Below the pieces are notes generated by a model, which made no database searches, was not told the origin of the DNA, and saw only the letters and a list, made by a program, of their open reading frames with translations. A DNA stretch of 64,000 nt, from contig NC_092089.1 in NCBI RefSeq assembly GCF_045679555.1, positions 2,738,152-2,802,151 of the forward strand, in the 5' to 3' direction. The translations under genes and the position numbers were made by a program. This DNA is from Salvelinus alpinus. Taxonomy: Eukaryota > Chordata > Actinopteri > Salmoniformes > Salmonidae. Positions 1-64,000 of this stretch are shown here, in pieces (within the stretch, counting starts at the first letter, position 1; every line of letters starts with the position of its first letter).

Positions 1-1180
1 CTTTTATTTATCGATATGTATGCACTTCATACGCCTTCCACTAGATGTCAACAGGCAGTGGAAGGTGGAATGGGGTGTCTAGCTTGATCTGAGGCCGAAC
101 AAGAGCTTTTGGAGTGACAGGTCGGGTATTTTCTTTGTCTTCGACGGCGCGCGAGGGACCTCAACATTGTCTTCTGAAAAGCGTTCGGTATACACGGCGA
201 ATATCTCCGGCTCTGATTTTATTTGATACATATGATAATAACATCATAAAGTAGTTTTTTTCAACTGAGTTTTATCAGTCTATTCAACGTTTATTGGGAC
301 TTTTGGAGTTGTCCGTTCTTTGCGCCAAGAGAGGATGGGAATGTTAGCAACCTTGGCTAGCATTGTGGCGCGAATTCGACAGAAGAAATGGACATTCTAA
401 AACCAAACAACGATTTATTCTGGAAATAGGACTACTTGTACAACATTCTGATGGAAGCTCAGCAAAAGTAAGACAACATTTATGATGTTATTTCGTATTT
501 CTGTGTAATATGTTGATGCCTATTCTCCGCCGTGTTGGTGAGCGCTGTCTCACAATAACAACACAATAACAACAGTATGTTGTGGTAAAGTTATTTTTAA
601 AAATCTAACACAGCGGTTGCATTAAGAACCAGTGTATCTTTCATTTGCTGTACACCATGTATTTTTCATAAATGTTTTATGATGAGTATTTATGTATTTC
701 ACGTTGCTCTCTGTAATTATTCTGGCTGCTTTGGTGCTATTTTTGATGGTGGCTGCAATGTAAAACTATGATTTATACCTCAAATATGCACATTTTCGAA
801 CAAAACATAAATGTATTGTATAACATGTTATAAGACTGTCATCTGATGAAGTTGTTTCTTGGTTAGTGACTAATTTTATCTCTATTTTGTCGGTTTTGTG
901 AAAGCTACCTATGCGGTGAAAACATGGTGAAAATATGCGGTTGTGTGTTTGGCTATTGTGGTTAGCTAATAGAAATACATATTGTGTTTTCGCTGTAAAA
1001 CATTTTAAAAATCGGAAATGATGGCTGGATTCACAAGATGTTTATCTTTCATTTGCTGTATTGGACTTGTGATTTCATGAAAATTATATTATATGATATC
1101 CCTGTCCCGTTAGGCTAGGCTATGCTAGTCAGCTTTTTTGATGATGAGGATCCCGGATCCGGGAGGGTGATGAAGTATTA
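1..1180. repeat. AT-rich gene-free stretch, probably dispersed repeat
   Basis: No reading frame of note. The stretch is AT-rich. The string tatctttcatttgctgta occurs twice (near 635 and near 1042), and a palindromic ggatcccggatccggga-like motif lies near 1150. From general knowledge of salmonid genomes this looks like part of a dispersed repeat, but no terminal repeats or target duplications were identified, so the class is open. Confidence 0.35.
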
Positions 1181-1619
1181 ATGTTCTTCCAATCAAATGA
1201 GACACTTTTAAACTTCTCATATTAACCTGGATGAAGCAACATCTCAGGTTAATTCAAGTTTAATACCCAGATAGCCTACCCAGGTAGGATTAATCATTGG
1301 CATTGATTAATTAATTCAATTTGCTTTTGTAAATTCATTCACGTCCAACTTCCACATTACTGGTACGGTGCTGATGGTTCGTCAACATCTATAAATAGAT
1401 TAAACTTGTCTTTGCAGCTTCCAATGAATTCCAAACCCAAACTTTGAAAAAATTATTAGGAACATTTTTCCTAAATTTCTTTCTAATAATGTGCAAGCTA
1501 TCAAAGGAGATGGTCACCACTCCTCCGCTAATTAGTGAACCTCCACCCATAAAAGGATTGATCTCTGACCTCAGCAGCGATACCAACCCTAATTATGCAA
1601 TTAGCGAAAAAACTGCTTT

Positions 1620-3342
1620 GTGATGGTGCTCTCCACTTTAGCACGTATGTATCGCCATCAAAGGTTGGCATCGGTCCAATACCACAGTGCACAGCTGAAG
1701 CACGTGCAAGACATGGCTAACATGAGGGCACAGGTGGAGAGAATTGAGCAACTTTTGACAAAAGCAGGAAATGAAAACATTCTGCTAGTCGAGGAACTGC
1801 GTTTGAAATCTGAACAATTAAAAGTAATTGCAAATACTCATGACGATGAACGAGCACAAACTCTTCAACAAACTCTTCGTCTGCAGGAACAACTCGATTT
1901 AGCCAAAACTAAATACGATGTAGTCCACTCCAAACTAGATAAATCTGTTGAGTTATCTACAAACAGGAGCGAGCAATTTGATAACATGCAGGCAGTTTTG
2001 TTGAACGTTACTCAAGGTGACAATGTTCTACTCCAAATTCTGCAGACCGAAGACGATCAGTTGATGAACACAATGACTAAGTTGGATGACAAATCAGCAG
2101 AGCTCATTGAAGTCGCTGACCAAATGAATGTTGAGAGAACTCGGGTGATGAAGATGGAAATATTGATTTCCAAGCAAGCGGAAGAAATATCATCACTGAA
2201 TCTCTCGCTCCATACTCAGGACCTCTATCTGCAAACCATGACAGATACGTTTGAGACCGAAAGGAGCAAGTGACACTCACGTGTCCAAAATCAGTACTCT
2301 AATCTCTCAAGTGGACTCTGCAATGCAGCAGAATACCACCCGTAGGTACCATCTGGAGGAAGTCCAGAATGGTCACGCTCTACAGCGTGACTATCCATCC
2401 AAGCAACCGGAGTCCGGTACTCAAAGGAGTGAAGACGATAGGTTTCAGACATTGCCTCCATCAAGTGTCCCTCAGTCTTCTCCTGTTGGCCATTTGGCCC
2501 TGAGTAATATGGCGCCTCTTCGCCAACAAAGCCAAAGCTTGGCTTCTCCTCTTGGCCTTTCGGCCCCATTTTCCCCACAGGATGAAGCCAACGCCTGCTT
2601 GACGCGGAATACCTTGACAAACTCGTGAAGAATTTCCCCACCTTTGACCCCGTTCCAGGTCAGCCAAACGATACTGAGACGTTCCTAGCTGACAGAGGAC
2701 GCGTTGGGTGGCTACCTGAATGCTACGGGTTCTGACAGGGTTTACCTGTTGAAGCGAACGTCAAATAGACACGTGACAAGGTTCATTCGCCCACAACAGC
2801 AACACGTGCTAAATGACTGCGGTAAACTTGCCACAGCTTTGAAATTAGAATTCAGTGGTTCTGCGACTCGCAAACACGATAGCTCACTGGCTAACACGGT
2901 CAAACAAGCTCGGAACGAACATCCACAAGCTTACTATCATAGGCTTCGTTCAGCTTACTATGGCCTACTCACTGAAACAGGAATGGAAGACCTGTTACCA
3001 TTTAAACAAATGTTTCTGTCGAACATGTATCCCACCTTCATTACCTACTTGGGCCCTGCAGCCCACGTTGGCTTGCCTATCTTACTACTCAGAGAGCTTG
3101 CAAGCACAGCTTTTGAGGCATCAAAAGCTCGCAACGCTAAGAGCCCTGACCACTCGGTTTTGAAGTTTGACCAGGAGCACTCACTCCAGTTGGAGGGTGC
3201 ATTATCAGGTATTGGAGCATTGAGAGATGACGCACAACAACGGTTTCTACCACGAAACCACGAATCCAATAACCACCGCGGTCGAAATAACTGTAAAGTA
3301 TTTCGCCATCAAAACGACTACCGCTACAATCGACCTGTTTGA
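1620..3342 (+). pseudogene. Gag-like protein of an LTR retroelement, broken
   Basis: Three consecutive open stretches (1620-2273, about 2260-2628, and 2704-3342) read as one protein. The first is a long heptad-rich coiled coil (residues about 20-217). The second is a Ser/Pro/Gln-rich linker. The third, with text such as [16 protein letters not shown] and [15 protein letters not shown], resembles the capsid region of fish LTR-retroelement Gag proteins. The frame breaks near 2690, where one base seems to be missing just before the third segment, so the protein cannot be made as it stands. A basic Asn/Arg-rich tail (about 3250-3340) could be the nucleic-acid-binding end, but no CCHC knuckle is visible. 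The remnant runs on to about 3530, where antisense Ty3/gypsy sequence begins. A TATA-like tataaatag lies near 1390. The assignment to a retroelement is fairly safe; the exact clade is not. Confidence 0.55.
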
Positions 3343-3535
3343 TACGTTCCTGCACCCAACCCACACAAAGTGTCAGAGCACAAAGGTAACAAAGGGTTGA
3401 AGGATGATCAAAACGTAGACCAATGTTCTCCAGAAGTTCCACTACGTGAAGAACTAAAGCGAGAAACATTTGAGAAAAGGGTAAAAGATAAGTCACAAGG
3501 ACTAGACGGGGAATTACCGGACACCAGGTCCGCAG

Positions 3536-4440
3536 GAATTAACAGACTTGGGGGTGGGCCAATCCGCTACCGCCCCTACCTTCCTGGAGTCCATTTGGAC
3601 TCGACCGGGTTCCACTACAAATCCCAGGAATTGTACTCGGGAGGAATGGAATTCACATTTTTCCGGCTTAACGTACAAATGGCTGTCTAGGAGGCGTTTG
3701 AGAACTTGTCTGACATGCTTAGTGTGTTCTTGAAGGGAGCTCGAAAAGATGAGGATGTCATCCAAGTAAACGAACACGAAGATGTTAAGCATATCCCTAA
3801 GCACATCGTTTATGAGCGCTTGGAACACAGCCGGGGCGTTGGTCAGGCCGAAGGGCATCACCAAGTATTCGTAGTGACCAGTAGGCGTGTTGAAAGCGGT
3901 CTTCCACTCGTCACCGGGTCTGATCCGCACAAGATGGTATGCGTTCCGTAGGTCAAGCTTAGTGAAGACAACTGCTTCCTGGAGCAGCTCAAATGCTGTG
4001 GCCATAAGTGGTAGCGGGTAGCGGTTACGGACGGTTATGGCATTGAGTCCCTGGTAGTCGATGCAAGGACATAATCCACCGTCTTTTTTGGCCACAAAGA
4101 AAAACCCTGCTCCCGCCGGCGAGGTGGACAGACGCATGAGGCCTGCTGCCAGAGCGTCCTTGATGTAGGTATCCATAGCAGCTCGTTCGGGAGGAGATAG
4201 GGAAAAGATCCGACCCCTGGGGGGGCAGGTGCCCGGAAACAGGTCGATGGGGCAATCGTAAGGTCTATGGGGTGGTAGCATAGTGGCCCTCTGTTTGTTA
4301 AATACCGGTTTGAGGTCATGGTAACACTCGGGAACTCGGGACAGGTCGATGGATTCTAGAGACTCGGGAGGAGAACTCGGGGAACTCGGGAAGATACAAG
4401 TGGCTTGGCACGTAGGACCCCACTGCTTGACAGTGCCCAC
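3536..4440 (-). pseudogene. Ty3/gypsy reverse transcriptase domain, truncated
   Basis: This encodes the RNA-dependent DNA polymerase of a Ty3/gypsy element, which copies element RNA into DNA. Clear motifs appear in order: [12 protein letters not shown] near the start, [44 protein letters not shown] (first catalytic Asp), [16 protein letters not shown], the YLDDIL box (catalytic Asp pair), and FLGFVV. The protein leaves the family consensus after TPKSV and ends a few codons later, so the thumb/RNase H part is lost. Relative to gag-pro it lies downstream with a stop between the frames. Probably inactive. Confidence 0.85.
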
Positions 4441-4473
4441 AGACCAGTCGATGTGAAGGTTATGGCTGTGAAG

Positions 4474-5346
4474 CTAGGGGTAGCCAAGGACGAGAGGGAA
4501 CTCGGAACAGGGGATCAGATGAAAGTTCATCACTTCCTGGTGTTGGGAAACTGAAAGTCGCAAGGGGGTAGTGACACGAGTGACAAGTCCAGATCCCAGA
4601 GGGCTTCCATCCAATGTAGTAACCCTCATGGGGTCCCTTAGAGGTTCAGAGGGAACGCCATTCTCCTTCGCCCAGATACCATCCATGAAGTTTCCTGCAG
4701 CTCCAGAGTCTACCAAGGCTTGAAGGGGAAGCTCGTGGTTGTCCCAGGAAAGGGTGACTGGAATGAGCAGACGGGAGTTGGATGGATGGGAGGAGGTTAT
4801 GTTTCCCGTTACAGGCCTCCCAGGCCTGCACGGGACAGTGCGTTTCCCTGGAGCCCTGGACACGTGGAGTGGAAATGGAACCGGTTTGCCGCAATATAGA
4901 CAGCATCGCTCCCTCATCCGGCGGTCTCTCTCAGCCTGGGAGATGCGTCCAATCTGCATAGGTTCCGGTGGAGCCAGCGAGGATAAAGGTGGGGACTCGG
5001 AGCTGGGACCGATAGGATCTAGGGTGAGAGGTCTACGGTTGAGTTCTCTCTCTCTCAGACGCTGGTCTATGCGCGTGGCCAACTTGATCAGGGACTCGAG
5101 GTTGTCCGGTGGTTCCCGACTGGCCAGTTCATCTTGGATGGTGTCGGAAAGACCCTTCAGAAAGCACACTTTGAGCGCCTCGTCGTTCCAGCCACTCGCT
5201 GCTGCCACCGTGCGGAACTGGATGGCATAGTCCGTCACGCTGCGCCGACCTTGGCGAAGAGTCAGGACCGCTGGTAGGACCTTGAAACACTCGCTTGAAT
5301 TCCTCAGCAAAGGCAGAGTAGCTGGCACAGCAGGGACTTTGGGCAT
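4474..5346 (-). pseudogene. Ty3/gypsy Gag C-terminus plus aspartic protease
   Basis: The N-terminal 100 residues resemble the retrotransposon Gag domain (text such as VTDYAIQFRTVAAASGW and FLKGLSDTIQDELA). It continues with a half zinc knuckle (CCLYCGKP) whose second half is missing, and then a retropepsin-like protease with the active-site motif VDSGAAGNFMD. The Gag part continues upstream in another frame (about 5490-5347, with ALAWATAVWDAQ), so a frameshift separates the two pieces. The knuckle damage and the frameshift indicate a dead copy. Confidence 0.75.
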
Positions 5347-5489
5347 CCCACACAGCAGTAGCCCAGGCTAGGGCTTTTTCCGACAGCATGGTGATGATAT
5401 ATGTAATCTTGGACCGGTCGGTGGGAAACGACGAGGGATGCAGCTCGAAGGAGAGGGAACATTGGGTGAAAAAACCTTTTTGGTCACTA

Positions 5490-5995
5490 GATGCCCCCAT
5501 TGGGCTTTTTTGACCCTTTTGTTTTCCCTTATTTCCAGTTATTATTTTCACCTGTGCCTCGTTTCCCTTGTATGTATTTAAACCCTTAGTTTTCCTCAGT
5601 TCTTTGCTCTGTGTTTGAATGTTAGCACCCAGCCCCAGCCATGCTGTGAACTTTTGTTACTCCAGTTGGATTCTCTTGAGGTACTCTGTTTTTGTTCTCA
5701 TTTATTTATTTTTTGATTTTTCTTTTGAGGTTTTTTCCCTGCTGTACTTACCACTTTTGTGGATTTACCATGTGACTTGGAGGATATACCTTTTTTCTCT
5801 TGGAATTACTTTTGACGTTGTGGATTTATATTTTTGCCTGAAGTACTTTCCTTTTTACTTTATTAAAACACCGTCTCAAGTACTGCTGTGTCTGCCTCAT
5901 CTTCTGGGTTCTGCCGACTATTAGTGGCTCATTTAGCTAAGTGACTGTTTCTCTCACCGGAGACCCGAGTCCGTAACCAGGTCCTGACAGACATA
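5490..5995. repeat. LTR-like sequence
   Basis: Non-coding, T-rich. It contains a TATA-like tatttaaa (about 5575) and an attaaa poly(A)-type signal (about 5862) in + orientation, and ends ...cctgaca, the CA expected at an LTR end. It adjoins the 5' end of the antisense gypsy Gag. It could be that element's LTR in inverted orientation or an LTR of another element; both ends are not defined. Confidence 0.35.
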
Positions 5996-6378
5996 ACAAA
6001 AACTTGAGGGGCTTTAACACCAGGTTTACATCCTTTACGTGGTGTAGAAAATATCAAGGATGAAGAGAATGTTTTTGTGATGACAGGATTGTGATTTTAG
6101 TTCTCTAATGAGATCATAGTAATTAGGATACTTTGCCTCGTAACTAGCCACGCAACAAGGAAGCACAGAGAGTGTGTCAGCATGATGAAAGCTCACCCCT
6201 TTATAAAAATGTTTTTTAAAGGGGTGGATCAGCTTAATATTGCAGAAAGATTGTTGCTTCCATCAATGTAATTGTCTGCATCATTTCCAATCCCCCATAT
6301 ATTTTTTGGGGTAAATATATATAACCATATACATACACATATGCATACATATACACATAATGTACCTATATAGACATA

Positions 6379-7982
<1,604 letters not shown>

Positions 7983-8585
7983 TATATACTTCTTTTTAGA
8001 ATATACCTTTATTATTCCCGCAAACCCTACCACCCTTCCCCCAATTGGAGTAAACTAATAAACAATAACACTTTGGCTTCTACCTTCAGTTTATACATCT
8101 TATACACATTTTGCAGACAATATATTTTACAATAGTTATATTTTGTTTGTTTTTAGTCCTTCCTCTATTTCTGATGTCCATCCAATTTGATTTCTATTTG
8201 TAACTGCTATTTCACAAAATTCCCGGACCTATATACATTTTACATTGGTTATCTTGTTGTTAGTCCCATCCTTCAGCTCCATTCAACCCCTCCCATCTAT
8301 CTCTCAACACCATCCATTTTGTATTTCTATTTGGCATATATTTTTCAACTGTGCAGTGATGCTTGACAAAAGTACTGAACCTTTCTATTCTCATAGCTTC
8401 TACAGATTGTAAATTTAAAAAAATGTTTTTTTGCTAAAATAATTATAATATTATTGATTGATTGACTATCGCTTTTCAAATCACCCAGTATTGCTATCTG
8501 CAGCGTTAGTTCTAGGCAAATGTTGCAATTCTTCAGCCATTCCTGGACCTGTGACCAAAAACGAGACAATACCAAAATAAATGAT

Positions 8586-9648
8586 CTAATGACTCTGTGT
8601 CCTCACAGCAAAATCTGCAGAGCTGGGAAGATTGTATCCCCCATATATATATAACATTCTATTGGTTGCAAGAATTTTGTATAGAAATTTAAATTGAAAA
8701 ATGTGAAGTTTTGAATCCGCCGTTGTTTTGCGTATCAATTCATAAACCATGTGCCATGGAATGGGTACATCGAAAATCTCTTCCCAACTATTTTGCCATT
8801 TATATGGCACAGCTGTCAGTTTTTTGGTCCTTAAATGAAATTGGTATATGTTTTTATTTATCACACTTTTCTTTAACCATTTATGTTCTTTAATACAGGG
8901 CCGACATACAAGTTCCTTACTTTTTTCCCCTTCTACTTGCCTCTTCCATTTTTGTGGTAATGCTGCAATTAGTTGATGGTAATTTTGGGTAGAGCAGACA
9001 TTTCCATATGTCTGTGTTAGCTGCATGTGGGACATAACTCCACCAGTCCTATTTATGATATCATTCACTAAAATTATACCTTTTTAAACATTTCTTCGAA
9101 AAATATGTTTTTTTATCAATTAGTATATTTGAGTTTAACCACAATATTTGTTGTATTATTTGTTCTGTCTTTTCAGGTGGATTAAATTGAAATTGCAACC
9201 AACTTCTAAGGCTTGTTTAAGAAATAAAGATATTTTGGAGATTATTTCCTTTTCAAACAACCGAAAGTGAGCAGGTGTAGTCTGAATAAAGGGAAAAAGG
9301 CCATTCTTGAACATAGGATGAGACATTCCTACCAATTTACTAGAGAACCAGTTTGGATTTAAGTGTAACTTTTGTATGACTGATGCCTTTAGTGAGAGGC
9401 TTAATGCTTTAATATTTAATAATTTCTGCCCTCCGAATTCATATTCGTTATTTAAATAGGCCCTTTTAATTTTGTCTGGCTTGCCATTCCAAATAAAATT
9501 GAATATTTTTTTGTTCATATAATTTAAAAAGCAGGTCACTAGGTGTACACAAAACCATAAGCAAATAGGTAAACTGTGATATGACTAAAGAGTTAATCAG
9601 GGTGATTTTTCCACAAATAGACAGGTATTTTCCTTTCCATGGTAGCAA
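8586..9648 (-). pseudogene. L1-like ORF2, C-terminal part
   Basis: Three overlapping frames (9648-9466, 9539-9156 and 9068-8586) carry the end of the ORF2 polyprotein after the polymerase core. The text includes WKGKYLSICGKITLINSLVISQ, typical of L1 thumb regions, and [14 protein letters not shown]. The final stretch is nearly the same as the second half of the chimeric frame at 44224-44736, which retains a Cys-rich end lost here by frameshift. Between 9650 and 10400 the catalytic RT core is present only as a frame-broken remnant. Confidence 0.7.
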
Positions 9649-10401
9649 GATCTTATCTATTTTTTGCTAACTTTCTATAAAAATGTATTGGAGTGAGATC
9701 ATTCCTCTCTTTTGGGATTTGTATACCGAGTATGTCTAAATCTCTGTCAGACCATTTAATTGGTAAACTGCACGGTAATGTAAAATTTGCATTTTTTTGT
9801 GATCCAATACGTAATATCATAATTTGGTTTTAATCCAGAGAGGATAGCAAAGGTATCTAGATCCTCTGAGGCCGTGGAGAGATTCTAATTGTGGTTTTAA
9901 AAGAAAACATGAATCATCAACGTACAATGACACCTTAGTTTTTAAGCCACGGATTTCTAATCCCTTAATATTATTGTTTGATCTAATTTTAACAGCTCAC
10001 ATTTCGATGGCAATAATAAATTGAAATGCCGATAGTGGACAATCTTGTTTTACTCCTCTCGATAGTAAATAATGGCTACATCTCAGAAAGTTTAAAACTA
10101 TTTTACACCTAGGGTTACTATACATAACTTTAACACATTTTATAAGAGATTCTCCAAAATTGAAATATTCTAGACATTTATATATAAACTTCAGGCATAC
10201 TTTATCAAAAGCCTTTTCAAAATCAGCTATGAAAACCAGGCCTGGTGTCCCGGATATTTCATGGTATTCTATTGTTTCCAGTACTTTGTAAAAAACCTGT
10301 CTGATTAGGATGAATAATATCTGATGATACTTTTGTAATCCTATGTGCCAAGCATTTTGCTAGGATTTTTGCATCACAACACTGAAGTGTATGTATTTTT
10401 T

Positions 10402-11340
10402 TTAATGGACTGGATCTTTATATATACCACTTGGGTCCTGTTTCAATAATAACGATATCAGACCTTCTTGTTGCGTGTCTGATAATCTACCATTTATATA
10501 GGAGTGGTTAAAACATGCTAATAATAGTCCTCTGAGTATATCAAAAAAAGTTTTGTATACTTCCACTGGTATGCCATCCAGCCCTGGAGTTTTCCCAGCC
10601 CTAAAGGCTTTAATTGCATCAAGAAGTTCCTCCTCCGTAATTTGGCCTTCACATGAGTCTTTCTGTACAGATGTTAATTTTACATTATTATTAGGGAAAA
10701 AATCCATACAATTAGTTTCAGTTAGTTGAGATGGAGGAGACTGAAACGAAAACATATTCTTAAAGTACTTTACTTTCGCTATATAACTTGAATCATGCGT
10801 GACTCCATCATTTGTAACAAGTTTCAATACATTTTGTTTTGTAGCTTTTCTATATTGAAGATTGAAAAAGAATTTGGTGCATTTTTCCACATATTCCATC
10901 CAGTTCGCTTTATTTTTATAATATATTACACTGGATCTTTCTTGAATAAGTTCCTCCATGTCTTTTTGTTTTTCCTCTAACTTATTCTGTGCCTCTATGG
11001 TACAGTTTTTATTGCTATCTAACTGTACTGTTAGTCCTTCCCTTTCCTTTGTTAATATGGACTCTTTTGATCTAAATTGCTTTTGTTTTATAGATGAGTA
11101 CTGAATTGCATGGCCTCTAAAGGCACACTTAAAAGTGTCCCATACAATACGGGGATCTGCTGTACCTATGTTATGTCTGAAAAAGTCAGTTATAAAATCT
11201 TCTGTCCTAGTTCTAAACAATTTATCATCTAGTAGGCTTTGATTAAATTTCCAATATCCTCGCCCACGTGGAAATTCGGTAAGAGTAGTATATATGCCAA
11301 TTATGTGATGATCCGACCGCATTCTGTCCCCTATCAACAC
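10402..11340 (-). pseudogene. L1-like ORF2, linker and start of reverse transcriptase
   Basis: The frame begins with the end of the endonuclease (SDHHIIGI, the conserved SDH motif), then a Lys/Glu-rich linker, and reaches the RT fingers with AGKTPGLDGIPVEVYKTF, the well-known K-x-PGxDGIP motif of L1-type RTs. It stops before the catalytic FADD-type box. Position and orientation fit the endonuclease frame immediately upstream. Confidence 0.8.
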
Positions 11341-11343
11341 ATT

Positions 11344-11960
11344 TTAAACTTTTGGTGCCAGAGAGAATGGTATAAGAAAGTAGTCAAGACGACTAGCTTG
11401 ATTAAGCCTCCGCCATGTATATCTCACTAGGTCAGGGTATTTAAGTCTCCATATAGCCACTAACTCCAATATATCCATGACATTCATGATTTCTTTAAGT
11501 GCCCGAGGGTGATAGTTTATAGTGTGATTTCCTTTCCGGTCCATAGAGGTATTTAAGACCGTATTAAAATCTCCCACCATAATAATAGAGTCTAGTGTTG
11601 CTTGTAGAGTTGATAAATTCTTATATATATTTTCAAAGAAGCTTGGATCATCATTATTTGGACCGTATAGGTTAATAATCCATGTATGTTTATTGTCCAA
11701 TAACATATTTAAAATAATCCATCTACCTTGATGATCTGTTTGGACAATTTGCACATTTGGATCAAAATTACTGTTAATTAAAACCATCACCCCTTTTGAA
11801 CTTCTTTGCCCATGGGAGAAATATATTTCGCCCCCCCAGTCCTTTTTCCACAAAACTTCATCTAAAATTGTTGAATGAGTTTCCTGCAAACAATAGATAT
11901 TATAATCCTTCTCTTTTAGCCAGGCAAATACTGATCGTCTGCTAAGCCATCTGCTAAGCC
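11344..11960 (-). pseudogene. L1-like ORF2 apurinic-type endonuclease domain
   Basis: This domain nicks target DNA during LINE insertion. Visible motifs are CLQETHS-like text at the start (QETHS, metal-binding Glu), INLYGPNNDD, VGDFNTVLN (catalytic DFN) and YTWRR..SRLDYFLI. The extreme N-terminus (about 11990-11890) is readable only with a frameshift next to a small tandem duplication (gctaagccatct repeated near 11940-11960). Confidence 0.82.
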
Positions 11961-12499
11961 ATTACAGTTGTAACTGGCTATACTTATTTCACCTATTACC
12001 ATAATGAGACACAACTTTCAATTCTATTTATCAAAATATATGTTTGTAAATGTACCATTAAAAAGTAACATGATGATTGAGTGTCTATATAGCTGTACCA
12101 TGATATTTGCATTGCTAATAAGTAAAACTCCAATTGGTCCCCACTTTTCCACCCGCTAAAAGCCCTCCTCATGCCAAGTTGGGTTGTCATCCCAATGCCC
12201 GGAAGACCACCCCCGACCCCCGTATCCTATAGCCCTGAAAAGACTGGGATCCATCCTTTTAAAAGAGCACACAGTGCCATTTACAGAACAGAAGTAGATC
12301 AACCGCCAAATGCATTTCCATCGCCCTCACCTCGATTTGCATTATATATAGCAAAATCCTGTTTCTTAATTTCCATAATTAGCTATTCATATTTGTAGTG
12401 ATGTAGGCAATTTATGCAAAGGATTTTACCTCTCACCAGTCTCACCATTACCAAAATTACATTATTGCAAGCAATTATTATATTAACAAACAATTATTG

Positions 12500-14060
12500 T
12501 GAATCATCCTATATTGTCCCTATTGTCCCTTAGTTTTTATCAAAGATTCTCTGTAATTAGTATTACGTGATCAAACTGATTAATCATGTAACTGTAATTA
12601 ACTAGGAAGTCGGGGCACCAAGGAAAATATTCAGATTACAAAGTTATAATTTTCCAATATAACCTTTCAGATATTTTCATATCTGATCAATAGTCTTCTT
12701 AATTAATGAATTATTTACTTTACCTCACGTTAGTCTCATTCCAAACGTCGTAAACTGTTGGTTATCTGCACGAACCCAGTCTTCACTATGAGTCATCCAT
12801 ACATCAATTGTCTTAAATAATTTATTTATTACTAACTAAGTAATTCACAGAAATGCATAAACAAACAAACAAAGTAAATATGGTTACAAGAAATTATAGG
12901 AGAATGTGCCCTAGTGGGCTAAACCGGCATGGCGGCTTGTTAGACAAAAGAGGGAGAGGGGGTCGACTGAATGTCTTCAGTCGACCCCCTCTCCCTCTTT
13001 TGTCTAACAAGCCGCCATGCCGGTTTAGCCCACTAGGGCTATCAACCCACAGTTGATAATTATAACAATTGAAATGCTAATCCTTTGCATATGAATGCTC
13101 ACTCATTCGGGAACAATTGCAATCAATATATATATTTACGCTCAGTGTATCGTCTTGATCGCTGTTGAAAAGTTAGTTTCCGTTGGAGAGTTTCCGTCCT
13201 CTCACTCTCTCTCTGTCGTAGGTAGTTCAGAGTGACATTCATTCGTGTTGTTGTAGAATGGATGTTTCGGCGGTTGTCGTTCTTCGCGTTCAATGATACC
13301 GAATTCCTAGCTGCAGACTAGTAATTAATATCAAAGACTTGTTCTTATTCTGTCGGTATCGATAGTCTAAGAGTTTAACCACGTGGTATGGTTAAAAGAT
13401 TCAGCAGTCTGGTCTCAAACCTTGGCCCTCTCGTTATCGAGGTAAGCTGGTCTCAAACCTTGGCCCTCTCGTTATCGAGGTAAGCTGGTCTACTGAGAAT
13501 TTCTCAAAGTTGGGTTTTATTCGGAATTGCAGAAAAGGGGCTGTCGCAGAATGCCTGACCCTAACTGGGCTTATGGGCGGTCCTCTGATTTAGTTCAACT
13601 CATGAGGGAATTGGAGTTTCCTTCATTAAACAGTCCAAAATCGCATTACACAATTTTACAAACAGTATCATACTCACTCATTCATCTTATACAACAATTA
13701 GATGTAAACCTCATATCTGAGTCTATTATATAAGCAGCGTTATGGCAATGTGGCTGCACCGTCTCCCATGAGCTTCCCCAAGTTGTAACAAACGGACCAG
13801 TTCGTAGCTGGATTCTTCACCGATCTTTTATACCTTCTCCGGAACGTAAATGTTGTTCGGACCTCAAGTTCTGTGAGGTGGAAGAAATTCCTTTGTTTTC
13901 TATGAAAGCTCACTCTGTCTCCTCATGCACACAGTATAGAGACAATCTCTTCCAGGAATGTACGACCTCTCTGACCACAGCAGCCTAGTTGTAGGGGGCA
14001 GGGAGCGGCAGGGAGAGGGGGATGGGGCTTGCTGTACCCAAAAAGGCCAACGTCATGACA
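12500..14060 (-). mobile_element. LTR-like repeat family, copy 1 (antisense)
   Basis: In reverse complement this matches the copy at 28793-30270 over most of its length (for example the segment around 13300-13410 against 29450-29530) and the copy at 39283-40700. Its right edge ends aacgtcatgaca. The left edge is uncertain. The family has TG...CA ends and no visible coding sequence, so it may be a solo LTR. The copy lies between ORF1 and ORF2 of the antisense L1. A 38-bp segment is duplicated in tandem at about 13412-13487. Confidence 0.55.
12908..13039. repeat. Perfect 64-bp inverted repeat with 4-base loop
   Basis: Bases 12908-12971 are the exact reverse complement of 12976-13039, separated by tgtc. 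The left arm is the sequence native to this LTR-like family (it appears once, as a single arm, at about 29830-29880 in copy 2). The right arm is therefore an inverted duplication. In RNA or single-stranded DNA it would form a 64-bp hairpin. An open frame across it (12853-13056) is a by-product. Confidence 0.95.
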
Positions 14061-14390
14061 TCCCTAACATCTTTACTCCTTCGCAACAGTTGTGGGATAC
14101 GCACATACACACTCAACCCTTTCCCCCCACACAACCATAGGCTCACATTCTCAACAGTTGCACCATCCCAGAGCCCAACTCAAGAAAGGTCTCGATTTAC
14201 GAATGCATATACAGTTGCAGCTGTATGAGAAGGCCTGCAAGACTGTACAAAAAAAATGGGCAGAAATTGAGAGATTTTATTAAGCATTGTCACGTCCTAG
14301 ATGATGGAGGTCAAATGTACACCTATTCCCTGACACACCCACAACACGGTCCCCGTATTGACCATATTCCCAAGCATCTTGTCACGACTT

Positions 14391-14700
14391 CCGCACAGGG
14401 TTGGTTCCTCTCCTTGTTCGGGCGGCGTTCGGCGGTCGACGTCACCGGTCTTCTAGCCATCGCCGATCCACCTTTCATTTTCCATTTGTTTTGTCTTGTT
14501 TTCCCACACACCTGGTTTACATTCCCTCATTACTTGTGTGTGAAATTGTTTGTTGTAAAGAGCTTGTGCACTCTGACTGGTTCGCGACGGGTTATTTTGT
14601 ACCCATATTTTGTTGTTCCGGGTGCTGTTGGTTTTGCTTATTAAACTGCTACGGTTATTACCCAGTTCTGCTCTCCTGCGCCTGACTTCCATGCAGCCAG
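14391..14700 (+). mobile_element. Ty3/gypsy LTR, partial
   Basis: It begins tgtcacgacttccg and runs through a tattaaa-type poly(A) signal near 14640 to a tcctgcgcctgacttcc segment. I recognise this layout from salmonid gypsy LTRs, although this copy is shortened in the middle. The 3' end grades into a small tandem repeat, so the CA terminus is not seen. Confidence 0.55.
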
Positions 14701-14800
14701 TCCCGCACCCCTTACACATCTCCATGCAGCCAGTCACGCACCCCTTATACATCTCCATGCAGCCAGTCACGCACCCCTTATACATCTCCATGCAGTCAGA
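14692..14800 (+). repeat. 33-bp tandem repeat, three copies
   Basis: Three copies of a unit beginning atgcagccagtcacgcacc follow each other at the end of the gypsy LTR fragment. They probably arose by slippage of the LTR terminus. Confidence 0.85.
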
Positions 14801-15550
14801 CTTTTGATTTTGTGCCAACAGGGCCACAATAATATACCTCCTCTCTGAATGTCCGAGTGTGACCCCCTCCCCATGGGTTACTGCAGCTAGTTTTGCCAGC
14901 ACTGCCACTGCCTGGGTGGGGGCACCCCACCGGAATCCCCACCGGCTAGGTACAAGGTTGTCAAGGTTCTCATTAGCAGCTTTGAGAATTTCCTTGTATA
15001 GTATGCTCTCCCTTTAGGGTGCTTTGGCTTTGCAGGACCAACCCTGCCAAGCAGGCTCAGAATCTTGAGGGGGCAGTGCTGCTCTAGGTCCCTGACCGCA
15101 TTTTGGCTGCATACAGACCGCTTACAGCAGGCCCATAAAATAGTTAGGGACTTCTCCTTAGTATCTGGGTCATTCAGGTGGGTGTCTAAGGTATAGGGTT
15201 GTGGACAGTTCCCCCATGATAGGACAATAAATAAATAAATATGATGTATAATTCATTATAAAAAGTATATCCATCCTCTGAACAACATCGAAAGCTCTCT
15301 CACACCCCGCTCACAGCAATACATTGGTTCTGGGATATGCAACCATTTCCTTTCTCACTCAACGCCACACTTTCCCAAACATAAGAAAAACACACACCAT
15401 CCACACATACTATGCATTCTGTTTACTGAGTTTTTATCTTCACCATGTTGAATTAGTGCTTTGTGTTCCAATTAGTTATATTTGAAGATATACAGAAAGG
15501 CTATATTCTTTATTGTATTATTACAATCCATAACCTGGCTAGAATTGTGT
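14801..15550. other. Gene-free stretch between insertions
   Basis: Nothing coding was recognised. The first 400 bases are GC-richer and of unknown origin. The part from about 15240 onward is AT-rich and is probably the inter-ORF spacer of the antisense L1, since ORF1 starts directly after it. Confidence 0.3.
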
Positions 15551-15554
15551 TTCA

Positions 15555-16432
15555 TTATTTTCCTCGTCTATAAGAACTTTGTAATTTTTTAAATAGCCAT
15601 GGAGTAGTCTTTGTGTCTCTGAACAACTGGTTATCAATATATAGTTTATCGACGACGAGAGCTATTCGTTTCCCTTTAAATCTATTTTCCTTGAAAATTG
15701 GATACAGAACTTTACGCTGTTCTGCAATTTCCTTCGGGAACTGGTCATTCATGCCAATTTTGGTCCCAGCAAGTCTTTTACCCAGGCTTTTAACCATTAT
15801 TTTATCTTTAAGTGAAGCAAATTTGGCAACGATTGGGCGTTCATACCTCTGCCCTCTCTGTCCGAAGCGGTGAACACGTTCGGGAGTTGTATTTTGTCGA
15901 TAACTTCGCGTGGAATCTGAGGCGCTGTAAAGAGGAACTCTCTAACTACAGATTCAGGAACTTCTCCTTCTTTCTCTTGGATACCTGTAAGTACCAGATT
16001 CTCTCTCATGGATCTAGTCTGTATATCAAGTAAGGCTTCTCTCAGAACGGTGTTCTCCTTTTTAAGTTCATTCACTTCGGTTTCAATCTTATTGACTGTC
16101 ACTTTTAACTTGTTTGTTTCCTTCTCCAATGTCGCAGCTTTTTCATCACTCATTCCGAGGCTTGCCTTCAACTCTTTTATATCCTTACTGACTAATTCAA
16201 GTATACCCAGTTTGTCACTTATTGATTTTAACAGATTGGTTTCGACCTTTACCATTCCCGGTGGTGAAAATATGAAATCGTCTGTGTCTGTAGAAGAGTC
16301 ACGTTTTGAAATCGGTTCGCCTGTCTTACTCTCCTTCATGTTTGGGTGTTGCTTGTTTTTGTAATATTTGTCGATAAATTTCTCTAGTCTTAAGATTTGT
16401 TTTATATTATTATCCAGATTGAAGGTTATCAC
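15555..16432 (-). pseudogene. L1-like ORF1 protein, frameshifted
   Basis: ORF1 proteins bind L1 RNA. The first segment (16432-15797) begins [19 protein letters not shown], has a Lys-rich linker and then a leucine-heptad coiled coil (about residues 65-140), then MRENLVLTGIQEKEGE, the start of the RNA-binding (transposase_22-type) domain. The second segment (15797-15555) holds the C-terminal domain (RKVLYPIFKENRFKGKRIALVVDKLYID). One frameshift near 15800 separates them. It lies 5' to ORF2, as in a normal L1, but with about 3.3 kb of later insertions between. Confidence 0.8.
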
Positions 16433-16560
16433 CCACCAGATTGTGTAGTGCTATGATTTAGTCTAACTTGCAGATATTGAATATTCCGTTTTTATCTTGA
16501 GGTGCTCTACATAACTACGTTCAATCCACCATTACCTGTCTCAGTCCCGCCCTCTCCCTA

Positions 16561-18540
16561 TTTACCCAAGGGTAGATGTCTGGTAACAGTAATGTCTGGT
16601 AACAGTAATGTTAATGGATTACCGTCATGTGTTTTGAAGGACTATGTTGCTGTTTATGACAAAACTGAAATGCTGAATTGTTTCAATGAGCACTTTGTAT
16701 CATCTGGTAGGCTGTTTGATTCAGTGTCATCTGTCTCTGTACAACCCTGTGTGGATGAACCAGTGAGAGCTTGTCAAACTTTTTGCTTTTTGCCATTCTC
16801 AGTGCAGGTGGTACATAAAGCCCTGAAATCCTTAGATCAGAGAAAGCCTGCAGGTCCTGATCTTTTGGATCCCTGCTTTTTAAATCTGGCAGCTGATTTC
16901 ATAGCTGAACCACTTACATATCTGTTCAATCTAACCCTGGAATGTAATGAAATTCCAAAGATCTGGAAATCAGCATTTGTCCTACCACTTTTAAAAGGGG
17001 GAGATCCAACTCTTTTAAATAATTATAGGCCAATCTCAAAGCTGTCACCCCTGGTGAAAATACTTGAAACCCTTGTGAGTGAACAGCTAAAAGAGTATTT
17101 ATTTACTAACTCTATTTTATCAATGTACCAATCGGGCTTCAGGAAGAAGCATAGCACAATTACAGCAGCCATGAAGGTTTTAAATAATACCACTGAACCC
17201 CTTGACAAAAAACGCCACTGTGTCTAACTTTTTATTGATCTCTAAGGCTTTTGATATAGTTGATCATGCTATACTAAGGCAGAGATTGTCGAGTGTAGGT
17301 CTTTCAAAGCATGCAGTTGCATGGTTTGCTAACTATCTGTCTGATAGAACTCAGTGCACTCAATTTGATGGGCTTATGTCTGTTAAATTGTCTGTCTTTA
17401 ATGGTGTGCCCCAAGGCTCTGTACTTGGTCCTCTCTTATTCATTCATATAAATGACTTAGACAAAAATGTCCAAAATGCACAACTTCATTTTTATGCTGA
17501 TGATACTGTTATTTACTGTTGTGCCTCGTCTCTTACAAAAGCTTTTCAGAACTTGCAAACTGCTTTTTATTCTGTTCAACATACCTTGTGTCAATTGAAG
17601 CTTATCCTCAATACTTGCAAAACTAAACTAATGGTGTTTTCTAAAGCAAGAAATAGACCTCTGAACCTTTCACCTATTACTACCTGTCAGGGCAGGGAGA
17701 TTGAAGTTGTAACCTCATATAAATATCTTGGAATTTTAATTGATGACGGCCTCTCTTTTAAATTGCCTATTCAACAATTTACAAAAAAATTTAAGCTGAA
17801 ATTGGGATTTTATTTTAGGAATAAGGCCTGTTTTTCTTTTGTAGCCAGAAGGATGCTAGTATCAGCTACATTTATGCCCTTACTAGACTATGGGGATATT
17901 TTATATATGAATGCTTCCGCTCAGTGTTTGAGATCAATTGACACCCTTTACCATGGCACTTTGAGATTTATTTTAAACTGCAAAACCCTTACGCACCACT
18001 GCACTTTGTATACCAGGGTTGGCTGGCCTTCTAGTTACTCGTAGGTTCAGTCACTGGTATACTTTTATTTACAAACCCATTTTGGGCTTACTACCTTTTT
18101 ATTTGGGCATTTTTATTGTTCAGAAACGTGGTGGGTACTCTCTTTGTTCGCTGGACTTTATCCTGCTAACTGTTCCAAATGTCCGAACTGAATTTGGTAA
18201 AAGGGCTTTTATGTACTCTGTGCCATCGTCTTGGAACGCCTTACTTGTAAACTGGAAGAACTTGTCCCGATTGGTATTTTGAAATCACTGATGAATGATC
18301 TTGAGACTGATTCCCTGACCTGTCAATGTTTTTAATTTGCTGTTTTTGATTTTGTTATACTCTTGTGAATTCTATGGTTTTTACTAGATTACTTGTAGTT
18401 TTTCATGTTGTTTGTCTGTAATTTTTGTAATGACTTGGTGCTGCCTATCTTGGCCAGGACGCCCTTGAAAACGAGATTTTTAAATCTTAATGAGCCCTTC
18501 CTGGTTAAATAAAGGTTAAATAACAAAAAAAAACAAAAAA
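16561..18540 (+). mobile_element. RSg-1/L2-like LINE, 5'-truncated
   Basis: Reverse-transcriptase coding sequence runs from about 16640 to 18282, then a 3' UTR that ends with cctggttaaataaaggttaaataac and a short A-rich tail at about 18540. That tail is the one shared with salmonid tRNA-derived SINEs in this window, consistent with the known LINE/SINE tail sharing. A direct 14-bp repeat (atgtctggtaacag) lies near 16580-16605. The endonuclease part is missing. Confidence 0.8.
16640..18282 (+). pseudogene. LINE reverse transcriptase, two frameshifts
   Basis: Three frames (16502-17227, 17202-18044 and 18019-18282) form one polymerase. Motifs in order: QRKPAGPDLLDPCFL, NNYRPISKLSPLVKILE, YQSGFRKKHST, FIDLSKAFD-type text (near 17240), GVPQGSVLGPLLF, the catalytic YADDTVIY box (about 17500), and a C-terminal region ending in FGKRAFMYSVPSSWNAL. 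Frameshifts lie at about 17215 and 18020. The family is the jockey/CR1/L2 superfamily group of fish LINEs. The copy is inactive. Confidence 0.85.
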
Positions 18541-18603
18541 AAGATTGATTAAGAATTAACACATCAGACTAAACGGACCACAAACTGCAGCTAGGTCTAC
18601 ATT

Positions 18604-19597
18604 TGTCACAACCCTGAAACACAACACAAGGTTGTAGAAGACAAAGGAACCTCTTAACAATCAATGCTACGGTTGAGTAGCTGTCCTAAGTACTGTATCT
18701 ATGAATTTAAGTAGGACCATCCTGTTACTCTCTTCAAATCATCATCGCCTACACTGCTCTCATCCCCACTCTGGGGATCATCGACACGGCTGATTAGCAG
18801 TCCTCAGAAGACCACTCTTCCAGAACAAGTGCAAGTAAACAGACATGTAAGAAGGACATTGTGACCTCTTATGGACAATCAGAGACTTACACCCGAGAAC
18901 GAAGGAGAAGGCCATCCAAAGAAAAAGGCCCAATCTAACCCTTCTCACAAAGCGGAACCCATTCCACGAAGGCCTGGGCCCACAGAGATAACCTACGAAG
19001 ATCTTCGACGCGTAAATACATGCATTACTTCTTACCCAAAAGAACGGCAGTTCGTGGCAAGGTATTAGGGTTACTATGAGCGTAGTTCCCAAATGTATCC
19101 AAGTGTTGCTTCTCTTTCTCTCTCGCTTTCTCTCTCTCTTTAACTCTCCATCTTGTGTAACAAGTGTCATATTGTGTTAGTCCGCTAGGGACCCGTTGTC
19201 ACCGTATAAAGTTTCTAATCAATAACCTATACCGTGTGTATATCCTGTGTTATAATTTAGTTTGTTAGTAAATAAATAATCAAATAAATTTGTGTGGTAC
19301 GGAATTATTAGTAAGACTCGGGTTTGTGCAGATTCACGAGGTCTGCGACGTTCAAAATGAGACTGATATGAGGAAATTATAAATATATATATATATTCTT
19401 GAGTTAATTCGGGTTAATTCAAGTTAATTTGAGTTAATTCGGGAGACGGTAACTCAGTAAACAACTTATCCCGTGGTGCCCCAAATTCCTAATGAGTTAA
19501 TTGTTACATGATTAATTTAATCCAGTAACAATTAAACATAGTAGGTAATTATTCGATAAATAACAGTCATCACATTAATGAGAGTCACATCACGACA
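18604..19597 (+). mobile_element. LTR-like repeat family, copy 4
   Basis: It starts tgtcacaacc and ends cacatcacgaca. The last 150 bases have the same layout as copy 2: a ggtgcccc motif, then gagttaatt/tgattaattta-type AT-rich text, then the terminal caYgaca. It is shorter and more diverged than the other copies. It ends about 50 bp upstream of the rorc hinge exon, so it lies in a rorc intron. Confidence 0.45.
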
Positions 19598-19648
19598 CTT
19601 TGTATGAGAGTAATTCAACTCCACCACCATCTGTTTTTGTTTCCCCAG

Positions 19649-19965
19649 CGGCGAAGTTTGGTCGGATGTTGAAACGTGAGCGAGACTCTCTGCGTGCCGA
19701 GGTGGAGAGACACCGTCAGCAGCAGCAGCATCTCCAGGCAGAGGCCCCACCCTGCCCTACCCCAGCAAGGCATGCCGTGACCGGTCACCCCACCTGCTCC
19801 AGGCCCCGGCTTCGGCCTACTCCTTCCCTGGAGAGCCAGAGCTGCCACCCTGCCCGACAGATGTGCTCCCCTACCTGGTGTGCTCCCCAGGCAAGTCCCA
19901 GGCTCCAGGTCTGGCCTAGCATGGCTCCTGTGTGTCTACTGGCAGTGGGCACTTAGAAAAAAGAG
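19649..19965 (+). pseudogene. rorc: rorc-like nuclear receptor, hinge exon (frameshift and stop)
   Basis: ROR-gamma is a DNA-binding nuclear receptor that controls lymphoid and metabolic genes. After a good acceptor (tttttgtttccccag) the exon encodes AKFGRMLKRERDSLRAEVER, the conserved C-terminal extension of the ROR DNA-binding domain (ROR family pattern KFGRMSKKQRDSL), then a Gln run. Near 19735 the sensible frame moves by one base, continuing as LPYPSKACRDRSPHLLQAP and onward. That second frame meets a stop at 19917-19919 before reaching a clean donor (gag/gtaagg) at 19965 with phase 1. One frameshift plus one stop argue for a pseudogene or a sequencing error. The zinc-finger exons are not in this window. 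The ROR assignment of the first 25 residues is strong; the hinge is too variable to compare. Confidence 0.75.
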
Positions 19966-20064
19966 GTAAGGGAGTGGACACATACACACACTCAAAACAC
20001 ATAATCAGACTAGCACTGTTTAATATCTATTACCCCTTCCTATTTCTCACTCCCTCTTCTTCAG

Positions 20065-20142
20065 GGTTCGACTCCAGTCAGCCATCTCCTGACCAGGCGA
20101 TAGGGATGGGAATTAGATCGTATGACCCAGAAGACCCCTTTT
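20065..20142 (+). pseudogene. rorc: rorc-like second hinge exon, cut short by repeat
   Basis: Acceptor ccctcttcttcag is followed by sequence that joins the previous exon in phase 1 and reads GFDSSQPSPDQAIGMGIRSY, then DPEDPF. The length and Ser/Pro-rich composition fit the ROR hinge just before the ligand-binding domain. Instead of continuing into helix 1, the sequence becomes a T run and then LINE 3' sequence from about 20205. This is inference from position and phase; the sequence alone is not diagnostic. Confidence 0.5.
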
Positions 20143-20204
20143 TTTTTTTGCTCCTTTGCACCCCAGTATCTATACTTGCACACTCATCTTCTCCACATCT
20201 ATCA

Positions 20205-20475
20205 CTCCAGTGTTTTTAATTGCTATATTGTAATTATTTCGCCACTAGGGCCTATTTATTGCCTTACATCCCTTATCCTACCTCATTTGCACACACAGTA
20301 TATAGACTTTTTCTATTGTATTATTGACTGTATGTTTGTTTATTCCATGTGTAACTCTGTGTTGTTGTTTGTGTCGCACTGCTTTGCTTTATCTTGGCCA
20401 GGTCGCAGTTGTAAATGAGAACTTGTTTTCAACTAGCCTACCTGGTTAAATAAAAAAATAAAAAAATATTTAAAA
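20205..20475 (+). mobile_element. LINE 3' end fragment
   Basis: Non-coding, with tcttggccaggtcgcagttgtaaatg and cctacctggttaaataaa followed by an A/T-rich tail. This is the same kind of 3' terminus as the LINEs at 18540 and 22550. Only the 3' UTR is present. Confidence 0.65.
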
Positions 20476-20493
20476 AATAGGCCTATTTCTATT

Positions 20494-22183
20494 TTGCCCT
20501 GTTTATCAAAAGTGTTGGAAAAACTTGTCAGTAATCAACTGACTGGCTTTCTTGATGTCTATAGTATTCTCTCAGGTATGCAATCTGGTTTCTGCTCAGG
20601 TTATGGATGTGTCACTGCAACCTTAAAGGTCCTCAATGATGGCACCATTGCCCTTGATTCTAAGCAATATTGTGCTGCTATTTTTATTGACTTGGCCAAA
20701 GCTTTTGATACGGTAGACCACTCCATTCTTGTGGGCCAGCTAAGGAGTATTGGTGTCTCGGAGGGGTCTTGGGGCTGGTTTGCTAACTACCTCTCTCAAA
20801 GAGTGCAGTGTATAAAGTCAGAAAATCTGCTCTCTCAGCCACTGCCTGTCACCAAGGGAGTACCCCAAGGCTCGATCCTAGGCCCCACACTCTTCTCAAT
20901 TTGCATCAACAACATAGCTCAGGCAGTAGGAAGCTCTCTCATCCATTTATATGCAGATGATAGTCTTCTACTCAGCTGGCCCCTCCGCAGGTTTTGTATT
21001 AAATTCTCTACAACAAAGCTTTCTTAGTGTACGACAAGCTTTCTCCAACATTAACCTGGTTCTGAACACCTCCAAAATTAAGGTCATGTGGTTTGGTAAG
21101 AAGAATGCCCCTCCTCCCACAGGTGTTATTACTACCTCTGTGAGGTAGTCACCTCATACAAGTACTTGAGAGTATGTCTAGACGGTGCACTGTCCTTCTC
21201 TCAGCACATATCAAAGCTGCAGGCTAAAGTTAAATCTAGACATGGTTTTCTCTATCGTAATCGCTCCTCTTTCACCCCAGCTGCCAAACTAACCCTGATT
21301 CAGATGATGATCCTACCCATGCTAGATTACAAAGACATCATTTATAGATCGGCAGGTAATTGTGTTCTCGAGCGGATAGATATTCTGTACCATTCGGCCA
21401 TCAAATTTGTCACCAGTGCTCCTTATATGACACATCACTGCACTCTATACTCCTCTGTAAACTGGTCATCTCTGTATACCCGTCGCAAGACCCACTGGTT
21501 GATGCTTATTTATAAAACCCTCTTAGGCCTCACTCCTCCCCTATCTGAGATATCTACTGCAGCCCTCATCCTCCACATACGACACCCGTTCTGACAGTCA
21601 TATTCTGTTAACTAATCGAAGGACATCTGGCAGTCCACTGACGCGATGTGAAAAATCTCGCTCATTTTTCAGAATAAAAGCTTGAAACTATGTCTAAAGA
21701 CTGTTCACACCTTGTAGAAGCCATTGGAAAAGGAATCTGGTTGATATCCCTTTAAATGGAGGAAAGGCAAGCAATGGAACAGGGATTTTTCAAAATAAGA
21801 GGCACTTCCTGGTTGGATTTCCTCAGGTTTTCACCTGCAAAATCAGTTATGTTATACTCACAGACAATATTTAGACAGTTTTGGAAACTTTAGAGTGTTT
21901 TCTATCCTAATCTGTCAATTATATGCATATTCTAGCATCTGGGCCTGAGAAATAGTCTGTTTACCTTGGGAACGTTATTTTTCCAAACATAAAAATAGTG
22001 CCCCCTAGCTTAAAGGTCCCCAAAGCACACACATCCCTGGGTTGCTCCTCTTTTCAGTTTGCTGTAGCTAGCGACTGCAACGAGCTGCAACAAACACTCA
22101 AACTGGACAGTTTTATCTCAATCTCTTCATTCAAAGACTCAGTCATGGACACTCTTACTGATAGTCGTGGCTGCTTTGCATGA
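20494..22183 (+). pseudogene. LINE reverse transcriptase, broken
   Basis: Frames 20494-21027, 20951-21148, 21166-21594 and 21998-22183 together give a polymerase C-terminal two thirds. Motifs: LSKVLEKLVSNQLTGFLD, FIDLAKAFDTVDHSIL (first Asp), VTKGVPQGSILGPTLFS, LYADDSLLLS (catalytic pair) and MILPMLDYKDIIYR. At least two frameshifts and one insertion break it. Confidence 0.82.
21650..22012. repeat. Non-coding repeat inserted in the LINE
   Basis: About 360 bp ending aaaatagtgccccctagctt interrupt the LINE reading frame. I know this type of AT-rich sequence as common in salmonid DNA, but it has no clear terminal repeats here and its class is unknown. Confidence 0.4.
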
Positions 22184-22593
22184 TGTATTGTTGTCTCTAC
22201 CTTCTTGCCCTTTGTGCTGTTGTCTGTGCCCAATAATGTTTGTACCATGTTTTGTGCTGCTACCATGTTGTGTTGCTACCATGTTGTTGCTATGTTGTGT
22301 TGCTACCATACTGTGTTGTCATGTGTTGCTGCCTTGCTATGTTGTTGTCTTAGGTCTCTCATTATGTAGTGTTGTGTTGTCTCTTGTTGTGATGTGTATT
22401 TTGTCCTATATTTATATTGTATTTATTTTTTATTTTTTATCCCAGGCCCCCGTCCCCGCAGGAGGCCTTTTGCCTTTCGGTAGGCCGTCATTGTAAATAA
22501 GAATTTGTTCTTAACTTAATTGCCTAGTTAAATAAAGGTTAAATAAAAATAAATAGAACTGTCATTGACTAGCTGTGTGTGTGTTGTCCCCAG

Positions 22594-22752
22594 CTCTACC
22601 AGAAGGTGTCAGTGTTGCAGTCTCTGTGCAGTCTTCATGTGGAGAAGCTGCACTGGTTCAGCCAGCGCTACCCGCTCATCGTCCACTCTGTCTTCCCTCC
22701 TCTATACAAGGAGCTGTTCACCTCCGACCTGCCTTCTGTGGACTCCCTGTGA
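22594..22752 (+). pseudogene. rorc: rorc-like nuclear receptor, last coding exon (AF-2 helix)
   Basis: After acceptor gttgtccccag the exon reads 52 residues to a tga. Residues [15 protein letters not shown] match helix 10 of ROR ligand-binding domains, and [12 protein letters not shown] is the activation helix 12 (AF-2), nearly invariant in ROR-alpha/beta/gamma. This exon itself is intact. The preceding ligand-binding exons (helices 1 to about 9) are absent from 20142-22594, where LINE sequence lies, so the gene as a whole appears non-functional unless the lost exons lie elsewhere through misassembly. ROR-gamma is chosen over alpha/beta because the human RORC and ECM1 genes both lie at 1q21 and ecm1 is next door here; that choice is inference. 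Confidence 0.8.
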
Positions 22753-22794
22753 ACTCCCTCTGAACTGCACTGTACATGTTGACAGATAATTAGA

Positions 22795-22925
22795 CAAAGA
22801 AACATGCATACAGTAGTAGACAGACACAAACACACACAGAGACACAGACACACACAGAGACACAGACACACACACATAGAGACAAAGACACACAAACAGA
22901 CACACAGAAACACACACACACGTGT
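22795..22925. repeat. CA-rich imperfect microsatellite
   Basis: Interrupted (ca)n with cagaca and agagaca units in the 3' UTR region of the rorc-like gene. A Cys/Val-rich minus-strand frame across it is meaningless. Confidence 0.85.
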
Positions 22926-22957
22926 ATACATTGATACATGAGATTATTAACTTGTTG

Positions 22958-22963
22958 AATAAA
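22958..22963 (+). promoter_or_regulatory. Candidate poly(A) signal for rorc-like gene
   Basis: An aataaa lies about 205 bases after the rorc-like stop codon, after a CA-rich stretch. Another lies near 23680. Confidence 0.4.
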
Positions 22964-25047
22964 TATATTTTTTTAATTTCAGAGAGCGAGGAAATTATCT
23001 CAGTAGCCTATTAGTGATTGGACATTGAAGCTATTTTCATTCACATTTTTTTGTTTTTGAGATCGTTGTTTTTCCTTTTTGAGAGTGTTATCTGAGTGTA
23101 TTTCGACCTTGAGATGATGTATGTTATTTTGGGCGGCTGTTGTGACTGTTGAGGCGGCTGTTGTGACTGTATCCAGACCAGTTGCTAGCTGGTATAAATG
23201 ACCATATTTAGATGATCACTATGAAATCTAATGGGTGTTTTCTGAGTTGTTTTTAAATGTGTGACTTTACAGAGTTGGCAAACCCATCAGACTGAGTACC
23301 TGAGCTATAGCCCATGGGCCCCACGGTTCAGGACCCAAACACACAGTCAAGTATATAGCTAGTCTTCTCAATGAACTGTGTGTGGATCGAATTTGACCAA
23401 CAATCCTATGTGTCTCTATCGAGCTTTAAATGAGGCTGTGTGTTGCATTAAAACAGAGTCAGAAATCCTAGACAGGCAGAAATGTAAATATGAATCATCT
23501 AGAACATAAACTTGGATGCTGGGTAATATTGCTGTAGGCCTACAGTATGTAGGCATTTGAATGACTAACTTTGGGCATGACTGTTATTGTAAACGTGTCA
23601 GATTTGTTGCTTTAACATGCTCTCTGTTAGTTTGTCTCCTAAGTGTTACCATGGTGATTCCCATGGAAAAGGCATCCAATAAACTGCTGATATGATTTCA
23701 AAAAGGACTGGTGTTCCTGTATTGTCTGTTTTCCCAATGTACAAAATAGGATGCAATAATTGTAATGTAATAATCTGTAATAATTGCATACCAGGAAGGG
23801 AAAGAGCTTGAAGAAACATAGCAGGGGAGAGCTCAGTGCATGCAGCTGCACACTGGTAGAATTGACATGTTTTAACATCTATGACAAAACACACACAGAC
23901 ATTCCTGCTTTGAGCCGTCCTCAACGGTGTGTGTGTTTGATTCATAGACTATCCAATGAGCTGAGTGTGTTCTATCGACATCTGTGTGTATTTGTGTGTG
24001 AGAGAGCGTGGTGAAAGCAAAGTAGACCCCAGCACACTGCTGAATGCTGCGGCTGTTCATCGAGTGCAATGTCCACTTGAATCATCATTTCCACTTGAGT
24101 TTCAAATGTAACTTAGTCACGCATTGATGTCATTGAGGGTCAAAATTCAACATAAGTGGGAGTTAAGATTCACCCCTTGATGAACTGCAGAGGCATTCAG
24201 CAGTGTGCGGATGTCTGTCTTTCTTTCATGACTTTACCTTCGGTACCTCGTAGCTGAAAGTATCCTAACTGGATGTGGGTACAGAACACCACTTCTTAAC
24301 TGTGTGTGAGAGTGGCAGTGGCTGACATTCAGCTGAGCTTTGTTGTGTGTATGGGAAGACTTTTGTTCGGTCTAAGAGTTTGTTTGAGAGAACTGAAGAA
24401 TGTTGTTTACTGAGCTCCCAAGGAGAAGTGACTAAGACCCGGGTGAGTTGTTAGGACATGATTAAGACAACCACTCTCTCTCTCCGCCCTACAACCACAA
24501 ACGCTTCAAATCCGGTCAGAGAGGTTGCCCAGCGTTCAGGGACTAGGATCAGTCCCACACAGTAACAGTGAGAGGGAGAGTTACATGTGGTCTCTCTCTG
24601 AGTTGTTTTTTGCTGTGCTCTCTGGCCTTTCCTGGGGAATGTGTGTTCTGTTCCAGCACAAACACACATTTCTGACTTACTGGTTCTTCTAGACACATCT
24701 CAGAACAAAAAGTCTCAGTCAAATCTGGCATACAATCTCTGTACCATCAAAAGTACTAATTCTGTGAGATTAAAGTACCGTTTGAAGATTATCGGTAGAT
24801 TGTCCCTTGAGTTTTAGTCATATAAGCTATTTTACTCTTCCTCCTCCTCTTAATTCTGCTTTTCCTGGGAAGTTCTAAAGCTGAGAAACACTGCTCAGGG
24901 ACATTGTGTTTGTGTGTCACCCATGAAGGGGAGGAGGGATGAAGGGACAGAGGGAAAGGAAAGGGGTAAAAGGGTGAGGCAAGGGGGAGCCACAGTCTGT
25001 GGATTTACAATGGAATCGTTCAGTGTTAACTCTGCACAGGATTAACT
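22964..25047. other. Intergenic stretch, nothing coding recognised
   Basis: Mixed, apparently single-copy sequence. The short frames present (60-100 codons on both strands) show no family match, no splice context and no codon pattern. It may hold regulatory sequence between the rorc-like gene and ecm1, but no specific site can be supported. Confidence 0.4.
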
Positions 25048-25220
25048 GGGGCGGTAGATAGCCTAGTGGTTAGAGTATTGGGCCAGTAACTGAAAGGTTG
25101 CTGGATCGAATCCCCGAGCTGGTAAAAATCTGTCGTTCTGCCCCTGAACAAGGCTGTTCCCCGGGAGGCTGTCATTGTAAATAAGGTTTTGTTCTTAACT
25201 GACTTGCCTAGTTAAATCAG
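25048..25220 (+). mobile_element. tRNA-derived SINE (HpaI/SmaI-type)
   Basis: The head contains pol III boxes: tagcctagtggttagag (A box region) and ggttgctggatcgaatcc (B box). The body has the typical gttctgcccctgaacaagg and the 3' end is tgacttgcctagttaaat, shared with the local LINEs. It is a retroposed element, not a working tRNA gene. Confidence 0.88.
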
Positions 25221-25394
25221 ATTATTATTATTCTGTGTGTGCACAGTAGCTATGTTTCCAATAACTTGTCCTGTGATTTTTTTTGTAGACATTTAGAACG
25301 TTTGTATAGCAATTTGGGGTGTTCCTGCTTGTGGGCATTTCTGCATCTGCCAGAAGCCATGGATTACAGGCAACATCTGTATTGAGCTAAAGGG

Positions 25395-25827
25395 TAGAGA
25401 TGGCGCTTTAAAGAGGCGGACAAATAAGAAAATCCAGACAAACCATCAAATAGGCAAAGTTTCAGTACAGGACTAAGATTGAATCCTACTACACCAGCTC
25501 TGATGCTCGTCGGATGTGGCAGGGCTTGCAAACTATTACAGACTACAAAGGGAAGCCCAGCCGCGAGCTGCCCAGTGACACGAGCCTACCAGACAAGCTA
25601 AATTACTTCTAGGCGCGCTTCGAGGCAAGCAACACTGAAGCATGCTTGAGAGCACCAGCTGTTCTGGATGACTGTGTGATCACGCTCTCCGTAGCCAATG
25701 TGAGTAAGAACTTTAAACATTCAGGTCAACATTCACAAGGTCGCAGGGCCAGACGGATTACCAGGACGTGTACTTAGGGCATGCGCTGACATTTTCATCT
25801 TGTCCCTGACTGAGTCTGTAATACCTA
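25395..25827 (+). mobile_element. LINE fragment, same family as 60255-62160
   Basis: Broken reading text (about 25740-25825) translates to segments like [17 protein letters not shown], matching the [19 protein letters not shown] region of the LINE at 60274. A stop and several frameshifts are present. The fragment ends exactly at the TA where the next Tc1 element begins, so it was probably cut by that insertion. Confidence 0.65.
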
Positions 25828-27206
25828 CAGTAACAGTCAAAAGTTTGGACACACCTACTCATTGCAGGGTTTTTCTTTATTTTTACTATTTTCTACATTG
25901 TAGAATAATAGTGAAAACATCAAAACTACGAAATAACACATATGGAATCATGTAGTAACCAAAAGAGTGTCACTATATTTCAACTTTATGGATATGTGCC
26001 TTGTTAAAAGTTAATTTGTGGAATTTGTTTCCTTCTTAATGCGTTTCAGCCAATCAGTTGTGTTGTGACAAGGTAGGGGTGGTAAACAGAAGATAGCCTT
26101 ATTTGATTTAAAGACCAAGTCCATAAGATGGTAAGAACACTTCAAATAAGTAAAGAGAAATGACACTCCATCATTACTTTAAGACATGAAAGTCAGTCAA
26201 TGCGGAACATTTCAACAACTTTGAAAGTTTCTTCAAGTGCAGTCACAAAAACCATAAAGCGCTATGATGAAACTGGCTCTCATGAGGACCGCCACAGGAA
26301 AGGAAGACCCAGAGTTACATCTGCTGCAGAGGATAAGTTCATTAGAGTTAACTGCACCTCAGATTACAGCCCAAATAAATGCTTCACAGAGTTCAAGTAA
26401 CAGACACATCAACATCAACTGTTCAGAGGAGACCACGTGAATCAGGCCTTCATGATTGAATTGCTGCAAAGAAACCACTACTAAAGAACACCAATAAGAA
26501 GAAGATACTTGCTTGGGCCAAGAAACACGAGCAATTGGACATTAGACCGGTGGAAATCTGTCCTTTGCTCTGATGAGTCCAAATGTGCAATTTTTGGTTC
26601 CAAACGCTGTGTCTTTGTGAGACGCAGAGTTGGTGAAGGGATGATCTCCGCATGTTTGGTTCCCACCATGAAGCATGGAGGATGAGGTGTGATGGTGTGG
26701 GGGTGCTTTGCTGGTGACACTGTCTGTGATTTATTTAGAATTCAAGGCACACTTAATAACCATCATGGCTACCACAGCATTCTGCAGCGATACGCCATCC
26801 CATTTGGTTTGCGCTTAGTGGGACTATCATTTGTTTTTCAACAGGACAATGACCCAAAACACACCTCCAGGCGGTGTAAGGGCTATTTGACCAAGAAGGA
26901 GAGTGATGGAGTGCTGCATCAGATGACCTGGCCTCCACAATCACCCGACCTCAATCCAGTTGAGATGGTTTGAAATGAGTTGGACCGCAGAGTGAAGGAA
27001 AAGCAGCCAAGAAGTGCTAAGCGTATCTTGGAACTTCTTCAAGACTGTTGGAAAAGCATTTCAGGTGAAGCTGGTTAGAGAATGCCAAGAGTGTGCAATG
27101 CTGTCATCAAGGCAAAGGGTGGATACTTTGAAGAATCTAAAATCTAAAATATATTTTGATTTGTTTAACACTTTTTTGGTTACTACATGATTCCATATGT
27201 GTTATG
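25828..27206 (+). mobile_element. Tc1 transposon (family A), right end lost
   Basis: The left inverted repeat starts cagtaacagtcaaaagtttg after a TA. The transposase is on the plus strand: N-terminal helix-turn-helix remnant at 26200-26400 and C-terminal catalytic part at 26689-26973 (WGCFAGDTVCDLFRI; FQQDNDPKHTS with the second Asp; SPDLNPVEMV with Glu). Stops and frameshifts lie between. The right inverted repeat breaks off at about 27206 (ttccatatgtgttatg), some 90 bases short of its expected end, directly against another Tc1. It is the same family as 57633-59230 and 45650-45969. Confidence 0.88.
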
Positions 27207-28644
<1,438 letters not shown>

Positions 28645-28792
28645 TATGTAAACAACAGCTGATGCACGATATCTAAGGAAATCTCACGGTTTCTAGATAT
28701 GGTATCTAGATGCTTGAAAGAGGGACAATTTGACCAAGGAACAGTGTGGACCTCAAACTCCCTCTAACCAGCTGAAGTAATGGCTAAAATGT

Positions 28793-30270
28793 TGTCATGA
28801 CGTTGCCCTCTTTGGGGATAGCGAGTACCATTCCCCTCTCTCTCTCACCCCCTACCAACAGGCTCTGTTAGGCAGTTCATAAATTCCTTGAGTTCTCTCC
28901 TCATGGCCAGAGTATAAGAGAGAGTGAGTTTTCACAGGAAAACAAAGGAACCTCTTTTCCAGTATAGAACTTGAGAACTGAACAATGTATATGTTTTGGA
29001 GAAGGTGTACACGGTCGGGAAAGAATCCAGCTACGACCAGTCCATTTCGTTTAATGTTTGTGAAACTTATGAGAGACAATACAGCCACATTACCATAACT
29101 CTGTTTATACAAGAGTCTCAGTTATGAGGCTTGCATCTAATTGTTGTATAAAATGAATGAGTAAAGATGAAACTATTTGTGAAATTATGTAATGTGATTT
29201 TAAACTGTTTAATGAAAGGGAACCCAATTCCCTTTAAAGTTAACTAAGTCATTGGCCCGCCCAATGAGCACAGACATTGATCTGGCATCATGGGACAGCC
29301 TTTTTCTGCTCTTCCGAATACAACCCCCACCTGGAGAATCAACTTTAGACCAGCTTACCTCGATAACCACGAGAGGGCTAAGGTTTCAGACCAGTACCTC
29401 ATCACAGAGGGAGTTAAGGTTTGAGTAGAATGCTGAATCTTTTAACCATACCACGTGGTTAAACTCTGAGACTATCGACCCGACAGAATAAGAGCTACTC
29501 TTCAATACTAATTACTAGTCTGCAGCTAGAAATTATGTACCCGTGAATGCGAAAACCGACAACCGCCGAAACATCTATTCTATAACAACATTGCTGAATG
29601 TTACTCTGAACTATCCATTCTAACCACGGTAGAGAGAGAGAGGGCGGACAAACTCTCCAACAGAAACAAACTTTGCAACAGAGATCCCGACGACACACTG
29701 AGCGTTAATATATATATTGATTGCAATTATTCCCGAATGAGTGAGCGTTCATGTGCAAAGGATTAGCATTTCAATTGTTATAATTATCAACTTTGTAGTG
29801 TCTTTTATCTTTCGCGCCCTTCTCAGTCCCTTTGTCTAACAAGCCGCTATGCCGGTTTAGCCCACTAGGGCACATTCCCCTATCATTTCCTGTAACCATA
29901 TCTGCTTGTTTGTTTGCGTTTGCATTTCTGTGATTATTTAGTTAGTTAATAAATAAATGATTGAGAAAATTGATGTATGGATGACTCATAGTGAAGACTG
30001 GGTTCGTGCAGATAACCAACAATGTACGATGTTTGGAATGAGACTAACGTGAGGTAAAGAATAATTCATTAATTAGAAGACTAATTGATCAGATATTAAA
30101 ATATCTGAAAGTTAGGAAAATTATAAATTTGTAATCTGAATATTTTCCTTGGTGCCCCGACTTCCTAGTTAATTACATCTACCTGATTAGTTAATCAAGT
30201 AATAATAATTACAGAGAATTGATTTGATAAACTAAACAGTCTTCAGTTTAATGATGCCAAAGACATGACA
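28793..30270 (+). mobile_element. LTR-like repeat family, copy 2
   Basis: It starts tgtcatgacgttgccctc and ends ccaaagacatgaca (TG...CA). It is homologous in inverted orientation to 12500-14060 and 39283-40700. A typical internal landmark is cttggtgccccgacttccta near 30150. There is no coding capacity. It may be a solo LTR. Confidence 0.6.
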
Positions 30271-30302
30271 ATGGTGTTCAGTATGGTCCTTCACCACTTC
30301 TA

Positions 30303-30360
30303 CCTGAGACCTGAGACCTGAGACCTGAGTCCTGAGACCTGAGTCCTGAGTCCTGAGTCC
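30303..30360 (+). repeat. 7-bp tandem repeat (cctgaga/cctgagt)
   Basis: About eight consecutive heptamers alternating cctgaga and cctgagt. Confidence 0.9.
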
Positions 30361-30479
30361 GAACCAGAAACTTGTACACAGCATCCAGTCGAAGCTATCA
30401 ACTGCCTTTTCTGTCATGCCTTTTCTCTCAAGAGTGCGACATGAGTCCACGTGGAGGGAGCATGGAAAGAGATCCGTTC

Positions 30480-30724
30480 CAAACGTTTCTCATGTTGCTG
30501 GTGTACTGGTTGGCAAACGTTTCTCATGTTGCTGGTGTACTGGTTGGCAAACGTTTCTCATGTTGCTGGTGTACTGGTTGGCAAACGTTTCTCATGTTGC
30601 TGGTGTACTGGTTGGCAAACGTTTCTCATGTTGCTGGTGTACTGGTTGGCAAACGTTTCTCATGTTGCTGGTGTACTGGTTGGCAAACGTTTCTCATGTT
30701 GCTGGTGTACTGGTTGGCAAATGG
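30480..30724 (+). repeat. 35-bp minisatellite, seven copies
   Basis: Seven near-identical units beginning aaacgtttctcatgttgctg. Because 35 is not a multiple of three and the unit has no stop in any + frame, all three + frames stay open through the array, producing overlapping false reading frames of 94-146 codons. Confidence 0.95.
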
Positions 30725-32379
30725 ACAAGACATAATGGGTGGTAAAGGTGGTGGCGGCCCAAGTGAGACAGTGAAATTGGGACATTATCATGGGCCATCC
30801 ACTTTGAACTGAAGCTATCTGAAGATGACAACAAAGAATAAGTGCCTGAAGGGGGGGGTTGGTCAACTGTGCCCATAATTGATTTAGGGTTGCCCTAAAT
30901 TGTTTATTTGGGGTATCAAGTTGATTGTAGAGGTCTACACACTGCAAGAAGTATAGTAATTTAGACTAAGAATGCATTAAGATACTGATCTGTAATTATG
31001 ACCGTGATGAGAAAAGTTAATACTAGAATTATAAGATGAATATATTGTATGTAAATGTACATTCTGTCAGTGTGTGTTAAGTCGAAGGATTTAACTTTGA
31101 GTGATAGAACTAACGTGAATCACTAAGTATTGTAATTCTAAATTTGGGTTGGATTATTAATTGGGTTTTAATTATGATTTGGAAACTGAAAGATTTTTTT
31201 TGTAAATAAATAACTATATGAGTGGAGCAATTCATGTATTATGGATTGATTGTTGTTATGCTGATTGTGACTGCCCAACAGCTTTAGTAGAAGTTGTGTG
31301 TTGTCACCATGCCCCTGCTGAATGGAGAGGGGGAACCCTCTGATCCTGAGAGTGAATCTGTTCCTAATCTATTTGACCTATATCCCATTGACAAATTACA
31401 ATTTGATGATAATGATAATACTCAGGAACTATAGCAGATTTGTGCTAATGGCACATAGAGTCCATAGGCATTGCCCTTATAAATAGTGGGATCATGATGC
31501 TTGTCCTGGGTCATGTTCATTAGGCACCAAACGGAAGAAATGTTACTTAAACCGGGAGTCACTACCTGGATTTGTCCAACAAGATAATTTGAGTTTCTAC
31601 AGATGATGTTATAGGAATGGAAATAGTTATTTCCACCATGCTGACCAATTTGAGTATGCTCAGTGTCAACGTGATAATTGTGTTTAGTACTGATGAAAAA
31701 TGTACTCCGATTTAGATTGCTGAGAATTTCTTAACGATACTTTAATGTTTATATCATTCCTAATGAAGAATATTTTATGTCAAGGTTAAAAAAGTATTAT
31801 TTTCAGGCTCCTAAACAACTATTGATTTAGAACCACAGAGAGTTACTCAACACTGATTGGCTATGACTTTATACTTGTTTTATCAAGGGAGGGCAAATGC
31901 TTGCCTTCTTCCCTTGCATTCGACTCTACACATACAGAGAGGCGTTGTTTCCAATGCTTTCTCTAGTGTGATAAATTCTGCCTCTTGCGAAATGAAGGAT
32001 AATTATATATTTATTTTATTAGTCCATTTTTGGGAAAAGCCTGGCTTCCTTCCATGAAAACACGCCACTGCTGACTCATGGTGGAAAATATCCCTCCTTC
32101 TTTTCCCACCAATCACAAAACAAACATACATGTATCTATGCCCTCTCACAACTCTCATTCTCTATTTCATACCGCTCCAAAAAGACTTAACGGTTTGAAA
32201 AGGAAGGACCTTGATTTGACGCTCAAGGGTCGTTTCCTGAACTTGACGTGGCTTTGGAACGACTTTGCGAAACACAGGGAAAGAGAGTGGGGTGGTGAAA
32301 AGGGGTGAAACAGAGAGAGTGGAAACAGTCCTGTGAAAGAGGACAAGGATATCAGACACCTCCCGTGTCAGTACTCGAA
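30725..32379. other. Stretch upstream of ecm1, mostly non-coding
   Basis: AT-rich with no convincing gene until the ecm1 start codon. The last 300 bases should hold the ecm1 promoter and 5' UTR, but no TATA box or initiator can be singled out. A 41-codon frame at 31309-31434 is listed separately. Confidence 0.4.
31309..31434 (+). other. Small acidic frame of unknown meaning
   Basis: A good start context (gtcaccATGC) opens a 41-residue acidic frame containing GEGEPSDPESESVPNLFDLY and ending in TQEL. No family is recognised. It might be the start of a lost retroelement protein or chance. There is no splice donor of note. Confidence 0.2.
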
Positions 32380-32443
32380 ATGGGTTGGTCTTGGGCTCTA
32401 GCCTGCTGGTGTGCATTAGTGCTGGTGTCCGCGGCATCTGAAG
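32380..32443 (+). CDS. ecm1: ecm1 exon 1 (signal peptide)
   Basis: ATG at 32380 opens 21 codons plus one base, then donor gtttgt. The peptide is hydrophobic ([12 protein letters not shown]) and ends AAS, a typical signal peptidase site, so the product enters the secretory pathway. No in-frame ATG with a signal sequence lies nearby upstream. Confidence 0.85.
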
Positions 32444-35400
32444 GTTTGTAGCCTACGAGGTTTTTGCATGTAATCATCAGTTCTTTCTATCCTTGTTTTA
32501 TGTACTGGTATGTGTTTATGGCTCCCCTTCTGTTTGTGCATGGTCTGTTAGAAGTGCGCAGAAGAGGCCATTTTTATGCACTATCAAGATCATGAAGAAA
32601 AACATTATTTGTTGGACGTGATACATTCCATTCCACCAGTTTAGTGTGGAACAACTTTGTCCAAGTCTACTAACAGTATAACTATTATTTTGGGTGTAAC
32701 AAACATCTAGACTAAAGAATTCCACCATGTTAATTAAAGGTGCAATATGCAGAAGTGGCCCCGCAATTTCCTGCTTGATCAAATTCAAATTTCAGTTTGT
32801 GACAAAACAAGCGTGTAGAGAATCATTGTACCATCTAAACCGCTATGAAATACATTTTCAATAACCAAAATATTTGTATTTTCAGCTGTTTGAAGCTGGT
32901 ATACAAAACCAGAAGCAAAAATGTAACTTAAGAAATGGGAATGAGAGAAATAGTACACAAAGAACAGATCTTCCGCTTCTTAGACTTGCTTTCAATGAGA
33001 ATAACATATCTATAGGTCATATTTCTATGTGAAATCTAGGTGGTGGACAACAGTACTGGCATTACATGGTCAGAGTGTGATGGCTTATGTAGTAACCAGT
33101 GGACGTGTGTGCCGGTCTCTGTGTTTTTATGTCTGTGTTTACATTCTCTCATCCCTTCCATAGATAAGCCTGACATGTTACAGCGAGAGGCCTCCTTTGA
33201 CCTAGAGGAGCTCCTGCAAGGTTAGTGTGAAATATAGTGTGTGTGAAATGTAGTGTGTGTGAAATGTAGTGTGTGTGAAATGTAGTGTGTGTGTGTGTTT
33301 CAATGCCCTCACAGTGCTGCATGTATATGTCTTCCAGGGGCGAGTCAGCTGGAGCCTGATATGACCCAGAGGGAGGTGGACTTTGGGGGACTCTGGGAGC
33401 CCATAGGTGAGTGTGTTCTTACCATAACTAAGTAACCCATAGGTGAGTGTGTTCTAACTGTAACCCATAGGTGAGTGTGTTCTTACCATAACTAAGTAAC
33501 CCGTAGGTGAGTGTGTTCTTACCATAACTAAGTAACCCGTAGGTGAGTGTGTTCTAACTGTAACCCATAGGTGAGTGTGTTCTTACCATAACTAAGTAAC
33601 CCATAGGTGAGTGTGTTCTTACCATAACTAAGTAACCCGTAGGTGAGTGTGTTCTAACTGTAACCCATAGGTGAGTGTGTTCTTACCATAACTAAGTAAC
33701 CCGTAGGTGAGTGTGTTCTAACTGTAACCCATACGTGAGTGTGTTCTAACTGTAACCCATAGGTGAGTGTGTTCTAACTGTAACCCATAGGTGAGTGTGT
33801 TCTTACCATAACTAAGTAACCAATAGGTGAGTGTGTTCTAACTGTAACCCATAGGTGAGTGTGTTCTAACTGTAACCCATAGGTGAGTGTGTTCTAACTG
33901 TAACCCATAGGTGAGTGTGTTCTAACTGTAACCCATAGGTGAGTGTGTTCTTACCATAACTAAGTAACCCATAGGTGAGTGTGTTCTTACCATAACTAAG
34001 TAACCCATAGGTGAGTGTGTTCTTACCATAACTAAGTAACCCATAGGTGAGTGTGTTCTTACCATAACTAAGTAACCCGTAGGTGAGTGTGTTCTAACTG
34101 TAACCCATAGGTGAGTGTGTTCTTACCATAACTAAGTAACCCGTAGGTGAGTGTGTTCTAACTGTAACCCATAGGTGAGTGTGTTCTTACCATAACTAAG
34201 TAACCCGTAGGTGAGTGTGTTCTAACTGTAACCCATAGGTGAGTGTGTTCTTACCATAACTAAGTAACCCATAGGTGAGTGTGTTCTTACCATAACTAAG
34301 TAACCCATAGGTGAGTGTGTTCTTACCATAACTAAGTAACCCATAGGTGAGTGTGTTCTTACCATAACTAAGTAACCCGTAGGTGAGTGTGTTCTAACTG
34401 TAACCCATAGGTGAGTGTGTTCTTACCATAACTAAGTAACCCGTAGGTGAGTGTGTTCTAACTGTAACCCATAGGTGAGTGTGTTCTTACCATAACTAAG
34501 TAACCAATAGGTGAGTGTGTTCTAACTGTAACCCATAGGTGAGTGTGTTCTAACTGTAACCCATAGGTGAGTGTGTTCTAACTGTAACCCATAGGTGAGT
34601 GTGTTCTAACTGTAACCCATAGGTGAGTGTGTTCTAACTGTAACCCATAGGTGAGTGTGTTCTTACCATAACTAAGTAACCCATAGGTGAGTGTGTTCTA
34701 ACTGTAACCCATAGGTGAGTGTGTTCTAACTGTAACCCATAGGTGAGTGTGTTCTAACTGTAACCCATAGGTGAGTGTGTTCTAACTGTAACCCATAGGT
34801 GAGTGTGTTCTAACTGTAACCCATAGGTGAGTGTGTTCTTACCATAACTAAGTAACCCATAGGTGAGTGTGTTCTAACTGTAACCCATAGGTGAGTGTGT
34901 TCTAACTGTAACCCATAGGTGAGTGTGTTCTAACCATAACTAAGTAACCCATAGGTGAGTTTTTCTAACTGTAACCCATAGGTGAGTGTGTTCTAACTGT
35001 AACCCATAGGTGAGTGTGTTCTAACTGTAACCCATAGGTGAGTGTGTTCTAACTGTAACCCATAGGTGAGTGTGTTCTAACTGTAACCCATAGGTGAGTG
35101 TGTTCTAACTGTAACCCATAGGCGAGTGTGTTCTAACTGTAACCCATAGGTGAGTGTGTTCTAACTGTAACCCATAGGTGAGTGTGTTCTAACTGTAACC
35201 CATAGGTGAGTGTGTTCTTACCATAACTAAGTAACCCATAGGTGAGTGTGTTCTAACTGTAACCCATAGGTGAGTGTGTTCTAACTGTAACCCATAGGCG
35301 AGTGTGTTCTAACTGTAACCCATAGGTGAGTGTGTTCTAACCATAACTAAGTAACCCATAGGTGAGTTTTTCTAACTGTAACCCATAGGTGAGTGTGTTC

Positions 35401-38400
35401 TAACTGTAACCCATAGGTGAGTGTGTTCTAACTGTAACCCATAGGTGAGTGTGTTCTAACTGTAACCCATAGGTGAGTGTGTTCTTACCATAACTAAGTA
35501 ACCCATAGGTGAGTGTGTTTTAACTGTAACCCATAGGTGAGTGTGTTCTTACCATAACTAAGTAACCCATAGGTGAGTGTGTTCTTACCATAACTAAGTA
35601 ACCCATAGGTGAGTTTTTCTAACTGTAACCCATAGGTGAGTGTGTTCTAACTGTAACCCATAGGTGAGTGTGTTCTAACTGTAACCCATAGGTGAGTGTG
35701 TTCTTACCATAACTAAGTAACCCATAGGTGAGTGTGTTCTTACCATAACTAAGTAACCCATAGGTGAGTGTGTTCTAACTGTAACCCATAGGTGAGTGTG
35801 TTCTAACTGTAACCCATAGGTGAGTGTGTTCTAACTGTAACCCATAGGTGAGTGTGTTCTTACCATAACTAAGTAACCCATAGGTGAGTGTGTTCTTACC
35901 ATAACTAAGTAACCCATAGGTGAGTGTGTTCTAACTGTAACCCATAGGTGAGTGTGTTCTTACCATAACTAAGTAACCCATAGGTGAGTGTGTTCTAACT
36001 GTAACCCATAGGTGAGTGTGTTCTAACTGTAACCCATAGGTGAGTGTGTTCTAACTGTAACCCATAGGTGAGTGTGTTCTTACCATAACTAAGTAACCCA
36101 TAGGTGAGTGTGTTTTAACTGTAACCCATAGGTGAGTGTGTTCTTACCATAACTAAGTAACCCATAGGTGAGTTTTTCTAACTGTAACCCATAGGTGAGT
36201 GTGTTCTAACTGTAACCCATAGGTGAGTGTGTTTTAACTGTAACCCATAGGTGAGTGTGTTCTTACCATAACTAAGTAACCCATAGGTGAGTTTTTCTAA
36301 CTGTAACCCATAGGTGAGTGTGTTCTAACTGTAACCCATAGGTGAGTGTGTTCTAACTGTAACCCATAGGTGAGTGTGTTCTAACTGTAACCCATACGTG
36401 AGTGTGTTCTAACTGTAACCCATAGGTGAGTGTGTTCTTACCATAACTAAGTAACCCATAGGTGAGTTTTTCTAACTGTAACCCATAGGTGAGTGTGTTC
36501 TAACTGTAACCCATAGGTGAGTGTGTTTTAACTGTAACCCATAGGTGAGTGTGTTCTTACCATAACTAAGTAACCCATAGGTGAGTTTTTCTAACTGTAA
36601 CCCATAGGTGAGTGTGTTCTAACTGTAACCCATAGGTGAGTGTGTTCTAACTGTAACCCATAGGTGAGTGTGTTCTTACCATAACTAAGTAACCCATAGG
36701 TGAGTGTGTTCTAACTGTAACCCATAGGTGAGTGTGTTCTAACTGTAACCCATAGGTGAGTGTGTTCTAACTGTAACCCATAGGTGAGTGTGTTCTTACC
36801 ATAACTAAGTAACCCATAGGTGAGTGTGTTCTAACTGTAACCCATAGGTGAGTGTGTTCTAACTGTAACCCATAGGTGAATGTGTTCTAACTGTAACCCA
36901 TAGGTGAGTATGTTTTAACTGTAACCCATAGGTGAGTGTGTTCTTACCATAACTAAGTAACCCATAGGTGAGTGTGTTCTAACTGTAACCCATAGGTGAG
37001 TGTGTTCTTACCATAACTAAGTAACCCATAGGTGAGTGTGTTCTAACTGTAACCCATAGGTGAGTGTGTTCTAACTGTAACCCATAGGTGAGTGTGTTCT
37101 AACTGTAACCCATAGGTGAGTGTGTTCTAACTGTAACCCATAGGTGAGTGTGTTCTTACCATAACTAAGTAACCCATAGGTGAGTGTGTTCTAACTGTAA
37201 CCCATAGGTGAGTGTGTTCTAACTGTAACCCATAGGTGAGTGTGTTCTAACTGTAACCCATAGGTGAGTGTGTTCTAACTGTAACCCATAGGTGAGTGTG
37301 TTCTTACCATAACTAAGTAACCCATAGGTGAGTGTGTTCTAACTGTAACCCATAGGTGAGTGTGTTCTAACTGTAACCCATAGGTGAGTGTGTTCTTACC
37401 ATAACTAAGTAACCCATAGGTGAGTGTGTTCTAACTGTAACCCATAGGTGAGTGTGTTCTAACTGTAACCCATAGGTGAGTGTGTTCTAACTGTAACCCA
37501 TAGGTGAGTGTGTTCTTACCATAACTAAGTAACCCATAGGTGAGTGTGTTCTAACTGTAACCCATAGGTGAGTGTGTTCTAACTGTAACCCATAGGTGAG
37601 TGTGTTCTAACTGTAACCCATAGGTGAGTGTGTTCTAACTGTAACCCATAGGTGAGTGTGTTCTAACTGTAACCCATAGGTGAGTGTGTTCTAACTGTAA
37701 CCCATAGGTGAGTGTGTTCTAACTGTAACCCATAGGTGAGTGTGTTCTAACTGTAACCCATAGGAGAGGTGGGGTTTGTTCTATCCAGCCTATTCACAGA
37801 TCTATCAGTGTTAATGAAAGAAAGGAGACGAGAGAAGGAAAGTATTCCAAAGTATTTGGGACACATCCTCTCCTATGCCCATGCCATTCTGCCATGTAAT
37901 TAATACAGTGTAGGCACATGACATGTTTTTAGCGTATGGCTGTCAGTACTCCTGTCTGTCACTGTGTAGAGTTTCCTGGCATGGAGCAGAGAGAGGTCAC
38001 CCATGAACATGTGAAGTCTTACCTGCTCAAGGAGAGAGGTGGGTGGCGATGCCTTCCCTGCTGGTATACTTCATATCACACAGCCAATGGAGTATGACGT
38101 GTGTGTTGTATCCCGTGTGAGGGAGGTACAGTAACAGAAGTGTGTGTTCCCAGCGGGCTCCAGGGCAGCTGAGGTAGACATGACCCAGAGGGAGATCACC
38201 CTGCACCTGGACACAGACTTTACACCTGGAGGTCGGCCGATGGCTGGGCCTCGCTCGTTTGGGGATTCCCACCCCAGTGTCCTCTTCCCCCCCGGTCAGC
38301 CATCCCCTAACAACCTCCAGGCCATCTGTCTCCATAGCAGCCGTCGTCCCCGGTACCCTGCCTACTCCTTACCCCAGACAGGCTTTGGCTACCTTCGTCG

Positions 38401-41400
38401 TCAAGGTGACGCCGTCAACCGGATAGAGTCCTGGTACAGCGCATGTTGCCATAGGAACGGGACACAGCAGGTCCAGGAAGTGATGCTGTGCTGCGTTACA
38501 CAGGCGGTGAGTGTTTCTGTGGCAACATTGGATTCTGTCCTGTTCCATTCTGTCCTGTCGTGTTGTGTTCAGTTCTGGTCCGTTCACTCCTATTGTACCA
38601 ACAGAACCGCTTTCTATGTGCACAGATGTAGTATTGATGAGGACAGACGATGGCTAGGGAAGATGAGACAGTGATGAGGATGTCTAGGGAAGATAAGGAA
38701 AAGGGGGACACCTAGTCAGTTGTACAACTGAATGCATTCAACTGAAATGTGTCTTCTGCATTTAACCCAACCTGAGACAGTAGTAGTGAAGACAGAGGAT
38801 GCATAGGGAAGATGAGACTCAGGAGAAGGAAAGCCCATACAGACACAACAGATCAGCCTTGGCGTCTATCTGTATAGCTGTGTAGAGGGGAAGGTGTTCA
38901 TGAGTCAGGCCCTTGAGGGCTAAAGCTGTACCTTCACCATTTTAGGACTTCTTTTATCTCTATTTCTCATGTGTGAATTGATGTTTGTGTATGTCACTTA
39001 CAGTGGGAACAGACCCTGTCCACATTCTGTACTGATGAGTTCTTAGTGAAGACACGCCACCACCACTGCTGCCAGAAACAGGGCGGGGCCAGACTGAGCT
39101 GTTTCCATAGCCAAACCCCAAACCCCAACTACCTGCCGACCACCCAGGGGGCAGGCTCCTCCCCCATACCTGAACCTGGCTTCACCTTTAACCCCAACAC
39201 TTGTCACAAGTAAGGAGAGAGAGAGACTGGTTTACTTTAGGTTTAGGGTAGGGCTGTTATGGTGACGGTATTAAGTGACTGTTGTCGTGTCTTTGACTAT
39301 GCCAGATTAATTGCTATGACATGCTATTCTATAAAATAATTTCTCCGTAATTAATATTACCTGATTGAACTAATCATGTAAATATTAATTAACGAGAGGG
39401 ACACCACGAAATAATATTTATAGAGCTGTTATCTTCCGAATAAACTCTTAAAGATTTAGTAATATTTTACATCCATAGCAGTCACATTAATCGTCATTTT
39501 ATTCAGTCTCATCTGAAAGTGGTAAATCCTTGGTTATCTGCAAGAATCCTGGCTAACAAGTTGAATCAGCAATACAAAATTGGGTTTAATTATTTATTTA
39601 CTAAATACCTAACTAATCACACAGAAACACACATACACAATTAAATCATAACTTGATTGCAAAGTGCCGTCATAAAGAAAACGTCCCTGGCGGGCAGAAT
39701 AGATATGACAGCTTGTTACACAAAGGGAAGGGGCGGGATTTTAGTGAAAGAGCGGGAGACTGGAACATAGGCGAGCTGTGCTATCGTAAATACAGTATCT
39801 TATGCATTCTAAATTACCGCCCATTTGAAAAAGGAAAATGCAATAAATATTTACTCTGAGCTGCGCTTCAGTAGGTTGGTGGTAGATGGAAGACCGTATC
39901 GCCAACCCGAGTCCTCTGTCCTTTGAAGAATGTCTCTGGTGGTCACTGGATACGTTGGAGTAACGTCGTGTGTAGTAGACGGGAGACTCTGACTGTCCTT
40001 CCTAACCTACGTTTGTAGCAGCTGTTACTAACTCAACGGCTAGGAGGTATCACTTCTGTAGTGAATACGAGTTCAAAGTTCATACCATTTACAACCAAAG
40101 TCCATGCTGATGTTGGCTTAGTTCTGTAGTTATTATCTGAACCATTCTGACATCGGATCGTCATCCTAAATGTACCCGGAACAGGAAGTTATATTTTTGT
40201 CAATGGCTTTTATAGTGGAGGGAGAGGGGTGTGTCTGAAAAGTTTATAACCCATGTCTCTTCACAGGGGCGGGCCCCTAGTTGAGCAGAAGCCCAAATTT
40301 ATGAAAATCCAAATCTCTCATTTGGAAGCTAAAATTACATTTAATCTCTTCACAAATAATTTCATATTCAAACATTTGAATTAAACAACAATTCCATGTG
40401 AATCCGATACCTCTGACGTTTAGACTTTCCACAGTAGAGTTTATGTCATTCTATCATTGATGAGAATGTGTCAGAGGGCAACCGAACTGACATAATATAC
40501 CTTAAGTACCACCGCATATGTTCAGTTGGTCGGATTACCAGAATATAGTTCATTTCCCCCCCAACTTCTGATGTTCTCAGAATCTCTATGTTAACCAATG
40601 GGTTTTCTTATGTCACATCAGTTATAGTAGGGAGAGAGAAAAAGGGGGAAAGAGGTATTTATGACTGTCATAAACCTACCCCCAACCCAACGTCATGACA
40701 CTGTTTAGTCACGGTAACTAGGCTTCTCCAAAACTGCGCTCTAATGGTCATTAGTAGAGTACCAAACTTGCTAACAGTCAGTTGCTAATGTGCTGGTACT
40801 CAGCACCTTACTGTCTCGCTAATCACTCTGACATCAATAGAAATGTAATCGAAAATCTAATCAAACACTTCGTGAGAACCCATGAGCTCATGTTGCGCAA
40901 CAGTTCTATAGGCTATGCAATCGACAAAACAATTTTTATGGCCTCTTTTAAAAATAGGATCCCATCAGCTTTCTATAGGCCAGGCCTACTATATTTATTT
41001 CTCAACTTTCCAAATATTAAGCACATTGCTTCGATTTACAACAGGAGTATAACCTACCTGGCTGCATGAAAATGAACTATGGGAAAAGCTCCCCTATACC
41101 AATAGGTGCATGATAATGGTCCATTCTAAATCACAACACATTTCACACATATATTATTTAGTATGTGTAAAGACAAGATTAAAATAGTCTGATGGGTGAC
41201 AATATTATCACTTGTGAATGATGTATTATCACTTAATGATTCCCTGCATGTGCAGTTCGGCAAGACACAGCGCGTGCCATTTTTAGTCCTACTTTTTCAA
41301 ATCGCACGTCATGTAGCCTAGCCCATAGGCCTATATGTTTTGATAAGGTTTGTATCATAACTAACGTGGCCAAATAACTCCAAACACAGCCTGCAGACCT

Positions 41401-44400
41401 TACCGTGTCCTAAGAGAGCACATAGCCTACAGACCTAGAACCCCTGGGACACGGTAAGAGAGCACATAGCCTACAAACCTAGAACCCCTGGGACACGGTA
41501 AGAGAGCACATAGCCTACAGACCTAGAACCCCTGGGACACGGTAAGAGAGCACATAGCCTACAGACCTAGAACACATGGGACACGGTAAGAGAGCACATA
41601 GCCTACAGACCTAGAACCCCTGGGACACGGTAAGAGAGCACATAGCCTACAGGTCTAGAACCCCTGGGACACGGTAAGAGAGCACATAGCCTACAGACCT
41701 AGAACCCCTGGGACACGGTAAGAGAGCACATAGCCTACAGACCTAGAACCCCTGGGACACGGTAAGAGAGCACATAGCCTACAGACCTAGAACACATGGG
41801 ACACGGTAAGAGAGCACATAGCCTACAGACCTAGAACCCCTGGGACACGGTAAGAGAGCACATAGCCTACAGACCTAGAACCCCTGGGACACGGTAAGAG
41901 AGCACATAGCCTACAGACCTTGAACCCCTGGGACACGGTAAGAGAGCACATAGCCTACAGACCTAGAACCCCTGGGACACGGTAAGAGAGCACATAGCCT
42001 ACAGACCTAGAACCCCTGGGACACGGTAAGAGAGCACATAGCCTACAGACCTAGAACCCCTGGGACACGGTAAGAGAGCACATAGCCTACAGACCTAGAA
42101 CCCCTGGGAGACGGTAAGAGAGCACATAGCCTACAGGTCTAGTGAAACATGTGTTCTTATAAACCCAGTCATTGCACAGTTGGGTGTGAAAACATAGTTT
42201 TGACTGGCCACTATATAAAAGAGGATCACAGCTTTCTTGTGCTGATATATTTATGTCTCAATTCTTAAAATGAAGCACATTCATCTGCTTTACAACCGGT
42301 GTAGCCTAACTGGCATACATAGGCAGTGCATGAGTTTCATATTTGGGGAAGATATGTTTCACCATAAAAATGCACCTTTTATAATAAAGCATTACATGCA
42401 TATAATGCTGTTTCTTATGTAAAATAGCCTACTATTGGAAATGTAAGTAGATTGGATGGTCATAATTTAGGCTAATAATAGAACTCAATCATTGTTTGCA
42501 AAAAAGTGAGCGTGTATAGCTGAGCGTGTATAGCATAGACTAGAGTATGGCTAGGCTGTATCAGATAGGCCTACGTTTATTCTTTCTTTGAACGGGAAAA
42601 ATGTTGTCTTTTTATAAACACATTTCATGCATTTCTACTAAACTATTTATGACTGGAGACATGAGCAGAATATGTTTTTAATAGGACAAGTTAAAGGGTA
42701 GCCTATTCTGCTGACAGTGGCAACAATTTCAATAAAAAACGACACTGTCTATATAATAGGCCTACGAGAAGGGCACAAATAGAATATGACGTCCATCTAA
42801 ACTGGAAGAGGTGGGCCATTCTAATCAAAAGTAATTCCACACATATTAGTAGGCTATATGTAAAGATCAGATTAAATTAAGAATAGTCTGATGGGTGAGA
42901 ATATTATCAAGTGCTTGTCACATTGTGAATGATGAAGTGTGTGCAGCCTGCGCAAGAAACAGAGCAGAGCACATGCCTTTCCTGCTTTTTTCAAAAGCAT
43001 CATCAGTCGCATCATGCAGACTTAGAACCTATTAAATATCAAAACCTATAGCCTAACATTTGTATGACAACTAAAGTTGCATAAATAACTCAGAATTAAG
43101 CATATAAAGTGCATTCGGAAGTATTCAGACCCCTTGACTTTTTCCATTCTTTGTTATGTTACAGCCTTATTCTAAACTGGATTAAATCGCTTTTACCCCC
43201 TCAATCTACACACAATACCCCATAATGCAAAAACATGTATTTATTTTTATACAGAAATGTGACTTTTACATAAGTATTCAGACCCATTACATTCAGTGCT
43301 TAGGGTCGTTGTCCTATAGGAAGGTGAACCTTTGTCCCAGTCTGAGGTCCTGAGTGCTCTGGAGCAGGTTCTCATCAAGGATCTCTGTACTTTGCACCAT
43401 TCATCTTTCCCTAGACCCTGACTAGTCTTCCAGTCCCTGCCGCTGAAAACCCTCCCCACAGCATGATGCTGCCACCACCATGCTTCACTATAGGGATGGT
43501 GCCAGGTTTCTTCCAGACGTGACACTTTGCATTCAGGCCAAAAGTTCAGTTTTGGTTTCATCAGACCAGAGAATCTTGTTTCTCATGATCTGAGATTCCT
43601 TTAGGTGCCTTTGGGCAAACTCCAAGCGGAATGTCATGTGCCTTTTACTGAGGAGTGACTTCTGTCTGGCCGCTCTACCGTAAAGGCCTGTTTGGGGGAG
43701 TACTGCAGAGACGGGAGAACCTTCCAGAAGGACAACCATCTCCACAGAGGAACTCTGGAGTTCTGTCAGAGTAACCATCGGGTTCTTGGGCACCTCCCTG
43801 ACCAAGGCCGTTCTCCCCTGATTGCTCAGTTTGGCCCGGATGGCCAGCTCTAGGAAGAGTCTTGGTGGTTCCAAACTTCTTCCATTTAAGAATGATGGAG
43901 CCCACTGTGTTCTTGGGGACCTTCAATGCTGCAGAAATGTTTTGGTACCCTTCCCCAGATCTGTCCCTCGACACAATCCTGTCTCGGAGCTCTATGGACA
44001 ATTCCTTCGAACCCATGGCTTGGATTTTGCTCTGACATGCACTGCCAACTGTGGGACTCACAAACCATAATTTTAATCATTGCAATCAAAACAGGTGTTA
44101 GAGAGAGGGTGGACGTAAAGGTAATGGCGGACTGAACGAAGTTATGTAGAGCACCTCAAGATAAAATGTAATATTCAATATCGGCAAGTTAGACTAAAAT
44201 ATCAGCACTACATAATCTGGTGGGTGATAACCTTCAATCTGGATAATAACACAAAACAAATCTTAAGACTAGAGACATTTATCGACAAATATTACGAAAA
44301 CAAGCAACACCCAAACATGAAGGAGAGTAAGACAGGGGAACCGATTTCAAAACGGAAACGTGACTCTTCTACAGACACAGACAATTTCATATTTTCACCA

Positions 44401-47400
44401 CCGGGAATGGTAAAGGTCGAAACCGATCTGTTAAGGACCAAAAAAGCTGTGCCATATAAATTGCAAAATAGTTGGGAAGAGATTTTCGATGTACCCATTC
44501 CATGGCACATGGTTTATGAATTGATACGCAAAACAACGCCGGATTCAAAACTTCACATTTTTCAATTTAAATTACTATACAAAATTCTTGCAACTAATAG
44601 AATGTTATATATATGGGGGATACAATCTTCCCAGCTCTGCATATTCTGCTGTGAGGAGGCAGAGTCATTAGATCATTTATTTTGGTATTGTCCATATGTA
44701 GCTCGTTTTTGGTCACAGGTCCAGGATTGGCTGTAGAATTGCAACATTTGCCTAGAACTAACGCTGCAGATAGCAATACTGGGTGATTTGAAAAACGATA
44801 GTCAATCAATCAATAATATAATAATTATTTTAGCAAAAATGTTTATTATAAAATGTACAATCTGTAGAAGCTATGAGAATAGGAAGGTTCAATTCTTTTG
44901 TGAAGCATCACAGCACAGTTGAAAAATATATGGCAAATAGAAAACCCGAAATGGATGGTGTTGGGAGATAGATGGGAGGGGTTGAATGGGGCTGAAGGAT
45001 GGGACTAACAACAAGATAACCAATGTAGAACATACGGGGTCTGTAAAATGTATATAGGTCCGGGAATTTTGTGAAATAGCAGTTACAAATAGAAATCAAA
45101 TTGGATGGACATCAGAAATAGAGGAAGGACTAAAAACAAACAAAATATAACTATTGTAAAATAGATTGTCTGCAAAATGTGTATAAGATGTATAAACTGA
45201 AGGTAGAAGCCAAAGTGTTATTGTTTATTAGTTTACTCCAATTGGGGGATCGGTGGTAGGGGTTGCTGGGAATATTAATAAAGGTATACTCTAAAAAAAA
45301 GTATGTATGTCTATATAGGTATGTGTATGTATATACAGTATGTGTATATGTATGCATGCGTGTATGGATATATATATTTACCCAAACAATATGGGGGATT
45401 GGAAATGATGCAGACAATTACATTGATGGAAGCAACATTCCTTCCGCAATATCAAGCTGATCCACCCCTTAAAAAAAAATATATATATAGACATATATAA
45501 ACAGGTGTGTGCCTTTCCAAATCATGTCCAATCAAATTAATTTACCACAGGTGGATTCCAAGTTGTAGAAACATCTCAAGGATGATCAATGGAAACAGGA
45601 AGCACCTGAGCTCAATTTTGAATCTCGTAGCAAAGGGTCAGAATACTTACAGCACCAGTCAAAAGTTTGGACACGCATGCTAAGCATATGTGGGAACTCC
45701 TTCAAGACTGTTGGAAAGCATTCCAGGTGAAGCTGGTTGAGAGAATGCTAAGAGTGCATAGCTGTCATCAAGGCAAAGGGTGACTACTTTGAAGAATTTC
45801 AAATATAAAATATATTTTGATTTGTTTAACACATTTTTGATTACTACATAATTCCATATGTGTTATTTCATAGTTTTGATGTCTTCACTATTATTCTACA
45901 GTGTAGAAAATAGTAAAAATAAAGAAAAATCTTTATGAGTAGGTGTGTCCAAACTTTTGACTGGTACTCTATGTAAATAAGGTATTTATGTTTTTTATTT
46001 GTAATAAATTAGCAAAAATGTACAACAACCTGTTTTTGCTTTCTGAATATGGGGTATTGTTTGTAGATTGAGAATGTGTTTTCTTTAATCCATTTTAGAA
46101 TAAGGCTGTAACGTAACAAAATTTGGAAAAAGTCACCTGTGCTGAATACTTTCCGAATTCACTGTAGGAGGACCTGTTTCTTTGTTAATGAAAAAATAGC
46201 TGCATGTGCGCACTTTCTTGGAAATCCTTTGGAGAAAATATATTTTCTATTTTATTTCAGCTATGTTCATTGTGTTCTTTATACTATAAAATAATGCCAC
46301 GGTATTCTAAGACAATCTTGTCTGCTAAATGAACTAGTGATGCCCACAGCCATATGGCATAGTCTGATCAGGGACTGACATAAGGACAACTGAATATGCT
46401 ATTCTGTTCTTCTTAAATAGACTACATTTTCTTCATATCATGTTTCTTTAGACCTGTCTAAAATACATTTATTGGATTTATTGTGATGGTGTAGGCCAGG
46501 TATTCCCAAACTGGGGTACGCAATGTCGTCGGGAGTACGCCAAATAAAAGTGTGAATCACATTTTTTTATTTTTTTATAATAATACTTAAAAATAAAAAA
46601 TCCTCACATTTTCAAACAGTCCAACAGTCCATTTTCAAACAGTCCATTTATATTTTTCTCGCCTTAGTAACCTCGTTTCACTGCCAAAAATAAAATGAAA
46701 CCACCTAGTGTTCAGCGAAATAACAACACAATGTCAAATACAGGTAGCCTAGTCAAATAACTAACATCCAATCACGTTAACCGTTACTCTCTTGTGGGAA
46801 TTCCACTAACGGTCCTTATGTAGCCAAACGTAGCTGCTGCTTATTCCGTTTGCTCGAAAATTGATAAATGTTTTTTTTTTAAAGGCCCGCGTCCATAGAG
46901 ACACATACCAGCTCTACTGGTGGTACTGCTACTACCAGCAGTACTGCACCTATTGACGACACATGTTGATCCGCTTCCACGAGCACATCCAATGCTAGCA
47001 TCAGTAATTCTACATTTGTTCTTAGCCCAGGTAGCATGGACACTGACAGTTGTGAATCTGATGTAGCCGAAGAGCTACTGCCCCCTTACCCGGGAAAGCA
47101 CCGAACAACAGACAGGGACGTTGGACCATCGAAGAGGTGCAAATATGATGAGAACTACATTGATTTGGGGTTCACTTATATTGGGAGCAGTGCCTTTCCT
47201 CAGCCACAGTGTATTATATGTGCAAAAGTACTATCTCACAGCTCGATGAAACCTTACCTCTTGCACAGACATTTAGAAACAAAATAAACCACGGGAGTTT
47301 TTTTTGTGAGAATTAAGACGACTTTCGAGTAGTAAGACATGTATAAAAGCAACAGATAGCATTAATAAGAAGGGTCTAGAAGCATCTTATATGGTGAGCT

Positions 47401-50299
47401 ACCGAGTGGCTAGGACAGGCAAGCCCCATACTATTGTGGATCACTTAATTCTTCCTGCTGCCGCGGATATGGCTGGGACAATGCTGGGGGAAAAGGCCAA
47501 AAAAACTATACAGACAATGCCTTCATCAAACAACAGTTTCATGACGCATCAGTGACATGGCAGGTGATGTTTTGAAACAATTACTGCTTCGCATACAAGC
47601 CAGTGAATTCTATGCGTTACAGCTGGATGAGTCAACAGACGTGGCGGGCCTGGCACAGCTACTGGTATATGTCCGTTACGTTTATGGGGTGTCAATTAAG
47701 GAAGACATCCTCTTCTGCAAACCACTGGAAACCAGGACAACAGGAGAGGATATTTTTAAAGTACTGGACAGCTTTGTGACATTAAATGGACTTTGGTGGT
47801 CAAGATGTGTTGGTATCTGTACTGATGGTGCAAAATCCATGACAGGGAGACATAGTGGAGTGGTAACGCGCGTGCAAGCAGTTGCTCCTGACGCCACTTG
47901 GGTACACTGCAGCATCCACCAAGAGGCTCTTGCTGCCAAGGGAATGCCTGACAGCTTGAAAGATGTTTTGGACACTACAGTGAAAATGGTTAACTTTGTT
48001 AAAGCAAGGCCCTTGAATTCTCGTGTATTTTCTGCACTATGCAATGATAAGGGCAGCGACCATGTAACGCTTTTACAAAATACAGAAGTGCGCTGGTTAT
48101 CAAGAAGCAAAGTATTGACACGTTTTTTTTAATTGAGAGACGAGCTTAAAGTTTACTTTACTGACCATCATTTTCACTTGTCTGACTGCTTGCATGATGC
48201 CGAGTTTCTCACACGACTGGCCTATCTGGGTGATGTTTTTTCTCGCCTGAATGATCTGAATCTAGGATTCAAGGGACTCTGCAACTATATTCAATGTGCG
48301 GGACAAAATTGAGGCTATGATTAAGAAGTTGGAGCTCTTCTCTGTCTGCATTAACAAGGACAACACACAGGTCTTTCCATTATTGTATGATTTTTTTGTG
48401 TGCAAATGAACTCAAGCTGATGGACAATGTCAAATGTGATATAGCGAAGCACCTGAGTGAGTTGGGTGTGCAATTACGCAGGTACTTTCCTGAAATGGAT
48501 GACACAAACAACTGGATTCGTTATCCCTTTCATGCCCTGCCTCCAGTCCACTTACCGATATCTGAACAAGAGAGCCTCATCGAAGTTGCAACAAACGGTT
48601 ATGTGAAAATGTAATTTAATCAGAAGCCACTGCCAGATTTCTGGATTGGGCTGCACTCAGAGTATCCTGCCTTGGCAATTTGCACTGTTAAGACACTGAT
48701 GCCCTTTGCAACCATGTACCTATGTGAGAGTGGATTCTCGGCCCTCACTAGCATGAAGACTAAATACAGGCACAGACTGTGTGTGGAATATGATTTAAGA
48801 CTGAGACTCTCTCCAAACAAACCCAACATTGCAGAGTTATGTGCATCCTTTCAAGCACACCTTTTTCATTAACCTGTGGTGAGTTATTCACAATTTTCGA
48901 TTAACAAATAAGGTTTTATATGTAAGATGGTTAAATAAAGAGCAAAATTATTGATTATTATTTTATTATTATTTGTACCCTGGTCCTATAAGAGCTCTTT
49001 GTCACTTCCCACGACCCGGGTTGAGACAAACTCACACTCATTCTTATGTTTAATAAATGTATCGTACAGTGTGTGTGTGGCAGGCTTACAATGATGGCAA
49101 CAACAAAAAACATTTGAGTGTGAGCTGACCCTGGTGCTAGAAGGGGTACACAGCTGGAGGTTGAATGTCTGAAGGGGTACGGGACTATAAAAAGTTTGGG
49201 AACCGCTGGTGTAGGCTATATTAAATGGATTTATTAGACTTTTTCAAATGTAGATGTTCCTAAGGTCTGCATCAGTGGCTTGTAGGCTATGGAATGCGTG
49301 GAAGTCAGATGCTCAACGTGTTTATGTAGGCCTAATTAACTGTCAATTACCGTGAGACTGACAGTGGCATCAGTGGCTTGTAGGCTATGTGTGGAAGTCA
49401 GGAGATTCTAAATGTGTTTATGTAGGCCTAATCAACTTTCAATTACTGTCAAGTTATTTGCATGACAATCACCGGCAGACAACATGTAATGACCTCCACA
49501 GCCCTAGTTTAGGGTTAATGTTAAGTTCAAATTGTCCTTTTTTATGGCAACTAATGACTACATGTATTGTGTCCTTTCCTCCCAGGTCCCAGCCCGGTCT
49601 GCGTACTATCAGAGGGGAGAAGCCCAAGAAGAGCCCCCAAGGTTCTCCCAGAGACTCTAACATCAGCTTCCCCCCTGGACGCCCCACTTTCGACAACATC
49701 GGATTGGTCTGCCGTCTACGCAAGCACCGCCCTCTCTACACCCCCAAGTGCCTGCCACGTACAGGCTTTGGCTGGCTGGCCCGCCAATCAAAAGCCGTGA
49801 ACCACCTGGAGAGAGGGTTCAAACACTGCTGTAAGGGACAGGAGGACGTGCTACCCTGTGCTGAGGGAAAGGTAAGGAGCAGTGTGTGTGTGTGTGTGTG
49901 TGTGTTATGGCCTGCCTACCTGCACTTGGTAACGTGGGAAAAGTAAGGATCCAATTCATACCTACACTGAAGAAGGCTGATAAACCGAAACATGTGTATA
50001 AACTATCCTCTATACAGTGAACAATAATATATATTTTTTCATCTCTCTCCTCTCTTAGTGGCGTGAGGTGCTTGACAGGTTCTGTGAGGAAGAGCAGAAG
50101 GGGAGACTTCGCAACTCCCCATGTTGTGATGTGGGAGAAGGTGAGGAGAGGTACACCTGTTTCTCCTCCCGCGCCCCTCATCCAGACTATGACCAAAAGC
50201 TCGACTCTGCCACTGCAGCACCACAGACTCACACCCTCGGACACATCTGTGAAACATACAAGATCATCAAGAAGAAGTAAGTGTGTTTGTTTAGCATTA

Positions 50300-50392
<93 letters not shown>

Positions 50393-52665
50393 GTGTGTGT
50401 GTGTGTAATGTGTGTGTGTGTGTTTAATTTGACCTTTTTCCTCCTCAGTCACATTTTTATGCTGCCCAGCCTGATTGTTTATCTTTCTGGGTGACAGAAC
50501 CAGAACTTTCAGAAAGGGTACATTTCATTGTAGTAGATGGTGACTGTAGCTAGGTTGGTGACAGATTTTAAATATTGCGGTATGTTTCCACCAAACTGAC
50601 TTGTTGCTGATTTTTGTAGTGCACACAATGTATTTTTTTCCATTTCCCATTATAAAAATCTAAAGTTCACTGTTTCTATCATATTTCCAACTCTACCGAT
50701 AGATTTGTCACAGAAACGGTTGTTATAAATAGTAAATGTGCCAACTCTGGTCTTGGCACATGTGCTCTAGCAGATACAGTGTGGGTAGGCTAGTCTACAT
50801 TATGAGATTTATTATGGATAACAGCGACCAATATTTACATTTTTCAAATGGCAGTCAATCATCAATCACCATGTCACCAGAATAAGACCCTTAATATTTA
50901 TTGGAAAGGAACATCAAGCTCATCACTGTGCACTTTCACTACCCTGTAGTGAAAGTGCACTACCCCCACTACCCATCATCATTTATTTAATCTGTAGCCT
51001 AATAATCAGCATAGTTTCCTGAGTCGTAGTGGAAGGACAACATCATATTATCACGTGACTACAAGTTTACTTTGCAATGATGGTTATTATATCAATATTT
51101 GCACATAAAGCTGTTTCCACCGCCATTTCTCACATAATACATTTTACAGACACAAAAAGATCCCACCATGTCAAACGAACCATTATCTGTTGGCATTTAT
51201 AACATTTCACCGAAAACTCCTGTTTCCATTACAACTGTCGTGATTTTGTTTTATACGGTATGAGCTAACTCGCATAAAAACTGTGGATGGAAACGTGGTT
51301 AATGACATTAAAATTCCAGATTTGTATTGTATCAAAGACGATTACCAAAAGTTTAAAAACAATAGTATACAACAATTAATTGTTTTAATTTTACTAGGCA
51401 AGTCAGTTAAGAACAAATTCTTACAACGACAGCTTACAACAACAGCCTAGAACTGCCTTGTTCAGGGGCAGAACGACAGCTCGGGGATTTGATCTTGCAA
51501 CCTTTTGGTAACTAGTTCAACACACTAACCACTTGTCACGTTCCTGACCTGTTTTCTGTTGTTTTTGTATGTGTTAGTCGGTCAGGGCGTGAGTGTGGGT
51601 GGGCATTCTATGTTATGTGTTTCTATGTTGGTTAATGGGTGACCTGATATGGTTCTCAATTAGAGGCAGGTGGTTTTCATCTCCTCTGATTGAGAACCAT
51701 ATTAAGGTAGGTGGTTTCACATTGTTTGTTGTGGGTGGTTGTCTTCCGTGTCTGTGTCTGTTTGCACCACAAGGGACTATTTCGGTTTGTTCGTTCGGTT
51801 TTTGTGTAGTCTATTTTCCTGTTCGTGCGTTCTTCGTGTTATGTAAGTTCGTTTGTTCAGGTCTGTTGACTCCGTTTATTATTTTGTAAATTCTCAAGTG
51901 TTTTTCGTATTTGTCTTTATTCTTTAATAAATATCATGTCAAATTACTACGCTGCAAATTGGTCCTCCGATCCTTCTCGCCTCTCCTCGTCTGAGGAGGA
52001 CGAAGTAGAAGAGCGTTACACCACTAGGCTACGCTGCCACCCCTTTCACAAGTATCTTATTACAGCAGCTAGTTTGATCCAGGGACATTTGTACATATCT
52101 GTCTAACAAAGCCCTTTGACTGATTTGGTTTGATTATCGAGTTAAACAAAGATGTAGTATACTGAGATGATCTTGCAATCTGGTCTCTCAGGTTCCCTGT
52201 GGCTCTTCCTGTCCAGAACTTAGTGGGCCAATGCTGCCCCCTGCCAGCAGACCAGAGAACTGCATGTGTTCAGATACAGGTGAGTTCGACACTTAATAAT
52301 GCAGGTTGACTCAGACAACCCCATATCTCATATTAACCAGGTTGTCCCAATGGGATAAAATGGACATGATTGGCCATCAAGTGTCTACAGGATCTTAGAC
52401 TGAAAGTTATATTTTAGGTCTAAGCATATAGCAGGCTTTTTAATACTGTTTTCATAACTTCTCTCTTTGACTGTGAACCCAGCTAGTGACGCTGGCAGAG
52501 AGCCGCTGTTCTGCAGAGAAGCCCTCCTCCCCTGCTGTCTTCCAGAAATGCTGCCCTCCCTCCTCCCAGGATGCCCCTAAGTGCCTCTCCGGCCTGCTCA
52601 TGAATGCCATCACCAAGGCATCCAAGTCCCCACGCCTTAGAAAGAGGAAATGCCCCCTCGCCTGA
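32380..52665 (+). CDS. ecm1: Extracellular matrix protein 1 (ecm1), ten coding exons
   Basis: ECM1 is a secreted glycoprotein of skin, vessel and bone matrix that binds matrix components and proteases. Joining ten exons gives 530 residues (human ECM1 is about 540). Exon 1 encodes a 19-20 residue signal peptide. Exons 2-5 encode a Cys-free N-terminus with a repeated D-M-x-Q-R-E motif. Exons 5-10 encode the ECM1 Cys pattern, with double Cys followed 7-10 residues later by another Cys (for example [25 protein letters not shown] and [13 protein letters not shown]), related to albumin-type loops. Exons 5 and 7 contain similar blocks ([19 protein letters not shown] and [19 protein letters not shown]), showing internal duplication. 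All splice sites are GT-AG and phases match (1,1,1,1,0,2,0,2,0). No frameshift or stop is seen, so the gene looks functional. The family call is firm; which fish paralogue it is cannot be told. Confidence 0.92.
33164..33220 (+). CDS. ecm1: ecm1 exon 2
   Basis: 57 bases, phase 1 to 1, acceptor cttccatag and donor gttagt. Encodes [19 protein letters not shown]. The motif DMxQRE recurs in exons 3-5. Confidence 0.85.
33221..33300 (+). repeat. 16-bp short tandem repeat in intron 2
   Basis: Units of gtgtgtgaaatgtagt repeat about four times directly after the exon 2 donor, itself containing gttagtgtgaaatatagt. It is a smaller example of duplication starting at a splice donor. Confidence 0.8.
33338..33406 (+). 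CDS. ecm1: ecm1 exon 3
   Basis: 69 bases, phase 1 to 1, acceptor atgtcttccag. Encodes [19 protein letters not shown] and then EPI. Its donor (CCCATAG/GTGAGTG) is the seed of the tandem array that fills intron 3. If the intron is read through, a stop follows within about 12 codons. Confidence 0.88.
33400..37764 (+). repeat. 4.4-kb minisatellite of splice-donor units in ecm1 intron 3
   Basis: Two related units alternate: 28 bp (ggtgagtgtgttctaactgt then aacccata) and 36 bp (ggtgagtgtgttcttaccat then aactaagtaacccata), with minor variants including a shortened gtgagttttt form. The array starts with the last seven bases of exon 3 and its real donor and ends at 37764, leaving only about 200 bases of ordinary intron before exon 4. 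There are roughly 140 units by length. Each unit carries ATAG/GTGAGT, close to the U1 consensus, so each is a potential 5' splice site. Confidence 0.97.
37970..38038 (+). CDS. ecm1: ecm1 exon 4
   Basis: 69 bases, phase 1 to 1, acceptor cactgtgtag, donor gtgggt. Encodes [20 protein letters not shown] and then KER. Same length and phase as exon 3, with the related GMEQREV motif. Confidence 0.85.
38154..38506 (+). CDS. ecm1: ecm1 exon 5 (first Cys-rich block)
   Basis: 353 bases, phase 1 to 0, acceptor gtgtgttcccag, donor gtgagt. It starts with a fourth copy of the N-terminal motif ([12 protein letters not shown]), followed by a Pro-rich linker and the first Cys-rich block ([42 protein letters not shown]). 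Confidence 0.9.
39004..39209 (+). CDS. ecm1: ecm1 exon 6
   Basis: 206 bases, phase 0 to 2, acceptor cttacag, donor gtaagg. Encodes [20 protein letters not shown], then [13 protein letters not shown], the second half of the first disulfide repeat, and a Pro/Asn-rich linker ending NTCHK. Confidence 0.9.
39283..40700 (-). mobile_element. LTR-like repeat family, copy 3 (antisense)
   Basis: Starts tgtcgtgtctttgac, ends aacgtcatgaca, and is flanked by the 4-bp duplication ctgt (39279-39282 and 40701-40704). It is about 1.42 kb and homologous to copies 1 and 2. The TG...CA ends with a 4-bp duplication fit an LTR inserted by an integrase. It lies 34 bases inside the hAT-type element. Confidence 0.7.
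40705..43106. other. Body of the hAT-type element, internally duplicated
   Basis: No gene. Segments before the minisatellite (about 41000-41075 and 41148-41236) resemble segments after it (about 42249-42335 and 42835-42940), for example cacattgcttcgatttaca/cacattcatctgctttaca and the shared tagtctgatgggtga. The element body is thus partly duplicated around the 44-bp array. Confidence 0.55.
41413..42139 (+). repeat. 44-bp minisatellite, about 16 copies
   Basis: Unit begins agagagcacatagcctacag and ends gggacacggta. The copies are very similar, with a few substitutions (cccctggg/cacatggg, acagacct/acaggtct). It is not CRISPR: there are no unique spacers. Confidence 0.96.
43247..44061 (-). pseudogene. 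Tc1 transposase remnant, deleted and frameshifted
   Basis: The N-terminus (44061-43675) contains [20 protein letters not shown], a helix-turn-helix and [21 protein letters not shown] second frame (43874-43533) continues to [13 protein letters not shown], which has the first catalytic Asp. A third (43561-43247) has the end of the middle region. The segment with the second Asp and the Glu is missing, so this copy is catalytically dead. Confidence 0.82.
44099..45498 (+). mobile_element. Internally deleted L1 with 10-bp target duplication
   Basis: Flanked by aaacaggtgt on both sides (44089-44098 and 45499-45508). It carries the L1 5' UTR, the first 70 or so codons of ORF1, then jumps to the last part of ORF2 and the full 3' UTR, ending in A- and TA-rich sequence. 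About 4 kb or more are missing compared with a full element. Target-site duplication around a 1.4-kb body shows it moved as a deleted unit, or was deleted after insertion without touching the ends. Confidence 0.85.
44224..44736 (+). CDS. In-frame ORF1-ORF2 fusion of deleted L1
   Basis: A continuous 170-residue frame. Residues 1-70 match the ORF1 start at 16432 ([19 protein letters not shown], then a Lys-rich linker and [16 protein letters not shown]). From [11 protein letters not shown] on it matches the ORF2 C-terminus seen at 9068-8586 ([14 protein letters not shown]), ending in a Cys/His-rich region, [18 protein letters not shown], which is a C-x2-C..H-x4-C candidate zinc-binding tail. The parents share the four bases ttaa at the join. 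Whether the protein is made is unknown. There is no catalytic domain. Confidence 0.75.
   Translation: MITFNLDNNTKQILRLETFIDKYYENKQHPNMKESKTGEPISKRKRDSSTDTDNFIFSPPGMVKVETDLLRTKKAVPYKLQNSWEEIFDVPIPWHMVYELIRKTTPDSKLHIFQFKLLYKILATNRMLYIWGIQSSQLCIFCCEEAESLDHLFWYCPYVARFWSQVQDWL
45650..45969 (-). mobile_element. 320-bp deleted Tc1 (family A)
   Basis: Ends cagcaccagtcaaaagtttg and ...ttttgactggtact match the 57633-59230 family, beside TA (45648-45649 and 45970-45971). Only the terminal repeats and about 100 bases of transposase 3' coding remain, giving a MITE-like deletion derivative. It lies in the right arm of the family C Tc1. Confidence 0.85.
46497..49208 (+). mobile_element. hAT transposon with ZBED-type transposase
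   Basis: Flanked by the exact 8-bp duplication gtgtaggc (46489-46496 and 49209-49216). Ends caggtattcccaaactgggg and ...aagtttgggaaccgctg form an imperfect inverted repeat. The length (2.7 kb) and the coding content fit an autonomous hAT that has decayed. Inserted in the right part of the non-autonomous hAT-type element. Confidence 0.92.
47036..48872 (+). pseudogene. hAT transposase (BED zinc finger, ZBED5/SCAND3-like), broken
   Basis: The first frame (47036-47287) holds a BED-type finger: [22 protein letters not shown] has the C-x2-C and H-x4-H pattern. The second (47557-48132) holds the start of the catalytic core ([20 protein letters not shown] with an Asp; [18 protein letters not shown] with the second Asp; [13 protein letters not shown]). 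The third and fourth (48387-48614 and 48672-48872) carry the hAT C-terminal dimerisation region ([20 protein letters not shown]). Stops and frameshifts at about 47290, 48130, 48300 and 48615 make it inactive. Host genes of the ZBED group derive from such elements, but the inverted ends and target duplication show this is a transposon copy. Confidence 0.88.
49586..49871 (+). CDS. ecm1: ecm1 exon 7
   Basis: 286 bases, phase 2 to 0, acceptor tttcctcccag, donor gtaagg. Encodes a basic linker ([15 protein letters not shown]) and then the second block ([39 protein letters not shown]). Similar to the second half of exon 5. Confidence 0.9.
50059..50276 (+). CDS. ecm1: ecm1 exon 8
   Basis: 218 bases, phase 0 to 2, acceptor tcctctcttag, donor gtaagt. 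Encodes [20 protein letters not shown], then [15 protein letters not shown], parallel to exon 6, and ends with [11 protein letters not shown]. Confidence 0.9.
50300..50428 (+). repeat. (TG)n microsatellite in ecm1 intron 8
   Basis: An almost pure TG run of about 90 bases followed by two aatg-interrupted TG runs, starting about 25 bases after the exon 8 donor. It is likely to vary in length between individuals. Confidence 0.97.
51389..52043 (-). mobile_element. tRNA-derived SINE split by a gypsy solo LTR
   Basis: Antisense SINE: tail ttactaggcaagtcagttaa at 51389, body and B box region to 51533, then A box text ccactaggctac at 52021-52043. The two parts rejoin exactly once one copy of the ccact duplication is removed. 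Confidence 0.85.
51534..52020 (+). mobile_element. Ty3/gypsy solo LTR, 487 bp
   Basis: Begins tgtcacgttcctgacc and ends gaagagcgttaca (TG...CA), flanked by the 5-bp duplication ccact (51529-51533 and 52021-52025). Contains an aataaa at about 51925. There is no internal sequence, so it arose by LTR-LTR recombination. Located in ecm1 intron 8. Confidence 0.92.
52192..52279 (+). CDS. ecm1: ecm1 exon 9
   Basis: 88 bases, phase 2 to 0, acceptor ctggtctctcag, donor gtgagt. Encodes [20 protein letters not shown], then QRTACVQIQ, with the CC-x8-C signature. Confidence 0.9.
52483..52665 (+). CDS. ecm1: ecm1 exon 10, C-terminus
   Basis: 183 bases from acceptor ctgtgaacccag to tga. Encodes [20 protein letters not shown], then [15 protein letters not shown], and a basic tail ([12 protein letters not shown]). 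The basic run before the last Cys could be a proprotein cleavage site, but that is only suggested by the RKRK text. Confidence 0.9.
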   Translation, partial: LVTLAESRCSAEKPSSPAVFQKCCPPSSQDAPKCLSGLLMNAITKASKSPRLRKRKCPLA

Positions 52666-53900
52666 TTTTTGTTTATGTTGATGACTTTTCACGTTTCACT
52701 CTGATAGCAGTGGGCCAATCTGAATTGGCGGTCAGGGGATTTGTGCAGTAGTCACTACATGACCATGATAGAATTGGCTAATACAGAAGAACTGTTGAGC
52801 AAGTGCATGATTTAGTCAAACAGGAGTTAGGGTGTGGGTAAGAGTAAGCAGAATTTATAGTTAGAAAGTGCCATTTATTCCATATTGTCTAGCATGGCCA
52901 GATGACAACCAATTAATGTATGGTATCCGAGTGCACATAATATTTCAGTATTACTGTCAGTGTCTGTCATTAAGAGGGTGTTATAATGATTGAACACCTG
53001 GAGAGCTGATATATATGCTTTACTTATTTTTATACTCATGTTTCAGATTTGTTAGTTGTATTTTTCTTATAGCTACAGAACTGCTAGTCCAGTTCTCCTG
53101 TTCTAACATTTGAAATAAATTTTTATATTTTCAAAATGTTTCCTGTGCCATGTCTTAATCATTTTGGAGTGAAGCACTGCCAGTTATTGTAAATTGTCAT
53201 TATCTGTCACATGAACAACATTGAAATGATTATTTTAATAAACTGAAATGTTGATGGAAGTGGACCTTATGTTATAGTGACTGTGTGACTGACATTTATC
53301 CACTAAGTTAGTGTAGTAGAACTTGCATTAATAGAGACAGACAGGGTCCTCACTAGCTGTCACAGCCACGGAGTTTAGCCCAAAGCCTGGCAGATGGCGA
53401 TATTGAGTCATTTCATCTTTTCGTCCAAAGGCATTGTATGAAGCCGGTTATATACACTTGTAGCCCCGGTGGACCGGTTCTTACATGAAACATTCTCCAT
53501 TCAGGCTGCAAAGGCATCGATTTCCTCCGTAATTGGATTTAGTGGCGAGAAGGCAGAAAAAAACTGGGAAAATATGTGCTTTCTTTATGAAACACTATTT
53601 TCCCACCACCATGCTAGAGTGGCTAAGAATGTTAGTCCCAGATGTTGCATATTGTGTTCAGCCAGTCAGGTTGCAGAAGTCTGTATACCCCACCCAGAGC
53701 AGCGTTGGCGGATGTTTCTGGTTTTCAGGGACACAGTATTTTTTAACTAACTTATGTTTCCCCTGAAAAACAGAAGTGGGGACTCCGCTCAGGCTTCTTT
53801 CTATGCCTGCTATGTTAGTTTACCCCTGGCTGAACTGGAAGGGCAACATCAGGGAAGAGCGCGCTTGTATCTTTTGATAAAGAACATCAAGATGAAGATT
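52666..53900. other. ecm1 3' UTR and following gene-free DNA
   Basis: The first 450-600 bases are the probable 3' UTR. The rest, to 53900, shows frames under 100 codons without recognised families. Confidence 0.5.
53114..53119 (+). promoter_or_regulatory. Likely poly(A) signal of ecm1
   Basis: An aataaa 449 bases after the ecm1 stop codon, followed by a T-rich and then tgttt-containing region. A second aataaa lies near 53237. Confidence 0.55.
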
Positions 53901-55340
53901 GTGGAGATTGTGACAGCCGGCTAAATGGCATCCCTTGAGAATGCAAAAACAAGATGTATGTCAGGAGAAGTGCAGTATTATCATAAGGAGATGTATATTT
54001 GGAATACGGAAGAGGAATGGAGGGAAAAGAGAGGCAGAGGAGGTCTAAGAGAGAGAGGAAGGAAGAGGCTGAGCTTGAGTTGGTTAAAAATGGCGGAAAA
54101 AAGGGAGATCATTTGTTAAAGAAGAATTGTAGAAAGTGTAAGCAGATTGAGCTGAAGACAGGAGGAGAAATGGAAGTGAATGAGGTTGAAGTATCGGAGG
54201 TGGTAGGTGTGGTGAAGTTCTCGGAGCCCGAGGGTCAGGATAAAGAGGAGTGTGTAGGAGTGAAGTTTTGGGGAAAACTGGACCCCTGCCTTTTGGCTGA
54301 TCCATTTGTGGTTTCAGGCTGGGTTAAAACAGAGATGGGTGCTGTGGAATCGGTGAGGGTAACCAGAAGTGGTCTTGTGATAATTGTTTGTGTTTCTGCT
54401 GGTCAGAGGGAGAAGGCACTCCACGTTAAACGTATGGGGGCAAGAAATGTGAATTGTTTTGCTCTCAAGAAAATGGCACCCGGTGTTTTTGATGCTCGTC
54501 ATTTGGTGCGACGCAGACAACGCTGCAAGTTTTGAAACAGAAGAGTCATTGTCTGTTCTTTTGAGTTTTGATGTTGAGTCTTTGCCCAACAAAGTGATGT
54601 GAGGATATTTAAGTTATCCTGTACGAGATTTTGTGCCAAATACATTACGTTGTTACAGGTGTCAAGCTTTTGGGCATGTGGCAGCAGTGTGTTGGAGGGA
54701 GGTTCCTAGTTGTGAGAAGTGTGCAGAAGGGCATGAGACAAAGGAATGTGTAGCATTGGGGAAGGTAGGGGTGCCGATGGAATGTGTTAGTTGTAGGGGT
54801 GCCGATGGGGCTGAGGATAAAAAATGTCCAGTGCAAGAGAGGCAGGTTGAGGTTTCCAGGGTTAGAGTAGTGCAGAAGTTGCCATATGCTGAGGCAGTGA
54901 AGAAAGTAGAGTAAGATGGGTCAAGGGGAGGGATCCTGAGAGGAGTGGTGTGAGTTGTAGATCTGTACCAGTACAGAGGGATATGCCAACACGTTTCAGG
55001 AAGATTGGATTTTGGGCATTTATAGCAATGGTTATCAACTGTACTGCAGGGATGGAACCTAAGTCGCAGAAAATTGAGGTTGTGGTGGCAGCTGCAGAGA
55101 GGTATTTGGGTGTGCGGGCTTGACATCAGAAGAATTACAGGATGTGTTAAGGTTGTTGGCCTGAGGTAGGACTAAATAGATTTAAATAGTGGAGTAGGGT
55201 GGTGTTAATTTTTATTCATTTTTTTGTAGTGTTAGATGGTAGGATATTTGTTTATTTATTTTTTCAAGCAAAGTATAAGGGAGTTGTACTCCAGTCTAGT
55301 AGGTGGCGGTAATGCAAGTGTATTGGATGCCAACCGCCGT
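53900..55340 (+). mobile_element. LINE ORF1 region, remnant
   Basis: Holds ORF1 of a jockey-type LINE (next entry) and ends with aggtggcggtaatgcaagtg and ggatgccaaccgccgttaaa, a sequence I associate with the ends of salmonid LINE copies. ORF2 is missing. Confidence 0.6.
53999..54914 (+). pseudogene. LINE ORF1 Gag-like protein with zinc knuckles, broken
   Basis: The first frame (53999-54535) starts with a Lys/Glu-rich region and then a folded segment (FWGKLDPCLLADPFVVSGWV, VRVTRSGLVIIVCVSAGQRE). The second (54633-54914) has CCHC-like knuckles: CYRCQAFGHVAAVC, CEKCAEGHETKEC and CVSCRGADGAEDKKC. This is the nucleic-acid-binding ORF1 of jockey/I-type LINEs. A stop near 54536 and a deletion before it separate the parts. 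Confidence 0.75.
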
Positions 55341-55766
55341 TAAACGTCATCGAAGAAGAGCGCAACATCAGGAACTAGCATTAGCAACTCTATTATGGTG
55401 GTGGAAAATGGTGTTTCATAAAGAAAGTATGCATATTATCTCTGTCCCCCCCCGCCCCCTCGCCATTAAATCGATGCCTTTGCAGCCTGAATTAGAATGT
55501 TCTACCGGTCTAAGGGAGATACACAAAGTCATAAACCAGCCTATTTCTTCAATTTATCTTCTTACATTTTTATTTTAAATCTAACCAGAACCACACTGCT
55601 AACCGTATGTCCAACCATAACCCCAAATTAAGACCAAATAGCACATTTTGGTTTTCATATATTTTTACGATATAGCCAATTTTGACTTTGCCGCTGGCCA
55701 TCTACTAGCTAGTGGATACCCATACCAAAGATTTGTTATATCTGTTCCGATACCGGCCAATCCAAA

Positions 55767-55812
55767 ATGGCTACCGCCGTTCCAGTTGATTCGGGATTGA
55801 CTGCTCCGACAG
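55767..55812 (+). other. Candidate first coding exon of an unknown gene
   Basis: ATG with a strong context (ccaaaATGG) opens MATAVPVDSGLTAPT and reaches a possible donor (ACAG/GTATCT) in phase 1, in an area with more CpG than its surroundings. A phase-compatible mini exon at 59638-59676 (acceptor tcttccatag, 39 bases, DIRTLFWRRALQR, donor gtacct) could follow. No family is recognised, and both may be chance. Confidence 0.2.
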
Positions 55813-57632
55813 GTATCTATAATAACTAATGTAGGTCTCCGTGTCTCCGTGGAGTAGTTTGCACGAAAATGCAATCTAATTAACGTAGCTACAGATTCAG
55901 CACAGCCTGTAGCCGAATATGGTCATTTTGTCTGAATTCAACTGACTCAATTTCTCCTTCTGTCTGAGCTAGCTAACGTTATCACAGTTGCTGTTAGCCA
56001 GTTTGCTAACGTCAACAATCGGATCGGATGGATTGCACTATAGCTAGCCAGGCATCTAACGTTACCAGCTAGCGTTACACGCTTGAAATTGGGTCATGTA
56101 CTTTATGGTGTTTGTAGTAAGGGCTTGGGTTGGGATAGCCGCACACCCGAAAATGTGGTTATTTTCAATCAGATGTAACTTAGCTAGTTAATGTTAGCTC
56201 ACCCTGAATGGGGCAAATTCTCCAACTTCAGCAATGTTAACTACAGTAGTTGGGCTAATTTACTGCCTCTGTTAACTATTTGCCATGCTCGAAACCAGTG
56301 GGCCTTTGTTGATATTTTGTAATATTTGCCGCATATCGTAGTAGGACAAAACACCTGTTAATGGATGTTAGCTGGCTAATTCGCCAGCTAACTAGCCAAC
56401 CCAACAAACTGAGGCCAGCCAGCAATGTTGGCTAGCTAACTAGGTGTGTGTTGAATATTTACTTGTAATGCCAACACAATTGTTTTCGTGGATAGAATGT
56501 GGTGGTCATGTCTATGTTGTTGACACAGTAATGTTGTTCTGTAGCTTTTGGACTCATGACAAAAAAAGGCAGTCACTAATCAATTAGGCTAAGTAACGTT
56601 AGTTTAGGGTGGAATGGATACAGATTTCGCTTCCACGGGAGATAATATTTTTTAAATTTAACTAGCCAAGTCAGTTAAGAACAAATTCTTATTTACAATG
56701 ACAGCCTAGGAACAGTGGGTTTTAACTGCCTTGTTCAGGGGCAGAACGACAGAGTTTTACCTTGTCAGCTCGAGGGATTCGATCTAGCACCCTTTCGGTT
56801 ACTGGCCCAACGCTCCAACCACTAGGCTACCTGATAATAAGCAATAGTCTGATTAATGTAGGCCTATGTGGTTGAAGAAGAGCCTCCTGCTCTGTCATCA
56901 TTCCAGCACATTTACAGAGAACTTCACTGGAAGTCACAGAGAGGAAGAGGAATCACGGGGAGTCCTGACTAGAGCTGGGCGATAAGTACATAAATCCATA
57001 TCGCGTTAAATTGCCTGAATTGATGCGAGAACAATACGTTTATAACATTAATGTTCGCCACAGTTTTAAAAAAATCATCCTTTATACTACTACTGGTTTG
57101 ATGGTTGTAGTTATCAATTGTCCCATTAACAATCGCCCAAATTAGCCAACTTATTTCATTTCAAACTTCACATTTTTCTAGTATAGGCTATGGATCGAAA
57201 TGAACAATATCAGCAAAATGCGTGTGATAAGTGATCAGTGTTGATCATTTTTGGTTTATTTCCCCAGGTCTAGTCCTGACTGATTTGGTTTTTGGTTGTG
57301 GTCACATTATTCACTTGTTCAGAATCAGTTGATATCAGAGGTTATGATGTGAACAGTAACGCTGGGTCAGGACAGGAGAGTCTTCTCCACCTTTCTAAGC
57401 CTGTTATTGTACAGGCTCTTATCAGCTTGACTACGGTGTTTGTTACAGTTGATCTTCCCTTGGTACTGTAGTAGCTAGCCAGTTTGAGTCAGGTCATGAG
57501 AATAGACAGGTCTGTTTTGGTCCCGCAATAACAAGCCTGATTGCTTTATGGGGATCTAAGTCTGACTACAGGACTGCGAACTAGGCCAATGAACACACAC
57601 ATACAAATGATACAGGGTGTTCTCACTATATA
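55813..57632. other. Gene-free stretch with SINE
   Basis: Contains many gctagctaacgtta-like motifs common in salmonid single-copy DNA, a reverse SINE (56647-56834), and a gagctgggcgata-type segment (from about 56967) that resembles ends of short non-autonomous elements but lacks a visible partner end. Confidence 0.4.
56647..56834 (-). mobile_element. tRNA-derived SINE (antisense)
   Basis: Read in reverse: caggtagcctagtggttgga, the B box tcgatc/cccgagct-type region, ctgcccctgaacaaggcag, and tail taactgacttggctagttaa. Same family as at 25048 and 58602. Confidence 0.88.
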
Positions 57633-57793
57633 CAGTACCAGTCAAAAGTTTGGACACATATTCATTGCAGAGTTTTTCTTTATTTTTACTATTTTCAACA
57701 TTGTAGAATAATAGTGAAGACATCAAAACTATGAAATAACACATATGGAATCATGTAGTAACCAATAAAGTGTTAAACAAATCAAAATATATT

Positions 57794-58560
57794 TTATATT
57801 TGAGATTCTTCAAAGTAGCCACCCTTTGCATTGATGACAGCTTTGCACACTCTTGGGGTTCTCTCAACCAGCTTCATGAGGAATGTTTTTTGAAGGAGTT
57901 CCCACAAATGCTGACCGCTTGTTGGCTGCTTTTCCTTCACTCTATGGTCCAACTCATCCCAAACCATCTCCATTGGGTTGAGGTCGGCTGATTTTGGAGG
58001 CCAGGTCATCTGATGCAGCACTCCATCACTGTCCTTGGTCAAATATCCCTTACACAGCCTGGAGGTGTGTTGGGTCATTTTTCTGTTGAAAAACAAATGA
58101 TAGTCCCACTAAGCCAAACCAGATGTGTTGGCGTATATCGCTGCAGAATGCTGTGGTAGCCATTCTGGTTAGGTGTGCCTTGTATTCTAAATAAATCACT
58201 GACAGTGTCACCAGCAAAGCACCATCACCTCTCCCATGCTTCACGGTGGGAACCACATATGCAGAGATCATCCATTCACCTCCTCTGCGTCTCACAAAGA
58301 CATGCCGGTTGGAACCAAACATTTCACATTTGGACTCATCAGACCAAAGGACAGATTTCTACCGGTCTAATGTCCATTGGTTGTTTTTCTTGGCTCAAGC
58401 AAGTCTCTTCTTCTAAAAGGTGTCCTTTTAGTAGTGATTTGTTTGCAGCAATTCGACCATGAAGGCCTGATTCACGCTGAATTCTCCGCTGAACAGTTGA
58501 TGTTGAGATGTCTGTTACTTAAACTCTGTGAAGCATTTATTTGGGCTGCAATTTCTGGGG
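57794..58560 (-). pseudogene. Tc1 transposase remnant
   Basis: The C-terminal part (58096-57794) contains HQMTWPPKSADLNPMEMVWD with the catalytic Glu and ends GGYFEESQI. The piece 58322-58050 has VPTVKHGRGDGALLV and LVGLSFVFQQKNDP, where the usual Asp of QxDNDP is replaced by a Lys/Asn text, so the second catalytic Asp looks lost. N-terminal parts are frame-broken and cut by the SINE. Confidence 0.78.
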
Positions 58561-58601
58561 CTGGTAACTCTAATGAACTTATCCTGAACTTGAACTTATG
58601 C

Positions 58602-58788
58602 TGGGGGCGGCAGGTAGCCTAGTGGTTAGAGCGCTGGGCCAGTAACTGGAAGGTTGCTAGATCGAATCTCCGAGCTGACAAGTAAAAATCTGTCGTCCTG
58701 CCCCTGAACCCACTGTTCTTAGGCCGTCATTGTAAATAAGAATTTGTTCTTAACTGACTTGCCTAGTTAAACAAAGGTAAAATAAAAA
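58602..58788 (+). mobile_element. tRNA-derived SINE within Tc1
   Basis: Begins tgggggcggcaggtagccta (A box region), has ggttgctagatcgaatctcc (B box), and ends gcctagttaaacaaaggtaa followed by aaataaaaa. Tc1 transposase sequence continues on both sides. Confidence 0.9.
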
Positions 58789-59230
58789 TCCTCTGCAGCA
58801 GAGGTAACTCTGGGTCTACCTTTCCTGTGGTGGTCCTCATGAGAGCCAGTTTCATCATAGTGCTTGATGGTTTTTGTGACTGCACTTGAATAAACTGATT
58901 TGGCTCAAATGCATTAAGAAGGAAAGAAATTCCACAAATTAACTTTTAACAAAGCACACCTGTTAATTGATTTGCATTCCAGGTGACTACCTCATGAAGC
59001 TGGTTGAAAGAATGCCAATAGTGCCAAAGCTGTCATCAAGGCAAAGGTGGCTACTTTGAAGAATCTGAAATATATGAAATATTTTCATTTGTTTAGCTTT
59101 TTTGGTTACTACATGATTCCATATGTGTTATATCATAGTTTTGATGTCTTCGCTATTATTCTACAATGTCGAAAAAAGTAAAAATAAAAACCCTGGAATG
59201 AGTAGTTGTCCATACTTTTGACTGGTACTG

Positions 59231-60254
59231 TATAAGTTCATAAATTAGGCCAATAACCAGCACATTTACTCTACTCTGTCAGACAAAAATAGGGGAGTGT
59301 CCCATATTATTGCTCTACATGCAGGCTACAGTACAGGCTGCTAGCAGGCAAACAGCCAACATGTGTTTTGAACTGAACTGCGCTGGCACTGGGAGATATG
59401 TTTAGTATGCACGCACCCTCATTGTAACTGTGGAAATGTTTGGACACAATGTTATTGAAATCCTATTGTAAAAACCAGCTTTCCTTAAATTGAGCACTGC
59501 TTGTTTCTAGATCTCTGTAGCATGTGGTCCATTTAGGCTAATTTAGAGGTGAGCAATGTGATTGAAGCCTAATTCGGTTGCATGCATGCCTTGTTCATGT
59601 GTAACTGGTTGTGGTTGTTCTGTATCTTCTTCCATAGACATTAGGACTCTGTTCTGGAGGAGAGCCTTGCAGAGAGGTACCTGCATGGGGTTGCAGTGTG
59701 TGTTTGTGTGTGAGGGAGCGGCTGAGCGTGTGCTTCGTTCCTGTGAGTGCCTCTTACAGGCATTACAGGGCCTTGTGGCATTTGAGCAAGCTGAGAGCAA
59801 GCAAAGGACGAGTGGACCAAATATAGGCTGTTAACTGTTGTTTTCTATTGTGCATGTTTGCTTTCTATTGTGTGCAATGCATTTTGCAGTGAAATCGCTA
59901 CAACATGGTTTAGCAAGACAAAGTGCCTCTCTACTCCTGAATGAACTAATCCTTGTGGTGTTTGCTCAAGCAATGTGGATTGGTTTAATTGATTGATTTT
60001 CATCCATCTCACAATTTGAATAGGCCTAGCCTAATATCACAGACAAATAGCCGTTAGGCTGTTTCCTGTTTCGCTATCAGTACCCCACCTTTCCATTGAT
60101 ATATTTTCAGTAGGTCTCCCTCCTCTCTCCTCACTGTCCTCAACATAACTCTGACCTGCCCACACTATTACAATAACAGCAGACAAGTTTTTTGCCAACT
60201 GGTTGTAATATCACTATGTTGAAACTCAGAAATAGCAGTTGATATTGGTTATAG
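59231..60254. other. Gene-free stretch
   Basis: Apparently unique sequence. Nothing firm beyond the candidate mini exon at 59638-59676 discussed with 55767-55812. Confidence 0.35.
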
Positions 60255-62160
60255 GCCTGAAGTTCAGGATGTCTTGCTCCCAGACAGACTAAATAACTTT
60301 TTTGATCGCTTTGAGGACAATACAGTGCCACTGACACGGCCCGCTACCAAAACCTGCGGGCTGTCCTTCACTGCAGCCGAGGTGAGTAAAACATTTAAAC
60401 GTGTTAACCCTCGCAAGGCTGCAGGCCCAGACGTCATTCCCAGCCGCGTCCTCAGAGCATGCGCAGACCAGCTGGCTGGTGTGTTTACGGACATATTCAA
60501 TCAATCCTTATCCCAGTCTGCTGTTCCCACATGCTTCAAGAGGGCCACCATTGTTCCTGTTCCCAAGAAAGCTAAGGTAACTGAGCTAAACGACTACCGC
60601 CCCGTAGCACTCACTTCCGTCATCATGAAGTGCTTTGAGAGACTAGTCAAGGACCATATCACCTCCACCCTACCTGACACCCTAGACCCACTCCAATTTG
60701 CTTACCGACCCAATAGGTCCACAGACGACGCAATCGCAACCACAATGCACACTGCCCTAACCCATCTGGACAAGAGGAATACCTATGTGAGAATGCTGTT
60801 CATCGACTACAGCTCAGCATTTAACACCATAGTACCCTCCAAACTCGTCATCAAGCTTGAGACCCTGGGTCTCGACCCGCCCTGTGCAACTGGGTCCTGG
60901 ACTTCCTGACGGGCCGCCCCCAGGTGGTGAGGGTAGGTAACAACATCTCCACCCCGCTGATCCTCAACACTGGGGCCCCACAAGGGTGCGTTCTGAGCCC
61001 TCTCCTGTACTCCCTGTTCACCCACAACTGCGTGGCCATGCACGCCTCCAACTCAATCATCAAGTTTGCGGACGACACTACAGTGGTAGGCTTGATTACC
61101 ATCAACGACGAGATGGCCTACAGGGAGGCGGTGAGGGCCCTCGGAGTGTGGTGTCAGGAAAATAACCTCACACTCAACGTCAACAAAACAAAGGAGATGA
61201 TTGTGGACTTCAGGAAACAGCAGAGGGAGCACCCCCCTATCCACATCGACGGGACAGTAGTGGAGAAGGGGGAAAGTTTTAAGTTCCTCGGTGTACACAT
61301 CACGGACAAACTGAATTGGTCCACCCACACAGACAGCGTTGTGAAGAAGGCGCAGCAGCGCCTCTTCAACCTCAGGAGGCTGAAGAAATTCGGCTTGTCA
61401 CCAAAAGCACTCATAAACTTCTACAGATGCACAATCGAGAGCATCCTGTCGGGCTGTATCACCGCCTGGTACGGCAACTGCTCCGCCCACAACCGTAAGG
61501 CTCTCCAGAGGGTAGTGAGGTCTGCACAACGCATCACCGGGGGCAAACTACCTGCCCTCCAGGACACCTACACCACCCGATGTCACAGGAAGGCCATAAA
61601 GATCATCAAGGACAACAACCACCCGAGCCACTGCCTGTTCACCCCGCTATCATCCAGAAGGCGAGGTCAGTACAGGTGCATCAAAGCAGGGACCGAGAGA
61701 CTGAAAAACAGCTTCTATCTCAAGGCCATCATACTGTTAAACAGCCACCACTAACATTTAGTGGCCGCTGCCAACATACTGACTCAACTCCAGCCACTTT
61801 AATAATGGGAATTGATGGAAATTATGTAAAAATGTATCACTGGCCACTTTAAACAATGCCACTTAATATAATGTTTACATATCCTACATTACTCATCTCA
61901 TATGTATATGCATAGACTGTACACTATACCATCTACTGCATCTTGCCTATGCCGTTCTGTACCATCACTCATTCATATCTTTATGTACATATTCTTTATC
62001 CCTTTACACTTGTGTGTATAAGGTAGTAGTTGTGGAATTGTTAGGTTAGATTACTTGTTGGTTATTACTACATTGTCGGAACTAGAAGCACAAGCATTTC
62101 GCTACACTCGCATTAACATCTGCTAACCATGTGTATGTGACAAATAAAGATTTGATTTGA
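60255..62160 (+). mobile_element. Non-LTR retrotransposon (jockey/CR1/L2 group), 5'-truncated
   Basis: Polymerase coding sequence followed by a 3' UTR with tcgctacactcgcattaaca and an end gtgacaaataaagatttgat. The 5' half with the endonuclease is missing. A smaller relative lies at 25395-25827. Confidence 0.85.
60274..61754 (+). pseudogene. LINE reverse transcriptase, one frameshift
   Basis: Frames 60274-60909 and 60924-61754 make one polymerase. Motifs: [52 protein letters not shown] (first Asp), [28 protein letters not shown] (catalytic Asp pair), [15 protein letters not shown], and a conserved C-terminus ([22 protein letters not shown]). The frame is lost near 60890 ([11 protein letters not shown] instead of the family's [11 protein letters not shown]), probably by one missing base. 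Otherwise the copy is well preserved and hence young. Confidence 0.9.
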
Positions 62161-62564
62161 GTTCTCATGGAGTGGGTGAGAAGGCGAATCTCACACACAC
62201 ACACCATTTTAAATGGCGAATCCTTTTGTGAGGAGCATATATTTCAAGCATTGTCATGACGATGTGAAAACATTGAGAAAATACCAGACATATTTTGCGT
62301 CTAGATTTTTCACCCACGTGTTTGTTGTGTTTCTCTATGTTGGCATGTTTGTCGCAGAAATTGGCAATGTTTTACAATAGGCTATTTAATGTTATCTCTT
62401 GGGCTGGATAAAGTTGGGGCTGGGCCTGGGGTCTGCAGGGTTGAATTTATTCTTAGAGAGGATTGGTAATGAGCACATCCCTACCAAAAAGGAAGATGGC
62501 AACTCGGTGAGTCACAGGGAAAGTCCCAAGCTAAGTTTGGGTGATGGAAAAAGTTTAGTCATTG

Positions 62565-63122
62565 CCTGTTGTAGAGGATCCAGTCGTCTAGACACAGTAT
62601 CAGACTGGGGTTATGTCTGCCAGAGACCTGTGGTAGAGGACCCAGGGGTCTAGACAAAGTATCAGACTGGGGTTATGTCTGCCAGAGACCTGTGGTAGAG
62701 GACCCAGTGGTCTAGACACAGTATCAGACTGGGGTTATGTCTGCCAGAGACCTGTGGTAGAGGACCCAGTGGTCTAGACACAGTATCAGACTGGAGTTAT
62801 GTCTGCCAGAGACCTGTGGTAGAGGACCCAGTGGTCTAGACACAGTATCAGACTGGGGTTATGTCTGCCAGAGACCTGTGGTAGAGGACCCAGTGGTCTA
62901 GACACAGTATCAGACTGGGGTTATGTCTGCCAGAGACCTGTGGTAGAGGACCCAGGGGTCTAGACACAGTATCAGACTGGGGTTATGTCTGCCAGAGACC
63001 TGTGGTAGAGGACCCAGTGGTCTAGACACAGTATCAGACTGGGGTTATGTCTGCCAGAGACCTGTGGTAGAGGACCCAGGGGTCTAGACACAGTATCAGA
63101 CTGGGGTTATGTTTTGCAGAGA
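62565..63122 (+). repeat. 62-bp minisatellite, nine copies
   Basis: Unit begins gacctgtggtagaggaccca and contains tctagacacagtatcagac. The shared tctagac recurs every 62 bases from 62587 to 63083. A single alternation (ccagtgg/ccagggg) marks sub-variants. Confidence 0.96.
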
Positions 63123-64000
63123 CTGGCGTATGTCCCTGTGTCGATGCCAAGAGTTCTCGTAATTTCCTCCCACCATCCTGATCTTTCCCTGTATCCAGTG
63201 TTCCCCATTAAACCTAATACCAGGCTATGTCCACTCATCGCTCTGTATTTTTGTGTGTGTGTGGTGTGTTATGCAGTGAGTGGACAGTTAACTTGTTGCC
63301 CTTCCGCTGCTCTATGCTCTCTCACAGTATCTGCTCTGTGGTAGACTGTCTGAGAGGGAATGTCTGCTGTAATACTATACTGTCTGGAGATGGAGAGGCA
63401 CTAAGTAACAGATAGGCAGTCGGTAAGGGTAGTAACTACAAACTACAACATTTGGTGTTTTAGAATTTAGTGAAAAACGTCATACAAATGCAATGCATCC
63501 TGAGCAGTGACTGAAGTACAGGGGTCCCCTGGATTGTTTTAGGCTTGAGGCAAAGGCCCAACCACAACAGCATCCAGGGCAGGCTGACATGGAAGCAGCA
63601 TTAGAGGGAAAAGTGGGGTTAATCTAGAGCAGAATGTGAATGGGAGCAGCAGTTAGCCTAGGCCATTCCTGTGGCTGTGTAGGTCTAACCATGGCTCGGC
63701 ATCTGTGGAAAATTACACGTTTGATGGCTGTTTTTGTAATTAACTAAGAGTGGTTTTCAAGCATTTACTGTGACAAATTTCTTCTCAAATCAAAATTACG
63801 CTGAAGTTTATTAGGTTTTGTGCATGGAGTGGAAAGACTGCAATGAAGCAATTCGGTCAGACACTAGGGTTGGGCGATTGTACGATTGCATCGTTGATGA
63901 TGACATCTCGATGTCAAACGATAGTTTAACATATTTGAATTTTACTACACCGCTGGAGTCTTAGCTCACAACAGTGCAGTGAGCACACAGCAGGGCGGCA
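63123..64000. other. Gene-free stretch to the window edge
   Basis: No reliable gene. From about 63868 the sequence gggttgggcgattgtacgat resembles the start of a short non-autonomous DNA element, cut by the window end. Confidence 0.35.

Follow-up and report, generated by a model that had tools for sequence, protein, structure and literature searches.

The ecm1 gene of Salvelinus alpinus raises the question of why one of its introns should consist almost entirely of copies of its own 5' splice site, and whether so many donors in a row serve the gene or are only tolerated by it. The gene lies in the stretch of 64,000 nucleotides analysed in this work, referred to as the window, and its features are listed in Table 1. 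Exon 5 gave a match to the ECM1 family of Pfam (PF05782, E 2.9e-17). When joined, exons 2, 3 and 4 form a single open frame, with boundaries that were read from the DNA and not from RNA, and skipping of the 69-nt exon 3 would keep the frame. A further ECM1-type exon is present at 49617-49835 and corresponds to positions 140-196 of the PF05782 profile, the same part as exon 5. This exon is either a second domain of the window ecm1 or part of a neighbouring gene, and a counterpart also lies beside the second ecm1 copy described below.

In the assembly sequence, the tandem array of intron 3 was found to contain 144 starts of the CCCATAGG type. A donor-like site follows 143 of these starts, and the final one runs into unique sequence. 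The exact motif TAGGTGAGT (TAG/GTGAGT) is present at 138 of the 143 donor-like sites, and all 138 occurrences on the + strand of the whole window fall inside the array. The 142 gaps between successive donors measure 28 bases (90 gaps), 36 bases (45 gaps) or 27 bases (7 gaps). The 143 complete units of the array fall into 12 sequence types. A 28-bp unit (71 copies) and a 36-bp unit (42 copies) predominate, ahead of a 28-bp variant (8 copies) and a 27-bp unit (7 copies). TRF identified the same array at 33432-37768, with a period of 28 and 142.6 copies, and about 95% of intron 3 is occupied by it. The repeated element is the splice junction itself: the first unit starts at 33400 with CCCATAG, the last 7 bases of exon 3. 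An earlier note on this DNA had claimed that intron 3 holds about 140 copies of its 5' splice site and that the array begins at the exon 3/intron 3 boundary, and both claims were borne out.

Table 1. Features of the ecm1 locus in the window, and minisatellites common to the window and the second ecm1 copy
Feature	Position in window	Strand	Copies in window	Copies in second copy	Remark
ecm1 exon 1, coding part from ATG	32380..32443	+			end by eye, GAAG/GTTTGT
ecm1 exon 2	33164..33220	+			read from sequence; identical in second copy
ecm1 exon 3, 69 nt	33338..33406	+			phase 1 at start and end; identical in second copy
ecm1 intron 3, 4563 nt	33407..37969	+			read from sequence
ecm1 exon 4	37970..38038	+			read from sequence
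ecm1 exon 5, ECM1 domain (PF05782)	38154..38506	+			end by eye, GCG/GTGAGT
Tandem array, 28-/36-/27-bp units, 143 donor-like sites	33400..37764	+			unit counts, TRF; ends on last CCCATAGG
Presumed authentic intron 3 donor GTGAGT	33407..33412	+			sole frame-keeping donor
142 inner donor-like sites	33443..37741	+			first starts 33443, last starts 37736; all lead to TAA in first retained unit
44-bp minisatellite	41411-42136		16.5	44.8	
62-bp minisatellite			9.0	14.0	
7-bp minisatellite			8.0	18.3	
34-bp minisatellite			7.1	2.1	
16-bp minisatellite			4.3	3.3	

A protein search of the whole genome, covering this single genome, returned six places. One of these, at 28.42 Mb of the same contig (C4), is a second ecm1 copy with an exon 5 that is 97% identical to that of the window ecm1. 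It carries the same array at the same junction, but with 9 donors in an intron of 488 nt, so that the donor number of the two copies (143 versus 9) differs about sixteenfold. Since the second copy carries the same array, a wholesale misassembly of the array in the window appears unlikely, and its position at the same junction in both copies suggests that the array probably predates their divergence. In the surrounding region, the aligned pieces of more than 200 bases are 90-98% identical. In the parts of the two copies that were compared, no difference was found in exons 2 and 3; exon 1 has 1 changed base, exon 5 has 5, and exon 4 has 3 together with an insertion of 9 bases. The unique 3' part of intron 3, including its own acceptor, is common to both copies. 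A third copy (L020, C4:2349500-2359000, minus strand, with the match at C4:2.352 Mb) is broken. It has a stop codon in exon 5, the start of its exon 3 is joined to exon 5, and exon 4 and the array are gone; the break looks as if it had been produced by an exchange between related MTQRE stretches. The other three places, on C29, at 49.6 kb of the window and at C4:28.43 Mb, are distant ECM1-type exons. Further places on C19, C25, C5 and C26, with a match of 67-75%, were set aside, as their arrays were seen by eye to have other units.

Donor choice has predictable consequences for the message. Only donor 1 leaves the frame open over exons 2-4, whereas the remaining 142 donors all meet the same TAA within the first retained unit, which is of the 36-bp type. 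The earlier proposals that the use of any inner donor would introduce an early stop, and that only the first donor is productive, therefore hold across the entire array. By their computed pairing with U1, the array donors are nearly all equal and strong: a value of -12.5 kcal/mol was obtained at 131 of the 143 sites. A perfect site would reach -14.0 kcal/mol, and exons 2, 4 and 5 have donors at -8.6, -11.1 and -11.3 kcal/mol, respectively. When scored with frequency tables, the array donor falls at the 99.8th percentile among the 3831 GTs of the window outside the array.

We consider it likely that the array is a largely neutral minisatellite that originated at the exon 3/intron 3 junction, with donor 1 productive and the next few donors leaking. 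Exon 3 is probably defined outward from its own acceptor, which would leave donor 1 and the next few donors to compete; by arithmetic, exon 3 would not exceed 300 nt with any of donors 1 to 7 (33407 to 33607). Use of donor 1 would result in the ecm1 mRNA, leakage into the next few donors would generate an early-stop mRNA that is probably destroyed, and the far donors may bind U1 but would seldom be used. A counterpoint to this reading is the nearly uniform strength of the array donors noted above. Work on competing donors suggests that the one closest to the acceptor could be favoured, and such a preference would leave the window allele nearly dead.

The early stop that is common to all 142 inner donors would also be expected of a length-dependent brake, in which more donors cause a larger share of the transcripts to be lost via inner donors and the long copy yields little product. 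The two ecm1 copies, with their 143 and 9 donors, offer a ready-made contrast for this idea. However, from the eighth donor onward exon 3 would exceed 300 nt, so that extra length may matter little, and exons 1-5 are open in the compared stretches, with little difference between the copies. We regard a brake of this kind as unlikely.

The 36-bp unit has a feature of its own, a CTTACC that is complementary to the GGTGAG of the same unit and can form a hairpin with it. The fold energy of this unit, with GGUGAG on CUUACC, is -7.6 kcal/mol, as compared to -1.5 kcal/mol for the 28-bp unit. CTTACC resembles the 5' end of U1, and donor 1 sits in a CTTACC-bearing 36-bp unit in both ecm1 copies, that of the window and that at C4:28.42 Mb. 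Masking by the hairpin as a donor switch was dropped, since donor accessibility is alike in both unit types: in the local folding of 33200-34800, the median unpaired probability of the donor 9-mer was 0.0014 (20 donors, 36-bp units) versus 0.0021 (24 donors, 28-bp units).

The statement that only one acceptor follows the donors has to be qualified, as the CATAG of each unit is a YAG acceptor-like site, although these sites score low. On a scoring matrix, the unit acceptors reach the 80th (28-bp) and 64th (36-bp) percentile of the 3769 AGs of the window, below all four authentic acceptors tested (percentiles 89, 95, 96 and 98). A unit that doubled as acceptor would make TAG/GT a zero-length exon, and the array could be removed stepwise, or retained units could be re-spliced, with the right mRNA restored. 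Such a role would be in line with the TAG/GTGAGT of each intact unit and with the branch-point-like TTCTAAC found in most 28-bp units, the penultimate base of which, an A, lies 14 nt before the junction. Pyrimidines make up 10 of the 16 bases before the unit AG, the same number as at the authentic acceptor of exon 3 and more than the 7 of 16 at that of exon 5. The low percentiles of the unit acceptors argue against this reading, to which we assign a very small probability. Because the bond at which each unit can act as a donor is also its potential acceptor bond, the array might also erase itself: a transcript that had used an inner donor could undergo a second splicing event between donor 1 and the last TAG retained, by which the exact exon 3-exon 4 junction would be restored. 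This seems highly improbable to us; if true, the gene could bear any number of units harmlessly, and the array would serve as a natural ladder by which successive rounds of splicing could be counted.

Two known systems are relevant in this context. Known recursive splice sites stand apart in long introns. The ecm1 array resembles them in having YAG/GT at one bond, in 138 exact copies, but its acceptor part scores low on the scoring matrix, whereas a typical acceptor part is described for the known sites (PMC5126111). The other system is intron gain by tandem duplication of AGGT segments, as in the Rogers model, the case of ATP2A1/ATP2A2 and the 24-bp arrays in fission yeast (PMC4974935). There, as in ecm1, the tandem units hold AG/GT, and the published splicing across such segments, which can restore the original junction, lends support to the idea of units that double as acceptors. 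However, those duplications arise in exons and make an intron, whereas the ecm1 array arose at the edge of an existing one. It lies within intron 3 and not in a new intron made of formerly exonic sequence, since the unique 3' part of intron 3 and its acceptor are also present in the second copy.

Another proposal of the earlier note was that the array serves as a platform for U1 binding, which would protect the transcript from premature polyadenylation. The 138 exact TAG/GTGAGT sites within 4.4 kb, with their strong computed pairing, would suit such a function. However, AATAAA and ATTAAA, the two hexamers searched, are absent from the sense strand of 32734-39438 and hence from intron 3, and a U1 shield would therefore have no such signal to guard there. 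Just 9 units are present in the second copy, and donor triplets are not in excess of a reversed control in this genome. Given these observations, we view the protective platform as very unlikely.

The ends of the array point to how the neutral minisatellite that we favour may have been born. The 8 bases of CCCATAGG are present at both ends; the left copy spans the exon-intron junction, and the right one is followed by unique intron sequence that is common to both gene copies. Minisatellite birth is usually attributed to slippage between short repeats of this sort. In ecm1, such slippage, or an unequal exchange, between the CCCATAGG repeats would have duplicated the intervening stretch, donor included, so that the junction would have been captured without any function. 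The array would then be tolerated and not selected, and the presence of the second gene copy may have eased this tolerance. Variation among the units was analysed over the 20 bases common to all unit types, and of the 7 substitution types found there, 3 lie within the donor 9-mer, which accounts for 9 of the 20 positions (p = 1.0). Two of the three donor-changing substitution types each occur in two units. Changes at donor positions affect 5 units and changes at the other 11 positions 17 units, and 7 units have a 1-base shortening beside the donor, counts that reflect copying as much as mutation. There is thus no sign of protection of the inner donors, in a test of very little power (7 variant types, units homogenised by exchange). 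Block duplication was not evident either when judged by repeated runs of unit types, as the longest such run was 9 units, compared to 8.0 on average and 14 at most among 500 shuffles.

Minisatellites abound around the gene. TRF returned 26 rows for the window, some of them overlapping, and five other minisatellites that also occur beside the second ecm1 gene have more copies there in three cases and fewer in two (Table 1). A 38-bp tandem duplication containing GAGGTAAG is located at 13409-13491. Across the genome, donor triplets, defined as three AGGTRAGT at spacings of 20-48 bases, are not over-represented, with 6665 + 6140 matches versus 7224 + 7246 for the reversed control, figures that count matches and not arrays. 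Among the matches listed, 7 clusters were noted by eye within 5.9 Mb from the start of contig C1, and 2 of the 6 that were inspected (L060 and L061) appear, by eye, to begin at a coding exon end. In L061 (C1:2177000-2181500), an open frame of 63 codons or more is followed by 3 donors at a spacing of 40, and the repeat begins within the apparent exon, in a layout as in ecm1; a genome search with this frame matched only itself, and its coding status is putative. L060 has 3 donors after a short open stretch, upstream of which a TTTTAG was seen by eye. L063 has 21 donors and one frame open across 87 translated bases, and L059, L062 and L064 did not have, by eye, the look of an array starting at a coding exon end. 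These few cases lead us to infer that splice-junction-seeded arrays may be a recurring by-product of a minisatellite-rich genome. The exact 40-base array pattern had 0 matches in viral and prokaryote contig collections, which has no bearing on other fish. A useful role for the array is not supported: donor-breaking variants occur, donor triplets are not in excess, and the two copies have 143 versus 9 donors. It is the neutral minisatellite, which the earlier note had kept as a fallback, that fits best.

Minisatellites made of donors are already known as a kind from IFI6. The IFI6 minisatellite stands at an exon-intron boundary and has about 26 units of 12 bp, whereas in ecm1 the units measure 28 or 36 bp and the donors number 143. 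The likeness consists in tandem units that each hold a donor consensus, in ecm1 exact in 138 of 143 cases, and in an array that starts at the exon-intron boundary with the first unit in frame. For IFI6, two downstream repeat units are reported to serve as donors, resulting in three mRNA species (PMC4526556), which is a precedent for the leakage into the next few donors proposed for ecm1. In contrast to this reported use of several donors, the inner donors of ecm1 are putative sites that, like the exon they follow, are known from sequence alone, and they give an early stop. No report of the ecm1 array was found in the literature on donor minisatellites or on ecm1, as covered by titles and abstract openings, with most subscription journals outside this coverage.

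We regard as new the donor number and the presence, within one genome, of a matched copy with a short array. The array represents an extreme natural test of how one splice site is chosen among many identical ones. In the pair of genes with 143 and 9 donors, the rule of donor choice, be it the first donor, the one nearest the acceptor or a limit set by exon size, is readable from ordinary RNA data without the need for constructs. The ecm1 locus also suggests that a splice junction can seed a minisatellite, and that the structure of a gene thereby gains length that is unstable.
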